DNA of 48,945 nt from a bacterium HR08 (GTDB taxonomy: Bacteria > Acidobacteriota > Blastocatellia > HR10): the NCBI GenBank assembly GCA_002898775.1, contig BEHK01000003.1:1-48945 (forward strand), read 5' to 3'. The position numbers and the translations under genes are program-made. Below are positions 1-48,945 of the stretch, in pieces (position 1 is the first letter of the stretch; each line of letters begins with the position of its first letter). The notes under the pieces were generated by a model. The model was not told the DNA's origin, made no database searches, and was given only the letters and a program-made list of their open reading frames with translations.

Positions 1-252
1 CACCCGAGGGCGACGGATGGTGATGGTGCCAATGCCCAGGGTCAGCCTGCGAGGTTTCCCATAGCCGTTCCTGTAACCCTGGACTCCGTCCACCGCGGCT
101 CGCCGCTGGTAGCGGCACCGGCCCAACAACTCGGTCACCTCCTGCTCCAGGAGATCCTGGATGAACTCCTGGATCTTGCCCCGAACCCACTCCTCCAACC
201 CCTCCCATGTGGGGCTTGATACCAGGGATCCTCCCGTGGTACGCTTGTTCAT
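1..252 (-). CDS. IS256-family transposase, N-terminal part
   Basis: Reading leftward from the ATG at 252-250, 84 codons are open to the window edge. The protein opens with MNKRTT, then WEGLEEWVRGKIQEF and LLEQEVTELLGR, then a GYRNGYGKPRRLTL block followed by TITIRRPRV. These are the conserved N-terminal DNA-binding blocks of mutator-type (DDE) transposases; the DDE catalytic core would lie outside the window. A strong Shine-Dalgarno (GGAGGAGGT) lies just upstream of the start. The same site is part of a long inverted repeat, 253-317, described separately. Whether the full gene is intact cannot be seen. Confidence 0.93.
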   Translation of the reverse strand, partial: MNKRTTGGSLVSSPTWEGLEEWVRGKIQEFIQDLLEQEVTELLGRCRYQRRAAVDGVQGYRNGYGKPRRLTLGIGTITIRRPRV

Positions 253-317
253 GGCGGTGTACCTCCTCCTTTCTCTTCGTTAACGTTTTCTCTCTTAAGA
301 AGGGAGGATACACCGCC
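253..317 (-). promoter_or_regulatory. Inverted repeat that can hide the transposase ribosome-binding site
   Basis: GGCGGTGTACCTCCTCCTT at 253-271 is matched by AAGGGAGGATACACCGCC at 300-317 as an imperfect inverted repeat: nine consecutive pairs, then five more after a small bulge, with about 28 bases between. In a minus-strand transcript the right arm comes first and the left arm, just before the transposase ATG, carries the Shine-Dalgarno. A transcript entering from outside the element would fold and bury the ribosome-binding site; one starting inside the loop would not. Such protection from impinging transcription is established for other insertion sequences. Applying it here is inference. 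Confidence 0.5.
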
Positions 318-350
318 TTCAGCAGAATTTCCACACCCTTTGATTTTACC

Positions 351-1535
351 TCCCCCGCGCGTGTACGGGAGCGAATACGTGTTCGTGGGGTCGAAGGGGA
401 GATTGAGCGCCGCCGGATCGAGATGGCGCCGGTTGGGCACGCGGGTCAGATCGAGCGGCTGCAGCAGGCCCTCCAGAATGAGGATGCGCACCATGTAATC
501 ACTCGGCACGATGAGATCGTAGGCGACAACGCCCGCCTGCAGCTTCGCCAGGAGCGCTTCGTTCGAATCGTAGGTCTCGATGTTCACGACGATCCCCGTG
601 CGCTCCTCGAACTTCCGCACGACGCGTGGGGCGATGTAGTTGGACCAGATCAACACGTTCAGTTCTGCACGCCCCCGCTTCGCGGCGAAGCCTCCGAAGG
701 CGAACCCGACAAGCCCGCAGAGAATGAGCCCGACCAGGACGAGGGAGCCTCGCCCCACCCCTCGCCGCTCGATGCGAAAGGCCACGGCCATGAGCACGAG
801 CGTGGTCACCAGCAGCAGCGTCGAGATGGCATTCACCTCAGGCGTGATCCCCGTCTTGATCATCGAGTAGAGGCGCAAGGGGAGCGTCGTCGCCCCGGTC
901 CCGGCGACGAATGAGGTGATGACGTAGTCATCGAGCGAGAGGGTGAAGACCAGAAGCGCCGAGGCGGCGATCGCCGGGGTCAGCAGCGGCAGCGTGATCC
1001 TCCAGAACGCGCGCCAGGGATCGGCGCCCAGGTCGAGCGCGGCTTCCTCCAGGCGCGGATCGAGCGCGGCCAGGCGCGCGCGCACGACGAAGAAGACGTA
1101 GGAGATGCTGAAGGCGACGTGAGCCAGAAGCACCGTCCCGAGCCCCAGCCGCAAGCCGATCCAGCCGAAGAAGGTGACCGACGCGAATCCGATGACAATT
1201 TCCGGCACGACGATGGGAAGCACAAAGAGCGCCTCCACGAGCAAGCGCGCCCGCCCTCGCCATCGCTCGAACGCGAGGGCCGCGCTCGTCCCCAAGAGCG
1301 TGGCCACAAGGGTCGTGAGCGCGGCGACGAGCAGGCTCGTGCGCAGCGCGTCGAGCATCGGTTGATTGTCGAGCGCCGCTTTATACCACCGCCAGGTGAA
1401 TCCCCGCCACACGGCCAGAAGCCGCGAGTCGTTGAAGGAGAAGACGGCCAGCACGAGGATCGGCGCGTAGAGGAAGAGATAGGTCGCGCCCATCCACACC
1501 ATCAGTGCCGGCGATGTCCCCCGACGGTCGCTCAT
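351..1535 (-). pseudogene. potC: Fused PotC permease - PotD binding protein, disrupted by IS insertion
   Basis: Residues 1-260 are a PotC-type inner-membrane permease with about six membrane segments and the cytoplasmic loop that contacts the ATPase (around LEEAALDLGADPWRAFW). A further membrane segment follows near residues 265-285, then a PotD-like binding domain beginning LNVLIWSNYIAPRVV. Fused permease/binding proteins of this family exist in several phyla. The binding domain breaks off after NTYSLPYT, where an intact PotD continues with its ligand-binding lobe; from about position 350 the frame runs into the IS256 end and stops at 249. The permease part may still be made, but the binding domain lacks most of its length, so uptake is probably lost. 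The start overlaps the potB stop (ATGA). Confidence 0.85.
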
Positions 1536-2389
1536 TGTCGCGCCTTCACGCCCGCTGCCCGCCAGGCCATCACCAGCAGCGCGAGCACGGCGAGGATCAA
1601 AAGGACCGAGAGCGCCGACCCCATCGGCGGATTCCGCTGCACGAACTGATTCTGAATGACCGTGCCGAGCATCGCCGATTTCGCCCCGCCCAGAAGATCC
1701 GGCGTGATGAAGGCGCCCAGGCTGGGGATGAACACCAGCACGAGGGCTGTGATGATCCCCGGCCGCGTCAGCGGCACCACCACGCGCCAGAAGACTTGCC
1801 GCCGATTCGCTCCCAAATCCATCGCCGCTTCAATCACGCGCACATCCACGCGCTCCAGAGCGACGTACAAGGGCAGGATCGCGAATGGCAACTCCCCGTA
1901 CACCTGTCCGACCACGACCGCGAAATCCGAATAGAGGAGCCAGGAGATCGGGCGCTCGATCACTCCCAGAGTGAGCAACATCGTATTCACGAAGCCCTCG
2001 GCGCGGAGCAGGAACATCCACGCGTAGGTGCGCAGCAAGAAGCTCGTCCAGAAGGGGAGGATCGAGAGGACCAGCAGCGCCTGCTTCCACCTCGGATTCA
2101 CGCGCAGGGCGATGGCGTAGGCGACCGGATACCCGATGAGCAGACAGAGCGCGGTCGTCACCGCCGCCATCAGGAACGAGCGGGCGTAGACGGGGAAATA
2201 GAGCGGGTCCAGGGCCCGCCGATAGTTCTCCAGTCCGAACCTCCACTGCACGCCGCCATGGAGGCCACGTTCGGCGAAACTCACGGCGATGATGAATCCC
2301 AGAGGGAGGAGGAGGACGACCCCCAGCCAGAGGAGGGACGGGGCGAGCCCTATCCAACGGTTCGCCTCATGCCCTCGCGACGCCCTCAT
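1532..2389 (-). CDS. potB: Spermidine/putrescine-type ABC transporter permease PotB
   Basis: A 285-residue inner-membrane permease with about six predicted membrane helices, matching the usual PotB length. The conserved EAA loop is seen as VIEAAMDLGANRRQVFWRVV around residues 185-205, the coupling helix for the ATPase. It lies 7 bases downstream of potA and overlaps the permease/binding fusion by ATGA, so the three genes form one minus-strand operon. The substrate is inferred from the PotA/PotB/PotC/PotD arrangement; polyamines are most likely, but related importers carry other cationic solutes. Confidence 0.9.
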   Translation of the reverse strand: MRASRGHEANRWIGLAPSLLWLGVVLLLPLGFIIAVSFAERGLHGGVQWRFGLENYRRALDPLYFPVYARSFLMAAVTTALCLLIGYPVAYAIALRVNPRWKQALLVLSILPFWTSFLLRTYAWMFLLRAEGFVNTMLLTLGVIERPISWLLYSDFAVVVGQVYGELPFAILPLYVALERVDVRVIEAAMDLGANRRQVFWRVVVPLTRPGIITALVLVFIPSLGAFITPDLLGGAKSAMLGTVIQNQFVQRNPPMGSALSVLLILAVLALLVMAWRAAGVKARQ

Positions 2390-2396
2390 GGCGTCC

Positions 2397-3488
2397 TCAC
2401 TGGGAGAGGACGACGATGCTCTCTCGCGCCCAGCAGAGGAAGACGCGTTGTCCGTCGCGGAAAGCTTCGGCTCGGGAGCCCGGGCGATTCGGCGCAGTCA
2501 CCAGGACGGACTGATCCCCGACGCGCACGCGCCAGTGCGTCGCATCCCCGAGATAAAGGCGCTCCTCGATGACCCCTTCCAGTTGCACCAGATCGGTCTT
2601 GCGCAGCGGTCGCGCGCGCAAGGCGATCTTCTCCGGACGAACGGCCACCTGAGCCCGCGAGCCCTCCAGTCGCCGCCCGTTGAGCGAGACGCGCACCGTC
2701 CGCCCGCACAAGGCCAGCAGCGCATCCCCGTTCTCGCGCGCCATGACCTCGGCTTCGAAGACATTGGCCGCTCCGAGGAAGGTGGCGACGAACGCCGTCT
2801 CCGGATTCTCGTACACCTCGCGGGGCGTGCCGATCTGCTGCAGACGTCCCTCCGCGATCACGGCGATCCGATCGGACAGGGCCAGGGCTTCCTCCTGATC
2901 GTGGGTGACCATGAGAAAGCTGATGCCCACCTCGCGCTGCAGGCGCTTCAATTCCCGCTGCATCTCCTTTCGGAGCTGAAGATCAAGAGCCGCCAGCGGT
3001 TCATCCAAAAGGAGCGCCTCCGGTTCCAGGACCAAGGCGCGCGCCAGCGCCACGCGTTGTTGCTCGCCGCCGGACAGCTCATGCGGCCACCGCCGCTCAT
3101 AGCCGGACAGGCGCACCAGCTCCAAGGCCGCCGCCACGCGCCGCTCGATCTCTCGCCGCGGGAGTCGCTTCTGCTCCAGGCCGAAGGCGATGTTCTTGTA
3201 GACGTTCAAATGCGGGAAGAGCACGTACTGCTGGAAGACCGTGTGCACGCGGCGCCGATAGGGGGGGAGATCGGTCACGTCCGCGCCACCGAGATACACG
3301 CGCCCTTCATCCGGCCGCTCCAAGCCCGCGATCACCCGCAGCAGCGTCGTCTTCCCCGATCCCGAAGGCCCCAGCAGCGTGAGGAATTCGCCGCGTTCGA
3401 CCTCAAGGGAGACGGCCTCAAGCGCCGTGACGGCGCCGTAGCGCTTCGTCACGCCCTCCACGCGAATCGCGCTGATTGCGGTCGCCAT
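2397..3488 (-). CDS. potA: Spermidine/putrescine-type ABC transporter ATPase PotA
   Basis: A 363-residue ATPase that powers the permeases encoded downstream. Walker A GPSGSGKTT is at residues 40-48, the Q-loop at 86-87, the signature LSGGEQ at 138-143, Walker B LLLDEP at 159-164 and the switch histidine in MVTHDQEEAL. The C-terminal 130 residues form the TOBE-type domain of this family (VAVRPEKIALR). The frame is open further upstream, but MATAIS at 3488 is preferred: homology begins right after it and a promoter ends just upstream. It is the first gene of the disrupted pot operon. Confidence 0.92.
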   Translation of the reverse strand: MATAISAIRVEGVTKRYGAVTALEAVSLEVERGEFLTLLGPSGSGKTTLLRVIAGLERPDEGRVYLGGADVTDLPPYRRRVHTVFQQYVLFPHLNVYKNIAFGLEQKRLPRREIERRVAAALELVRLSGYERRWPHELSGGEQQRVALARALVLEPEALLLDEPLAALDLQLRKEMQRELKRLQREVGISFLMVTHDQEEALALSDRIAVIAEGRLQQIGTPREVYENPETAFVATFLGAANVFEAEVMARENGDALLALCGRTVRVSLNGRRLEGSRAQVAVRPEKIALRARPLRKTDLVQLEGVIEERLYLGDATHWRVRVGDQSVLVTAPNRPGSRAEAFRDGQRVFLCWARESIVVLSQ

Positions 3489-3509
3489 CGTCCGCTCTTT
3501 CGGGGGTAT

Positions 3510-3538
3510 AAAATAGACGACGCGCCCACGGTGCGCAA
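3510..3538 (-). promoter_or_regulatory. Candidate promoter for the pot operon
   Basis: On the minus strand TTGCGC (3538-3533) and TATTTT (3515-3510) are separated by 17 bases. This would start transcription about 15 bases before the potA ATG. It lies in the 89-base gap after gmhA, so the pot operon need not depend on transcription from the B12 operon. Assigned by eye only. Confidence 0.45.
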
Positions 3539-3577
3539 GACCTCGACGCTCGCGCGCGCCGCCCTCTCGAACGGACT

Positions 3578-4159
3578 TCAGGGCGTCTCGCTGAACGCGC
3601 TCTCGATCAGCTCGCACAGGATGTGGCCCAGCGTGATGTGCACCTCTTGAATGCGCGGCGTCTCCTGGACGGGGACGACGAGGGGCACATCCACCAGCGG
3701 CGCCACGAGCCCTCCGTCGCGTCCAAGCAGACCAATGGTGCGCAATCCCAGACGGCGCGCCGTCTCGACGGCGCGGACGACATTGGGCGAGCGCCCGCTT
3801 GTGCTGATGGCGACGGCCACGTCACCCGGCTCCCCGAGCGCCTCGATCTGCCGACTGAAGACCTCCTCGAAGGCGACGTCATTGGCGATCGAGGTGAGGA
3901 CCGACGTGTCTGTGGTGAGCGCCATGGCCGCGAGCGCCGGACGCGAACGCCGATAGCGATTCACCAACTCCGCCGCGATATGCTGCGCATCGGCCGCGCT
4001 CCCCCCATTCCCGAAGAGGAGGATCTTGCCCCCGGCTCGCAGCGCAGCGATCATCAGCTCGGCCGCGCGCGCCACATCTTCGGCCCGCTCCTCGAAGAAG
4101 CGCTCTTTCACCCGAACGGACTCGCGAGCCAACTCCCGGATGCGTTCCACAGGCGTCAT
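3578..4159 (-). CDS. gmhA: Phosphoheptose isomerase (sedoheptulose 7-phosphate isomerase)
   Basis: A 193-residue single SIS-domain protein, the normal GmhA length. It should convert sedoheptulose 7-phosphate to D-glycero-manno-heptose 7-phosphate, the first step to the ADP-heptose of the lipopolysaccharide inner core. Family motifs are [17 protein letters not shown] (residues 49-65), which binds the sugar phosphate, and [14 protein letters not shown] near 115-130, with the C-terminal histidine helix [14 protein letters not shown]. It starts 22 bases after the TonB receptor stop and may be the last gene of the B12-regulated transcript. No other heptose gene is nearby. A DiaA-type SIS protein is the main alternative, but the motifs favour GmhA. 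Confidence 0.88.
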
Positions 4160-4181
4160 GCCGTTCCCTCACCTGACGCGG

Positions 4182-6722
4182 CTATCGGAAGATATCGCGC
4201 CACGCCGCAACCCCTCCCCAGGTCACCCGCGCGCCCGCGCGGAAATTGAGCTTGGGGGCGGGATAGCCGAAGACCTCGGTGTACCGCCGATTCAATACGT
4301 TCTCGACCACGGTCACCAACGTCACGCGCTCGTGCACCCGATAGTGCGCGCTCAGGTCCAGCTTCTGATAGCCCGGATTCAAATTCCGATTCGGCAAGAG
4401 CATCGAAGGACCGAAGAAGGGGTCCGACAGGAAGGTGCTCGTGTCGCGGCGACCGACGAAGGATCCGATGAGCACCAAGCTCCAGCGCGAGCGCGACCAG
4501 GCCAGCAGCAGGCTCCCCGTATGTGGGGCGCGCTGAAACGGACGCGCGCCCACCAGCGGGGCGAACGCGCCGATCGGGATCCCGGGGAAGGCGGGATTGA
4601 ACGTCGGGCGCAGCGCGTCGCTGGAGAAGGAGCGCAGGATGCGCGCGTCCAGATAGGTGTATGTCCCCCGTGCCATCAGACCATGACCGACATCGGCCGT
4701 GAGTTCGACTTCGGCGCCACGCGCGCGAAACGTCTGCGCGTTCACGTTCGCTCCGAAGGGCGTCGCCTGCGCCACTTCGACCGGAACGCCCAGTTGCAGA
4801 AGCGCCGACCGCGAGAGGAACTCGATCACGTCCTCGAACCGATTGTGAAAGAGGGCGAGCGACAGACGCGCGCGATTCCGCGCGAAATTCTGCTCCAGCC
4901 CGAGATCGAAACTCCGATTTCGCTCCGGCCCGATGGGCGCGATCCGAAAGCGCGCGATCAAGGCCTCGCCCGATGCGCCCAAGCCGCGCAACACGGCGAA
5001 GAGCGACGATCCCTCCTGGAAGATGTTCGGCTCCTTGATACCGGTGCCGAAATAGAAGCGCAACTTCGTCTCATTCCACCAGGACGTCGGCTCCCCGCGC
5101 CGAAGCACGGATGCCACCGAGACGCGCGGATTGGCCTCGACCCCGAACACGGCATTATCCTCCACGCCCACGCCCGCCGTCACGAACACTCGCGCCGCCC
5201 AATTATACTGCCCCTGCAGAATGTAGCTGAAATTGTCGCGATCCACCCGCTGTGTGCCCGAACGACCGCGCTCGTTCTCGTATCGGAATCCGAATGTACC
5301 CGTGAACGCTTCGCCCACCCGCACATCCGACTGCGCCCAGAGCGACTGCCGCACCGTGTCGGTCACAAACGTCTGCGGGTATGAGCCGCCGAAGTCCAAA
5401 ATGGCACGCCCGCTCACGCGGAAGCCGTTCCCGCCGACGATGGTGACCGGAGCCCCCAGGTACACGGGGCCGAAGCCGAAGGGATCGAAGGGCTCGCCCG
5501 TCGGCGCCGGATTCGTGAACCGGCTCAGGGAGTGCACCGAGGCGAAGCGGATCTGATTCTGCCACCGGCGCGTCGTGTGATGCCGCCCGCTCAACACCAC
5601 GTAGGTCTCGCGCCCGCGCATGGCCGAATCATCGGGGATGCCATAGAAATCGAGCGCGTTCGGCGTGCCGAGCGCCATCACCGTATGACGGAGGACGAGG
5701 CGAACCTCCGACGCGACGTTCGGTTGCCAGCCGAAATTCCCGACATATGTCCCGTTGTGGTAGGCATGATTGGGGAGGTGATTGTCCGTATCGTAGCGGC
5801 TGAAGCTCGACGCGTAGTCGAACGTGCGCACAGCTCCACGCAGCGAGGCCTCTTGCCGCAGGCTGCGATAACTGCCCCCCTCGATCGCGTATCCGAAAGT
5901 GGGAATGCGCGCGTACTCGCGACTCCGGCGGGTGAAGAGTTGGATGACGCCGCTTGTGGCATCCGATCCGTAGAGGACGCTGTTGGGATTGCGCATGACC
6001 TCGATCCGCTCGATCTGCGTCCCCATCAGGGTGGAGAAATCGAAGAACCCCCCGATTTGATTGATCGGCGCTCCATCCAGGAGCACCTTGGTGAAACTGC
6101 TGTTCCCCCCCCGCAGGAAGAGGCTCGTCTGCCCTCCGCGCCCTCCCGTCTGCGCGACGTGAAGACCGGGGATGATCCGAAGGAGTTCGAGGACATGCAC
6201 CTTCGCCTGGCGTTGCAGGTCCTCTTCTTCCACCACGCCGACGGAGGCGCCCAGTTGCGCCCGAGGGACTTCGGTCGCCGTCGCCGTCACGACGATCTCC
6301 TCTCGAAGCGGGCCGACCGAGAGCATGACATCCAGGACGCGCACGGCGCCCGCCGGCAGGAAGATGTCCCGAATCTCGCGTGGGGCGAACCCTTGGCGCT
6401 CCACGCGAAGCTGATAGAGGCCGCTCACCACGTCCGCGAATCGGTACCGCCCGTTCTCATCCGAACGCACCTGCGCCAGCATCCGCCCGTCGCGCAAGAG
6501 CGTGACGGATGCGCCCGGAATGACGGCACCGAGCGGGTCGGTGATCCGCCCTTCGAGGACGCCGCGTGAGGAAGCAGCGAACGCCAGATGATCTCTCCCC
6601 TGAGGGGAGATCGGCCATCGCCAGAGCGCCCCAAAGAGCGAGGGAATACCTCCGATGAAGAGGCTCAGGACGACGATCTCAAGAAGAAGACGCGATCTCA
6701 ACAGACCCCCTCTCCGCATCAT
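4182..6722 (-). CDS. TonB-dependent outer-membrane receptor, probable cobalamin receptor (BtuB-like)
   Basis: An 846-residue receptor. An N-terminal signal/anchor (about residues 8-35) is followed by a carboxypeptidase-regulatory-like beta sandwich (about 52-130, GRITDPLGAVIPGASVTL), a TonB box/linker (EEIVVTATATEV), the plug (about 150-270, with LYGSDATSGVIQLFTRR) and a beta barrel to the C-terminus. The start at 6722 has GGAGGAA six bases upstream and lies inside the end of btuD, a 44-base overlap. Position after riboswitch-btuF-btuC-btuD makes cobalamin (or another corrinoid) the likely ligand; this rests on context, since TonB receptors cannot be assigned a ligand by sequence alone. The extra N-terminal domain is frequent in Acidobacteriota and Bacteroidota receptors. 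Confidence 0.88.
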   Translation of the reverse strand: MMRRGGLLRSRLLLEIVVLSLFIGGIPSLFGALWRWPISPQGRDHLAFAASSRGVLEGRITDPLGAVIPGASVTLLRDGRMLAQVRSDENGRYRFADVVSGLYQLRVERQGFAPREIRDIFLPAGAVRVLDVMLSVGPLREEIVVTATATEVPRAQLGASVGVVEEEDLQRQAKVHVLELLRIIPGLHVAQTGGRGGQTSLFLRGGNSSFTKVLLDGAPINQIGGFFDFSTLMGTQIERIEVMRNPNSVLYGSDATSGVIQLFTRRSREYARIPTFGYAIEGGSYRSLRQEASLRGAVRTFDYASSFSRYDTDNHLPNHAYHNGTYVGNFGWQPNVASEVRLVLRHTVMALGTPNALDFYGIPDDSAMRGRETYVVLSGRHHTTRRWQNQIRFASVHSLSRFTNPAPTGEPFDPFGFGPVYLGAPVTIVGGNGFRVSGRAILDFGGSYPQTFVTDTVRQSLWAQSDVRVGEAFTGTFGFRYENERGRSGTQRVDRDNFSYILQGQYNWAARVFVTAGVGVEDNAVFGVEANPRVSVASVLRRGEPTSWWNETKLRFYFGTGIKEPNIFQEGSSLFAVLRGLGASGEALIARFRIAPIGPERNRSFDLGLEQNFARNRARLSLALFHNRFEDVIEFLSRSALLQLGVPVEVAQATPFGANVNAQTFRARGAEVELTADVGHGLMARGTYTYLDARILRSFSSDALRPTFNPAFPGIPIGAFAPLVGARPFQRAPHTGSLLLAWSRSRWSLVLIGSFVGRRDTSTFLSDPFFGPSMLLPNRNLNPGYQKLDLSAHYRVHERVTLVTVVENVLNRRYTEVFGYPAPKLNFRAGARVTWGGVAAWRDIFR

Positions 6723-7545
6723 CTGTTCCTCCGGGATGGAATTGGGCCGGCCCCTGCCGCGGCGGCCGCACTTCCTCTCTCGAAATCGTGATGCGCGGCG
6801 ATCCGCTCAGGGGATTGCGATCCACAAGAAACCGCGTCCCGAAGGCTTGCCGAAGCCGCGCTTCGGTCAGCACCTCTTCGGGCGAACCGAAAGCGAGCGC
6901 ACGCCCCTCCCTCAGCATGAGGACGCGGTCGGCGAATTCGGCGACCAGATTCAGATCATGCGCGACGAAGACCGAGCTGAGGGCGCGACACCGGGTGAGC
7001 TCCCGAATGAGGGTGAGCATCTCGACCTGAAAGCGGAGATCGAGGTTCGACGTCGGTTCATCCAGCAAGAGCACGCGCGGTTCCACAGCGAGCGCGCGCG
7101 CCAGGATGACGCGCTGCCGTTCGCCCCCGGAGAGCTCGGTGATCCAGCGATCCCGGAATTCCACCGCGCGCGTCAGCTGAAGGGCCGAGAGCGCACAGCG
7201 AATATCCGCCTCGCTCTCGAAGCCGAATCCGTTCGAGTGCGGGAACCGCGCCTGCAGGACGTATTCGAGCACGGTCATCCGAAAGCCGATCTTCGGATCT
7301 TGCGGGACGACCCCGAAGATTCGGGCCAACTCGCGAGGAGAGAAGTGGGCCAGCGGCTTCCCCCGCCATCGGACCTCACCGCGCTGCGGAGGCACCAGAC
7401 CGCGCAACACGCGCAAGAGCGTCGTCTTCCCCGAGCCGTTGGGGCCGACCACGGCGACCAGCTCTCCCGGAGCGACCGCGAGCGAGACCTCAGACAACAC
7501 GGGCCGAGCCCCATAGGCGACCGTGACCTCGCGAGCCTCGAGCAT
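6679..7545 (-). CDS. btuD: Vitamin B12 ABC transporter ATP-binding protein
   Basis: A 288-residue ATPase of the FecE/BtuD group, partner of the BtuC permease. Walker A GPNGSGKTT, signature LSGGERQRVILARAL and Walker B VLLLDEPTSNLD are all present, and the switch histidine is in SVFVAHDLNLVAEF. MLEAREVTVAYG at 7545 is preferred over the upstream ATG at 7587, which lies within btuC: it sits 4 bases after the btuC stop with GTGAGG upstream, and homology begins there. The last 40 residues are low-complexity and overlap the start of the receptor gene. Confidence 0.9.
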   Translation of the reverse strand: MLEAREVTVAYGARPVLSEVSLAVAPGELVAVVGPNGSGKTTLLRVLRGLVPPQRGEVRWRGKPLAHFSPRELARIFGVVPQDPKIGFRMTVLEYVLQARFPHSNGFGFESEADIRCALSALQLTRAVEFRDRWITELSGGERQRVILARALAVEPRVLLLDEPTSNLDLRFQVEMLTLIRELTRCRALSSVFVAHDLNLVAEFADRVLMLREGRALAFGSPEEVLTEARLRQAFGTRFLVDRNPLSGSPRITISREEVRPPRQGPAQFHPGGTDDAERGSVEIASSS

Positions 7546-7549
7546 GGCC

Positions 7550-8665
7550 TCACACCCTTCGCAACAGCGCGATGAAGATCGGCACACCGAGCATCGCCGT
7601 CACCGCTCCGACCGGCAACTCGCGCGGCGCCAGCGCCGTTCGCGCCAGCGTATCGGCGAGCGTCACCAGGATCGCTCCCGAGAGGGCGGCTGCCGGGACG
7701 ACCAGGCGGTTATCGGCCCCCCAGAGCAGGCGCACCAGATGCGGCACCACGAGCCCGACGAAGCCGATGGCCCCGGCGACCGAGACGATCACGCCCGCCA
7801 GCAGCGAGGCCGCGAAATAAGCGAGCGCCTTCACCCGCTCCACCTCCACGCCGAGCAAGCGCGCTTCCTCCTCCCCCACCATGAGGAGATTCAGTGTGCG
7901 CGCTTGCGTGTAGGCCATAGCGGATGCGACGACGACGATCCCGACGACGAGCGGGAGCAACCCATCCCCTCCTCCGCTCAGATCGCCCATCATCCAGAAG
8001 GCGAGTCCCCGCAGATGCGGATCCGGCACCAGCGCCAGCACCAGCGCGATCACCGACCACAGGAGCGTGGCGATGATCACCCCGGCCAGCACCAGGCGCT
8101 CGGTGGCCATCCCCGTCCGACCGCGACTCATCGCGTAGACGAGCGCCGTCGTGAGCGCTGCCCCCACGAAGGCCAGCAGCGGGCGCGCCCACGGGACGTT
8201 CCTCCATCCCACGATCGCGACGATCGCGCCCACGGCAGCCCCGCCGGAGATGCCGAGCACGTAAGGCTCCGCCAGAGGATTTCGAAGGAGCGCTTGCAGC
8301 ACTGCTCCGGCAATGGCCAGCGCCGCTCCCGCTGTGAGTCCGAGCACGATGCGAGGCGCGCGGATCCGCCAGATGATGACATCCGCGGCGGTCACCTCCT
8401 GAACGCGTCCGAACAGATGCGCCCACAGGACGCGAGCGACGATCGCTTGTGGAACCGACTCGCTCCCCAGATGCAGGGCCAAGAAGGCCACGCCGAGCGC
8501 GAGCGCACCGAGGAACGCGCACACCAGCCCGACCTTGCGCGGCGTGGCCGGTCCGCGCTCGAAGAGAGCGCGGAAGAGGGAGCGATGCGATCCCCCCTCG
8601 ATGGGAGAATCCTCCACGATGGTCTGCGCATGCTCACGCCAGGACGCCGGGCGTCGGCGAATCAT
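7550..8665 (-). CDS. btuC: Vitamin B12 ABC transporter permease
   Basis: A 371-residue polytopic inner-membrane protein of the FecCD/BtuC family with about ten hydrophobic helices. Family blocks include IWRIRAPRIVLGLTAGAALA near residue 95, PLAEPYVLGISGGAAVGA, and GFVGLVVPHLVRLLWGADNR near residue 295. It begins with an ATGA overlap with the btuF stop. The N-terminus is about 40 residues longer than usual for the family, so a downstream start is possible, but the coupled start is the simplest reading. It forms the B12 importer with BtuF and BtuD. Confidence 0.9.
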   Translation of the reverse strand: MIRRRPASWREHAQTIVEDSPIEGGSHRSLFRALFERGPATPRKVGLVCAFLGALALGVAFLALHLGSESVPQAIVARVLWAHLFGRVQEVTAADVIIWRIRAPRIVLGLTAGAALAIAGAVLQALLRNPLAEPYVLGISGGAAVGAIVAIVGWRNVPWARPLLAFVGAALTTALVYAMSRGRTGMATERLVLAGVIIATLLWSVIALVLALVPDPHLRGLAFWMMGDLSGGGDGLLPLVVGIVVVASAMAYTQARTLNLLMVGEEEARLLGVEVERVKALAYFAASLLAGVIVSVAGAIGFVGLVVPHLVRLLWGADNRLVVPAAALSGAILVTLADTLARTALAPRELPVGAVTAMLGVPIFIALLRRV

Positions 8666-9591
8666 CGAAATACCTCCGGATGAAGCACACGCGCCAGCGC
8701 CTCCACTCCATCAATGAGGCGCGGGCCGGGGCGCATGAGCAGATCGTTATGGATCGCATACACGCGCCCCTGTCGGAACGCGGGCGTCGCCTCCAGCTCC
8801 GGCCAGCGCACGTTCGTGAGCCGACGCGTGACCGGCTCATGCGAGGGGAGAATGATCACGTCCGGAGCGCGAGCGACCACGGCCTCCAGACTGTACGGCG
8901 TCCATTCCCGCTCGGCATCCGCCGTGATGGACTGCCCTCCGGCTTCCCGGACGAGATCGGTCATGAAGGCGCCACGCCCGGGGACAATGAGGGGATCGCG
9001 CTGAACGACGAGGAGAACGCGGGGGCGCGGCCGTTCCCGCACACGCGCGCGCACGTGCTCCAGGCGCGCTCGCAGGGCGCGCACCACACGGTCCCCCTCC
9101 GCGCGACAGCCCATGATCGCCCCTAACTTCTCCAACGAGCGGAAGACGTCTTCGACCCGCTCGACATCCACGACATACAGCGGGATGCCCACGGCCTCCA
9201 GTCGCTGCGCGAAGCGCTCCAGTTGCGTCGCCGTCGAGAGAACCACCAGGTCCGGCTGCAAGGCGAGGATGCGCTCCAAACTGGGATTGAGGACATCGCC
9301 CACGCGTTCCTTCGCGCGCGCCGCCGGCGGATAATCGCAGTAGCTGGTCACGCCCACGATGCGCTCCTGCAAGCCGAGCGCGAAGAGCATCTCGGTGACG
9401 CTCGGGGCCAGCGAGATCACGCGCCGCGGATATCGCGGGATGGCCACCTGCCGACCGAGCTCATCGGTGACGATTTGAAGATCTGTCGAGCCAGGAGCAG
9501 ACGAGGGTGAGGACGAAGACCGACAGGCCCATGGGGAGAGGCTCAAGAGGGAGAGGAGAAGCAGCAGAAGAACTCGCGTTGTCCCTGGCAT
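8662..9591 (-). CDS. btuF: Cobalamin-binding lipoprotein (BtuF-like)
   Basis: A 309-residue binding protein with two Rossmann-like lobes. It has a lipoprotein signal peptide: a hydrophobic leucine-rich core (residues 7-18) and a lipobox ending at Cys23 (SPWAC). The mature part starts with DELGRQVAIPRYPRRVISLAPS, typical of BtuF/FepB-type proteins. The start at 9591 (MPGTTRV) is chosen over 9624 because GAGGTGA precedes it at good spacing and the signal peptide begins there. A cobalamin riboswitch immediately upstream makes corrinoid the expected ligand. Confidence 0.9.
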   Translation of the reverse strand: MPGTTRVLLLLLLSLLSLSPWACRSSSSPSSAPGSTDLQIVTDELGRQVAIPRYPRRVISLAPSVTEMLFALGLQERIVGVTSYCDYPPAARAKERVGDVLNPSLERILALQPDLVVLSTATQLERFAQRLEAVGIPLYVVDVERVEDVFRSLEKLGAIMGCRAEGDRVVRALRARLEHVRARVRERPRPRVLLVVQRDPLIVPGRGAFMTDLVREAGGQSITADAEREWTPYSLEAVVARAPDVIILPSHEPVTRRLTNVRWPELEATPAFRQGRVYAIHNDLLMRPGPRLIDGVEALARVLHPEVFR

Positions 9592-9627
9592 CCCAGCGTC
9601 ACCTCGCGCCAGTTTCTGCCACACGCG

Positions 9628-9850
9628 AGCGGGCAGGTCTCCTGACTGAGTCCCTGGCTCATCCGCGCGATGAGCAGGTCGAGCGCCTTCCCAGCCGTCA
9701 CCGGCCAGTGGCCTGAGTGCCGACCATGCGGGACATCACAGTGGCGAGGGCCGTGCCGGACTTTCACCGGACTTCCCTATTCTCCCGAAGCGCCCTCACG
9801 CCCGCAGGCGCTTCGGGCACCCGCCGCGCTGTGAAAGAACCTCGTGATAG
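9628..9850 (-). ncRNA. Cobalamin (AdoCbl) riboswitch
   Basis: Read on the minus strand, the region carries the hallmarks of the cobalamin riboswitch in the right order: GGGAAGTCCGGTGAAAGTCCGG, then GCCACTGTGATG, and finally the B12 box AGTCAGGAGACCTGCC (9647-9632), which lies about 40 bases before the btuF start. The long GC hairpin at about 9785-9820 is a peripheral stem. The ligand-binding core so close to the first gene fits repression of the btu operon when B12 is plentiful. Boundaries are approximate. Confidence 0.93.
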
Positions 9851-9856
9851 GAGGGG

Positions 9857-9886
9857 AAAATAGCACCCCGTGTGCGAGGGTGTCAA
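9857..9886 (-). promoter_or_regulatory. Promoter of the B12 uptake operon
   Basis: On the minus strand a consensus TTGACA (9886-9881) and TATTTT (9862-9857) are separated by 18 bases, placing the transcript start near 9850, exactly at the 5' edge of the riboswitch. The agreement of the two independent signals makes this a good candidate. Confidence 0.62.
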
Positions 9887-10018
9887 GCGAAGAAGGCGAA
9901 CCGGCTCAGGCGCTTCTCGCACGAGCCGACGATCGAAGCGCGGGACAATGACCGCGCCGATTCGGCAGAAGGGTTTTCAATATGGTCATCCCTCCCTTAC
10001 CGCACCTTGCCCGCCGCA

Positions 10019-11044
10019 TCAGCGTTCGACCAGGCGAGCTTTGACGATCCTGCCGGACGGGCGATACTCGAAGTAGAAGTTCCCCTGCGGATCCACGCCG
10101 ATCAAACGACCCCGCTCAGGAGCCGGCACAGGGACTTCGACCATCTGCCCACTTGGTGAGATGAGAACGACCAGGCTTTGGAAAGTCCCCGCAGGAGTCC
10201 TCCGCATGATGTTCACAGCGACGCGATCGTGCCATATCCCGACGCCCTCGACGAAGTCGCTCTCCGAGAGGAGCGAGCGTTGAACTTCCGAGCGAGCGGC
10301 GCGCGCCGGAGCCGGGAGCGTCCGAAGGTCGAACGTCGCTTCCACGCGAGGAGCATCCCCATCGAAAGTGAAGATGTGAAGCGGGGAGACGAAACGATCC
10401 GGGGGCACAGGGCGATTCGGATAAAGGAGCAGGCGCCCGCGGCTGAGCGCCAGAAGCGAACGGGACATCGCTCGAACCCTTCGGTCAAGCGGGAGAGAAG
10501 CGTCCCACGATCCGAAAGCCGCGATCTCGCGTCCGTCTTGAGCGAAGACGTGAACGATTGTCCCATCCAAGTGCTCGAATCGAGCTTCCTGCCCGGAGTG
10601 GACATGAGGGCCGACGGCATAAATGTTCCCAGCGTCGTCTACGAGCAACAGTTCGGGATGGAGCGTCGGGGTCTCGATCGTGCGAATTGGCGCCATCTCG
10701 GGTGAGAAGATCCGAATGCGACTTCGGTTACCCTCCATCTGCCAGAGGTAAATGTGACCCCGCCGATCCACAGCAATGGCCAGCGAGGAGAAAAACGGAC
10801 TCTCCAGCGTCCGAACGACACGACCCTGCGGGCTGATGACGACGAGGCGACCCGGGCCAGTCAAAAGGCCACGCGTGAGCTGCACTTCATAAAGATAGAG
10901 CTGACCGTCTCCCCCCATGAAGGATCGAAGGACAGAAGACTCGTTGAATCGAGGAATCCTCACGCTCCATTCCTCGACGAACTCGACCTCCTGAGGGGAC
11001 GCGTACAGAAGGAGCAGAAGCGTCATGGAGAGGAACGCATTCAT
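10019..11044 (-). CDS. Secreted beta-propeller protein (6-bladed / NHL-like)
   Basis: A 341-residue protein with a signal peptide (MNAFLSMTLLLLLYASP). The rest consists of repeated strands with propeller-type turns: DGQLYLYEV, VISPQGRVVRTLES, AVDRRGHIYLW, DDAGNIYAVG, FAQDGREIAAFG, ISPSGQMVEVP, GVDPQGNFYF. This matches secreted six-bladed beta-propeller (NHL/TolB-like) proteins. The start at 11044 has GAGGAGGAGAG upstream; the longer open frame runs back through the cysteine-rich gene in another frame. It lies 13 bases after that gene, so the two are probably co-transcribed and the products may meet in the periplasm or outside the cell. No catalytic residues can be named. Confidence 0.75.
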   Translation of the reverse strand: MNAFLSMTLLLLLYASPQEVEFVEEWSVRIPRFNESSVLRSFMGGDGQLYLYEVQLTRGLLTGPGRLVVISPQGRVVRTLESPFFSSLAIAVDRRGHIYLWQMEGNRSRIRIFSPEMAPIRTIETPTLHPELLLVDDAGNIYAVGPHVHSGQEARFEHLDGTIVHVFAQDGREIAAFGSWDASLPLDRRVRAMSRSLLALSRGRLLLYPNRPVPPDRFVSPLHIFTFDGDAPRVEATFDLRTLPAPARAARSEVQRSLLSESDFVEGVGIWHDRVAVNIMRRTPAGTFQSLVVLISPSGQMVEVPVPAPERGRLIGVDPQGNFYFEYRPSGRIVKARLVER

Positions 11045-11057
11045 CGCTCTCCTCCTC

Positions 11058-11396
11058 TCAAGGCATCCGCGAGAGTGCCCATCCCCCCTCCTCCTGAGGA
11101 GGCCGACAACTCGGCGCGGCCGCGCAGACATAGATGTCGACGACCTGGTCACAGTTGCCGTCGTTATCACAGCAATAGCCCTCGAAGGGACCGCCATTCG
11201 GATGGCAATTGCTTTGGGGATAGGGCGATCGTACGCACCACTGGCTCCAGCAGTTTTCCGGATCACACATCCATTCACCCGTACACCAGTACCCGCATCC
11301 TCCCTCACCATACCACTGGGTCTTTGAGCGGATCGGAACCGACAGGGTGAGAACCAGAACGGCGACAGTCGCAATGGGCCACATTCTCCTTCGCAT
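11058..11396 (-). CDS. Small secreted cysteine-rich protein, unknown function
   Basis: A 112-residue protein. Residues 6-24 are a hydrophobic signal sequence. The mature part is short, rich in Trp, Gly, Asn and Pro, and has eleven cysteines between residues 34 and 97 (34, 38, 44, 49, 54, 64, 75, 76, 82, 91, 97). The dense spacing suggests a disulfide-knotted or metal-binding fold. AGAGGTGG a few bases before the ATG at 11396 supports the start. It is directly upstream of the beta-propeller gene. I do not recognise the family. The odd cysteine number leaves one free for a cofactor, a partner or a dimer. Confidence 0.65.
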   Translation of the reverse strand: MRRRMWPIATVAVLVLTLSVPIRSKTQWYGEGGCGYWCTGEWMCDPENCWSQWCVRSPYPQSNCHPNGGPFEGYCCDNDGNCDQVVDIYVCAAAPSCRPPQEEGGWALSRMP

Positions 11397-11778
11397 ATGC
11401 CACCTCTCTTCCTCTCGCTTCTACGACTGCTTGGCAGCTGCGATTATACTGTCTGTCTGTCAAGGCCCTCTCGCACATTCTCCCGAGCGGCGATCCGGCT
11501 CTCGGGAACCGATGCCGCGAGAGCCCCTGAATGCCCGGAGCCGACGAGAGCACCGCCGTCACCGGCAAAGAAAGACCGGTAGGGCACGAGCGTCACGCCC
11601 CTTCTTCCACGTGATCGTCTCCGGCCCGAGGCCGTCGGGCGCGATTGAAAGGGGGCGCCGCGTCGGCGCTCGCGGGAAAAAGCGGGTTTACAAATTTCCC
11701 GAAACGGAAGGCATCGCGCGGGCATCTAAGCGGGTGGCAGTGAAGAGGTGCGAGACGACGATGACGAGGAGGCGAACG
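11397..11778. other. Divergent intergenic region between the cysteine-rich gene and mreB
   Basis: About 380 bases without a credible gene. A leftward TATAAT is present at 11448-11443, with TTGACA upstream at only 9 bases, inside a short GACA tandem repeat; the spacing is wrong for a normal sigma-70 promoter, so it is a weak candidate for the cysteine-rich gene. A small hairpin (CTCTCG ... CGAGAG, about 11491-11515) is present. I see no clear promoter for mreB. Open frames crossing the region have no family features. Confidence 0.4.
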
Positions 11779-12864
11779 ATGATCTGGGAACGAGTCGCTC
11801 ACGTACTGGCACCGCATGTGGCGGTGGATCTGGGAACGGTGAATACGCTCATCTATGTGCGGAATCAAGGGATCGTGCTCGCCGAGCCGACGGCCATCGC
11901 CGTGGATCGCACCGATGGAAGCGTCGTGGCTGTCGGACGCGAGGCCGTGAGCATGCTCGGGCGCGAGCCGCGCGAGATCGTCGTGCATCGTCCGGTTCGA
12001 TCGGGGGTTGTGGCCGATTACGAGCTGACCGAGAAACTGCTCCGATCTTTGCTGGAGCGCGCCTTGGGCTACCGACTGCGCCCCTGGGTCTTCCCGCGCC
12101 TGGTGATGGGCACCTCCAGCGTCTCCACGTCCGTCGAACGGCGCGCGCTCCTGGAGGCTGCCCGCCGCGCCGGAGGGTTCCACACGATCCTCATCGAGGA
12201 CGGGATCGCGGCGGCGCTGGGCGCTGGAGCGCTCGCGCACAACGGGCAAGCGAGCCTCATCGTGGACATCGGCGGCGGGACGACCGACATCAGCCTCGTC
12301 ACCGCCTCCGGGTTGATCGCCGCGTATTCTCTGAACGTGGCGGGCATCGCCATGGATCAGTCCATCAGCGACTACGTGCTGAAGCGCTATGGGGTGATCG
12401 TGAGCGAACAGATGGCCGAAGCGATCAAGATCACCATTGGCGCGGCGCTTCCCCGAACACCCGCTCGGCAAATGGTGGTCGCGGGGAAGAACGCCTCTAC
12501 GGGCGCTCCGTGCGAGATCACGCTGACCAGCGATGAGGTCTTCTCCGTCCTGAACGGCCTGGTGGAGACGATCCTTCAGGGCGTGCGGCTCATGCTAGAG
12601 CGCATGTCGCCAGAGACGGCGGCCGATCTCTGCGCGACGGGCCTCACGCTGACGGGCGGCGGGTCGCTCCTCCGCGATCTGGACGCGCGGTTTCAACAGG
12701 AGCTGGGCATTCCCATCTTCCGCGCGGAGAGCCCCTTGGAGTCGGTCGCGCTCGGCCTCGGCTCCCTGCTCGAAGAGCCGGCCTGGTTGGAACACTTCCG
12801 CTGCGAGGACGAAGAGGCCGAGTGGATGAACGAAGTGGAACCGCTCTATGGCGCAGCCCGATGA
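11779..12864 (+). CDS. mreB: Rod-shape-determining protein MreB
   Basis: A 361-residue actin-like ATPase that organises lateral cell-wall synthesis beneath the inner membrane. The first phosphate motif DLGTVNT is at residues 17-23 and the second, VDIGGGTTDIS, at 162-172; the connecting helix EPTAIAVD and the C-terminal LTGGGSLL adenosine motif are also present. The ATG at 11779 is preceded by AGGAGG at ideal spacing; upstream codons in the frame are not conserved. mreC and mreD do not follow, which is unusual for the main mre operon, so this could be a second MreB/Mbl-type copy. The C-terminal tail (about residues 335-361) is acidic and slightly longer than usual. Confidence 0.92.
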   Translation: MIWERVAHVLAPHVAVDLGTVNTLIYVRNQGIVLAEPTAIAVDRTDGSVVAVGREAVSMLGREPREIVVHRPVRSGVVADYELTEKLLRSLLERALGYRLRPWVFPRLVMGTSSVSTSVERRALLEAARRAGGFHTILIEDGIAAALGAGALAHNGQASLIVDIGGGTTDISLVTASGLIAAYSLNVAGIAMDQSISDYVLKRYGVIVSEQMAEAIKITIGAALPRTPARQMVVAGKNASTGAPCEITLTSDEVFSVLNGLVETILQGVRLMLERMSPETAADLCATGLTLTGGGSLLRDLDARFQQELGIPIFRAESPLESVALGLGSLLEEPAWLEHFRCEDEEAEWMNEVEPLYGAAR

Positions 12865-12930
12865 ACAGGCCACGTTGAGAAGAGCGCACAACTCCCGTCG
12901 CATCGGGGGAGGCCCCGTGCGCGGACTCCC

Positions 12931-13401
12931 CTACGGCACGATCTCCACATGGGGCGAGACGCGCTGGCGCGTGACGAGCAGATCCTCCTTGTGCTTGATC
13001 ATGTCTTCGCGCGTATACCACGCCAGCTCGAAATTCGGCCCCATGGTGATGGCATCCTTGGGGCAGGCTTCCTCGCAGAAGCCGCAGAAGATGCACTTCC
13101 CGTAGTCAATGTCGTAGACCTTCGCGTAGCGAATATCCACGCCGATGCGCTCGGGATACGGGCGCAGATCTTCCGCCGCCTCGATGTAGATGGCATCGGC
13201 CGGGCAGGCGATGGCGCACAGGAAGCAGGCGACGCATTTCTCGCGCCCGTTCTCATCCACGTGCAGGATGTGCTGGCCGCGAAACCTTCGTTCCACCCGG
13301 ACCGGCTCATCCGGATATTGGATCGTCACGCGGTCCGGCAGATGCCGAAACGTCGTCGCCAGCCCTTGCGCGATCGCCTTGACAACGTCGAGAACTCTCA
13401 T
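12931..13401 (-). CDS. nuoI: NuoI-like ferredoxin subunit (two 4Fe-4S clusters)
   Basis: A 156-residue protein with two complete CxxCxxCxxxCP motifs, Cys 56/59/62/66 and Cys 103/106/109/113, holding the N6a and N6b-type clusters that pass electrons in the peripheral arm of complex I. The N-terminal helix (LDVVKAIAQGLATTFRHL) matches the amphipathic segment that ties NuoI to the membrane arm, and length is near normal. GAGGAGG precedes the ATG. No other nuo gene is adjacent; it lies 69 bases after ruvC on the same strand. The rest of complex I must lie elsewhere, or this subunit serves a related oxidoreductase. Confidence 0.87.
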   Translation of the reverse strand: MRVLDVVKAIAQGLATTFRHLPDRVTIQYPDEPVRVERRFRGQHILHVDENGREKCVACFLCAIACPADAIYIEAAEDLRPYPERIGVDIRYAKVYDIDYGKCIFCGFCEEACPKDAITMGPNFELAWYTREDMIKHKEDLLVTRQRVSPHVEIVP

Positions 13402-13470
13402 GATCCCTCCTCTGCCGAAGCAGACATTATACCAGGGAGCTGGCGGCGTGTCAGCGAACGCAGCGCGCGT

Positions 13471-13980
13471 TCAAGAAGAGGTCCGGCGCGATTTCGAAGA
13501 GCGCCAGAGGAGTCCGAGATGGTGCGCGTGACAGATGGCGACAGCCAGAGCATCGGCGACATCATGCGGTTCTGGAGGCTCGGGGAGATCAAGCAAGAGG
13601 GCGACCATGCGTTGCACCTGCGGCTTCTCGGCGCGGCCATATCCGACGGTCGCGCTTTTCACCTCCAACGGCGAATATTCGTAGACGGGCACTCCAGCCC
13701 GCGCGGCCAACAGCAGCACCACACCGCGCACATGCCCGAGCTTGAGCGCGCTCTTGGGATTGACCGCCGCGAACGCCTCTTCCAAAGCGACGGCCTCCGG
13801 ATGCCGGCGATCCAGGACGTCCTGCAGGTGCTCGGCGATGTGGAGCAATTTTTGAGCAAAGGGACGATTGCGCGGAGGACGGATGGCACCGCTTTCGACG
13901 AGCCGATGCTTGTGGCCATCGGTCTCGATGACGCCGTAGCCGGTCGTCTCGCTACCCGGGTCAACGCCCAGAATCCGCAT
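13471..13980 (-). CDS. ruvC: Holliday junction resolvase RuvC
   Basis: A 169-residue endonuclease that cuts Holliday junctions symmetrically during recombination repair. The acidic active site is visible: Asp7 in GVDPG, Glu67/68 in ALEEAFAAVNPKSALKLG, and Asp140/Asp143 in HDVADALAVAICH. The start at 13980 is chosen because homology begins at MRILGVDPG and GAGGGGGG lies just upstream; the longer frame to 14094 adds residues without similarity. ruvA and ruvB are not adjacent. Confidence 0.93.
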   Translation of the reverse strand: MRILGVDPGSETTGYGVIETDGHKHRLVESGAIRPPRNRPFAQKLLHIAEHLQDVLDRRHPEAVALEEAFAAVNPKSALKLGHVRGVVLLLAARAGVPVYEYSPLEVKSATVGYGRAEKPQVQRMVALLLDLPEPPEPHDVADALAVAICHAHHLGLLWRSSKSRRTSS

Positions 13981-14086
13981 ATCCCCCCTCGGCGAAGGGA
14001 GGATTCTACGGGAGGGGGGAGCCGATGGGCAAGTAACCGAAAGGCCCTGCCGATCCACCTCGCTTGCCGGCGATGTCGTCACGCGC

Positions 14087-14117
14087 TTGACCACGTGAGC
14101 TGTCTTCGGGCTATACT
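14087..14117 (+). promoter_or_regulatory. Candidate promoter for the small membrane protein gene
   Basis: TTGACC at 14087-14092 and TATACT at 14112-14117 are 19 bases apart, slightly long. The predicted start near 14125 is about 30 bases before the ATG at 14154. Eye-based assignment. Confidence 0.4.
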
Positions 14118-14153
14118 TCCGCGTCTTCAGAGACTCGATGGGAGGAATGGCGG

Positions 14154-14654
14154 ATGAACCCGGCGCATGTGCATCTTCTGCTCAACCACATCCCGGTTGT
14201 CGGCATCTGGCTGGGCATCGCGCTGTATCTGGTGGCGCTCGTGAGGAAACCGGAGTGGCGTTCGCTCAGCCTGAGCGTCTTTGTGGTGATGGCTGCTCTG
14301 ACGATCCCCGCCTACTTGAGCGGCGAACCGGCTGAAGAGATGATCCACGGGTTCCCCGGCGTCTCCGAGGCGACCGTGGAGGCGCATGAGGAAGCCGCCG
14401 GGCCCGCGCTCGTCGCCATGCTCGTACTGGGCGCGGTCGCTGCGGGGGGGCTCATGCGCTTTCGCGCGGCGGCATCGTGGTCACGCGGATACGGATGGAT
14501 CATCCTCATCCTCGCGCTCATCGCCGGGGGGCTGATCGGTCGGACGGCGAACCTGGGGGCGCACATTCGGCATCCGGAGATTCGCTCGGCCACACCGGCA
14601 GGAGCTGTGGACTCGGGCGAGACTCACGAGGCCGAGGAGCCGGAGTCCCGATGA
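14154..14654 (+). CDS. Small membrane protein with conserved-looking histidines, unknown function
   Basis: A 166-residue integral membrane protein with four likely helices (about residues 8-28, 38-52, 85-103, 113-128). Polar features stand out near the helix ends: MNPAHVHLLLNHIPVVG at the start, EEAAGPAL before helix three, and a C-terminal GAHIRHPEIR. This layout, with histidines near a membrane face, resembles small DUF2231-like or cytochrome-type membrane proteins of Acidobacteriota and Bacteroidota, but no heme motif can be proved. GGAGG lies 8 bases before the ATG. It ends 25 bases from the convergent GTPase gene. Confidence 0.65.
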   Translation: MNPAHVHLLLNHIPVVGIWLGIALYLVALVRKPEWRSLSLSVFVVMAALTIPAYLSGEPAEEMIHGFPGVSEATVEAHEEAAGPALVAMLVLGAVAAGGLMRFRAAASWSRGYGWIILILALIAGGLIGRTANLGAHIRHPEIRSATPAGAVDSGETHEAEEPESR

Positions 14655-14679
14655 AGGGCGTCGTGCGGCGCGCCCCTCC

Positions 14680-15684
14680 TCACACGTGCAGCTCCACGAT
14701 GTCCCCATCCTCGAGGACGTGATCGCGGTGGACGAGTTGGCCATCAAATTTTCCCGCCCCCCAGAGGCGCGCGTACTTCAGACGCTGGACGAAGTCCCGA
14801 TGGATCGCGCGCGCGATGTCGGCGACCGTGCTCCCGCGCTTGAGCACAAAGGGAGTCGTCAGATCGGGTTTCTTCCCCGGCTCCTTCGTATAGACCCGGA
14901 TGATGCCCAGCAGGGCATAGACTTCGCGACGAAGCTGTTCCAGATTCTCCCCCGTTCGAGCGGAGACGGGCAGCACGCGAAAGCGCGCGCCGATCCATTC
15001 GCGCACGAGCTCCAGATTCTCCCGGGCGTCGGGGAGGTCCAACTTCGTGCCGATCACCAGAGCGCGTTTGACAGGGGATGCGCGCCCGCCCTCGGAGGCC
15101 GAGCGCGGATCCGAGGCCGAAGGGGTGCGCAGATGCAGGTTCGCGCGATCGAGCAGCAGCAAGGTCTCCTCGACTCTGGTGAGCACATCATCATCGGCGA
15201 GATCGAACACCAGCAGCGCGGCATCGGCCTGGCGCACGAGCGCCAACATCCAGGGCTCGGTATAAGAGGGCGCCAGTGGCGGCATGTCCACGAGTTGAAT
15301 CTGCACGTTCTCGAACTCCATCATGCCGGGCAGGGGCACGCGCGTCGTGAAGGGATAGTCGGCGATCTCGGGCGTCGCGTGCGTCAGGCGGGCCAGAAGC
15401 GACGATTTCCCCGAGTTGGGCGGGCCGACGAGCACGACTTGCCCCGCTCCTTCTCTCTCGACGTGATAAAAGGGTTTGCGCCGAGCCGTGCCGGGTCGTC
15501 GCTCCGCCTCTTGTCGGAGGCGCGCGATCCGCCGACGGATGTCGGCCTGCATCTTCTCGGTCCCCTTGTGCTTGGGGATGGTGGCGAGCATCTCTTCGAG
15601 GGCGGCGAGTTTCTCCTCGCGCGTGGTCGCCGCGCGGAACTTGCGTTCGGCCTCCAGATATTCGGGCGTCAGATTGGCCGGCAT
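14680..15684 (-). CDS. DRG/Obg-type GTPase with C-terminal TGS domain
   Basis: A 334-residue GTPase. An N-terminal helical region (1-75) is followed by a G domain: G1 VGPPNSGKSSL (about 86-96), an ADYPFTT switch I element, G3 VDMPPL, G4 as GTKLDLP and G5 as PVSARTGENL. A TGS domain forms the last 70 residues (PFVLKRGSTVADIARAIHRDF ... GQLVHRDHVLEDGDIVEL). DRG proteins with this order are typical of archaea and eukaryotes and occur in some bacteria; they act on ribosomes or translation. G3 reads DMPPL rather than the usual DxPG. GGAGG before the ATG at 15684 decides the start; earlier ATGs lack a site. Confidence 0.85.
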   Translation of the reverse strand: MPANLTPEYLEAERKFRAATTREEKLAALEEMLATIPKHKGTEKMQADIRRRIARLRQEAERRPGTARRKPFYHVEREGAGQVVLVGPPNSGKSSLLARLTHATPEIADYPFTTRVPLPGMMEFENVQIQLVDMPPLAPSYTEPWMLALVRQADAALLVFDLADDDVLTRVEETLLLLDRANLHLRTPSASDPRSASEGGRASPVKRALVIGTKLDLPDARENLELVREWIGARFRVLPVSARTGENLEQLRREVYALLGIIRVYTKEPGKKPDLTTPFVLKRGSTVADIARAIHRDFVQRLKYARLWGAGKFDGQLVHRDHVLEDGDIVELHV

Positions 15685-15827
15685 CCTGACCTCCGCGACA
15701 GGCATTGGCCCCATGACCCGATCCGCACCTTATCATGGGGCGCTCTCGCCGCATATTATACCAAGGGGCCGGGGCGACGTTCGCCAGCGGCCCCGATGGG
15801 AAGTGCGCACGTCAGAGGGAGGAGCCG

Positions 15828-17141
15828 ATGAACGTCCTCATCTCGAAAGCGCTGCGAGAGGCGATCCGGGAGAAGTTCTGGTATGTGGCGGAAGACAGCC
15901 GGGGCGTCCCTCGAATCTTCTTCGATAGCGGAGCGGGAAGCCTGGTGCTCAAGTCCGCGCATGCGGCCCTCGAGCGCGCATCGCGTCTCAGCTCCTACGG
16001 AGGCGGAGGCTTCCCGGATTCGCAGTGGGTGGACGAGATCGTGGCTCAGGCGCGCGCCGCTGTCGCCGACCTCATCAACGCCCCCTCGCCCGAGCAGCTC
16101 TTCACCGGGGAATCGGCGACGGCCGTCTTGCGGCGTCTCGCCGAAGCGATTCTTCCCGCGCTGCCGGATCGCAGTCGAATCCTCATCTCGGCGACGGATC
16201 ACAACGCCAACGTGGACCCATGGCGACAGACGGCCGCGGCGCTCTCCGCGAAACAGCTCGAGGTTCAGCTTGTGCGCTTCGATCCGAAGACAGGGACGGT
16301 GGACCTCAACCACCTGGAATCGCTCGCCGATCCGCGCGTGCGCGTTGTCGCCGTCTCTCACGCTTCGAATGTCCTCGGCGCGGAGAATCCGATTCGGGAG
16401 ATTCGCCAACTCCTGCAGCGCGCGGCCCCCGAGGCCTGGCTCATCGTGGACGGCGTGCACTTCATCCCTCATGGCCCGGTGGATGTGCACGCGATCGGGG
16501 CCGATGCCTACGTCTTCTCCAGCTACAAGATCTTCGCTCAACGCGGATTGAGCTGGGCCTATGCGAGCGAAGCGATCCTGCGGCTCCCGCACTACAAGCT
16601 GACGCCGGCTCCGGATCGGCCGCCGGAGAGTTGGGAATGGGGCTTCCGGAATCCGGCGGATTTCGCCCCGATCATCGAGGTCGTGGACTACCTCGCCTGG
16701 CTGGGGCGCGAATGCTTCCCGATCCCCGCTTCGGGGACGGGGGACCGACGACGCTGGGTTCGACTCGGTCAGCAGGCCATTCGCCACTATGAACACGAGC
16801 TCGTCCGCGCGATGCTCGATGGCGTGGAGGGAACGCCGGGCCTGCGCGCGCTGGAGGGCGTGACGCTTCATGGGATCAGCGAGCCCGAGCATTATCACCT
16901 GAAGGAGCCGACCTTCAGCTTCACCGTCGCCGGACGGTCGAGCGAAGACGTCGTCGCCTGGCTCTGGAAACGCCATCGTATCGCCGTGCGCGGCGGAGAT
17001 CATTACGCCCTGGAGACCCATCGGCAACTCGGCGTGAGGGAGAGCGTGCGCGCCTCGCTCGCCCACTACAACACGGTCGAGGAGGTCCGCCTCTTCCTTC
17101 AAGCGCTCGCCGAACTGCTCGCCGAGCAGGCGAGAGCATAA
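15828..17141 (+). CDS. Class V aminotransferase, cysteine-desulfurase-like, without the usual cysteine
   Basis: A 437-residue PLP enzyme of the SufS/CsdA fold. Recognisable parts are the glycine-rich FTGESATAVLRRLAEA, the aromatic/His region ATDHNANVDPW, the Asp in WLIVDGVHFIPHG and the PLP lysine in FSSYKIFAQRGL. In cysteine desulfurases the mobile loop carries a catalytic Cys (RxGHHC-like). Here the matching segment reads RGGDHYALE, with Tyr in its place, so it may be a different lyase or aminotransferase. The ATG at 15828 is preceded by GAGGGAGGAG. It stands alone between the GTPase and the polysaccharide cluster. Confidence 0.82.
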   Translation: MNVLISKALREAIREKFWYVAEDSRGVPRIFFDSGAGSLVLKSAHAALERASRLSSYGGGGFPDSQWVDEIVAQARAAVADLINAPSPEQLFTGESATAVLRRLAEAILPALPDRSRILISATDHNANVDPWRQTAAALSAKQLEVQLVRFDPKTGTVDLNHLESLADPRVRVVAVSHASNVLGAENPIREIRQLLQRAAPEAWLIVDGVHFIPHGPVDVHAIGADAYVFSSYKIFAQRGLSWAYASEAILRLPHYKLTPAPDRPPESWEWGFRNPADFAPIIEVVDYLAWLGRECFPIPASGTGDRRRWVRLGQQAIRHYEHELVRAMLDGVEGTPGLRALEGVTLHGISEPEHYHLKEPTFSFTVAGRSSEDVVAWLWKRHRIAVRGGDHYALETHRQLGVRESVRASLAHYNTVEEVRLFLQALAELLAEQARA

Positions 17142-17189
17142 GGGGCTTCACCGAGGCGCGATCCTCATGGCGTTCGGCGGAAGATCGCC

Positions 17190-17216
17190 TTGACTTTCCC
17201 ATGTGGCTCGTAATAC
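17190..17216 (+). promoter_or_regulatory. Candidate promoter ahead of the polysaccharide cluster
   Basis: TTGACT at 17190-17195 and TAATAC at 17211-17216 lie in the 250-base gap before the first gene of the long plus-strand run. Spacing is 15 bases, short of the usual 17, so the call is tentative. The rest of the gap (17142-17393) shows no gene or other structure I can support. Confidence 0.33.
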
Positions 17217-17393
17217 CATGCCGAAGACGTGACGCGGAGCGACGGGCTGAGCGAGAACGTCGCGCGCCTGAGGCGATCGGGCGCGAGGCTTTCCACATCA
17301 GGCCTCATGCGGCATGGGCCTTCGGCAGATGAGCGGAAGCGCGAAGACGGGAAGCGAGGACAGGGCCAGCGGACGCGGTGGAGGCCAAGGGGT

Positions 17394-18083
17394 ATGGCAC
17401 GAAAGCCAGTGGCGCTCGGGCTCCTGATGATGTGCATCGTCCAGGCTCCGTTTGTGCGGGCGAATGTTCCCAATAAAGCGGCCAGAGGTCGCGCGGTCCC
17501 GGTGGGCGAAGTCGTTGCTCACGGGCACGTCTTCATGAACGGGGTGCGGGTGACCTCGGGGAGCACCGTCTTCGAGGGAGGAAGGGTACGCACATCCGCC
17601 GGAGCGAACGCGATCCTCATGCTCCGAGCTGGAGCGGGCGTGATCGCCCTGCTGCCCGAGAGCGAAGCGAGCGTGGGCACGGCTGACGGCGTCTGGACGA
17701 TCGAGCTTGTGCGCGGGACAATTCTCATTCGCGCGCGCCAGGCGACGGAGGTGCGATCCGGGCGCGCCCGTGTGCGCGCGCCGCAAGGGAACTTCTACCG
17801 CGTCACCCGAAGCGACGAGGGGGTTCATGTGGAAGCTCTGGAGCGACCGGCGACGGTTCAGGTGGGCGGTCGGACATTCCCGCTCGCAGCCGGCCAATCG
17901 CTGCTCCTTCGAGAGGACAGCGCTGTGGTCGCTGCACCGACGCCGTCGCCACAGCCGTCACGCGCGCGTCGCCGCGTCGTGATTCCCGCCCTGGTGATCG
18001 GCGCCCTCGCCGTGACGCTGGCCCTGACGGTCGCGCGGGGCGAGCGATCGAAGGTCGTCAGCCCCGTCGCGCCGCAACGATGA
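17394..18083 (+). CDS. FecR-domain-like periplasmic protein with C-terminal membrane anchor
   Basis: A 229-residue protein. A signal peptide (MARKPVALGLLMMCIVQAP) is followed by a FecR-like beta-rich domain (GEVVAHGHVFMNGVRVTSGS ... FPLAAGQSLLL), a proline/serine linker (PTPSPQPS) and a C-terminal membrane helix (VIPALVIGALAVTLALTV). FecR-like domains occur in sigma-factor regulators and in surface proteins of exopolysaccharide clusters; this one has no partner sigma-factor gene here. The ATG at 17394 is preferred over 17229 because the signal peptide begins there. Confidence 0.7.
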   Translation: MARKPVALGLLMMCIVQAPFVRANVPNKAARGRAVPVGEVVAHGHVFMNGVRVTSGSTVFEGGRVRTSAGANAILMLRAGAGVIALLPESEASVGTADGVWTIELVRGTILIRARQATEVRSGRARVRAPQGNFYRVTRSDEGVHVEALERPATVQVGGRTFPLAAGQSLLLREDSAVVAAPTPSPQPSRARRRVVIPALVIGALAVTLALTVARGERSKVVSPVAPQR

Positions 18084-18107
18084 GCGCAACGGCCTCGGAC
18101 GCGCACC

Positions 18108-19458
18108 ATGCGCTTTCCCCTGCCGAGACGCTCACAATCGAGAGCGCGCCGGATGAAGCCAGCGGCTTCTGGCGACCCTCAGGAGGGGATGTGCGTAGTC
18201 CTGGCTCTTCCCTCGTGGCGCGCGCGCGTCCTTTTCCTGCTGATGTGGCTGGGAGCCCTCGGCTACGGGGCCCATGCGCTCATGCGGGAATTTCGCGGGC
18301 ATGCGCGCGCGACGCTCTTTCAAGACGTCGAGGGCCTGGAGGAAGCGCTGCAGCTCATCCCCGATGCGCCAGAGGTGCACGAACGGTTGGGGACGATCTA
18401 TCTCCTGGACCCGGCGCGTTTCGATCCCGATCGAGCGATCTCGCATTTCCGTCGTGCTCTGGAGCTCTCGCCTCGGGATGCACGCCTGTGGATGGGGCTG
18501 GGACGCGCCTACGAAGCCAAGGATGAGGCGGATCAAGCCGCATGGGCGTATCGGCGAGCGATCGCCCTGGCCCCGCATCATTTTCGCCCGCGATGGCTGT
18601 ACGCCAACTTCCTCCTGCGCCGCGAGCAGACGGAAGCGGCCCTCGCGCAGCTCGGCCTGTTGGTCGAGGCCACACCGGACGTGGTGGAGAACATCTGCGA
18701 CCTGATCTGGCATACGCGCGAGGGGGAGGCGGCGCTTCTCGTCCGCCTGGCCGCAGGACGTCCCGCATGGATCGCGGCCAAAGTGAGCGACTATCTCCTG
18801 GCCAAGGGACGAGCCGAAGAGGCCGTCGCACTCTGGCGCGCCCTGCCGACGTGGGATGAGGTGACACGAGAATGGGGACGCCGCCTGATACGAGGGCTCG
18901 CGCGCGCGCGTCAATGGGCGATGGCCGAGGGTGTCTGGCACGAGTGGTTGCGTCGGGAGTATGGGCGAGAGCCCGCGCCGGGGATCTGGAACGGCGGCTT
19001 CGAGCACGCGATCGTCGAGGGGGGGCTCGATTGGCGCATCGCGCCGGCGCCCGGGGTCGAGGTCGGCATTGACGAGACGGTGGGCTATGGGGATTCGCGC
19101 TCGCTGCGGCTCGATTTCCGCGCGCACGAGGGAGTGCGCTATGCGGGCATCACGCGCGAGATCGTCGTCGAGCCCTCGACGCGCTACGTGCTTCGATTCG
19201 CCTACATGACCCGAGGGATGGTCTCGACGGGCGGCCTCTACGTGGAGCTCACAGACGCGGATGATGCTCAGCGGATGCGCGTGCGGCTCGATTCGCTTCC
19301 GGCGAGCGAGGCGTGGACGCCGGTCCGACTCGAATTCCGCACCGCCGCGGCGACGCGCGCTGTGCGTCTGGTGCTGGGGCGCGAGCCCACGCACCCGCTC
19401 CACGATTACATTCGCGGGCGCGTATGGCTGGACGCGTTCGCGCTGGAGCGAGCGCCTG

Positions 19459-19475
<17 letters not shown>
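18108..19475 (+). CDS. Membrane-anchored TPR protein with C-terminal jelly-roll-like domain
   Basis: A protein of up to 455 residues. One membrane helix near the N-terminus (VLFLLMWLGALGYGA) is followed by TPR-type repeats (about residues 85-270, including HFRRALELSPRDARLWMGLGRA and WAYRRAIALAPHHF). The last 150 residues are a beta-rich region beginning WNGGFEHAIVEGGLDWRI that resembles carbohydrate-binding jelly-roll domains. Neighbours (ligase/polymerase, sugar-nucleotide enzymes, flippase, glycosyltransferases) suggest a scaffold or chain-handling role in polysaccharide export. The start is uncertain: 18108, 18153 and 18189 are all in frame; AGGAGG precedes 18189 but is very close to it. 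Confidence 0.72.
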
Positions 19476-22840
<3,365 letters not shown>

Positions 22841-22865
22841 CGCGAGAGCAGGAGCGAGGCCCGCG

Positions 22866-23912
22866 ATGCGCTCGAAGGAGTCAACGGCGGATCACGAGAT
22901 CGGCATGACGGTGCTCGACCCGGCTCCTCCCGAATTGTGGGATCGCGTGTGCGCGCGCTGTCCTTACGCCACGCCCTTTCACACCCGCTGGTGGGCAGAG
23001 GCGATGCTGGCGACGTTCCCGAATCTCCGCATCGCCACGCGCGCTTATCTCTTCGCAGATGGCACGGTGGCCATCCTCCCGCTCATGCAGCATCGCGCCG
23101 GCGCGGGCGGCCTCTTTCGCGGCTATGAGTCCATGTTCCCCGGCGTCTACGGGGGGATCCTCGCCGAGGGCGACCTCTCCGAGGCGCAGGTGCGGAGGAT
23201 TTACGCCAGCCTGTGCGGGCGACGCACGGCATGGGTGCGCCTCTTCGGCAATCCCTATGCGCCCTGGGGGGTCCCCGAAGCGTTTCGCTCGACGCTGTCC
23301 TTCACGCAAGCGCTGCGCCTGTCGGGGGAGTTCAAGGATGTCTGGCGTCAGTTCTCCCGAGGAAATCGCAGCAATATCCGAAAAGCCCTGCGCAGTGGAC
23401 TGCAGGTCACCCTCGCCCAGAGCGAGGACGATTATGCGCAGTACTACGCGGCGTATCAAGATGCGCTGCGCCGCTGGGGCGAGCGCGCGACCAGTCGGTA
23501 TCCCTTCGCCCTCTTTCGCCTCCTCTGCCACCAGGATTCGCAACGCGTGCGCCTCTGGCTCGTGCGGAAGTCCGAGGTGGTCGTCGGTGGGATCCTCGTC
23601 CTCTACCACAATCGCCATGCCGTCTACTGGCACGGGGCGTTCGTCGCCGCGTTCTTCGAGTATCGGCCGAGCAATCTCGTGCATGCCGAAGCGATCCGCG
23701 ACGCGTGCGAGCGCGGCTACCAGTGGTACGATTTCAACCCGAGCGGTGGCCACGCGGGCGTGGTGCGCTTCAAGCACTCATTCCATCCGCAGGTGCTCTA
23801 TTTTCACACCGCGGAGATCGCCGGCGCTCCCCTCTATCGGCTCTACGCGCGCGGGCGCGAGCGTCTGCGGATGCTCGTCCGCGCGCCGTCGCGAGAGGCT
23901 GCGCGGGGATGA
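22866..23912 (+). CDS. FemAB-like GNAT acyltransferase
   Basis: A 348-residue protein of the FemAB/GNAT-6 type, predicted to move an acyl or aminoacyl group onto a sugar or peptide. Features are TPFHTRWWAEAML near the N-terminus, a central FSRGNRSNIRKALRSGLQV (acceptor-site segment) and a C-terminal GNAT fold (YWHGAFVAAFFEYRPSNLVHAEAI, then YQWYDFNPSGGHAGVVRFK). Proteins of this kind often sit in exopolysaccharide clusters and may add amino acids to sugars. The ATG at 22866 follows AGGAGCGAGG; a GTG at 22824 is an alternative start. Confidence 0.78.
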   Translation: MRSKESTADHEIGMTVLDPAPPELWDRVCARCPYATPFHTRWWAEAMLATFPNLRIATRAYLFADGTVAILPLMQHRAGAGGLFRGYESMFPGVYGGILAEGDLSEAQVRRIYASLCGRRTAWVRLFGNPYAPWGVPEAFRSTLSFTQALRLSGEFKDVWRQFSRGNRSNIRKALRSGLQVTLAQSEDDYAQYYAAYQDALRRWGERATSRYPFALFRLLCHQDSQRVRLWLVRKSEVVVGGILVLYHNRHAVYWHGAFVAAFFEYRPSNLVHAEAIRDACERGYQWYDFNPSGGHAGVVRFKHSFHPQVLYFHTAEIAGAPLYRLYARGRERLRMLVRAPSREAARG

Positions 23913-23928
23913 TGGGGGGCCGAACCGT

Positions 23929-24543
23929 ATGACCTGGAAAGGACTGCTCCGCTTGTGGCGTCGTCTGCGGGCGGATTTGGAGCGGGCGTATTACGAGGAG
24001 CTGGTCCGCGAGGAGCTGCGCGCCCGCGCGCCCGGCCTTCAACTCGGGCGTCAGGTCACGATCATTCGACCGGATCGGTTGATCCTGGGGGAGAACGTCG
24101 TCATTCACGATCACTGCGTGCTCTACTGCGCGGGACAGGCGCCGGAGTATCGTCAAGGGGGACGCATCGTCATCGGGAACCATGTTGAGCTGGCATGGGG
24201 ATGCATCTTGCACGGGGGTGGGGCGCAGATCATCCTGCGCGATTTCGCCATCATCGGGGCCGGCGCCGTGCTCATCTCGGAGATGTACAGCTATCGAGAC
24301 GCGAATCTCCCGGCTCGGTTTCAGACGAAGATCATGGGCGACATCGTCGTGGAGGAGAACGCGACCGTCGGCGCGAATGCCGTCGTTCTCCCCGGCGTCA
24401 CCATCGGGCGCAGGGCCATCGTGGGCGCCGGAGCGGTCGTCACGCGCGACGTGCCGCCGTTCTCGGTCGCCGTCGGGGTTCCGGCACGCGTCATCAAGCG
24501 GGTGGACGAGCCGTCGGTACGCGATCGCTCCGGCTCCGCATAA
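23929..24543 (+). CDS. Left-handed beta-helix (hexapeptide) acyltransferase
   Basis: A 204-residue protein with hexapeptide repeats over residues 40-190 (LILGENVVIHDHCVL, IVIGNHVELAWG, FAIIGAGAVLI, IVVEENATVGANAVVLPGVT, IGRRAIVGAGAVVTR) and the closing VGVPARVIKRV, as in sugar O-acetyltransferases. Its place between the FemAB-like and flippase genes suggests it acetylates the polysaccharide repeat or precursor. A GGGGGG stretch before the ATG at 23929 supports the start; the open frame to the left is the shadow of the preceding gene. Confidence 0.85.
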   Translation: MTWKGLLRLWRRLRADLERAYYEELVREELRARAPGLQLGRQVTIIRPDRLILGENVVIHDHCVLYCAGQAPEYRQGGRIVIGNHVELAWGCILHGGGAQIILRDFAIIGAGAVLISEMYSYRDANLPARFQTKIMGDIVVEENATVGANAVVLPGVTIGRRAIVGAGAVVTRDVPPFSVAVGVPARVIKRVDEPSVRDRSGSA

Positions 24544-24560
24544 AGGGCGAGCGGACGAGC

Positions 24561-26090
24561 ATGAGGCGCGACCGTGGGACCGAGGCCATGATGTTTTCGG
24601 AAGCGCCCACTCTTCTGGCGCGCGCGGCGCGGGGCGCGCTCTGGTCCTGGGGCGGACAAACGCTCAAGCACGTGGCGCAACTGGGGCTTGTGGCGATTCT
24701 GGCGCGATGGCTCGCCCCCGCGGATTTCGGGCGCGTAGCAATGATCGGCGTCGTGACGGGGTTCTTGAGCCTCTTCAGCGAATGGGGGATCGGTCCCGCG
24801 CTGATTCAAAGGCGCGAGCTGAAGCGGGCGCATCTGGCGGCGGCCTTTTGGGGGAGCCTGACGGCCGGTCTGGCGCTCGGATTCCTGCTTGCGCTGGGCG
24901 CACCGCTTGTGGCCGCGATGTACACCGACACTGCCCTTCGGCCTCTGACGGTAGCCCTCGCCCTCAACTTCCCCGTGGTCGCGCTGGCCACGGTGCCGAT
25001 CAACCTCTTGCAGCGAGAGCTTCATCTGGAGCGACTCGCGCTGGTGGAGCTTCTCTCGCTCGCCGTCGGCGGCGCGGTCGCCGTGGGCCTGGCGCTTCAT
25101 GGTGGAGGAGCATGGAGTCTGGTCGCTCAAACGCTCGCCACTTCGGGCGCGACGGCCGTCGCGGCGTGGGCGCTGGCGCCCGTTCGCCTTCAGGACGCCT
25201 GGGAAGCCCCCGCGCCCGCCGTTCGCGAAGCCTTTCGAGACCTGCTCCGATTCGGACGACCGCTCGTGGGGATCAACGTCTTGACCTACCTCACCCGCAA
25301 TGCGGACAACGCGCTCATCGGGCGGTTCCTGGGCGCGCCGGCGCTCGGGTACTATGCGCTCGCGTATCGGTTGCTGCTCTTCCCATTACAAAATATCTCG
25401 TGGGCGCTTGGGCGCGTGCTCCTTCCGGCTCTGGCGCGCCTCTCGGATCCGGAACGCCAGCGCTCGACATATCGGCGCGTGGTCGAAGGGATCGCCCTGC
25501 TGGCCTTCCCGATGATGATCGGCATGGCCATTGTCGCGCCCGAACTGATTCGCCTTCTGTACGGACCGCAGTGGGAGCGCGCCGTCTTCCCCGCGCGCAT
25601 CTTCTGCGTCCTCGGCGCCCTGCAAGCGATCGGGACGACGATCGGACCGCTCTGCCTCTCGCAGGGGCGACCGGATGTTCTGCTCCGATGGAACCTCATG
25701 TTCACGCCCGCCGTCGTGGGAGGCATCGCTCTCGGGGTGCGCTGGGGACTGGAAGGGGTCGCGCTCGCCTACGCGAGCGTGAGCGGCGCGGCCTGGTACT
25801 TCTCACACGCGCTCGCTAATCGCGTCATCGCGCTGCCCATGCGCACCTTCTTGCGCGCGCTCGCTCCGGCCGCGGTGAGCACGCTCGTCATGGCCGTCGG
25901 CGTGATCCTGGCGCGCGTTCATCTCTTTCCCCCTCGGACCTGGCCCCCCGCTCTCGTTCTTCTTGGACACGTCGCCATCGGCGTGAGCCTCTATGCCCTC
26001 ACGCTGCGCGTTCTTCAGCCGAGCGCGCTTCGCGACCTGCGCGAGCTGGTGCGCGCGCTCAGAGGGGGGCATTCAGCTTCGCTCGGATGA
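24561..26090 (+). CDS. Wzx-type oligosaccharide flippase (MOP superfamily)
   Basis: A 509-residue membrane protein with about fourteen predicted helices. The family pattern is clear: LWSWGGQTLKHVAQLGLVAILARWLAPADFG at the start in blocks, WGIGPALIQRREL, INLLQRELHLERLA, and the TYLTRNADNALIGRFLGAPALGYYALAYRL repeat block, written here in parts. It should flip lipid-linked repeat units across the inner membrane. A start at 24588 is possible. A hairpin (GCGCTTCG 26111-26118 / CGAAGCGC 26135-26142) follows the stop. Confidence 0.87.
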   Translation: MRRDRGTEAMMFSEAPTLLARAARGALWSWGGQTLKHVAQLGLVAILARWLAPADFGRVAMIGVVTGFLSLFSEWGIGPALIQRRELKRAHLAAAFWGSLTAGLALGFLLALGAPLVAAMYTDTALRPLTVALALNFPVVALATVPINLLQRELHLERLALVELLSLAVGGAVAVGLALHGGGAWSLVAQTLATSGATAVAAWALAPVRLQDAWEAPAPAVREAFRDLLRFGRPLVGINVLTYLTRNADNALIGRFLGAPALGYYALAYRLLLFPLQNISWALGRVLLPALARLSDPERQRSTYRRVVEGIALLAFPMMIGMAIVAPELIRLLYGPQWERAVFPARIFCVLGALQAIGTTIGPLCLSQGRPDVLLRWNLMFTPAVVGGIALGVRWGLEGVALAYASVSGAAWYFSHALANRVIALPMRTFLRALAPAAVSTLVMAVGVILARVHLFPPRTWPPALVLLGHVAIGVSLYALTLRVLQPSALRDLRELVRALRGGHSASLG

Positions 26091-26110
26091 GGATCGCTCA
26101 GGTGAGGATC

Positions 26111-26142
26111 GCGCTTCGCCCCGGAGGGACTAACCGAAGCGC
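26111..26142 (+). terminator. Hairpin after the flippase gene, possible terminator
   Basis: An eight-base perfect inverted repeat, GCGCTTCG and CGAAGCGC, with a 16-base loop. It lies 20 bases after the flippase stop and before the next promoter candidate. There is no T-run, so intrinsic termination is uncertain. Confidence 0.28.
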
Positions 26143-26162
26143 CGGCGGTGCGCCTCGCGCCC

Positions 26163-26192
26163 TTGCCCATCCCCGGCGCGAGGCGATATGAT
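26163..26192 (+). promoter_or_regulatory. Candidate promoter for the transporter and glycosyltransferase genes
   Basis: TTGCCC at 26163-26168 and TATGAT at 26187-26192 with an 18-base spacer. It is in the only sizeable gap (154 bases) in the plus-strand cluster, about 50 bases before the next ATG. Confidence 0.42.
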
Positions 26193-26244
26193 GTCGGCTC
26201 CGCACGCGGGTGAGATGATTGAGATGATCCAGAGGCGCTGAACT

Positions 26245-27453
26245 ATGGAGGTCGCCACGGCAGCGAAATCCGCGCCCGGGGCTCCCGCCCTTCGCTTCGA
26301 TCGCAACGAATGGGCGGGCGCCTTTGGGGACCTCGGCACGGATTTCCCCTTGGTCGTCGGCGTCACGCTGGCGGCCGGACTCGATAGCACGAGCGCGCTC
26401 ACGATGTTCGGCCTCATGCAGATTCTGACCGGGCTCTGGTATCGCCTCCCCATGCCGGTGCAGCCGCTCAAGGCGATGGCTGCGCTGGTGATCACCCAGA
26501 AGATCAGCGGCTCCGTCCTCTACGGCGCCGGATTGGCCATCGGCGCCCTGATGCTGCTGCTCTCCATATCGGGCGTGGTGGATTGGCTGGCGCGAATCGT
26601 CCCCAAGAGCGTCGTGCGCGGGATTCAATTCGGGCTCGGCTTGCAATTGGCGATCCTCGCGCTGCGAGAATATGTGCAGGCCGATGGCCCACGGGGACTC
26701 ACGCTCGCCGTCGTGGGATTTCTCCTGACCGTCGTCCTCCTGGGGAACCGGAAGTATCCGGCCGCCCTCTTTCTTGTGCTGATCGGCCTCGCGTACAGTC
26801 TCACCTTCGAAGTCCCCACTTCGGCTCTGGTCGAGGGCTTGGGCGTGGGGTGGCCGAAATTCCACGTCCCCGGATGGTCGGATATCCTCGCGGGCTTCCT
26901 GATTCTGGCGCTGCCGCAAATCCCCCTCTCGCTCGGGAACTCGATCCTGGCCACACGGCAGGTTCTCGACGATCTCTTCCCCGAGCGTCGGATCACGGTG
27001 CGGCAGATCGGCATGACCTATGCGCTCATGAACCTGGTGAATCCCTTTTTCGGGGGCATCCCGACGTGCCACGGTTCCGGGGGAGTCGCGGGGCACTACA
27101 CCTTCGGCGCGCGCACGGGCGGCTCGGTGATCATCGAAGGAGCCCTCTACATGCTCCTGGGCCTCTTCTTCGGGCGGGGATTCGATATGATCGTGAAGGT
27201 CTTCCCGCTGCCCATTCTGGGCGTCATCTTGTTCTTCGAGGGCTTGGCGCTCATGCGCCTGGTCCGCGATAGCGCGGCATCGGCGAGCGATCTGACGATC
27301 ATCTTGCTTGTCGGGCTCTTCGCCGTCGGGCTCCCCTACGGATTCCTCATCGGGATGCTCGCGGGCGTCGCCCTGGCGTCTTTGATGAAGCGGGGGATCC
27401 TCACCCTCGGGATTCGCGAGCCAGAGAGCGCATCGGTCCCACGCCGATCATGA
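26245..27453 (+). CDS. MOT1-type molybdate/sulfate transporter
   Basis: A 402-residue membrane protein with about ten helices. The two MOT1 signatures are visible: FGDLGTDFPLVVGVTLAAG near residue 28 and LPMPVQPLKAMAA near residue 70, plus NPFFGGIPTCHGSGGVAGHY near residue 275. Characterised MOT1 members take up molybdate; related ones may carry sulfate. It lies between the flippase and a glycosyltransferase, overlapping the latter by ATGA, which is odd for a nutrient transporter. It may be an insertion into the cluster or supply sulfate for the polymer; no sulfotransferase is seen, so the latter is speculative. Confidence 0.85.
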   Translation: MEVATAAKSAPGAPALRFDRNEWAGAFGDLGTDFPLVVGVTLAAGLDSTSALTMFGLMQILTGLWYRLPMPVQPLKAMAALVITQKISGSVLYGAGLAIGALMLLLSISGVVDWLARIVPKSVVRGIQFGLGLQLAILALREYVQADGPRGLTLAVVGFLLTVVLLGNRKYPAALFLVLIGLAYSLTFEVPTSALVEGLGVGWPKFHVPGWSDILAGFLILALPQIPLSLGNSILATRQVLDDLFPERRITVRQIGMTYALMNLVNPFFGGIPTCHGSGGVAGHYTFGARTGGSVIIEGALYMLLGLFFGRGFDMIVKVFPLPILGVILFFEGLALMRLVRDSAASASDLTIILLVGLFAVGLPYGFLIGMLAGVALASLMKRGILTLGIREPESASVPRRS

Positions 27454-28673
27454 CCAGGGGCGCGATATTCACATGGGTGCGCCGGAGCTGCGCGGAAGCG
27501 CGTCCGCGTGTCGCGGAAGTGAAACCGGAATATCTGCCGCTGACGGAGACCTTCATCCACGAGTATCTGCGCGCGCTGCGGCGCGTTCGCCCGATCGTGG
27601 TGGCCGAGCAGGTGAACCATCTCGACCTCTTTCCCGTCGAGGACCTCATCTGTGTGCGGACGCGCGATCTCTCCCTCTGGGAACGAGTGAGGGGACGATT
27701 GCTCGGCGAGCTGCGGGGGATGAGGAGCGGGCTCGCCTATCGGTACTATGTCGCCCTGCGCGGCGTGCGCCCGCATCTGGTGCACGCGCACTTCGGCCCG
27801 ACGGGGGTGCTGGTCCTGGCGGCCGCGCGTCGTCTCGAGGTTCCGCTTCTCACGTCCTTCTACGGCTACGACGTCTCAGCGCTCGGCCGCGATCCCCTCT
27901 GGCGCGCGCGCTATCGCACGCTCTTCGCCCGCGGCGACCTATTTCTGGTCGAAGGCCCTTACATGCGCGAGCGGCTCCTGCGGCTCGGATGTCCGCCGGA
28001 GAAGGTGCGCATCCAGCGTATCGCGATTGATCCTGAGGCCTTCCCCTTCCGCCCGCGCGCTTGGCGCCAGGGGCCGGTGCGCCTGCTGCAGGTCGGGCGT
28101 CTGGTGGAGAAGAAGGGGCACGAATATACGCTGCGCGCGTTCGCGCGGGTGCGCGCGCGGGTGCGCGCGAGCGAGGTGTACATCATCGGCGATGGGCCGC
28201 TCGGTCCGCGATTGCGGCGATTGGCCGAAGAGCTGGGCATCGCCGAAGCCGTGCGGTGGATGGGCGCCCTTCCCCGCACGGCGTATCGCGAGGTGGCCGA
28301 ACGCTGTCACCTGCTCGTGCAACCGAGCGTCGTCGCCGCCGATGGCGACGATGAGGGAGGGGCTCCCACCGTCCTTCTGGAGATGCAAGCCTCGGGCATG
28401 CCGATCGTGGCGACGCGCCATGCCGACATCCCCGCGATCGTGCGCGAGGGGGAGAGCGCTCGACTCGTCCCCGAACGCGACGTCGCGGCCCTGGCCGATG
28501 CGCTTCTTGAGCTGATCGAGAATCCTCACCACTGGCGGGCGATGGCCGAAGCCGGTCGCGCCTTCGTCCTCGAGCACCATGACATCCGGCGCGAAGCGCC
28601 GCGACTGGAAGCCCTCTATGAATCGTTGATCGAAGCGTCTTGGGGAGCCGCCCCTCGGGCGAGCGCATCGTGA
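27450..28673 (+). CDS. GT4-family glycosyltransferase
   Basis: A 407-residue GT-B fold retaining glycosyltransferase. The N-terminal acceptor domain has HLVHAHFGPTGVLVL. The donor domain has LLQVGRLVEKKGHEYTLRAF, then DGPLGPRLRRLAEELG and EGGAPTVLLEMQASGMPIVATRH, where the paired glutamates bind the nucleotide sugar. It resembles WcaL-type enzymes of exopolysaccharide loci. ATGA overlap with the transporter indicates coupled translation. Confidence 0.87.
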   Translation: MTRGAIFTWVRRSCAEARPRVAEVKPEYLPLTETFIHEYLRALRRVRPIVVAEQVNHLDLFPVEDLICVRTRDLSLWERVRGRLLGELRGMRSGLAYRYYVALRGVRPHLVHAHFGPTGVLVLAAARRLEVPLLTSFYGYDVSALGRDPLWRARYRTLFARGDLFLVEGPYMRERLLRLGCPPEKVRIQRIAIDPEAFPFRPRAWRQGPVRLLQVGRLVEKKGHEYTLRAFARVRARVRASEVYIIGDGPLGPRLRRLAEELGIAEAVRWMGALPRTAYREVAERCHLLVQPSVVAADGDDEGGAPTVLLEMQASGMPIVATRHADIPAIVREGESARLVPERDVAALADALLELIENPHHWRAMAEAGRAFVLEHHDIRREAPRLEALYESLIEASWGAAPRASAS

Positions 28674-28679
28674 TCGGCT

Positions 28680-30053
28680 ATGCCGCGTCGAGTCCTCTTC
28701 ATCGCCCTGGCCTTTCCCCCGCACAACAGCAGCGGCACGTTTCGCCCCACGAAGTTCGCGAAGTATCTCGGGGCGTTCGGATGGGAACCCATTGTCGTCA
28801 CGCTCGATTGGGCGCGCGTGCTCGCCCCACACGAACAGGACGAGACGTTGCTGGAGGATCTGCCGCCCGGACTTCCCATTTATCGGCTCGCACCGTTCAA
28901 TCCGGTGCACGCGTGCGGCCGGCGCCTGCGGCGATTGTTCTCCGCCCCGCGGCCCGCGATCGAGCGAGAGCCCGTCACCTATTCCGAGCCGATGAGCGAG
29001 GAAGCTTCGCGCTCGTGGGGGTATCGCGCGCTGCGCGCCCTCTATCACTTCAGCCTGGCGCCCGTGGGCGACGAGCATTTCTACTGGATCTGGCGCGCGC
29101 TCCCCACGTGCGTGCGAATCGCCCGCCGACACCAGGTGGAGGCGATCTTCGTCTCCGTGAGTCCGTGGACCTCGGCGCTGCTCGGCGTCCTGCTGAAGCG
29201 ATGGCTCGATCGCCCGCTCCTTGTCGACTTTCGCGACTACTGGACCTTATGGCCGATCAAAGGGCGACGGCCCATCCGCGATCGCCTCGATGCGTGGGCC
29301 GAACGATGGATTCTTCGGTCGGCCGACCGGCTCATCTGCGTGCACGAGGCCATGGTGGAAGATTTCGCCCGCCTCGCTCCCGAAGCGGCCGCGCGCTGCG
29401 TGGTCATTCCCAACGGATACGATGCGGACGACTTCCGCGCGCTGGCGCGCGGATCCGGCGCCCGGCCTTCGCCGACGACGCTCGTGCACACGGGTATGGT
29501 CTGGGGGGACGCCGCCGTCGCTCTTCTGGAGGCGATCGCGTGGCTCAAAGAGCAGTCGCGCGCGCCATCGCCGTGGAGCGTGCGATTCGTCGGCGGGCTC
29601 CCGCCCTCCAACCTCCGCTTCATTCGCGAGCGGGCGCTGCAGGATGTCGTGAAGGTCGAGCCGCGCACGACGCATCGCGAAGCCCTGGCGGCGATGGTCG
29701 CGGCCGATGTCCTGCTTCTGCTGCTGACGAGCCATGAGGGGGGGAAGAGATGGTATCCGGGGAAGCTCTTCGAGTATATGGCCGCCGGGCGTCCGGTCCT
29801 CGCCGTGGCACCTCCGGGCCTGGCCACGACCTTGATCGAAGAGGCGGGAATCGGCGTGAGCGTGGATCACGGGGAGCGGGAGCGATTGCGCGCGCTGCTG
29901 CGAGGGGCTGCCCTTGACCCCGACGGCTTCGCGCGCCAGTTTTATCATCCGCAGGCGGCGGTCATTCGCCAATACGAGCGTCGCGCATTGACGCGCCGCC
30001 TGGCCGAGACATTGGAGGATGTCGTTGAACGCCATCGCGCGCGGTCACGCTGA
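28680..30053 (+). CDS. GT4-like glycosyltransferase
   Basis: A 457-residue GT-B protein. The N-terminal part has LFIALAFPPHNSSGTFRPTKF and a long insert (about residues 75-130). The donor half has VIPNGYDADDFRAL, VRFVGGLPPSN and a C-terminal KLFEYMAAGRPVLAVAPPG block. It follows the preceding gene by six bases. Acceptor and sugar cannot be assigned. Confidence 0.84.
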   Translation: MPRRVLFIALAFPPHNSSGTFRPTKFAKYLGAFGWEPIVVTLDWARVLAPHEQDETLLEDLPPGLPIYRLAPFNPVHACGRRLRRLFSAPRPAIEREPVTYSEPMSEEASRSWGYRALRALYHFSLAPVGDEHFYWIWRALPTCVRIARRHQVEAIFVSVSPWTSALLGVLLKRWLDRPLLVDFRDYWTLWPIKGRRPIRDRLDAWAERWILRSADRLICVHEAMVEDFARLAPEAAARCVVIPNGYDADDFRALARGSGARPSPTTLVHTGMVWGDAAVALLEAIAWLKEQSRAPSPWSVRFVGGLPPSNLRFIRERALQDVVKVEPRTTHREALAAMVAADVLLLLLTSHEGGKRWYPGKLFEYMAAGRPVLAVAPPGLATTLIEEAGIGVSVDHGERERLRALLRGAALDPDGFARQFYHPQAAVIRQYERRALTRRLAETLEDVVERHRARSR

Positions 30054-31230
30054 CAGCCCGACGCCGGAGGGACGCGACGCGAGGATTCGCGTCGTCCATG
30101 TCTCGCCCGCGTATTTCGGCGAGGATGCGGTCATCGGCGGAGCAGAGCGCTATGCGACGGAGTTGGCGCGGGCGATGGCCCGGCTGGTCCCCACGCGTCT
30201 GGTGAGCTTCGCGCACGGCAGCGATGCGACCTCGCTCGCGGAGGCGGCGACGCCTCTGGAGATGCGCCTCTTTCGCCCGTTCTGGTATCCGCGCGGTCAG
30301 CGGACCAATCCCGTCAGCTTTCGCTTTCTCACCGCACTGGCCGATGTCGATGTGATCCACTGTCATCAGTTTCACGTCGTCGCGACGACGCTCTCGATCG
30401 CGTATGCGAGAGCGACGGGCAAGCGCGTCTTCGTCACGGATCTGGGCGGAGGCGGATGGGACCTCTCGTATCACTTCGACACGGGGCGCTGGGTGGATGG
30501 GTTCCTTCACCTCTCGCGCTTCTCCGCGCAGCGATTCGCGAGATACGAGGGGAAGAATCACGTGGTCTTCGCCGGCGTGGATGTGGAGCGCTTCCGCCCC
30601 TCGCCAGATCGCACGTATGAGACGGTGCTCTACGTCGGGCGGCTGCTCCCGCACAAGGGGATCAATTATCTCATCGAGGCAGTGGAGGCCACCCTCGAGC
30701 TGCGCATCATCGGCCGATTGTGGGAACCGCACATGGAGGCGGCGCGCCACCGAGACTTCCTGAACCGTTTGCACGAGTTGGCGCGCGGCAAGCGCGTGCG
30801 CTTCATCCGTGACGCCGATGATGAGCAGCTCGTGCGAGAATACAATCGAGCGCTCGTCCTGGTCCTCCCCTCCGTCTCCACGGATCTGTTCGGCGCGCAT
30901 CATCCGGCTCCCGAGCTCTTCGGCTTGACGCTCCTGGAAGCGATGGCGTGCGCGACGCCGGTGATCGCGACCACGGTGGGCGCGCTGCCGGAGGTCGTCG
31001 AGGACGGGGTGACGGGATTTCTCGTCCCGCCGAATGATCCGCGCGCGCTGGCGGATCGCCTCCGCTGGTTGCGCGCGCATCCGGAAGAGGCGCGGCGCAT
31101 GGGCGAACGGGGACGCGCGCGCGTCCTGGAACGATTCACGTGGGAGGCCGTCGCCCGCCGCTGCCTGCAGGTGTACCGAGGAGTCCTCGGATCGGACAGA
31201 GCGCGGCGTGAAGAGAAGCCCGACCCCTGA
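30019..31230 (+). CDS. GT4-family glycosyltransferase
   Basis: A 403-residue enzyme. It has IGGAERYATELARAMARL at the N-terminus, VLYVGRLLPHKGINYLIEAV in the donor domain and ELFGLTLLEAMACATPVIATT with the paired glutamates. It overlaps the previous gene by 35 bases. GGAGG abuts the ATG at 30019 with no spacer, so a TTG at 30025, six bases from GGAGG, may be the true start. The long antisense open frame on the other strand is not coding. Confidence 0.87.
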   Translation: MSLNAIARGHADSPTPEGRDARIRVVHVSPAYFGEDAVIGGAERYATELARAMARLVPTRLVSFAHGSDATSLAEAATPLEMRLFRPFWYPRGQRTNPVSFRFLTALADVDVIHCHQFHVVATTLSIAYARATGKRVFVTDLGGGGWDLSYHFDTGRWVDGFLHLSRFSAQRFARYEGKNHVVFAGVDVERFRPSPDRTYETVLYVGRLLPHKGINYLIEAVEATLELRIIGRLWEPHMEAARHRDFLNRLHELARGKRVRFIRDADDEQLVREYNRALVLVLPSVSTDLFGAHHPAPELFGLTLLEAMACATPVIATTVGALPEVVEDGVTGFLVPPNDPRALADRLRWLRAHPEEARRMGERGRARVLERFTWEAVARRCLQVYRGVLGSDRARREEKPDP

Positions 31231-31251
31231 AGACCGGGCGCGCGAGGCACA

Positions 31252-32469
31252 ATGAGAATCCTGCACGTCACTCAACACGGCTCGATGATCGGCGGCGTGG
31301 AGTCCTACGCCGCCGACCTCCACCGGCTCTTGCAGCGAGACGGGCACACCGTCATCCTCCTTCATGGGATCGCGGTCGGAGAGTCGCGCCGAGCGATCGC
31401 GCCCGAGAGGTTGCATGTCCCCGCCCTGCGACCGGAGGTCGGGAATTGGGCTCAGCGGGAGAGGGCGCTGCGTCAGGCGGTGGAGCATGTCGCGCCCGAC
31501 GTCATCCTCACGCACGACGTGGAGGAAGCCGATGTGCTGCGCCTCTTCTCTCGCCTCCGCCCCACGATCCCGTTCGTCCACGTGCACAGTCGCTACATCT
31601 GCCCGGGACGCGGGAAGTTCTACGCGCGTCAGAAGCAGGCGTGCCCCCGACCGTTCGGCGCCTATTGCGCCATCGCGCCGTATGGGCATGCCTGCGGAAC
31701 GCGACGACCGTGGCGCCTCCTCGCCAATATGCGCGTGACGAAACGATGGATCGAAGCGGCGCAAGAGATGCCGCGCCTCTTGGTGGCGAGCGAATACATG
31801 AAGCGTGAGCTGATGGCCGTCGGCCTCCCCGAAGAGCGGATTGTCGTGAACCCTCCTTTTGTGGACGTCCCGTGCGAGGCGGAGGCGTCCCCTGAAGGGC
31901 ACCGACGGACGATTTCGGAGACGTTGCCCCTTGTCCTCTTCTGCGGGCGGTTTTATGACTACAAAGGCGCAGACCTGCTGCTTCGCGCGCTCGAATTCGT
32001 CACGTCGCCGGTTCGCGCCGTCCTCATCGGAGAGGGGCCGGAACAGCCGAAGTTGAAGCGATTGGCCGCGCGCGTCCCACCGCGGCACCTCGTCTCCTTC
32101 ACCGGATGGCTCAGTCGCGCTACGGTCTTCGGCTTCTATCGTCGGGCGCGCGCCGTCGTCATCCCTTCGGTATGGCCGGAGCCGTTCGGGCGCGTGGGGC
32201 CAGAAGCGATGCGACAAGGCGCGCCGATCGTCGCCTTTCGCGTCGGCGCGATCCCGGAATGGGTGCGCGATGGGGAGACGGGACTCCTGGTCGAACCCGC
32301 GAACATACGCGCGCTCGCCGCGGCCATCGAGCGTCTGGTGACCGATGAAGCGCTGGCGGCCGCGCTCTCCGCTCGCGCGGCGCAGGTCGCCGCCGAACAG
32401 TTCGATGCGCAACGCCATTTGGAGCGCCTGATGCGCACGTTCGCGGCGGTCCAGCGCGCAGTCGGATGA
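31252..32469 (+). CDS. GT4-family glycosyltransferase
   Basis: A 405-residue enzyme with HGSMIGGVESYAADLHRLLQ, a cysteine-bearing central insert (ICPGRGKFYARQKQACPRPFG, in parts; several Cys between residues 117 and 145), FCGRFYDYKGADLLLRAL and EPFGRVGPEAMRQGAPIVAF. The Cys insert occurs in some GT4 enzymes of exopolysaccharide loci and may bind a metal, which is inference. A 22-base gap separates it from the previous gene. Confidence 0.85.
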   Translation: MRILHVTQHGSMIGGVESYAADLHRLLQRDGHTVILLHGIAVGESRRAIAPERLHVPALRPEVGNWAQRERALRQAVEHVAPDVILTHDVEEADVLRLFSRLRPTIPFVHVHSRYICPGRGKFYARQKQACPRPFGAYCAIAPYGHACGTRRPWRLLANMRVTKRWIEAAQEMPRLLVASEYMKRELMAVGLPEERIVVNPPFVDVPCEAEASPEGHRRTISETLPLVLFCGRFYDYKGADLLLRALEFVTSPVRAVLIGEGPEQPKLKRLAARVPPRHLVSFTGWLSRATVFGFYRRARAVVIPSVWPEPFGRVGPEAMRQGAPIVAFRVGAIPEWVRDGETGLLVEPANIRALAAAIERLVTDEALAAALSARAAQVAAEQFDAQRHLERLMRTFAAVQRAVG

Positions 32470-32523
32470 TCCTCGTCGCGCGACAATGAGCGCCGTCCGC
32501 CTCCTGTCTGTCTGAGAGGAACG

Positions 32524-33723
32524 ATGCGGCTTGTTCTGCTCTCCCCGGACTATCCGCCGCGACGAAGCGGCCTGGCGGATCACACGCAGCGTTTGGCCGA
32601 ATCGCTCTATCGGTTCGGCCACTGCGAGGTCCTCGTGCTCACGACGCGCCATCCGGTCCTCGGCGCGGGAGAGCCTGAGGCGAGCGCCCGGACGTCCGCG
32701 ATGACCGAAAGCGTCCGCGTGCGCCGCGTCATCGAGCAGTGGGGATGGCGAGGCATCGCCGTCCTCGCGCGAGAGATCGCGCGCGCCTCTCCCGATTGGG
32801 TGCTCGTGCAATATGTGCCCCACGCCTATGGTCGAGGGGGGGTGAATGTGGCCTTCCCGCTGGCGCTCATCCGAGAACGACTTGCGGGCCGACGCCTTGT
32901 GCTCCTGGTCCACGAGCTGTACGTGGATTTTCCCGATTCGCTCGCCTCCCCCCGAGCCCTCACGTCCGCGACCCTGGCCCTTGTACAGCGCGCGATGTTC
33001 GGGCTCGCCGCCCGCGCCGCGCACGGCATCGCCGTTTCCATCGAACCCTGGATGCAGCGACTTCACCGGACCTGGTTCCTGAGGCGATCGCAGGCGCGAG
33101 TGTTTCATCTGCCCAGCCCCTCCAACATCGAGCCGGTACCGACCGATCGCGAGCGCGTGCGACAGCAACTCGGGATTCGAGAGGGGGAGATCGTCCTCGC
33201 CTTCTTCGGCACACTCCACGTCTCGAAGAAGCGCACCTGGCTCCTGCAGAGCCTGCGCGCGCTTCTGGAGCGCGGACTTGCGGCGCGGCTGCTCCTGATC
33301 GGAGCGGAGTCCGAGCACCTGCTCGCGCTCGCCGAGGAGCCGGTGCGGGAGCGGATCCTCGCCGTCGGGTATGTGGATGCAGCGACGGCCTCGCACTATC
33401 TGCAGGCGAGCGATCTCTTTCTCCTCCCCACCAGCGATGGCGTCTCGACGCGCCGATCTTCGCTCATGGCGGCGCTCAGTCACGGCCTTCCGGTCGTCGG
33501 GACCTGCGGGCATCTGACCGATGAGCCGCTGCGCCGCGCGGACGCGCTCCGACTCGCGCCCGTGGATGACCAGGAGGCCTTCCTCGCGCACGTCATCACT
33601 CTGGCCGAAGACGCCGAACAGCGTCGTCAGCTCGCCGAACGCGGGCGCGCGCTCTACCGCGAGCACTACGACTGGCCCAGCATTGTCGGACGCTTGCTCG
33701 CCTTCTTGCGCGACGCCGACTGA
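32524..33723 (+). CDS. GT4-like glycosyltransferase, last gene of the polysaccharide cluster
   Basis: A 399-residue GT-B protein beginning MRLVLLSPDYPPRRSGLADH, with VLAFFGTLHVSKKRTWLLQSL in the donor domain and RRSSLMAALSHGLPVVGT near residue 305. In the last block the usual second glutamate is replaced (SSLMAA), a weaker match than in the neighbours. AGAGGAACG precedes the ATG. The sequence texture changes sharply just after its stop. Confidence 0.8.
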   Translation: MRLVLLSPDYPPRRSGLADHTQRLAESLYRFGHCEVLVLTTRHPVLGAGEPEASARTSAMTESVRVRRVIEQWGWRGIAVLAREIARASPDWVLVQYVPHAYGRGGVNVAFPLALIRERLAGRRLVLLVHELYVDFPDSLASPRALTSATLALVQRAMFGLAARAAHGIAVSIEPWMQRLHRTWFLRRSQARVFHLPSPSNIEPVPTDRERVRQQLGIREGEIVLAFFGTLHVSKKRTWLLQSLRALLERGLAARLLLIGAESEHLLALAEEPVRERILAVGYVDAATASHYLQASDLFLLPTSDGVSTRRSSLMAALSHGLPVVGTCGHLTDEPLRRADALRLAPVDDQEAFLAHVITLAEDAEQRRQLAERGRALYREHYDWPSIVGRLLAFLRDAD

Positions 33724-33824
33724 GGTGCGCGCGCATCAAGAGGGTCGCGCACACCCACGAACAGCGCAAGCAGGCGCAGCGACGAACACGGCGGCCGCTT
33801 CACCAGTCGGGCGTATCAGAGTAA

Positions 33825-33844
33825 GGGCACGGCATGCCGTGCCC
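33825..33844. repeat. Perfect 20-base palindrome, REP-like
   Basis: GGGCACGGCATGCCGTGCCC is a perfect palindrome 100 bases after the end of the polysaccharide cluster. Palindromes of this general make-up recur as extragenic elements in some thermophilic bacteria; that comparison is from memory. It marks the left side of the decayed island. Confidence 0.6.
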
Positions 33845-34540
33845 CTTCATCGGGAACTCGTGGGCGTGGATCTCTGCAGCCGCCGCCCGCGACATCCGGG
33901 ACCTCCTCCGCCGGGGCATCGTGCGCCTGACCAGGCCCAAAGGACGCATCTACGAGGTCATTCCCGAACCATCCCGGCAGCCGGTGGAAAGGCCTCCCGA
34001 GCTGGTTGCCTTAGAACCGATTCCGCAACAGAAAGGGTTTTATCAAGAACGAGGACGTACGCCGCGAACTCCATCTTTCGCGTATTCAGGCGCTCCACCT
34101 TTTGCAGCGCCTGGTTACCCTTGGTTTGCTGAGGCAAAAGGGCAGAGGGCGCGGAGCTTGCTATCTTCGAGCCGAGGAAATGCATCAGTCTCAGCTCGAA
34201 ATGAATCGGTCTCGTACAAAGAGCGATGCATTTCTCGGCGTCTTCCCGGCCAACACGCCGCCGGGGCTTTGAGCCGATCCGGCAGGAGCAGATGATCCTG
34301 CAATACGTGCGCGCCCACGGGCGCATCACCCGCCGGGAGGCGGCGGAACTGTGCCAGATCTCCTCTCCGCAAGCGCGTGACCTGCTGGCAAGACTTGTGA
34401 GAAAGAGGCTGCTTGTGCGGCAGGGTCAGCGACGAGGTATCTTTTATGTGCTGCCGTCCACAATTGTGGACGCATCCAAAACGAAAATGGATGAGTCCAC
34501 AAAATCGGCACGGAATCCAAACGCCACCGAGAACGCATAA
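33834..34540 (+). pseudogene. Remnant of a protein with tandem winged-helix domains, frameshifted
   Basis: Three short segments in three successive frames read like one broken protein. The first (about 33880-34035) has ARDIRDLLRRGIVRLTRPKGR. The second (about 34027-34272) has KGFIKNEDVRRELHLSRIQ and LLQRLVTLGLLRQKGRGRG. The third (34226-34540) has QEQMILQYVRAHGRITRREAAELC and LLARLVRKRLLVRQGQRRG, given here in parts. Each segment ends in the basic wing of a winged-helix domain. Such repeats occur at the C-terminus of AlbA_2/Schlafen-type ATP-binding proteins and some Fic proteins; the N-terminal catalytic part is missing. Confidence 0.6.
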
Positions 34541-34588
34541 AAACGCATACTCTGCGTTTGGAGTCGCATAGGCTGCGAAAAAACGCAG
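34541..34588 (+). promoter_or_regulatory. Two small inverted repeats, possible operator
   Basis: AAACGCA-TACTC-TGCGTTT at 34541-34559 and CTGCG-AAAAAA-CGCAG at 34573-34588 share the half-site CGCA/TGCG and lie directly before the ribosome-binding site of the DUF1156 remnant. They could be an operator for the winged-helix protein just upstream. The region is visibly richer in A and T than its surroundings. Confidence 0.35.
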
Positions 34589-34616
34589 AATCATCGTGGT
34601 GGTAAGAAGGGAGGGC

Positions 34617-34975
34617 ATGCGCAAGGCCAGTAACCGTTTCCTCATCGAATCCACCCTCCCCCTGCGGGCGCTTTCTGCCGAGGCCCGCCGGGAGAAGGCC
34701 ATCCGCCACGGTCATATCTCCACCCTCCACGTATGGTGGGCGCGGCGGCCGCTGGTGGTGGCGCGCGCTGCCGTGCTGGGGGCGCTCCTCACCGAAGAGG
34801 CGGGAGTGGACGAAAAGTTCATGGCCGACCTGTGCCGATGGGAGGTGCACGACGGCGATCCTGGCAGCCGATATGTGCTCGAGCAGGCTCGCGCCCTCAT
34901 CCGCAAACGCTTCGGCGAGGGAGCGCCCGAGTGGTTCCGCAATCAGCCGGGGGGCATGCGGCAAGCGCTTTATGA
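34617..34975 (+). pseudogene. N-terminal fragment of a DUF1156-type DNA methylase
   Basis: GAAGGGAGGGC precedes the ATG. The first 60 residues carry the DUF1156 signature: RFLIESTLPLRALSAEARREK, then HGHISTLHVWWARRPLVVARA. These are methylases found in restriction and other defence loci. The frame stays open to 35609, but from about residue 120 the sequence loses family character and the methylase catalytic motifs (DPF.G and NPPY-type) never appear. It is a truncated relic. Confidence 0.7.
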
Positions 34976-34987
34976 GCGCGCGCAGTG

Positions 34988-34996
34988 TGCTATAAT
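34988..34996 (+). promoter_or_regulatory. Extended -10 promoter-like sequence
   Basis: TGCTATAAT is a perfect extended -10 box in an otherwise non-coding part of the island. No gene follows within 600 bases, only the palindrome at 35154-35188. It may be a promoter of a lost gene or of a short untranslated RNA. Confidence 0.3.
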
Positions 34997-35153
34997 CTCG
35001 CCACACATTCGGCGCGGAGGGATCGGGATGCCACGATGCCGCCATCGGCACGTTGAGAAACGCGAGGGCGTTGGAGACTTCCGCCGCGGCAATGTTCGGC
35101 CGGTGAACAACCCGCCCGCAGGTCCGTCTCCCACCTCCAAAATGCGCGAACGA

Positions 35154-35188
35154 AGAGTAGTGGCAACCCGCCGGGTCGCCACTACTCT
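35154..35188. repeat. Long inverted repeat (16-base arms)
   Basis: AGAGTAGTGGCAACCC (35154-35169) and GGGTCGCCACTACTCT (35173-35188) pair over 16 positions with one mismatch and a three-base loop. No T-run follows, so a simple terminator is unlikely. It is built on the same plan as the palindrome at 33825-33844 but differs in sequence. Confidence 0.7.
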
Positions 35189-35347
35189 CTACGTCCATGA
35201 CCCGCACCTGGACTCACGACTTCGATGGATGGGCAAGGTTGAACATACTTCGTTCGAGGGGGTTGTGGTTTCCCCTCACATCCACGAGCGCATCTCCACG
35301 CGGGCGATCCCGGACGCCGTGCGCTGCCTGCAAGCCATCCGGCCGGG

Positions 35348-35476
35348 CCCAACCTGCGGCGCCTGGTCAAGCGCATCCTGCGCAAATACGGCTACCCGCC
35401 CGATAAGCAGGAAAAAGCCACCGAGACCGTGCTCGAGCAAGCCGAGCTCCTCTCTTCAGAATTGGCAGCTGCCTAA
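35348..35476 (+). pseudogene. C-terminal fragment of a type I restriction subunit HsdR
   Basis: One frame ending at the stop codon 35474-35476 reads [20 protein letters not shown] followed by [20 protein letters not shown]. The YPPD motif and the VLEQAE helix are the hallmark of the extreme C-terminus of HsdR (DUF3387 region), and the stop is where a real HsdR would end. The upstream helicase and nuclease domains are absent; the adjoining DNA (about 35270-35347) may hold other broken coding sequence that I cannot name. It ends 160 bases before the P-type ATPase. Confidence 0.68.
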
Positions 35477-35634
35477 CATGTGGCGTCTTGATATAGGCTA
35501 CAAGTGGGGGCTAAGGAAGTATTTTGGGCAGCACATCACACCAACAGGAGCCCAAGTAATAGCAACCCTACAAGACGATGGTGCGAAGCGATTCCCATGC
35601 GAGCGTTGAAAGCCCCAGAATTCGACGATCTGCG

Positions 35635-38172
35635 ATGATGCCACAAGCGGCGCGCAATGAGCTACGCTCCTTCTGGAGTCTCCCGACCGCGGAGGTGCTG
35701 GCTGCGTTGCAGTCATCGCCCAACGGTCTGGCAGCGTCCGCTGCTGCTGAACGCCTTGCCCACATCGGGCCCAACGTGCTCGGCGAGCGCAAACGCTCCA
35801 CTACAGGGACCTTGCTGCTGCGGCAGATCACGAGCCCTCTGGTGCTGCTCCTAATCGGCGCAGCGGTGCTGTCGTTTGCTTTGGGAGATTCCACCGATGG
35901 CATCATCATCTTGAGCATCGTAGGCATCAGTGCGCTGCTTGGCTTCTGGCAGGAGCGGGGCGCTGCCACGGCGGTGGAAAAGCTGCTGGCGACGGTGGCG
36001 GTGAAAGCCTCCGTGCTGCGCGATGGACGCCCAACTGAGGTTCTGCTGGAAGACGTGGTGCCCGGCGATGTCGTGCTGCTTTCGGCAGGGTCCAAGATTC
36101 CGGCGGACTGCCTGCTGCTCGAAGCGCAGGACCTATTCGTGGATGAGTCCGCACTCACCGGTGAGAGCTTCCCGGTGGCGAAGTATCCCGGCATTGTGCC
36201 TGCGGATGCGCCGCTTGCCCGGCGCCACAACGCGCTCTTCCTGGGGACCCACGTGGTCAGCGGCAGCGGACGCGCTGTGGTCGTCCGCACCGGCAGCGCA
36301 ACCGAATTCGGAGCGATCGCCGCACGCTTGCGCCTTCGCCCACCGGAAACGGAGTTCGAGCGCGGTGTGCGCCGCTTCGGCTACCTGCTCATGGAAATCA
36401 CGCTGGTGCTGGTGGTGCTCATCTTCGCGTTCAACGTCTATTTGCATCGCCCCGTCCTCGACTCGTTTCTCTTTGCCTTGGCGCTGGCGGTGGGACTTAC
36501 CCCGCAATTACTTCCCGCCATCATCAGCGTGAATTTGGCAACGGGCGCGCGACGGATGGCCAAAGAGAAAGTCATCGTCAAGCGGCTTGAGGCAATCGAA
36601 AATTTCGGGAGTATGGACGTCCTGTGTTCCGACAAGACGGGCACGCTGACGGAGGGTCGGGTGCACGTCCACGCTGCCCTGGACGTGAAGGGAAAGGAGA
36701 GTGAACGAGTGCTCTTCCATGCCTTCCTCAACGCCTCATTTGAAACAGGATTTCGCAATCCGATTGACGAGGCGATCCGCACCCATCGGCAGTGGTCGCT
36801 CGACGGTTGGCGCAAGCTCGATGAAGTGCCGTACGATTTCGTTCGCAAGCGTTTGAGCGTGCTGGTCGAACGCGACGGGCGAACCTTCCTCATCACCAAG
36901 GGAGCGCTGAAGTCGGTCTTAAACATTTGCACCACGGCGGAGGATGCGGATGGCAAAACAGTACCGATCAGCGACGTGCAAGCGCAGATCGAACAGCTCT
37001 ACACGACGCTCAGTAGCCAGGGCTACCGGACGCTCGGCGTGGCAATGCGGGAGTTGAACCCGCCCGGGCGGACTGACCGGGACTCCGAGCGGGAGATGAC
37101 GTTTCTGGGGATTCTCGCTCTCGCCGATCCACCCAAGCCAGGAGTAGTGGCCGCAGTGGAGGCGTTACGCGAATTGGGCGTACAGCTCAAGCTGATTACA
37201 GGCGATAATGCGCTGGTGGCTGCGCGCGTTGGGGAGCAGGTGGGGCTTGTCCATCCTCGTGTGCTGACCGGCGCCGAATTGCGTCGGTTGAGTGACGATG
37301 CCCTTCCGATCGCCGCGCAGCAAACCGACATCTTCGCCGAAGTGGAACCCAATCAGAAAGAGCGAATCATCCGCGCCCTACGCAAAGCCGGGCACGTGGT
37401 TGGCTACATGGGTGATGGGGTCAACGATGCCCCGGCGCTGCACGCGGCGGACGTCTCCATCTCGGTGCAGGAAGCAGTGGACGTGGCGAAGGAGGCGGCT
37501 GATATCGTCCTTCTGGAGCGAGACCTCGCGGTGTTGGAGGCGGGCGTGCGCGAGGGACGTCGTACGTTCGCCAACACGCTCAAGTACGTGTTCATGGCGA
37601 CCAGCGCCAACTTCGGCAACATGTTCAGCATGGCTGGCGCGTCGCTCTTGCTGCCTTTCCTGCCGCTACTCCCCAAGCAGATCTTGCTGACCAATCTTTT
37701 GACAGATTTTCCGGAGCTGGCGATCTCCTCCGACCGTGTGGATGCCGAATGGATCGAGCGACCGCGCCGCTGGAATATTGGCTTTATCCGCCGGTTCATG
37801 CTCACCTTTGGTCCCTTGAGCTCCGTGTTCGACTACGTGACCTTTGGAGTGCTGTTTTGGCTGTTACATGCGGGACCGGCGGAGTTTCGGACGGGGTGGT
37901 TTGTCGAGTCGGTCGTCTCGGCGACGCTCATCGTGCTCGTGCTGCGCACGCGCGGGAGTTTCCTTCGCAGTCGTCCGGGGCAAGCGCTGCTCGGCGCGAC
38001 GCTCGCTGTGGTAGGGGTAACGCTGGCGATTCCCTACACACCGCTCGGCGCAGCCTTCGGCTTTGTTCCCTTGCCGCCGCTCTTTTTAGGACTAATGGGG
38101 CTCATCGTCCTGGGGTACGTTGTGAGTGCGGAGCTTGCCAAACGGTGGTTTTACAGGCACGCAAGCCGGTAA
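35635..38172 (+). CDS. mgtA: Magnesium-translocating P-type ATPase (MgtA/MgtB type)
   Basis: An 845-residue ion pump (P3B type). All P-ATPase motifs are intact: TGES at about residues 175-178, the phosphorylation site DKTGTLTEG at Asp333, TGDNALVAARV, and GDGVNDAPALHAADVSIS. Helix 4 has LAVGLTPQLLPAIISVNLATGA, characteristic of Mg2+ importers. It lacks N-terminal metal-binding domains. The ATG at 35635 (or 35638) is preferred to 35578 because homology starts soon after (FWSLPTAEVLAAL). Base composition is less GC-skewed than its neighbours. It is the only intact gene in the decayed island, suggesting it came in by transfer. No MgtA leader could be recognised. Confidence 0.92.
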   Translation: MMPQAARNELRSFWSLPTAEVLAALQSSPNGLAASAAAERLAHIGPNVLGERKRSTTGTLLLRQITSPLVLLLIGAAVLSFALGDSTDGIIILSIVGISALLGFWQERGAATAVEKLLATVAVKASVLRDGRPTEVLLEDVVPGDVVLLSAGSKIPADCLLLEAQDLFVDESALTGESFPVAKYPGIVPADAPLARRHNALFLGTHVVSGSGRAVVVRTGSATEFGAIAARLRLRPPETEFERGVRRFGYLLMEITLVLVVLIFAFNVYLHRPVLDSFLFALALAVGLTPQLLPAIISVNLATGARRMAKEKVIVKRLEAIENFGSMDVLCSDKTGTLTEGRVHVHAALDVKGKESERVLFHAFLNASFETGFRNPIDEAIRTHRQWSLDGWRKLDEVPYDFVRKRLSVLVERDGRTFLITKGALKSVLNICTTAEDADGKTVPISDVQAQIEQLYTTLSSQGYRTLGVAMRELNPPGRTDRDSEREMTFLGILALADPPKPGVVAAVEALRELGVQLKLITGDNALVAARVGEQVGLVHPRVLTGAELRRLSDDALPIAAQQTDIFAEVEPNQKERIIRALRKAGHVVGYMGDGVNDAPALHAADVSISVQEAVDVAKEAADIVLLERDLAVLEAGVREGRRTFANTLKYVFMATSANFGNMFSMAGASLLLPFLPLLPKQILLTNLLTDFPELAISSDRVDAEWIERPRRWNIGFIRRFMLTFGPLSSVFDYVTFGVLFWLLHAGPAEFRTGWFVESVVSATLIVLVLRTRGSFLRSRPGQALLGATLAVVGVTLAIPYTPLGAAFGFVPLPPLFLGLMGLIVLGYVVSAELAKRWFYRHASR

Positions 38173-38212
38173 GGCGGTTTTGCATGGGAGCAAAATCGTA
38201 TCTCTGCCTTAC
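38169..38212 (+). terminator. Nested hairpins after mgtA, possible terminator
   Basis: GTAAGGC (38169-38175) pairs with GCCTTAC (38206-38212), enclosing TTTTGC-ATGGGA-GCAAAA (38178-38195). It lies at the mgtA stop. There is no clear T-run. The rest of the stretch to 38321 shows nothing I can support. Confidence 0.3.
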
Positions 38213-38321
38213 GCCAAAACTTGGACTGCAGCCAAGACGAGGTCGCTCTCCACACACGAACAAAACTACTCGGCATGGAGCAGTGGGTTGTACTTCCACG
38301 TGGTGTCGAAGGGCGCCTGTT

Positions 38322-38741
38322 TTAGCGCACCACTTGGAGCATCCGCCGCTCGAGCCGGTTCCTGCTACGAACTTCGACGATGTAGGTGCCGCTCGAAAGT
38401 TGCTGCAGGTCTAACCAACCGACCGTTCCGCTGACCAATATGGGAATTGGTTGCGCCCGACCGTAGAGGTCGTAGACCCTCACCGCCTCGATCGGGTAGT
38501 CATCTCCAGTATGAACCGTTGCGGCGTCCTGGGCTGGGTTGGGTGCAAGTGTAAGAGAGAGGCTTTCCTGCGTTGAGGGCACGCTGATCGGAATTGCAGT
38601 GCATTCAACAAATGGTGTCGGGACGGGATCGAGATTGCACCAGCATGTTACTCTCATCCCGTACGGTGAGCCTGGGGCATAGGATTGGGCGTCCATCAGC
38701 CAAATGGCAGTTCCCGCCGGCTGATTTATCCTTGATGCCAT
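38322..38741 (-). pseudogene. Fragment of a Type IX secretion cargo protein (C-terminal sorting domain)
   Basis: The minus-strand frame ends in a well-formed Type IX (Por) secretion sorting domain: LTLAPNPAQDAATVH, VRVYDLYGRA, LDLQQLSSGTYIVEV and RRMLQVVR at the stop. The preceding 50 residues have no known fold and the usual large cargo domain is missing. MASRINQPAG at 38741 is the nearest methionine, but with no good ribosome site, so this is a truncated relic. The domain is typical of Bacteroidota and relatives, and no secretion-machine gene is nearby. Confidence 0.72.
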
Positions 38742-38842
38742 GTCTGGTTTTGCTTGACCCCCGATAAGGGATACACGCTCGGGGGGATCATTTCGGAGGA
38801 AATTATACGCCGAATGCTGGAATGCGGGCCGAGTCCACGAGC

Positions 38843-38871
38843 TTGACGCCGACGACCGCACGACCTACAAT
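38843..38871 (+). promoter_or_regulatory. Promoter of leuCD
   Basis: TTGACG at 38843-38848 and TACAAT at 38866-38871 with an ideal 17-base spacer. The predicted start is near 38878, 25 bases before the leuC ATG. One of the best promoters in the window; it marks the right edge of the island. Confidence 0.6.
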
Positions 38872-38902
38872 TCCCCCTTCGCGCGGCGAGGAGAAGACGT
38901 CT

Positions 38903-40306
38903 ATGGCAGAGACGCTCTTGGACAAGGTCTGGCGACTCCACACGGTGCGGGAATTGCCGTCTGGTCAGACGCAGTTGTTCATCGGCTTGCACCTTATTCA
39001 TGAAGTGACGAGCCCGCAGGCATTCCTGATGCTGCGGGAATTGGGACTGAAGGTACGTTTCCCCCACCGCACGTTCGCGACCATTGATCATATCGTCCCC
39101 ACGGACTCGCGGACGCGGCCCTTCGCCGATGCGCTGGCCGAGCAGATGACCATCGCCCTGGTGGAGAATTGTCGGGATTTCGGCATCACCCTGTTCGATC
39201 TGGGAAGTGGGCGGCAGGGGATCGTGCACGTCATCGGGCCCGAATTGGGTCTGACGCAGCCGGGGATGACGATCGCCTGCGGCGACAGCCACACTTCGAC
39301 GCACGGGGCCTTCGGCGCGCTCGCCTTCGGCATCGGCACGAGCCAGGTGCGGGATGTTCTGGCGACGCAATGTCTGGCCATGAGCAAGCCGAAGCTGCGG
39401 CGTATTGTCGTCGAGGGGACGCTGCCGCGCGGCGTCTATGCCAAGGACGTGATCCTGGCCATCATCCGACGGCTCGGCGTCAACGGTGGCGTGGGCTACG
39501 CGTATGAGTACGCGGGCTCGGCCATTGAGGCCATGACGATGGAAGAGCGCATGACCCTCTGCAATATGACCATCGAGGGCGGAGCGCGCATCGGTTACGT
39601 CAATCCGGATCGCACGACGTTCGACTACTTGCGCGGGCGCCCGTTCGCGCCGCAGGGCGAGGCGTTCGAGCGCGCCGTTCAGTGGTGGCAGCAGATCGCC
39701 TCCGAACCCGGCGCTCACTACGATGACGAGGTCCACTTCGAGGCGTCGGCGCTCGAGCCGATGGTGACCTGGGGGATCAATCCCGGACAGTCCGTGAGCG
39801 TGACCGAGCCGATCCCGCATCCCGAGGACGTGCCCGAGGCGGAACGCGCGGCCTATTGGGAGGCGCTCCAGTTCATGTCCTTCAAACCCGGACAGCTCAT
39901 GCTCGGGACGCCGATTGACGTCGCCTTCATCGGCTCCTGCACGAACGCGCGGCTGTCGGATTTACGCGCAGCCGCCGAGGTCGTGCGCGGGCGAAAGGTC
40001 GCGCGCCATGTGCGCGCGCTGGTCGTGCCGGGCTCGGAAACCGTCGCCCGCGCTGCTGAAGCCGAGGGTTTGCACGAGATCTTCCAAGAGGCGGGATTCC
40101 AATGGCGTCAGCCGGGCTGCTCCATGTGCTTGGGCATGAACCCGGATCGGCTGCAGGGGCGCGAGATCTGCGCCTCCTCGAGCAACCGAAATTTCAAAGG
40201 GCGTCAGGGGAGCCCGACTGGGCGAACCCTGCTCATGAGTCCGGCTATGGTCGCCGCCGCGGCCATCGCGGGCGAAGTCGTGGACGTGCGGGAGATGTTG
40301 CGATGA
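38903..40306 (+). CDS. leuC: 3-isopropylmalate dehydratase large subunit
   Basis: A 467-residue aconitase-family protein of the leucine pathway; with LeuD it converts 2- to 3-isopropylmalate. [20 protein letters not shown] and the three 4Fe-4S cysteines are visible: [10 protein letters not shown] and [12 protein letters not shown]. The C-terminal [22 protein letters not shown] block is typical. GAGGAG precedes the ATG at 38903; the frame further upstream crosses the promoter and is not used. Confidence 0.95.
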
Positions 40307-40899
40307 CATCGGCCATCATTCGCGAGATCGTCGGTCGCGGGATTCCGTTGCCGGGCGATGACATTGATACGGACCGAATCATCCCGGGGCGGTTCCTTCG
40401 CAGCGTGACCTTCGAGGGGCTGGAGGCCCACGTCTTCGAGGACGACCGGCAGCAGAATCCGGATCATCCGTTCAATCAGCAGCGCTATCGCGGCGCCGTT
40501 CTGCTCATCGTCGGTCGCAACTTCGGCTGCGGCTCCTCGCGCGAGCATGCGCCGCAAGCGCTCCGGCGGTGGGGCATTCGCGGCCTCATCGGCGAATCGT
40601 TCGCCGAGATCTTCTTCGCCAACTGCACGGCCATCGGCGTCCCCTGTGTGACCGTCTCGGCCGAGGACGTGCGCTGGCTGCAGGAGGTCATCGCCGCGCA
40701 TCCCGAGATGGAACTTCGCCTGAACCTGGAGACCATGACCGTGGACGCCGGCGATCGTCGGCTCGCGGCGCACATGCCCGAAGGCGCACGCCGACAATTC
40801 CTGGAAGGAACGTGGAACTCGACGTTTGTCCTCCTGCAAGCCGGAGAGGCGATCGAGCGCACGGCCGCGCAGCTCCCCTATGTGACCGGATTCCGATGA
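40303..40899 (+). CDS. leuD: 3-isopropylmalate dehydratase small subunit
   Basis: A 198-residue partner of Leu[15 protein letters not shown] near the N-terminus and the [17 protein letters not shown] loop contact substrate at the interface. It starts with an ATGA overlap at the leuC stop, so the subunits are made in equal amounts. Length is normal for the bacterial type. Confidence 0.95.
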
Positions 40900-40992
40900 C
40901 CTCGACGTCTTCTCCCGCTCCCCCGGCTTGAAACGCGCGGGGCGAGCAGTGCGACGTGCTGTGAACCCCACCGGCGATTCGAGTTGACGTCC

Positions 40993-41021
40993 TGGACAAA
41001 TCGGAAACCACCGGGTTATCA
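40993..41021 (+). promoter_or_regulatory. Candidate promoter for the atp genes
   Basis: TGGACA at 40993-40998 and TTATCA at 41016-41021 with a 17-base spacer, about 16 bases before the atpI ATG. Tentative. Confidence 0.4.
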
Positions 41022-41036
41022 TTTCGCCCTTTGGCG

Positions 41037-41462
41037 ATGGGCGTGACGGGCACGGTTCTATCCGGTGAGGAGCGCGAGCTTCAGCAGATGTGGCGTCGGC
41101 TGGAGCGCACGACGGGGCTCGTGTTCGCGATGATGCTGCTGGGGGCTGCCTGGACGGGAGAGCCGAAGATCATCGCCGGCGTCGCTCTGGGGGGGATCTT
41201 AGGCTGGGCGAACTACCGATGGCTCTCCACGAGCACGCGAGCGCTTCTGACCTCGATCGGCGCACCCGGGAAGGCCTCAGGACGGGCCATCCTGCTGTTC
41301 GCCGTTCGGGCGCTCGTCATCTGGGGGGCGGTCGGACTCGCCTTCTGGAGCCGAGCGGTGGACATCCTCGCTCTGGTCGCCGGATTCTGCGCGTTCGTCG
41401 CCGCCGTCATGGTGGAGGTCGGACGCCGCATCGGCCTCATCATCCTGGGGAGAGAGGAATAA
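41037..41462 (+). CDS. atpI: ATP synthase accessory protein AtpI (subunit I-like)
   Basis: A 141-residue protein with four membrane helices (about residues 30-48, 52-70, 84-105 and 107-130). It resembles the poorly conserved AtpI/subunit I proteins that precede atpB and help assemble the c-ring or supply Mg2+. The assignment leans on its place directly before atpB. The start is uncertain: the ATG at 41037 has only a weak site, and 41088 is an alternative. Confidence 0.68.
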   Translation: MGVTGTVLSGEERELQQMWRRLERTTGLVFAMMLLGAAWTGEPKIIAGVALGGILGWANYRWLSTSTRALLTSIGAPGKASGRAILLFAVRALVIWGAVGLAFWSRAVDILALVAGFCAFVAAVMVEVGRRIGLIILGREE

Positions 41463-41468
41463 ATTAAG

Positions 41469-42323
41469 ATGTCGGCCATCGAACCCGTGCTCTTAGCCGC
41501 AGGGGCAGAGGCGGCGCCTCATGTCCCGACCGTCGTCCAGTGGGTGAATCACGTCTTCGGCCCCACCGTCTATCGGTGGCAGCAAGCGCTCATGCCCCAC
41601 CTCTACGGACTCTTCGGCGCGGAGTGGCACGGCGATCCGCACTTGCCCATCCCCACGCATATGGTCATGTTCTTCATCGCCGTGCTCATCAGCACCGTGG
41701 GCCTGCGGCTGCTGCTGGGTCGGCTCTCGCTGGAGAATCCGAGCCCGCGTCAGCAACTGTTCGAACTGCTCTTCAGCGGCTTGCGCAACCTGATGCGGGA
41801 GAATATCGGTCCGCACGGAATGAGGTATTTCCCCGTGATCGGGACGTTCGCCATCCTCATCGGGGTGTGCAACCTCATGGGGCTCATTCCGGGACTAGTC
41901 GCGCCGACGGCCAATTACAACGTCCCCCTGGCGCTCGCGCTCATGTCGTTCCTCTACTACAACTATGTCGGCCTCCGGGAGAACGGGCTTGTCGAATACC
42001 TGCGCCACTTCGCCGGGCCGGTTCTGGCGATCGCGCCGCTCTTCTTCCCGGTCGAGATCGTGAGCAATTCGGCGCGGATCCTCTCGCTCTCGATGCGTCT
42101 GTTCTGGAACATCTTCGGCGACGAGACCCTGGCGAGCGTCTTCAGTCAGATCGTCGCCTGGGGGGTACCTGTGCTGCTGATGCCGCTGGGTCTGTTCGTC
42201 GCGCTCATGCAGACGTTCATCTTCGTCATGCTCTCGATCATCTACATCGGCGAGGTGACGCACCATGCCGAGGCGAGCACTGTCTCGCGCCTCGAGCTTC
42301 AGGAGGAGGGGGCATCCGCGTGA
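41469..42323 (+). CDS. atpB: ATP synthase F0 subunit a
   Basis: A 284-residue membrane stator subunit. The essential arginine is Arg210 in SLSMRLFWNIFGDE, where the usual GN before IF reads WN; the proton half-channel helices FVALMQTFIFVMLSIIYIGE and VCNLMGLIPGL are present. Six bases separate it from atpI. The extended N-terminus (residues 1-60) with HLPIPTHMVMFF is normal for the family. Confidence 0.94.
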   Translation: MSAIEPVLLAAGAEAAPHVPTVVQWVNHVFGPTVYRWQQALMPHLYGLFGAEWHGDPHLPIPTHMVMFFIAVLISTVGLRLLLGRLSLENPSPRQQLFELLFSGLRNLMRENIGPHGMRYFPVIGTFAILIGVCNLMGLIPGLVAPTANYNVPLALALMSFLYYNYVGLRENGLVEYLRHFAGPVLAIAPLFFPVEIVSNSARILSLSMRLFWNIFGDETLASVFSQIVAWGVPVLLMPLGLFVALMQTFIFVMLSIIYIGEVTHHAEASTVSRLELQEEGASA

Positions 42324-42524
42324 ATCGAGGGGAGAGCGAAGGACATCGCGCCGATGCCTTTCGCTCTCCGCTTGAGGCGGGGAGGGGCCGCGGGCTCGTC
42401 GCGATGGCCGAGATTCGACGTCGTCTGGAGCTCTCGTCGAAAGAGGGGGGCGAGAGTATACCGGGCGTCGAAGGACTCATATGCCCCGCTCGGCCCTGAG
42501 CATCACACGGACGAAGGAGGACGC

Positions 42525-42839
42525 ATGAGGACACCACTGAGCATGCGGATGATCGGCATGACCTCGCTCCTGCTCTTCGCCGCTCCCGCATGGGCGCAAC
42601 AAGCCGGAGCGGGCATCACGGACACGACGTTTAAGTACATCTCCGCCGCCTTCGGGATGGCGATCGCGGCGGCGGCGGCCGCCTACGCCGACTCGCGCGC
42701 GATCGCCGCAGCCTGTGAGGGTGCTGCGCGAAATCCCGGAGCCGGTGGACGGCTCCAAACGCTCATGCTCATCGGCGTCGTGTTCATTGAGACGCTCGTG
42801 CTCTTCACGCTGGCCGTCATCTTCTTGAAGGTGGTGTGA
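42525..42839 (+). CDS. atpE: ATP synthase F0 subunit c with signal-type N-terminus
   Basis: A 104-residue proteolipid. Residues 8-25 look like a cleavable signal sequence ending AWAQ, so the mature protein would be about 79 residues, typical for subunit c. The ion-binding Glu89 lies in helix two (GVVFIETLVLFTL). The polar loop is CEGAARNP. The first helix lacks the GxGxGxG pattern and reads AIAAAAAAYADSRAIAA. A strong AAGGAGG precedes the ATG. The 200 bases between atpB and atpE hold no gene I can support. The remaining atp genes do not follow. Confidence 0.9.
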   Translation: MRTPLSMRMIGMTSLLLFAAPAWAQQAGAGITDTTFKYISAAFGMAIAAAAAAYADSRAIAAACEGAARNPGAGGRLQTLMLIGVVFIETLVLFTLAVIFLKVV

Positions 42840-42916
42840 AGCACGAGGACGTTTCTCCGGAGGGATCGCGTGGCGACACGATCCCTCCGAAGTCGCCATC
42901 TCGAAGGAGGTGCTGG

Positions 42917-43861
42917 ATGAGACTCTCGCCGATCGCACGGATATCCTCGCCGCGAGGGCGGCATCTTCTCTCATGGGGTCTCTGCGCGCTTCTTCTGGCC
43001 GTCGCGAGCGCGCCCTCTTCGGCGTTCGGTGAGGACTACGCCCACCCGGAGATGCTGGTCGAGACCGAATGGCTCGCTGAGCATCTGAACGATCCGACCA
43101 TCCGCATTGTGGATGTGCGTTCGGCGGAGGCTTATGCCGAGGGGCACATCCCGAATGCCGTCCACCTGGATCAGGGGCAGCTTCGGGACGCTGCGGATCG
43201 CCTCCTCTACGTTCCTCCGCCGGAGCGATTCGCCGCCCTGATGCGCGAACTCGGCGTCGGCAACGGGACGCGCGTGATCGCGTATGATGAAGTGGGGGGG
43301 CAAGCCGCGGCGCGACTCTGGTTCATCCTCGACTACTATGGGCACACGGCCTGCAGCCTCTTGAACGGCGGCTGGCGAAAGTGGACGAAAGAGGGCCGCC
43401 CGATGACCCGCGAGAGGCCTCGCGTCGAACGCACCGAGTTTCAGATTCGAACGAATCCGCAGACGATCTGTACGGCGCCGGAGTTGGCGCGCAAGCTGCG
43501 GGCGGACGCCGTCGTCATCATTGATGCGCGATCCCCCGAGGAATATCGAGGCGAGCGCGTTCTGGGCCCACGAGGGGGGCATATTCCCGGGGCCGTCAAC
43601 GTGGAGTGGCGAATGAATCTGACCGAAGGCGATGTGCCGGTCTTCAAATCGGCGGCTGAATTGCGTCGGCTTTACGAATCGTTCGGCATCACCAAGGACA
43701 AAGAGATCATCACCTATTGCCAGGGCGGAGGACGCGCCGCGCACACGCTCTTCGTGCTGCGCCTGCTCGGGTATACGAAGAGCCGCAGCTACTACGGCTC
43801 CTGGCAGGATTGGAGCACGCGCGAAGACCTCCCCATCGAGCGGCCGAAGAGCTCGCGCTGA
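42917..43861 (+). CDS. Secreted tandem-rhodanese sulfurtransferase
   Basis: A 314-residue protein with a signal peptide (about residues 12-37, ending SAFG) and two rhodanese domains (about 45-160 and 185-305). The C-terminal domain has the active-site Cys268 in YCQGGGRAAH. In the N-terminal domain the matching position is Asp124 (YDEVGGQAA), so it is non-catalytic, as in known thiosulfate/3-mercaptopyruvate sulfurtransferases. AAGGAGG precedes the ATG. Likely periplasmic. It follows atpE but is probably unrelated in function. Confidence 0.88.
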   Translation: MRLSPIARISSPRGRHLLSWGLCALLLAVASAPSSAFGEDYAHPEMLVETEWLAEHLNDPTIRIVDVRSAEAYAEGHIPNAVHLDQGQLRDAADRLLYVPPPERFAALMRELGVGNGTRVIAYDEVGGQAAARLWFILDYYGHTACSLLNGGWRKWTKEGRPMTRERPRVERTEFQIRTNPQTICTAPELARKLRADAVVIIDARSPEEYRGERVLGPRGGHIPGAVNVEWRMNLTEGDVPVFKSAAELRRLYESFGITKDKEIITYCQGGGRAAHTLFVLRLLGYTKSRSYYGSWQDWSTREDLPIERPKSSR

Positions 43862-43973
43862 AACAGACCGCCTGCCTTCCCGAGGAATTCCGTCTTGCCC
43901 CGCCGATGAGGGCAGCTTTATACTTGAGCCGCGCAAGGCGAGGAGGAGCGGGGGCTCGGGGAGGATCGAACCG

Positions 43974-45245
43974 ATGCGACGCATGCCGAGCGTCCCTCGT
44001 CGCGCGGTCATCACCGGGATCGGGTGCCTGAGTCCGAATGGCCTAGGACGACACCAATTTTGGAACGCCTTGAGGGAAGGGCGAAGCGGCGTCGGACGCA
44101 TCACGCGCTTCGACGCCTCGGATTTGCCCGTGCAGATCGCCGCCGAAGTCACCGGGATTGACGTCTATGAAATCATCCCTCCGAAAGAGCGCCAGCATCT
44201 GCCGCGCGTCGTTCCGATGGCGCTGTGGGCGGCGCGCGAGGCCCTGGCGGATGCGGGGATTCGCCCCGAGGACCTCACCCGAGACGAACGACGCCGCATG
44301 GCCGTGATCATCGGCAGCGGGGGTGGCGGCCTCGAATTCACCGAACGGCAGTACCGATACTACTTCACCGGCGAGACGAAGCGAGCGAGCATCTATACGA
44401 TCGCCAGCTCCACGATCGGGACGCTCTCGAGCGAGCTCTCAACGGCGTTCGGGTTTCACGGGATGAGCCACGTCATCTCGACCGGATGCGCCAGCGCGAT
44501 TGATGCCATCGCGTACGCCGCGCAGGCGATTCAACTGGGGCGCGCCGACGTGGTGATCACCGGGGGCGTGGATGCGCCGCTCTCGCACGGCATCCTGACG
44601 GCCTTCTGCGCCATGCGCGCGCTCACGGCATCCTGGAATCACGCGCCCGAGCGCGCTTCTCGCCCTTTCAGTCGGGATCGCGACGGCTTCGTCCTCGGTG
44701 AAGGCGCGTGGATCTTCGTCCTCGAGGAGCGGGAACGCGCGCGGCAACGCGGCGCGACGATCTATGCCGAGATCCTCGGCTACGGGGCGACCTGTGATGC
44801 GCATCACCGCGTGCGCGTGGATGAAAGTGGCGAGGAGCCCGCGCGCGCCATGCGGTTGGCGTTGGAAGAGGCGGGCCTCACGCCGGCCGACGTGGACTAC
44901 ATCAACTTGCACGGGACGTCCACGGTGCTCAACGATCGGATCGAGACGCGCGCCGTGAAGCTCGCCTTCGGCGAACAGGCCCGCCGCATCCCAATGAGCG
45001 CGACGAAATCCCTGATCGGCCATCCGCAGGGCGCCTGTGGAGCCGCTGGGGTGGCGGCGGCCCTTTTGGCCGTGCACGAGGGATTCATTCATCCGACGAT
45101 CAATCTCGACGAGCCGGACCCCGAATGCGATCTCGATTACGTGCCGCATCGCGGTCGAACGGCGCGCGTGCGCGTGGCCTTGGTCAATTGCCTGAGCTTC
45201 GGGTCCAAGAACGCGGCGCTCGTCGTGGGCCGGGAGGAGGGGTGA
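43974..45245 (+). CDS. Beta-ketoacyl synthase (KAS II / FabF-like)
   Basis: A 423-residue condensing enzyme with the complete Cys-His-His triad: Cys172 in STGCASAIDA, His313 in NLHGTSTVLND, and His350 in ATKSLIGHPQGACGAAG. It would extend acyl chains held on a carrier protein. It starts a three-gene unit with the methyltransferase and flavoprotein, joined by GTGA and ATGA overlaps. That context, and no acyl-carrier-protein gene nearby, suggest a specialised lipid or polyketide product rather than bulk fatty-acid synthesis; a housekeeping FabF remains possible. GGGAGG lies before the ATG. Confidence 0.88.
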   Translation: MRRMPSVPRRAVITGIGCLSPNGLGRHQFWNALREGRSGVGRITRFDASDLPVQIAAEVTGIDVYEIIPPKERQHLPRVVPMALWAAREALADAGIRPEDLTRDERRRMAVIIGSGGGGLEFTERQYRYYFTGETKRASIYTIASSTIGTLSSELSTAFGFHGMSHVISTGCASAIDAIAYAAQAIQLGRADVVITGGVDAPLSHGILTAFCAMRALTASWNHAPERASRPFSRDRDGFVLGEGAWIFVLEERERARQRGATIYAEILGYGATCDAHHRVRVDESGEEPARAMRLALEEAGLTPADVDYINLHGTSTVLNDRIETRAVKLAFGEQARRIPMSATKSLIGHPQGACGAAGVAAALLAVHEGFIHPTINLDEPDPECDLDYVPHRGRTARVRVALVNCLSFGSKNAALVVGREEG

Positions 45246-45961
45246 ACGTGGCGCGGCTTCCCGATTTCTCCCGACGCGCGACGGTGCGGGAATGGATGGA
45301 CGATCCGGCCGTTCCGCCGGAAGAGGTCGCCGCGGCGCTTCGCGATCTGGAGCGCATCAACGTCGCCCTGGGCGTGAGATCGGCGCTCGCGCGACATCTC
45401 TTCCCGCGGATCGAGCGACTGGCGCGCTCTCCGGTGCGCATCTTGGATGTGGCGACGGGGGCCGCCGATATCCCTCGCGCGATCGCCGCGTGGGCTCGAC
45501 GGCGCGGGCGGCGGGTGGAGATCGTGGCCCTCGATCGCGGTTGGTCCGTCCTCCGATACGCGCGGCATGCCGTTGGCGACTATCCGGAGATCGCGCTCGT
45601 GTGCGCGGACGCGCGACATCTGCCCTTCCCCCGCGATGCCTTCGACTTCGTCATCGCGACCGAGTTCGTGCACCATCTGGCGGACGAGGAGATCGTGCCG
45701 CTGTTGCGGCGCCTGGCGGAGCTGGCGCGCGAAGCCTTCGTCATCAATGATCTGCGACGGCATCCCATCGCCTACTACGGATTTCGTGTGCTCTCGCGCT
45801 TCTTCTTCCGCAGTCGGCTCGTGCGCCACGACGGCCCGATCTCCATCCTGCGCGGGTTCACCGTGCGCGAATGCGAGCGCTTCCAAGAAGCGCTCGGCCT
45901 GCGCGCGGTCTCGCTCCATCGCCACTTCCCGTATCGCTTCATCCTCATCGGCGAGCGATGA
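45242..45961 (+). CDS. Class I SAM-dependent methyltransferase
   Basis: A 239-residue methyltransferase. Motif I is ILDVATGAADIPRAIA, with acidic loop residues after VEIVALDRG, then ADARHLPFPRDAFDFVIAT and a FVHHL block. The GTG start at 45242 overlaps the ketosynthase stop (GTGA) and follows GGGAGGAGG. Methyltransferases of this type accompany type III polyketide synthases and flavoproteins in phenolic-lipid loci; here the partner is a FabF-like enzyme instead. It probably methylates an oxygen or carbon of the product. Confidence 0.87.
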   Translation: MNVARLPDFSRRATVREWMDDPAVPPEEVAAALRDLERINVALGVRSALARHLFPRIERLARSPVRILDVATGAADIPRAIAAWARRRGRRVEIVALDRGWSVLRYARHAVGDYPEIALVCADARHLPFPRDAFDFVIATEFVHHLADEEIVPLLRRLAELAREAFVINDLRRHPIAYYGFRVLSRFFFRSRLVRHDGPISILRGFTVRECERFQEALGLRAVSLHRHFPYRFILIGER

Positions 45962-47115
45962 CCTGGGACGTCCTGATCATCGTCGGGGGACCAGCGGGAG
46001 CTATCGCGGCCGCCGATCTGGCGCGATGCGGCTATCGCGTGGGCGTGCTCGAACGCAAGCGTTTTCCACGAGGGAAGTTGTGCGGGGAGTTCCTCGCGCC
46101 CAGAGGCGTCGCGCGGCTGCAGCAGCACGGTCTCTTAACGCCACTGCTTCGGGCGGGGGCGCGCCGCATTCGAAACGCCGTCTTCATCTCCCTCGGCGGC
46201 CACAGCCACTGCCTGCCCTTGAGCCGCTTCTCCGAGAGCGTGGAGTTCGGCCTGGGGATCAGCCGCGCGACCCTCGATCACCTGCTGCTGGACCACGCGC
46301 GAGCGTGCGGCGCCGATGTCCTGGAACGGGTGTGCGTGACCGACGCGATCGCGTCCAGCGGACGCATCGTCGGCGTGCGCGCTCGCCTCTCTCCTTCGGG
46401 GACGCGCGTGACGTTCTTCGCCGCCGTCGTCATAGACGCCAGCGGGAGGGCGCGCGTCCTCGGCTCGCCGACGCCACGAGCGCGATCGGAGGGCGATGCG
46501 CGGCTCTTCGCGTTTCAAGCGCACGTATCCGGCATCGCCGGCGTCGGTGAGGCCGTCCAGCTGTACTTCTACCCCTCCGGATATGGGGGCCTCGTGCGCA
46601 TCGAAGGCGATCTCGTCAACCTCTGCGGCCTCACGACGTGGGCGACACTCCGCCGTGCCGGTGGGGATCCGAAGCAGCTTCTCGCGCTGACGATGGGGCA
46701 GAACCCGCGCGCTCAGGAAATCCTGCGGAACGCGCGGCTGGAGACTCCGCTCGCCGGCTGCGGGCCGCTGCGCTTCGGGCTGCGCGCCCTGCCGCGCGAG
46801 TATCTGGCCGTGGGCGATGCCGCTGCGTCATTGGATCCGTTCCTCGGGCACGGCATCACTCTCGCCCTCGAGAGCGGACTTCTGGCCGCCGCGCTTACGG
46901 ATGCGGCCTTCCGCGCGGGTGATCCGACGACGCTGGCGCCGCGCTATGCGCGAGCCTTTCGCCGATGCTTCGCTCGGATATGGCGCGCGGCCGGATGGCT
47001 CCGCCCGATCGCCTCGCACCATGCCGTGGGCGATCGCGTGCTCGCCCTTCTGCCCGAGCGCGCGCTCGCACACCGTCTGCTGCGCGCCCTTCTTTTCGGA
47101 GGCCGGACCGGCTGA
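45958..47115 (+). CDS. FAD-dependent oxidoreductase (geranylgeranyl-reductase / monooxygenase-like)
   Basis: A 385-residue flavoprotein. The N-terminal FAD motif reads IIVGGPAGAIAAADLA; where the family normally has GGGPAG, the first glycine is Val. LERKRFPRGKLCGEFLAP is the family's second block and YLAVGDAAASLDPFLGHGI the FAD ribityl motif. It overlaps the methyltransferase by ATGA and ends two bases from the convergent aminotransferase. Probably a hydroxylase or reductase acting on the ketosynthase product. The changed glycine may weaken FAD binding or be tolerated. Confidence 0.85.
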   Translation: MTWDVLIIVGGPAGAIAAADLARCGYRVGVLERKRFPRGKLCGEFLAPRGVARLQQHGLLTPLLRAGARRIRNAVFISLGGHSHCLPLSRFSESVEFGLGISRATLDHLLLDHARACGADVLERVCVTDAIASSGRIVGVRARLSPSGTRVTFFAAVVIDASGRARVLGSPTPRARSEGDARLFAFQAHVSGIAGVGEAVQLYFYPSGYGGLVRIEGDLVNLCGLTTWATLRRAGGDPKQLLALTMGQNPRAQEILRNARLETPLAGCGPLRFGLRALPREYLAVGDAAASLDPFLGHGITLALESGLLAAALTDAAFRAGDPTTLAPRYARAFRRCFARIWRAAGWLRPIASHHAVGDRVLALLPERALAHRLLRALLFGGRTG

Positions 47116-47117
47116 CG

Positions 47118-48302
47118 CTACGACACGAGCTCCCGCAGGCGGAGCAGACGCTGAGCGGCGGCGTCCAAGGTCGCCTCGGTCTTGCAGAAGCAGAAGCGAA
47201 CTTGCTGCCGGCCTTTCTCCGGATGCTCGTAGAAGCTGCTGCCGGGGACGACAGCGACGCCGATCTCACGCACCAAATAGTGGGCGAACTCCACGTCATT
47301 GGCGAATCCGAATCGGCTGATGTCGGTCATGATGTAATAGGCCCCGCGCGGCTTATAGACGCCGAAGCCCGCCGCCTCCAGAGCGCGAAGGAGTCGGTCG
47401 CGTCGTGCCGCGTACTCGGCAGCAAGCCGCTCGTAGTAAGAGCGGGGGAGACGCAAGGCGACGGCCCCGGCTTCTTGAAGGGGCGCGGCCGCCCCCACGG
47501 TGAGGAAGTCATGAACCTTGCGGATCGCCGACGTGATCTCCGGCGGCGCGATGGCGTATCCGATGCGCCAGCCGGTCACGCTGTAGGTCTTCGAGAGCCC
47601 GTTGATCGTGATCGTCCGCTCGCGCATTCCGGGGAGCGTGGCGATGGCGAGATGCTCGGCCCCGTCGTAGAGGATGTGCTCGTAGATCTCATCGGTGATG
47701 GCGATGACATCCCACTCCTGGCAGAGGGCGGCGATCAGCTCCAGCTCCTCTCGCGTGAAGACCTTGCCCGTCGGATTATTCGGCGTATTGATGACGATCG
47801 CTTTGGTCCGCGCCGTGAAGGCCGCGCGCAGCTCATCCGGATCGAAATGCCAATCGGGGGGGTAGAGGGGGACATATCGGGGACGCGCATCGGCGAGGAT
47901 CGCATCGGGGCCGTAGTTCTCGTAGAATGGCTCGAAGATGATGACCTCATCGCCGGGATTGAGGACAGCGATCATGCTGGCGATCATGGCCTCGGTCGAG
48001 CCGCAGGTGACGGTGATCTCCGTCTCCGGATCCACGTCCAGGCCGAGATACCACCGCACCTTCTCGGCGATGGCCTCGCGCAGCGAGCGCGCTCCCCACG
48101 TGATGGCGTACTGATTGATGTCTGCGCGAATGGCCTCGATCGCGGCATGTTTGATCGCCTCGGGAGCCGGGAAGTCGGGGAAGCCCTGAGCGAGATTGAT
48201 CGCGTCATGCTCCATGGCCAGGCGCGTCATCTCGCGGATCACCGACTCGGTGAACCGATCCGTTTTGAACGACGTTCGCTTCTTCGCCTCCATCCGCTGC
48301 AT
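47118..48302 (-). CDS. Class I pyridoxal-phosphate aminotransferase
   Basis: A 394-residue enzyme with an intact PLP site: NTPNNPTGKVFTREEL (Asn binding the cofactor), ITDEIYEHILYDG (Asp/Tyr), and the Schiff-base lysine in NGLSKTYSVTGWRIGY. An AINLAQGFPDFPAPEAI block and a C-terminal QQVRFCFCKTEATLDAA are typical of the aspartate/kynurenine/methionine-type family. The substrate cannot be set by sequence. The start at 48302 (with GGAAGAGAG upstream) is preferred; an ATG at 48293 is an alternative and the longer frame is not. Confidence 0.87.
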   Translation of the reverse strand: MQRMEAKKRTSFKTDRFTESVIREMTRLAMEHDAINLAQGFPDFPAPEAIKHAAIEAIRADINQYAITWGARSLREAIAEKVRWYLGLDVDPETEITVTCGSTEAMIASMIAVLNPGDEVIIFEPFYENYGPDAILADARPRYVPLYPPDWHFDPDELRAAFTARTKAIVINTPNNPTGKVFTREELELIAALCQEWDVIAITDEIYEHILYDGAEHLAIATLPGMRERTITINGLSKTYSVTGWRIGYAIAPPEITSAIRKVHDFLTVGAAAPLQEAGAVALRLPRSYYERLAAEYAARRDRLLRALEAAGFGVYKPRGAYYIMTDISRFGFANDVEFAHYLVREIGVAVVPGSSFYEHPEKGRQQVRFCFCKTEATLDAAAQRLLRLRELVS

Positions 48303-48330
48303 GATGGCTCTCTTCCTCCCAGGCGTCAGA

Positions 48331-48945
48331 TCAGGTCCTGGACGCGCGACGCGCCCGCCGAAGGCGCGAGCACTGGCGGCGGGCGCTCGTCCCTTCATCT
48401 TCTTCCCCTCCCTCTTCTCCCTCCTCCTCGGCTTTCTCCGCCTCACGAGCCAGCTCGCGCAGGCGTTGGTCCACAAGATGATTCACCGTCCCCTCGGGGA
48501 ATTGGCCACTGGCGTCGCGCTCTCCCGCGGGCATGCCGGTGAGCAGCTCCAAGGCTTCATCCACCGTCTCGACGGCGTAGATATGGAACCGCCCCTCGCG
48601 AACGGCCTCGACGACCTCCCGACGCAGCATGAGGTTCTTCACGTTCTGATGCGGGATGATGACGCCCTGATCGCCGGTCAGTCCCTTCGCCTTGCAGACG
48701 TAGAAGAATCCCTCGACCTTCTCGTTCACGCCGCCGATGGGCTGGATCTGCCCCTTCTGATTGATCGAACCCGTGATGGCGAGATTCTGCTTGAGCGGAA
48801 CACCCGCGAGGCTCGAGAGCAGCGCGATCAGCTCCGCGGCCGAGGCACTGTCCCCTTCGACCGGTTCGTAGGATTGCTCGAAGCCGAGGCTGGCCGCCAG
48901 ACTGAGCGGCTTATCCTGCGCGTAGCGCGCGCCCAGATACCCGCT
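48331..48945 (-). CDS. Lon-type protease, C-terminal part (truncated by window edge)
   Basis: Reading leftward from 48945, 205 codons encode the end of a Lon-type (LonB-like) protease. The catalytic serine lies in VEGDSASAAELIALLSSL and the lysine in GGVNEKVEGFF; GSINQKGQIQPIGG is the strand between them. VIIPHQNVKNLMLRREVV and ETVDEALELLTG complete the domain. The tail is unusual: a run of Glu/Gly, then a strongly basic SRLRRARRASRT end. The AAA ATPase part is outside the window. It lies about 30 bases upstream of the aminotransferase gene. Confidence 0.9.
   Translation of the reverse strand, partial: SGYLGARYAQDKPLSLAASLGFEQSYEPVEGDSASAAELIALLSSLAGVPLKQNLAITGSINQKGQIQPIGGVNEKVEGFFYVCKAKGLTGDQGVIIPHQNVKNLMLRREVVEAVREGRFHIYAVETVDEALELLTGMPAGERDASGQFPEGTVNHLVDQRLRELAREAEKAEEEGEEGGEEDEGTSARRQCSRLRRARRASRT

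Follow-up and report, generated by a model that had tools for sequence, protein, structure and literature searches.

A candidate two-part extracellular module from an accessory island in the Acidobacteriota: an orphan cysteine-rich protein and a predicted NHL propeller

Small exported cysteine-containing peptides of the Bacteroidales, known as NVEALA, adjoin six-bladed propellers (DUF5128, PF17170). A small cysteine-rich subunit and a propeller are also combined in methylamine dehydrogenase (MADH), which has a propeller heavy chain and a TTQ light chain and whose beta subunit has six disulfides (PMC7876137). Quinohemoprotein amine dehydrogenase (QHNDH) is encoded by qhpABCDEFG. Its QhpC contains Cys-Asp/Glu thioethers, has a leader that is cut by QhpE, and is exported by QhpF, with the radical SAM protein QhpD being needed (PMC7876137).

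The gene pair analyzed here is located in a window of 48,945 nt of bacterium HR08 (Acidobacteriota; contig BEHK01000003.1). Both genes are on the minus strand. The first (11058–11396, stop included) starts with ATG at 11396 and encodes a cysteine-rich protein of 112 residues. Its stop codon is separated by 13 nt from the ATG at 11044 of the second gene (10019–11044, stop included), which encodes an exported-looking propeller of 341 residues. Purine-rich, ribosome-binding-like sequences precede both start codons. A preliminary description of this locus had given the same size for the cysteine-rich protein and the same spacing, with exact outer coordinates (10019 and 11396), and had regarded the pair as standing alone. 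This is borne out by the surroundings, as mreB lies upstream in the opposite direction and the btuF operon downstream is separate. The latter is headed by a cobalamin riboswitch (9615–9839, minus strand; Rfam RF00174, 94.6 bits) and comprises btuF/btuC/btuD-like genes and a TonB-dependent-receptor-like gene. A terminator-like stem 3' of the propeller gene (9864–9882, minus strand), a weak candidate based on a consensus match only, overlaps a promoter-like site of this operon.

The cysteines of the small protein are at positions 34, 38, 44, 49, 54, 64, 75, 76, 82, 91 and 97, giving a core (residues 34–97; 11106–11297, minus strand) with 11 cysteines in 64 residues, as noted previously. This is the highest cysteine density in the window; the runner-up among the 255 ORFs of at least 64 residues that were scanned has 9 cysteines in 64 residues. 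The N-termini of both proteins are hydrophobic and signal-peptide-like, judging from sequence and hydropathy, in agreement with the signal peptide proposed earlier for the small protein. In the latter, this region covers residues 1–27 (11316–11396, minus strand), where the alignment also supports it, and the precursor is probably cleaved near residue 27 (SKTQ-W; SKAQ-W in the related bacterium HR10).

Comparison of the mature cysteine-rich frame with HR10 gives a pN of 0.18 and a pS of 0.85. Over the same gene, pN exceeds pS in four of the five alternative frames; the fifth is antisense, has the degenerate codon position in common with the cysteine-rich frame and, as expected, gives the signal of the latter in weaker form. 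The cysteine-rich frame is thus under purifying selection and therefore translated, and the untranslated frame that the preliminary description had named as grounds for its own rejection did not occur. The choice of a simple codon-score gene caller, which favored extending the propeller ORF so that it overlaps the cysteine-rich ORF, would fit the latter not being a gene. A pN/pS of about 0.2 largely refutes this explanation, a cysteine pattern kept in three species also speaks against it, and we consider it hardly credible.

No match to the cysteine-rich protein was found in Pfam (E≤1), NCBIfam, PHROGs, PADLOC or the PDB sequences, the last searched with both the single sequence and a profile. 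PDB matches to the IgE receptor (E about 3) were attributed to composition and rejected as chance, and the AlphaFold2 model (pLDDT 47.7) was uninformative. The preliminary description had recognized neither a toxin nor an enzyme, and no known family of either kind was matched here. The protein represents a new orphan family in a modestly new arrangement.

The propeller could be modeled with AlphaFold2 (pLDDT 74.6, pTM 0.77, from an alignment of two sequences only). NHL domains, those of Mei-P26 and Brat, rank best in a Foldseek search with this model (E about 1e-9, TM-scores by target of 0.62–0.73), and a profile of five sequences also finds NHL chains among the PDB sequences (best E 3.4e-5). 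The window protein passes no Pfam cut-off and has no NHL match in Pfam at E≤1; one relative from the alignment matches Pfam NHL at E 0.01. Overall, the secreted propeller of the earlier account is predicted to be six-bladed and of the NHL type. Peptidyl-alpha-hydroxyglycine amidating lyase, at Foldseek rank 9, was also considered. The lyase requires several metal-binding histidines, whereas only one histidine (His165) is invariant in the propeller alignment, and this reading was therefore set aside.

The pair is conserved in HR10, with 63% and 67% identity (locus L011, on the same contig as G002:C16), where the ORFs share a 4-nt overlap. A second homologous pair is found in G008, a species from another family of the same order, at about 30% identity (about 29% for the cysteine-rich protein). 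Here (L016), the cysteine-rich gene occupies 2079–2429 and the propeller ATG follows about 11 nt further on; the pair adjoins another propeller, in a genomic context unrelated to that of the window. These three species, from two families, are the only carriers found, and the adjacent genes have the same order and strand in all of them. The three cysteine-rich proteins, which are related by profile, share the pattern C-x4-C ... QWC-x-R-S-P-x-P ... CCD, with conserved residues Trp28 and Gln52-Trp53-Cys54. All 11 cysteines of the window protein are common to HR10. The core contains 12 cysteines in both HR10 and G008, and HR10 has one more in its tail. Because the relatives have 12 core cysteines and Gly73 replaces a cysteine of HR10, the odd number in the window appears to reflect the loss of one cysteine or an assembly error.

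Profile searches of 162 genomes of the class and 396 of the phylum revealed no convincing member of the cysteine-rich family beyond the order. Weak matches in G053, G119, G269 and G462 (E 0.001–0.009) are antisense, frame-broken or within unrelated genes, and none is beside a propeller; they were dismissed as chance. Collections of plasmid and viral sequences contained no match.

The two genes are the only ones on an accessory island of ∼1.8 kb (about 9895–11675), located between mreB and the riboswitch/btuF operon and delimited by an empty-site BLAST comparison, a drop in identity to HR10 and a contrast in dS. In the sister species G001, G003 and G004, mreB and btuF are adjacent, with 331–497 nt between them, and both genes of the pair are absent. 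In the empty site of G003, BLAST shows sequence matching window position 11676 joined directly to that matching position 9894. Identity between the window and HR10 is 41–80% within the island and mostly 85–99% outside. Among the corresponding dS values, that of the propeller is 1.13 and that of the cysteine-rich gene is saturated, compared to 0.16–0.38 for eight flanking genes; even a comparison of the window with the other sister species gives a lower dS (0.64–0.88) than the island does against HR10. Third-position GC is also lower in the island (0.56–0.69) than outside (0.72–0.84). Since the island is far more diverged than its flanks, the simplest reading is a joint acquisition or replacement of both genes in one lineage or more. 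A transposase, terminal repeats and a target duplication were looked for at the island ends, and none was seen. The preliminary description had pointed to co-occurrence across genomes as a check on the pairing and to non-adjacent homologues as its refutation. Instead, the two genes are neighbors in all three carrier species, which represent two families, and jointly missing from three sister species, with one exception.

The exception is G009, where a close orthologue of the propeller adjoins ABC-2 permeases and has no cysteine-rich gene beside it. In G008, a stray fragment corresponding to the C-terminus of the paired propeller (L016:6492–6800, plus strand) is located at the position of the full copy in G009. 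The placement of this fragment makes rearrangement or recombination between propeller copies likely in G008/G009. The solitary orthologue in G009 would suit a different explanation, in which a generic NHL binding protein and an unrelated secreted factor are neighbors transported on one island but acting separately. NHL propellers are, furthermore, very common across these genomes. This explanation, a serious contender that we nevertheless consider unlikely, is at odds with a gene order and a short spacing that are preserved in two families and in two different genomic contexts, as well as with the clustering of exported cysteine-rich ORFs beside propellers.

This clustering was seen in 396 kb of relatives' loci, which contain 10 exported cysteine-rich small ORFs; seven of these have a same-strand propeller no more than 150 nt away, in a set of loci that were chosen for propellers and with two of the seven being the window finding and its orthologue. 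In a control with shuffled DNA, about one exported cysteine-rich ORF was found anywhere per set. Besides the pair itself, such pairs occur in G005, on contig 11 of HR10 (two) and on contig 62 of G008. The association thus appears to be a recurring theme in the order, which supports the pairing without being proof of one mechanism, as the window protein is not detectably homologous to those compared with it and the loci were selected for propellers. In particular, no homology was detected between the window protein and the cysteine-rich neighbors in G005 and on HR10 contig 11 (131-residue protein), nor to the fused region described below.

The additional loci differ in their make-up. In G005 (L098, 9478–10966, plus strand), a different exported Cys/Trp-rich protein of 136 residues is encoded 20 nt before a divergent propeller. 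The HR10 cluster (L048, 508–7530, minus strand) contains a redoxin-propeller, a 94-residue exported peptide with 10 cysteines, two DUF3526-type ABC-2 permeases, a 131-residue Cys/Trp-rich exported protein and another propeller. A redoxin, a propeller, a 93-residue exported peptide with 10 cysteines, a second propeller and two ABC-2 permeases form a one-strand run in G008 (L089, 2148–9254, minus strand). The window's own genome and its relatives also encode related exported propellers whose C-terminus bears a fused region of 8 cysteines (L041:3050–4474, minus; L042:6621–8354, plus; L043:6683–8158, plus; L017:6788–8167, minus; L044:6870–9005, plus; L045:5248–7170, minus), which in some of them is followed by a DxNxDG-type segment. 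The start of one such fused propeller, in the sister species G001, is overlapped by a gene for a 109-residue exported small protein with a short cysteine stretch (L017:8164–8493, minus strand).

Clusters with paired ABC-2 permeases and redoxins are a make-up also known from export and immunity operons. This, together with the accessory nature of a cassette that has jointly diverged or been exchanged, could suggest that the small protein is a secreted disulfide-rich antagonistic peptide (bacteriocin-like) spread by conflict, for which the propeller would serve as binder, carrier or partner in self-protection. However, the locus of the pair contains no exporter, processing or immunity gene, and the family and defense collections searched (PADLOC, PHROGs, Pfam and NCBIfam) returned no match. 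The start of the small protein is ordinary and Sec-like, and selection on its mature part is purifying rather than diversifying. We thus consider an antagonistic role improbable.

A lineage-specific extracellular binding module is the likeliest interpretation, ahead of a housekeeping enzyme. Specifically, we put close to an even chance on the two proteins being a co-exported, two-part module in which a disulfide-stapled protein pairs with the propeller and which would act in binding. With the second ORF 13 nt after the first, one short transcript would probably carry both, allowing the two proteins to be made in step, and their N-termini suggest that both would leave the cytoplasm by Sec export. 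Once in the periplasm or on the cell surface, the small protein may be stapled by about six disulfides, as suggested by the 12 conserved cysteines of its relatives and by a VKOR disulfide-forming enzyme present in all six genomes checked, including the window's own. The stapled protein, with its conserved Trp28 and Gln52-Trp53-Cys54, might then dock on or cap the propeller and set its binding, and the complex would recognize an extracellular ligand or partner. Between lineages, the cassette would move as a whole, by gain or by exchange, in keeping with the joint gain or exchange seen at the island. The module is favored by the shared order and strand of the genes in all carriers, their joint absence and divergence, the gathering of exported cysteine-rich ORFs and fused 8-cysteine regions around propellers, the NHL fold and VKOR. 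Against it stand the solitary propeller of G009, the lack of detectable homology between the small protein and the fused region or the neighbors compared with it, the odd cysteine number of the window copy and the small number of carrier species. A more detailed version of the binding module is tentative and, in our view, rather unlikely to hold in full. In this version, the cassette would be specific to the lineage and exchanged horizontally, and the new disulfide-stapled family would confer specificity on an exported NHL propeller, as its ligand, cap or antagonistic effector; the cassette would also be one of several cysteine-rich/propeller modules that were built independently in the lineage.

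The locus provides a fixed partner for an orphan family of secreted, disulfide-rich proteins. It also offers a clean natural comparison, with some sister species having the cassette at this site and others lacking it. Should the small protein confer specificity on the propeller, the pair would amount to a simple and portable module for recognition in a poorly known lineage, and there are practical uses for disulfide-stapled binders.

How the pair relates to known systems can now be considered. It resembles MADH in its broad layout, an exported propeller and a small exported subunit with a similar number of cysteines (about six disulfides), and the two conserved tryptophans (28 and 53) would fit a quinoprotein amine dehydrogenase, in which a cysteine-rich small subunit with tryptophylquinone is docked on a propeller large subunit. 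The preliminary description had suggested a comparison with the small subunits of quinohemoprotein and methylamine dehydrogenases. The MADH heavy chain does appear in the Foldseek list, but as a poorer match to the propeller than the NHL domains (rank 19 on, TM-scores 0.41–0.44 for the first), and the searches of Pfam and PDB sequences with the small protein found neither the MADH light chain nor QHNDH. The pair shares with QHNDH a larger subunit and a cysteine-containing one of about 9 kDa; in contrast, it has a Sec-like small-protein start and no adjoining qhp genes (diheme alpha subunit, QhpD, QhpE, QhpF and QhpG). No maturation gene of the mau or qhp type is found beside it, where the neighbors are mreB and btuF/C/D. 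Membership in either system thus lacks support from family, sequence or best fold, and we consider the quinoprotein reading very unlikely. The pair also differs from the NVEALA/DUF5128 pairs, as PF17170 finds nothing for the window propeller or in its own genome and the cysteine-rich protein has no Pfam match. The clusters on G008 contig 62 and HR10 contig 11 are similar in having an exported cysteine-rich ORF 7–38 nt from a propeller; however, their small proteins look unlike that of the window, extra genes are present and the pair order is sometimes different. A literature search for small cysteine-rich proteins paired with propellers found nothing relevant, consistent with the earlier suggestion that the pairing may be undescribed. 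The propeller itself is most like the solved NHL propellers (PF01436; domains of Brat, Mei-P26 and TRIM2/3) by predicted fold, top structural matches and profile matches, from which it differs in being bacterial and exported and in its identity of 12–14%. In a combination not found in the literature searched, the locus joins this known fold to an orphan disulfide-rich partner.
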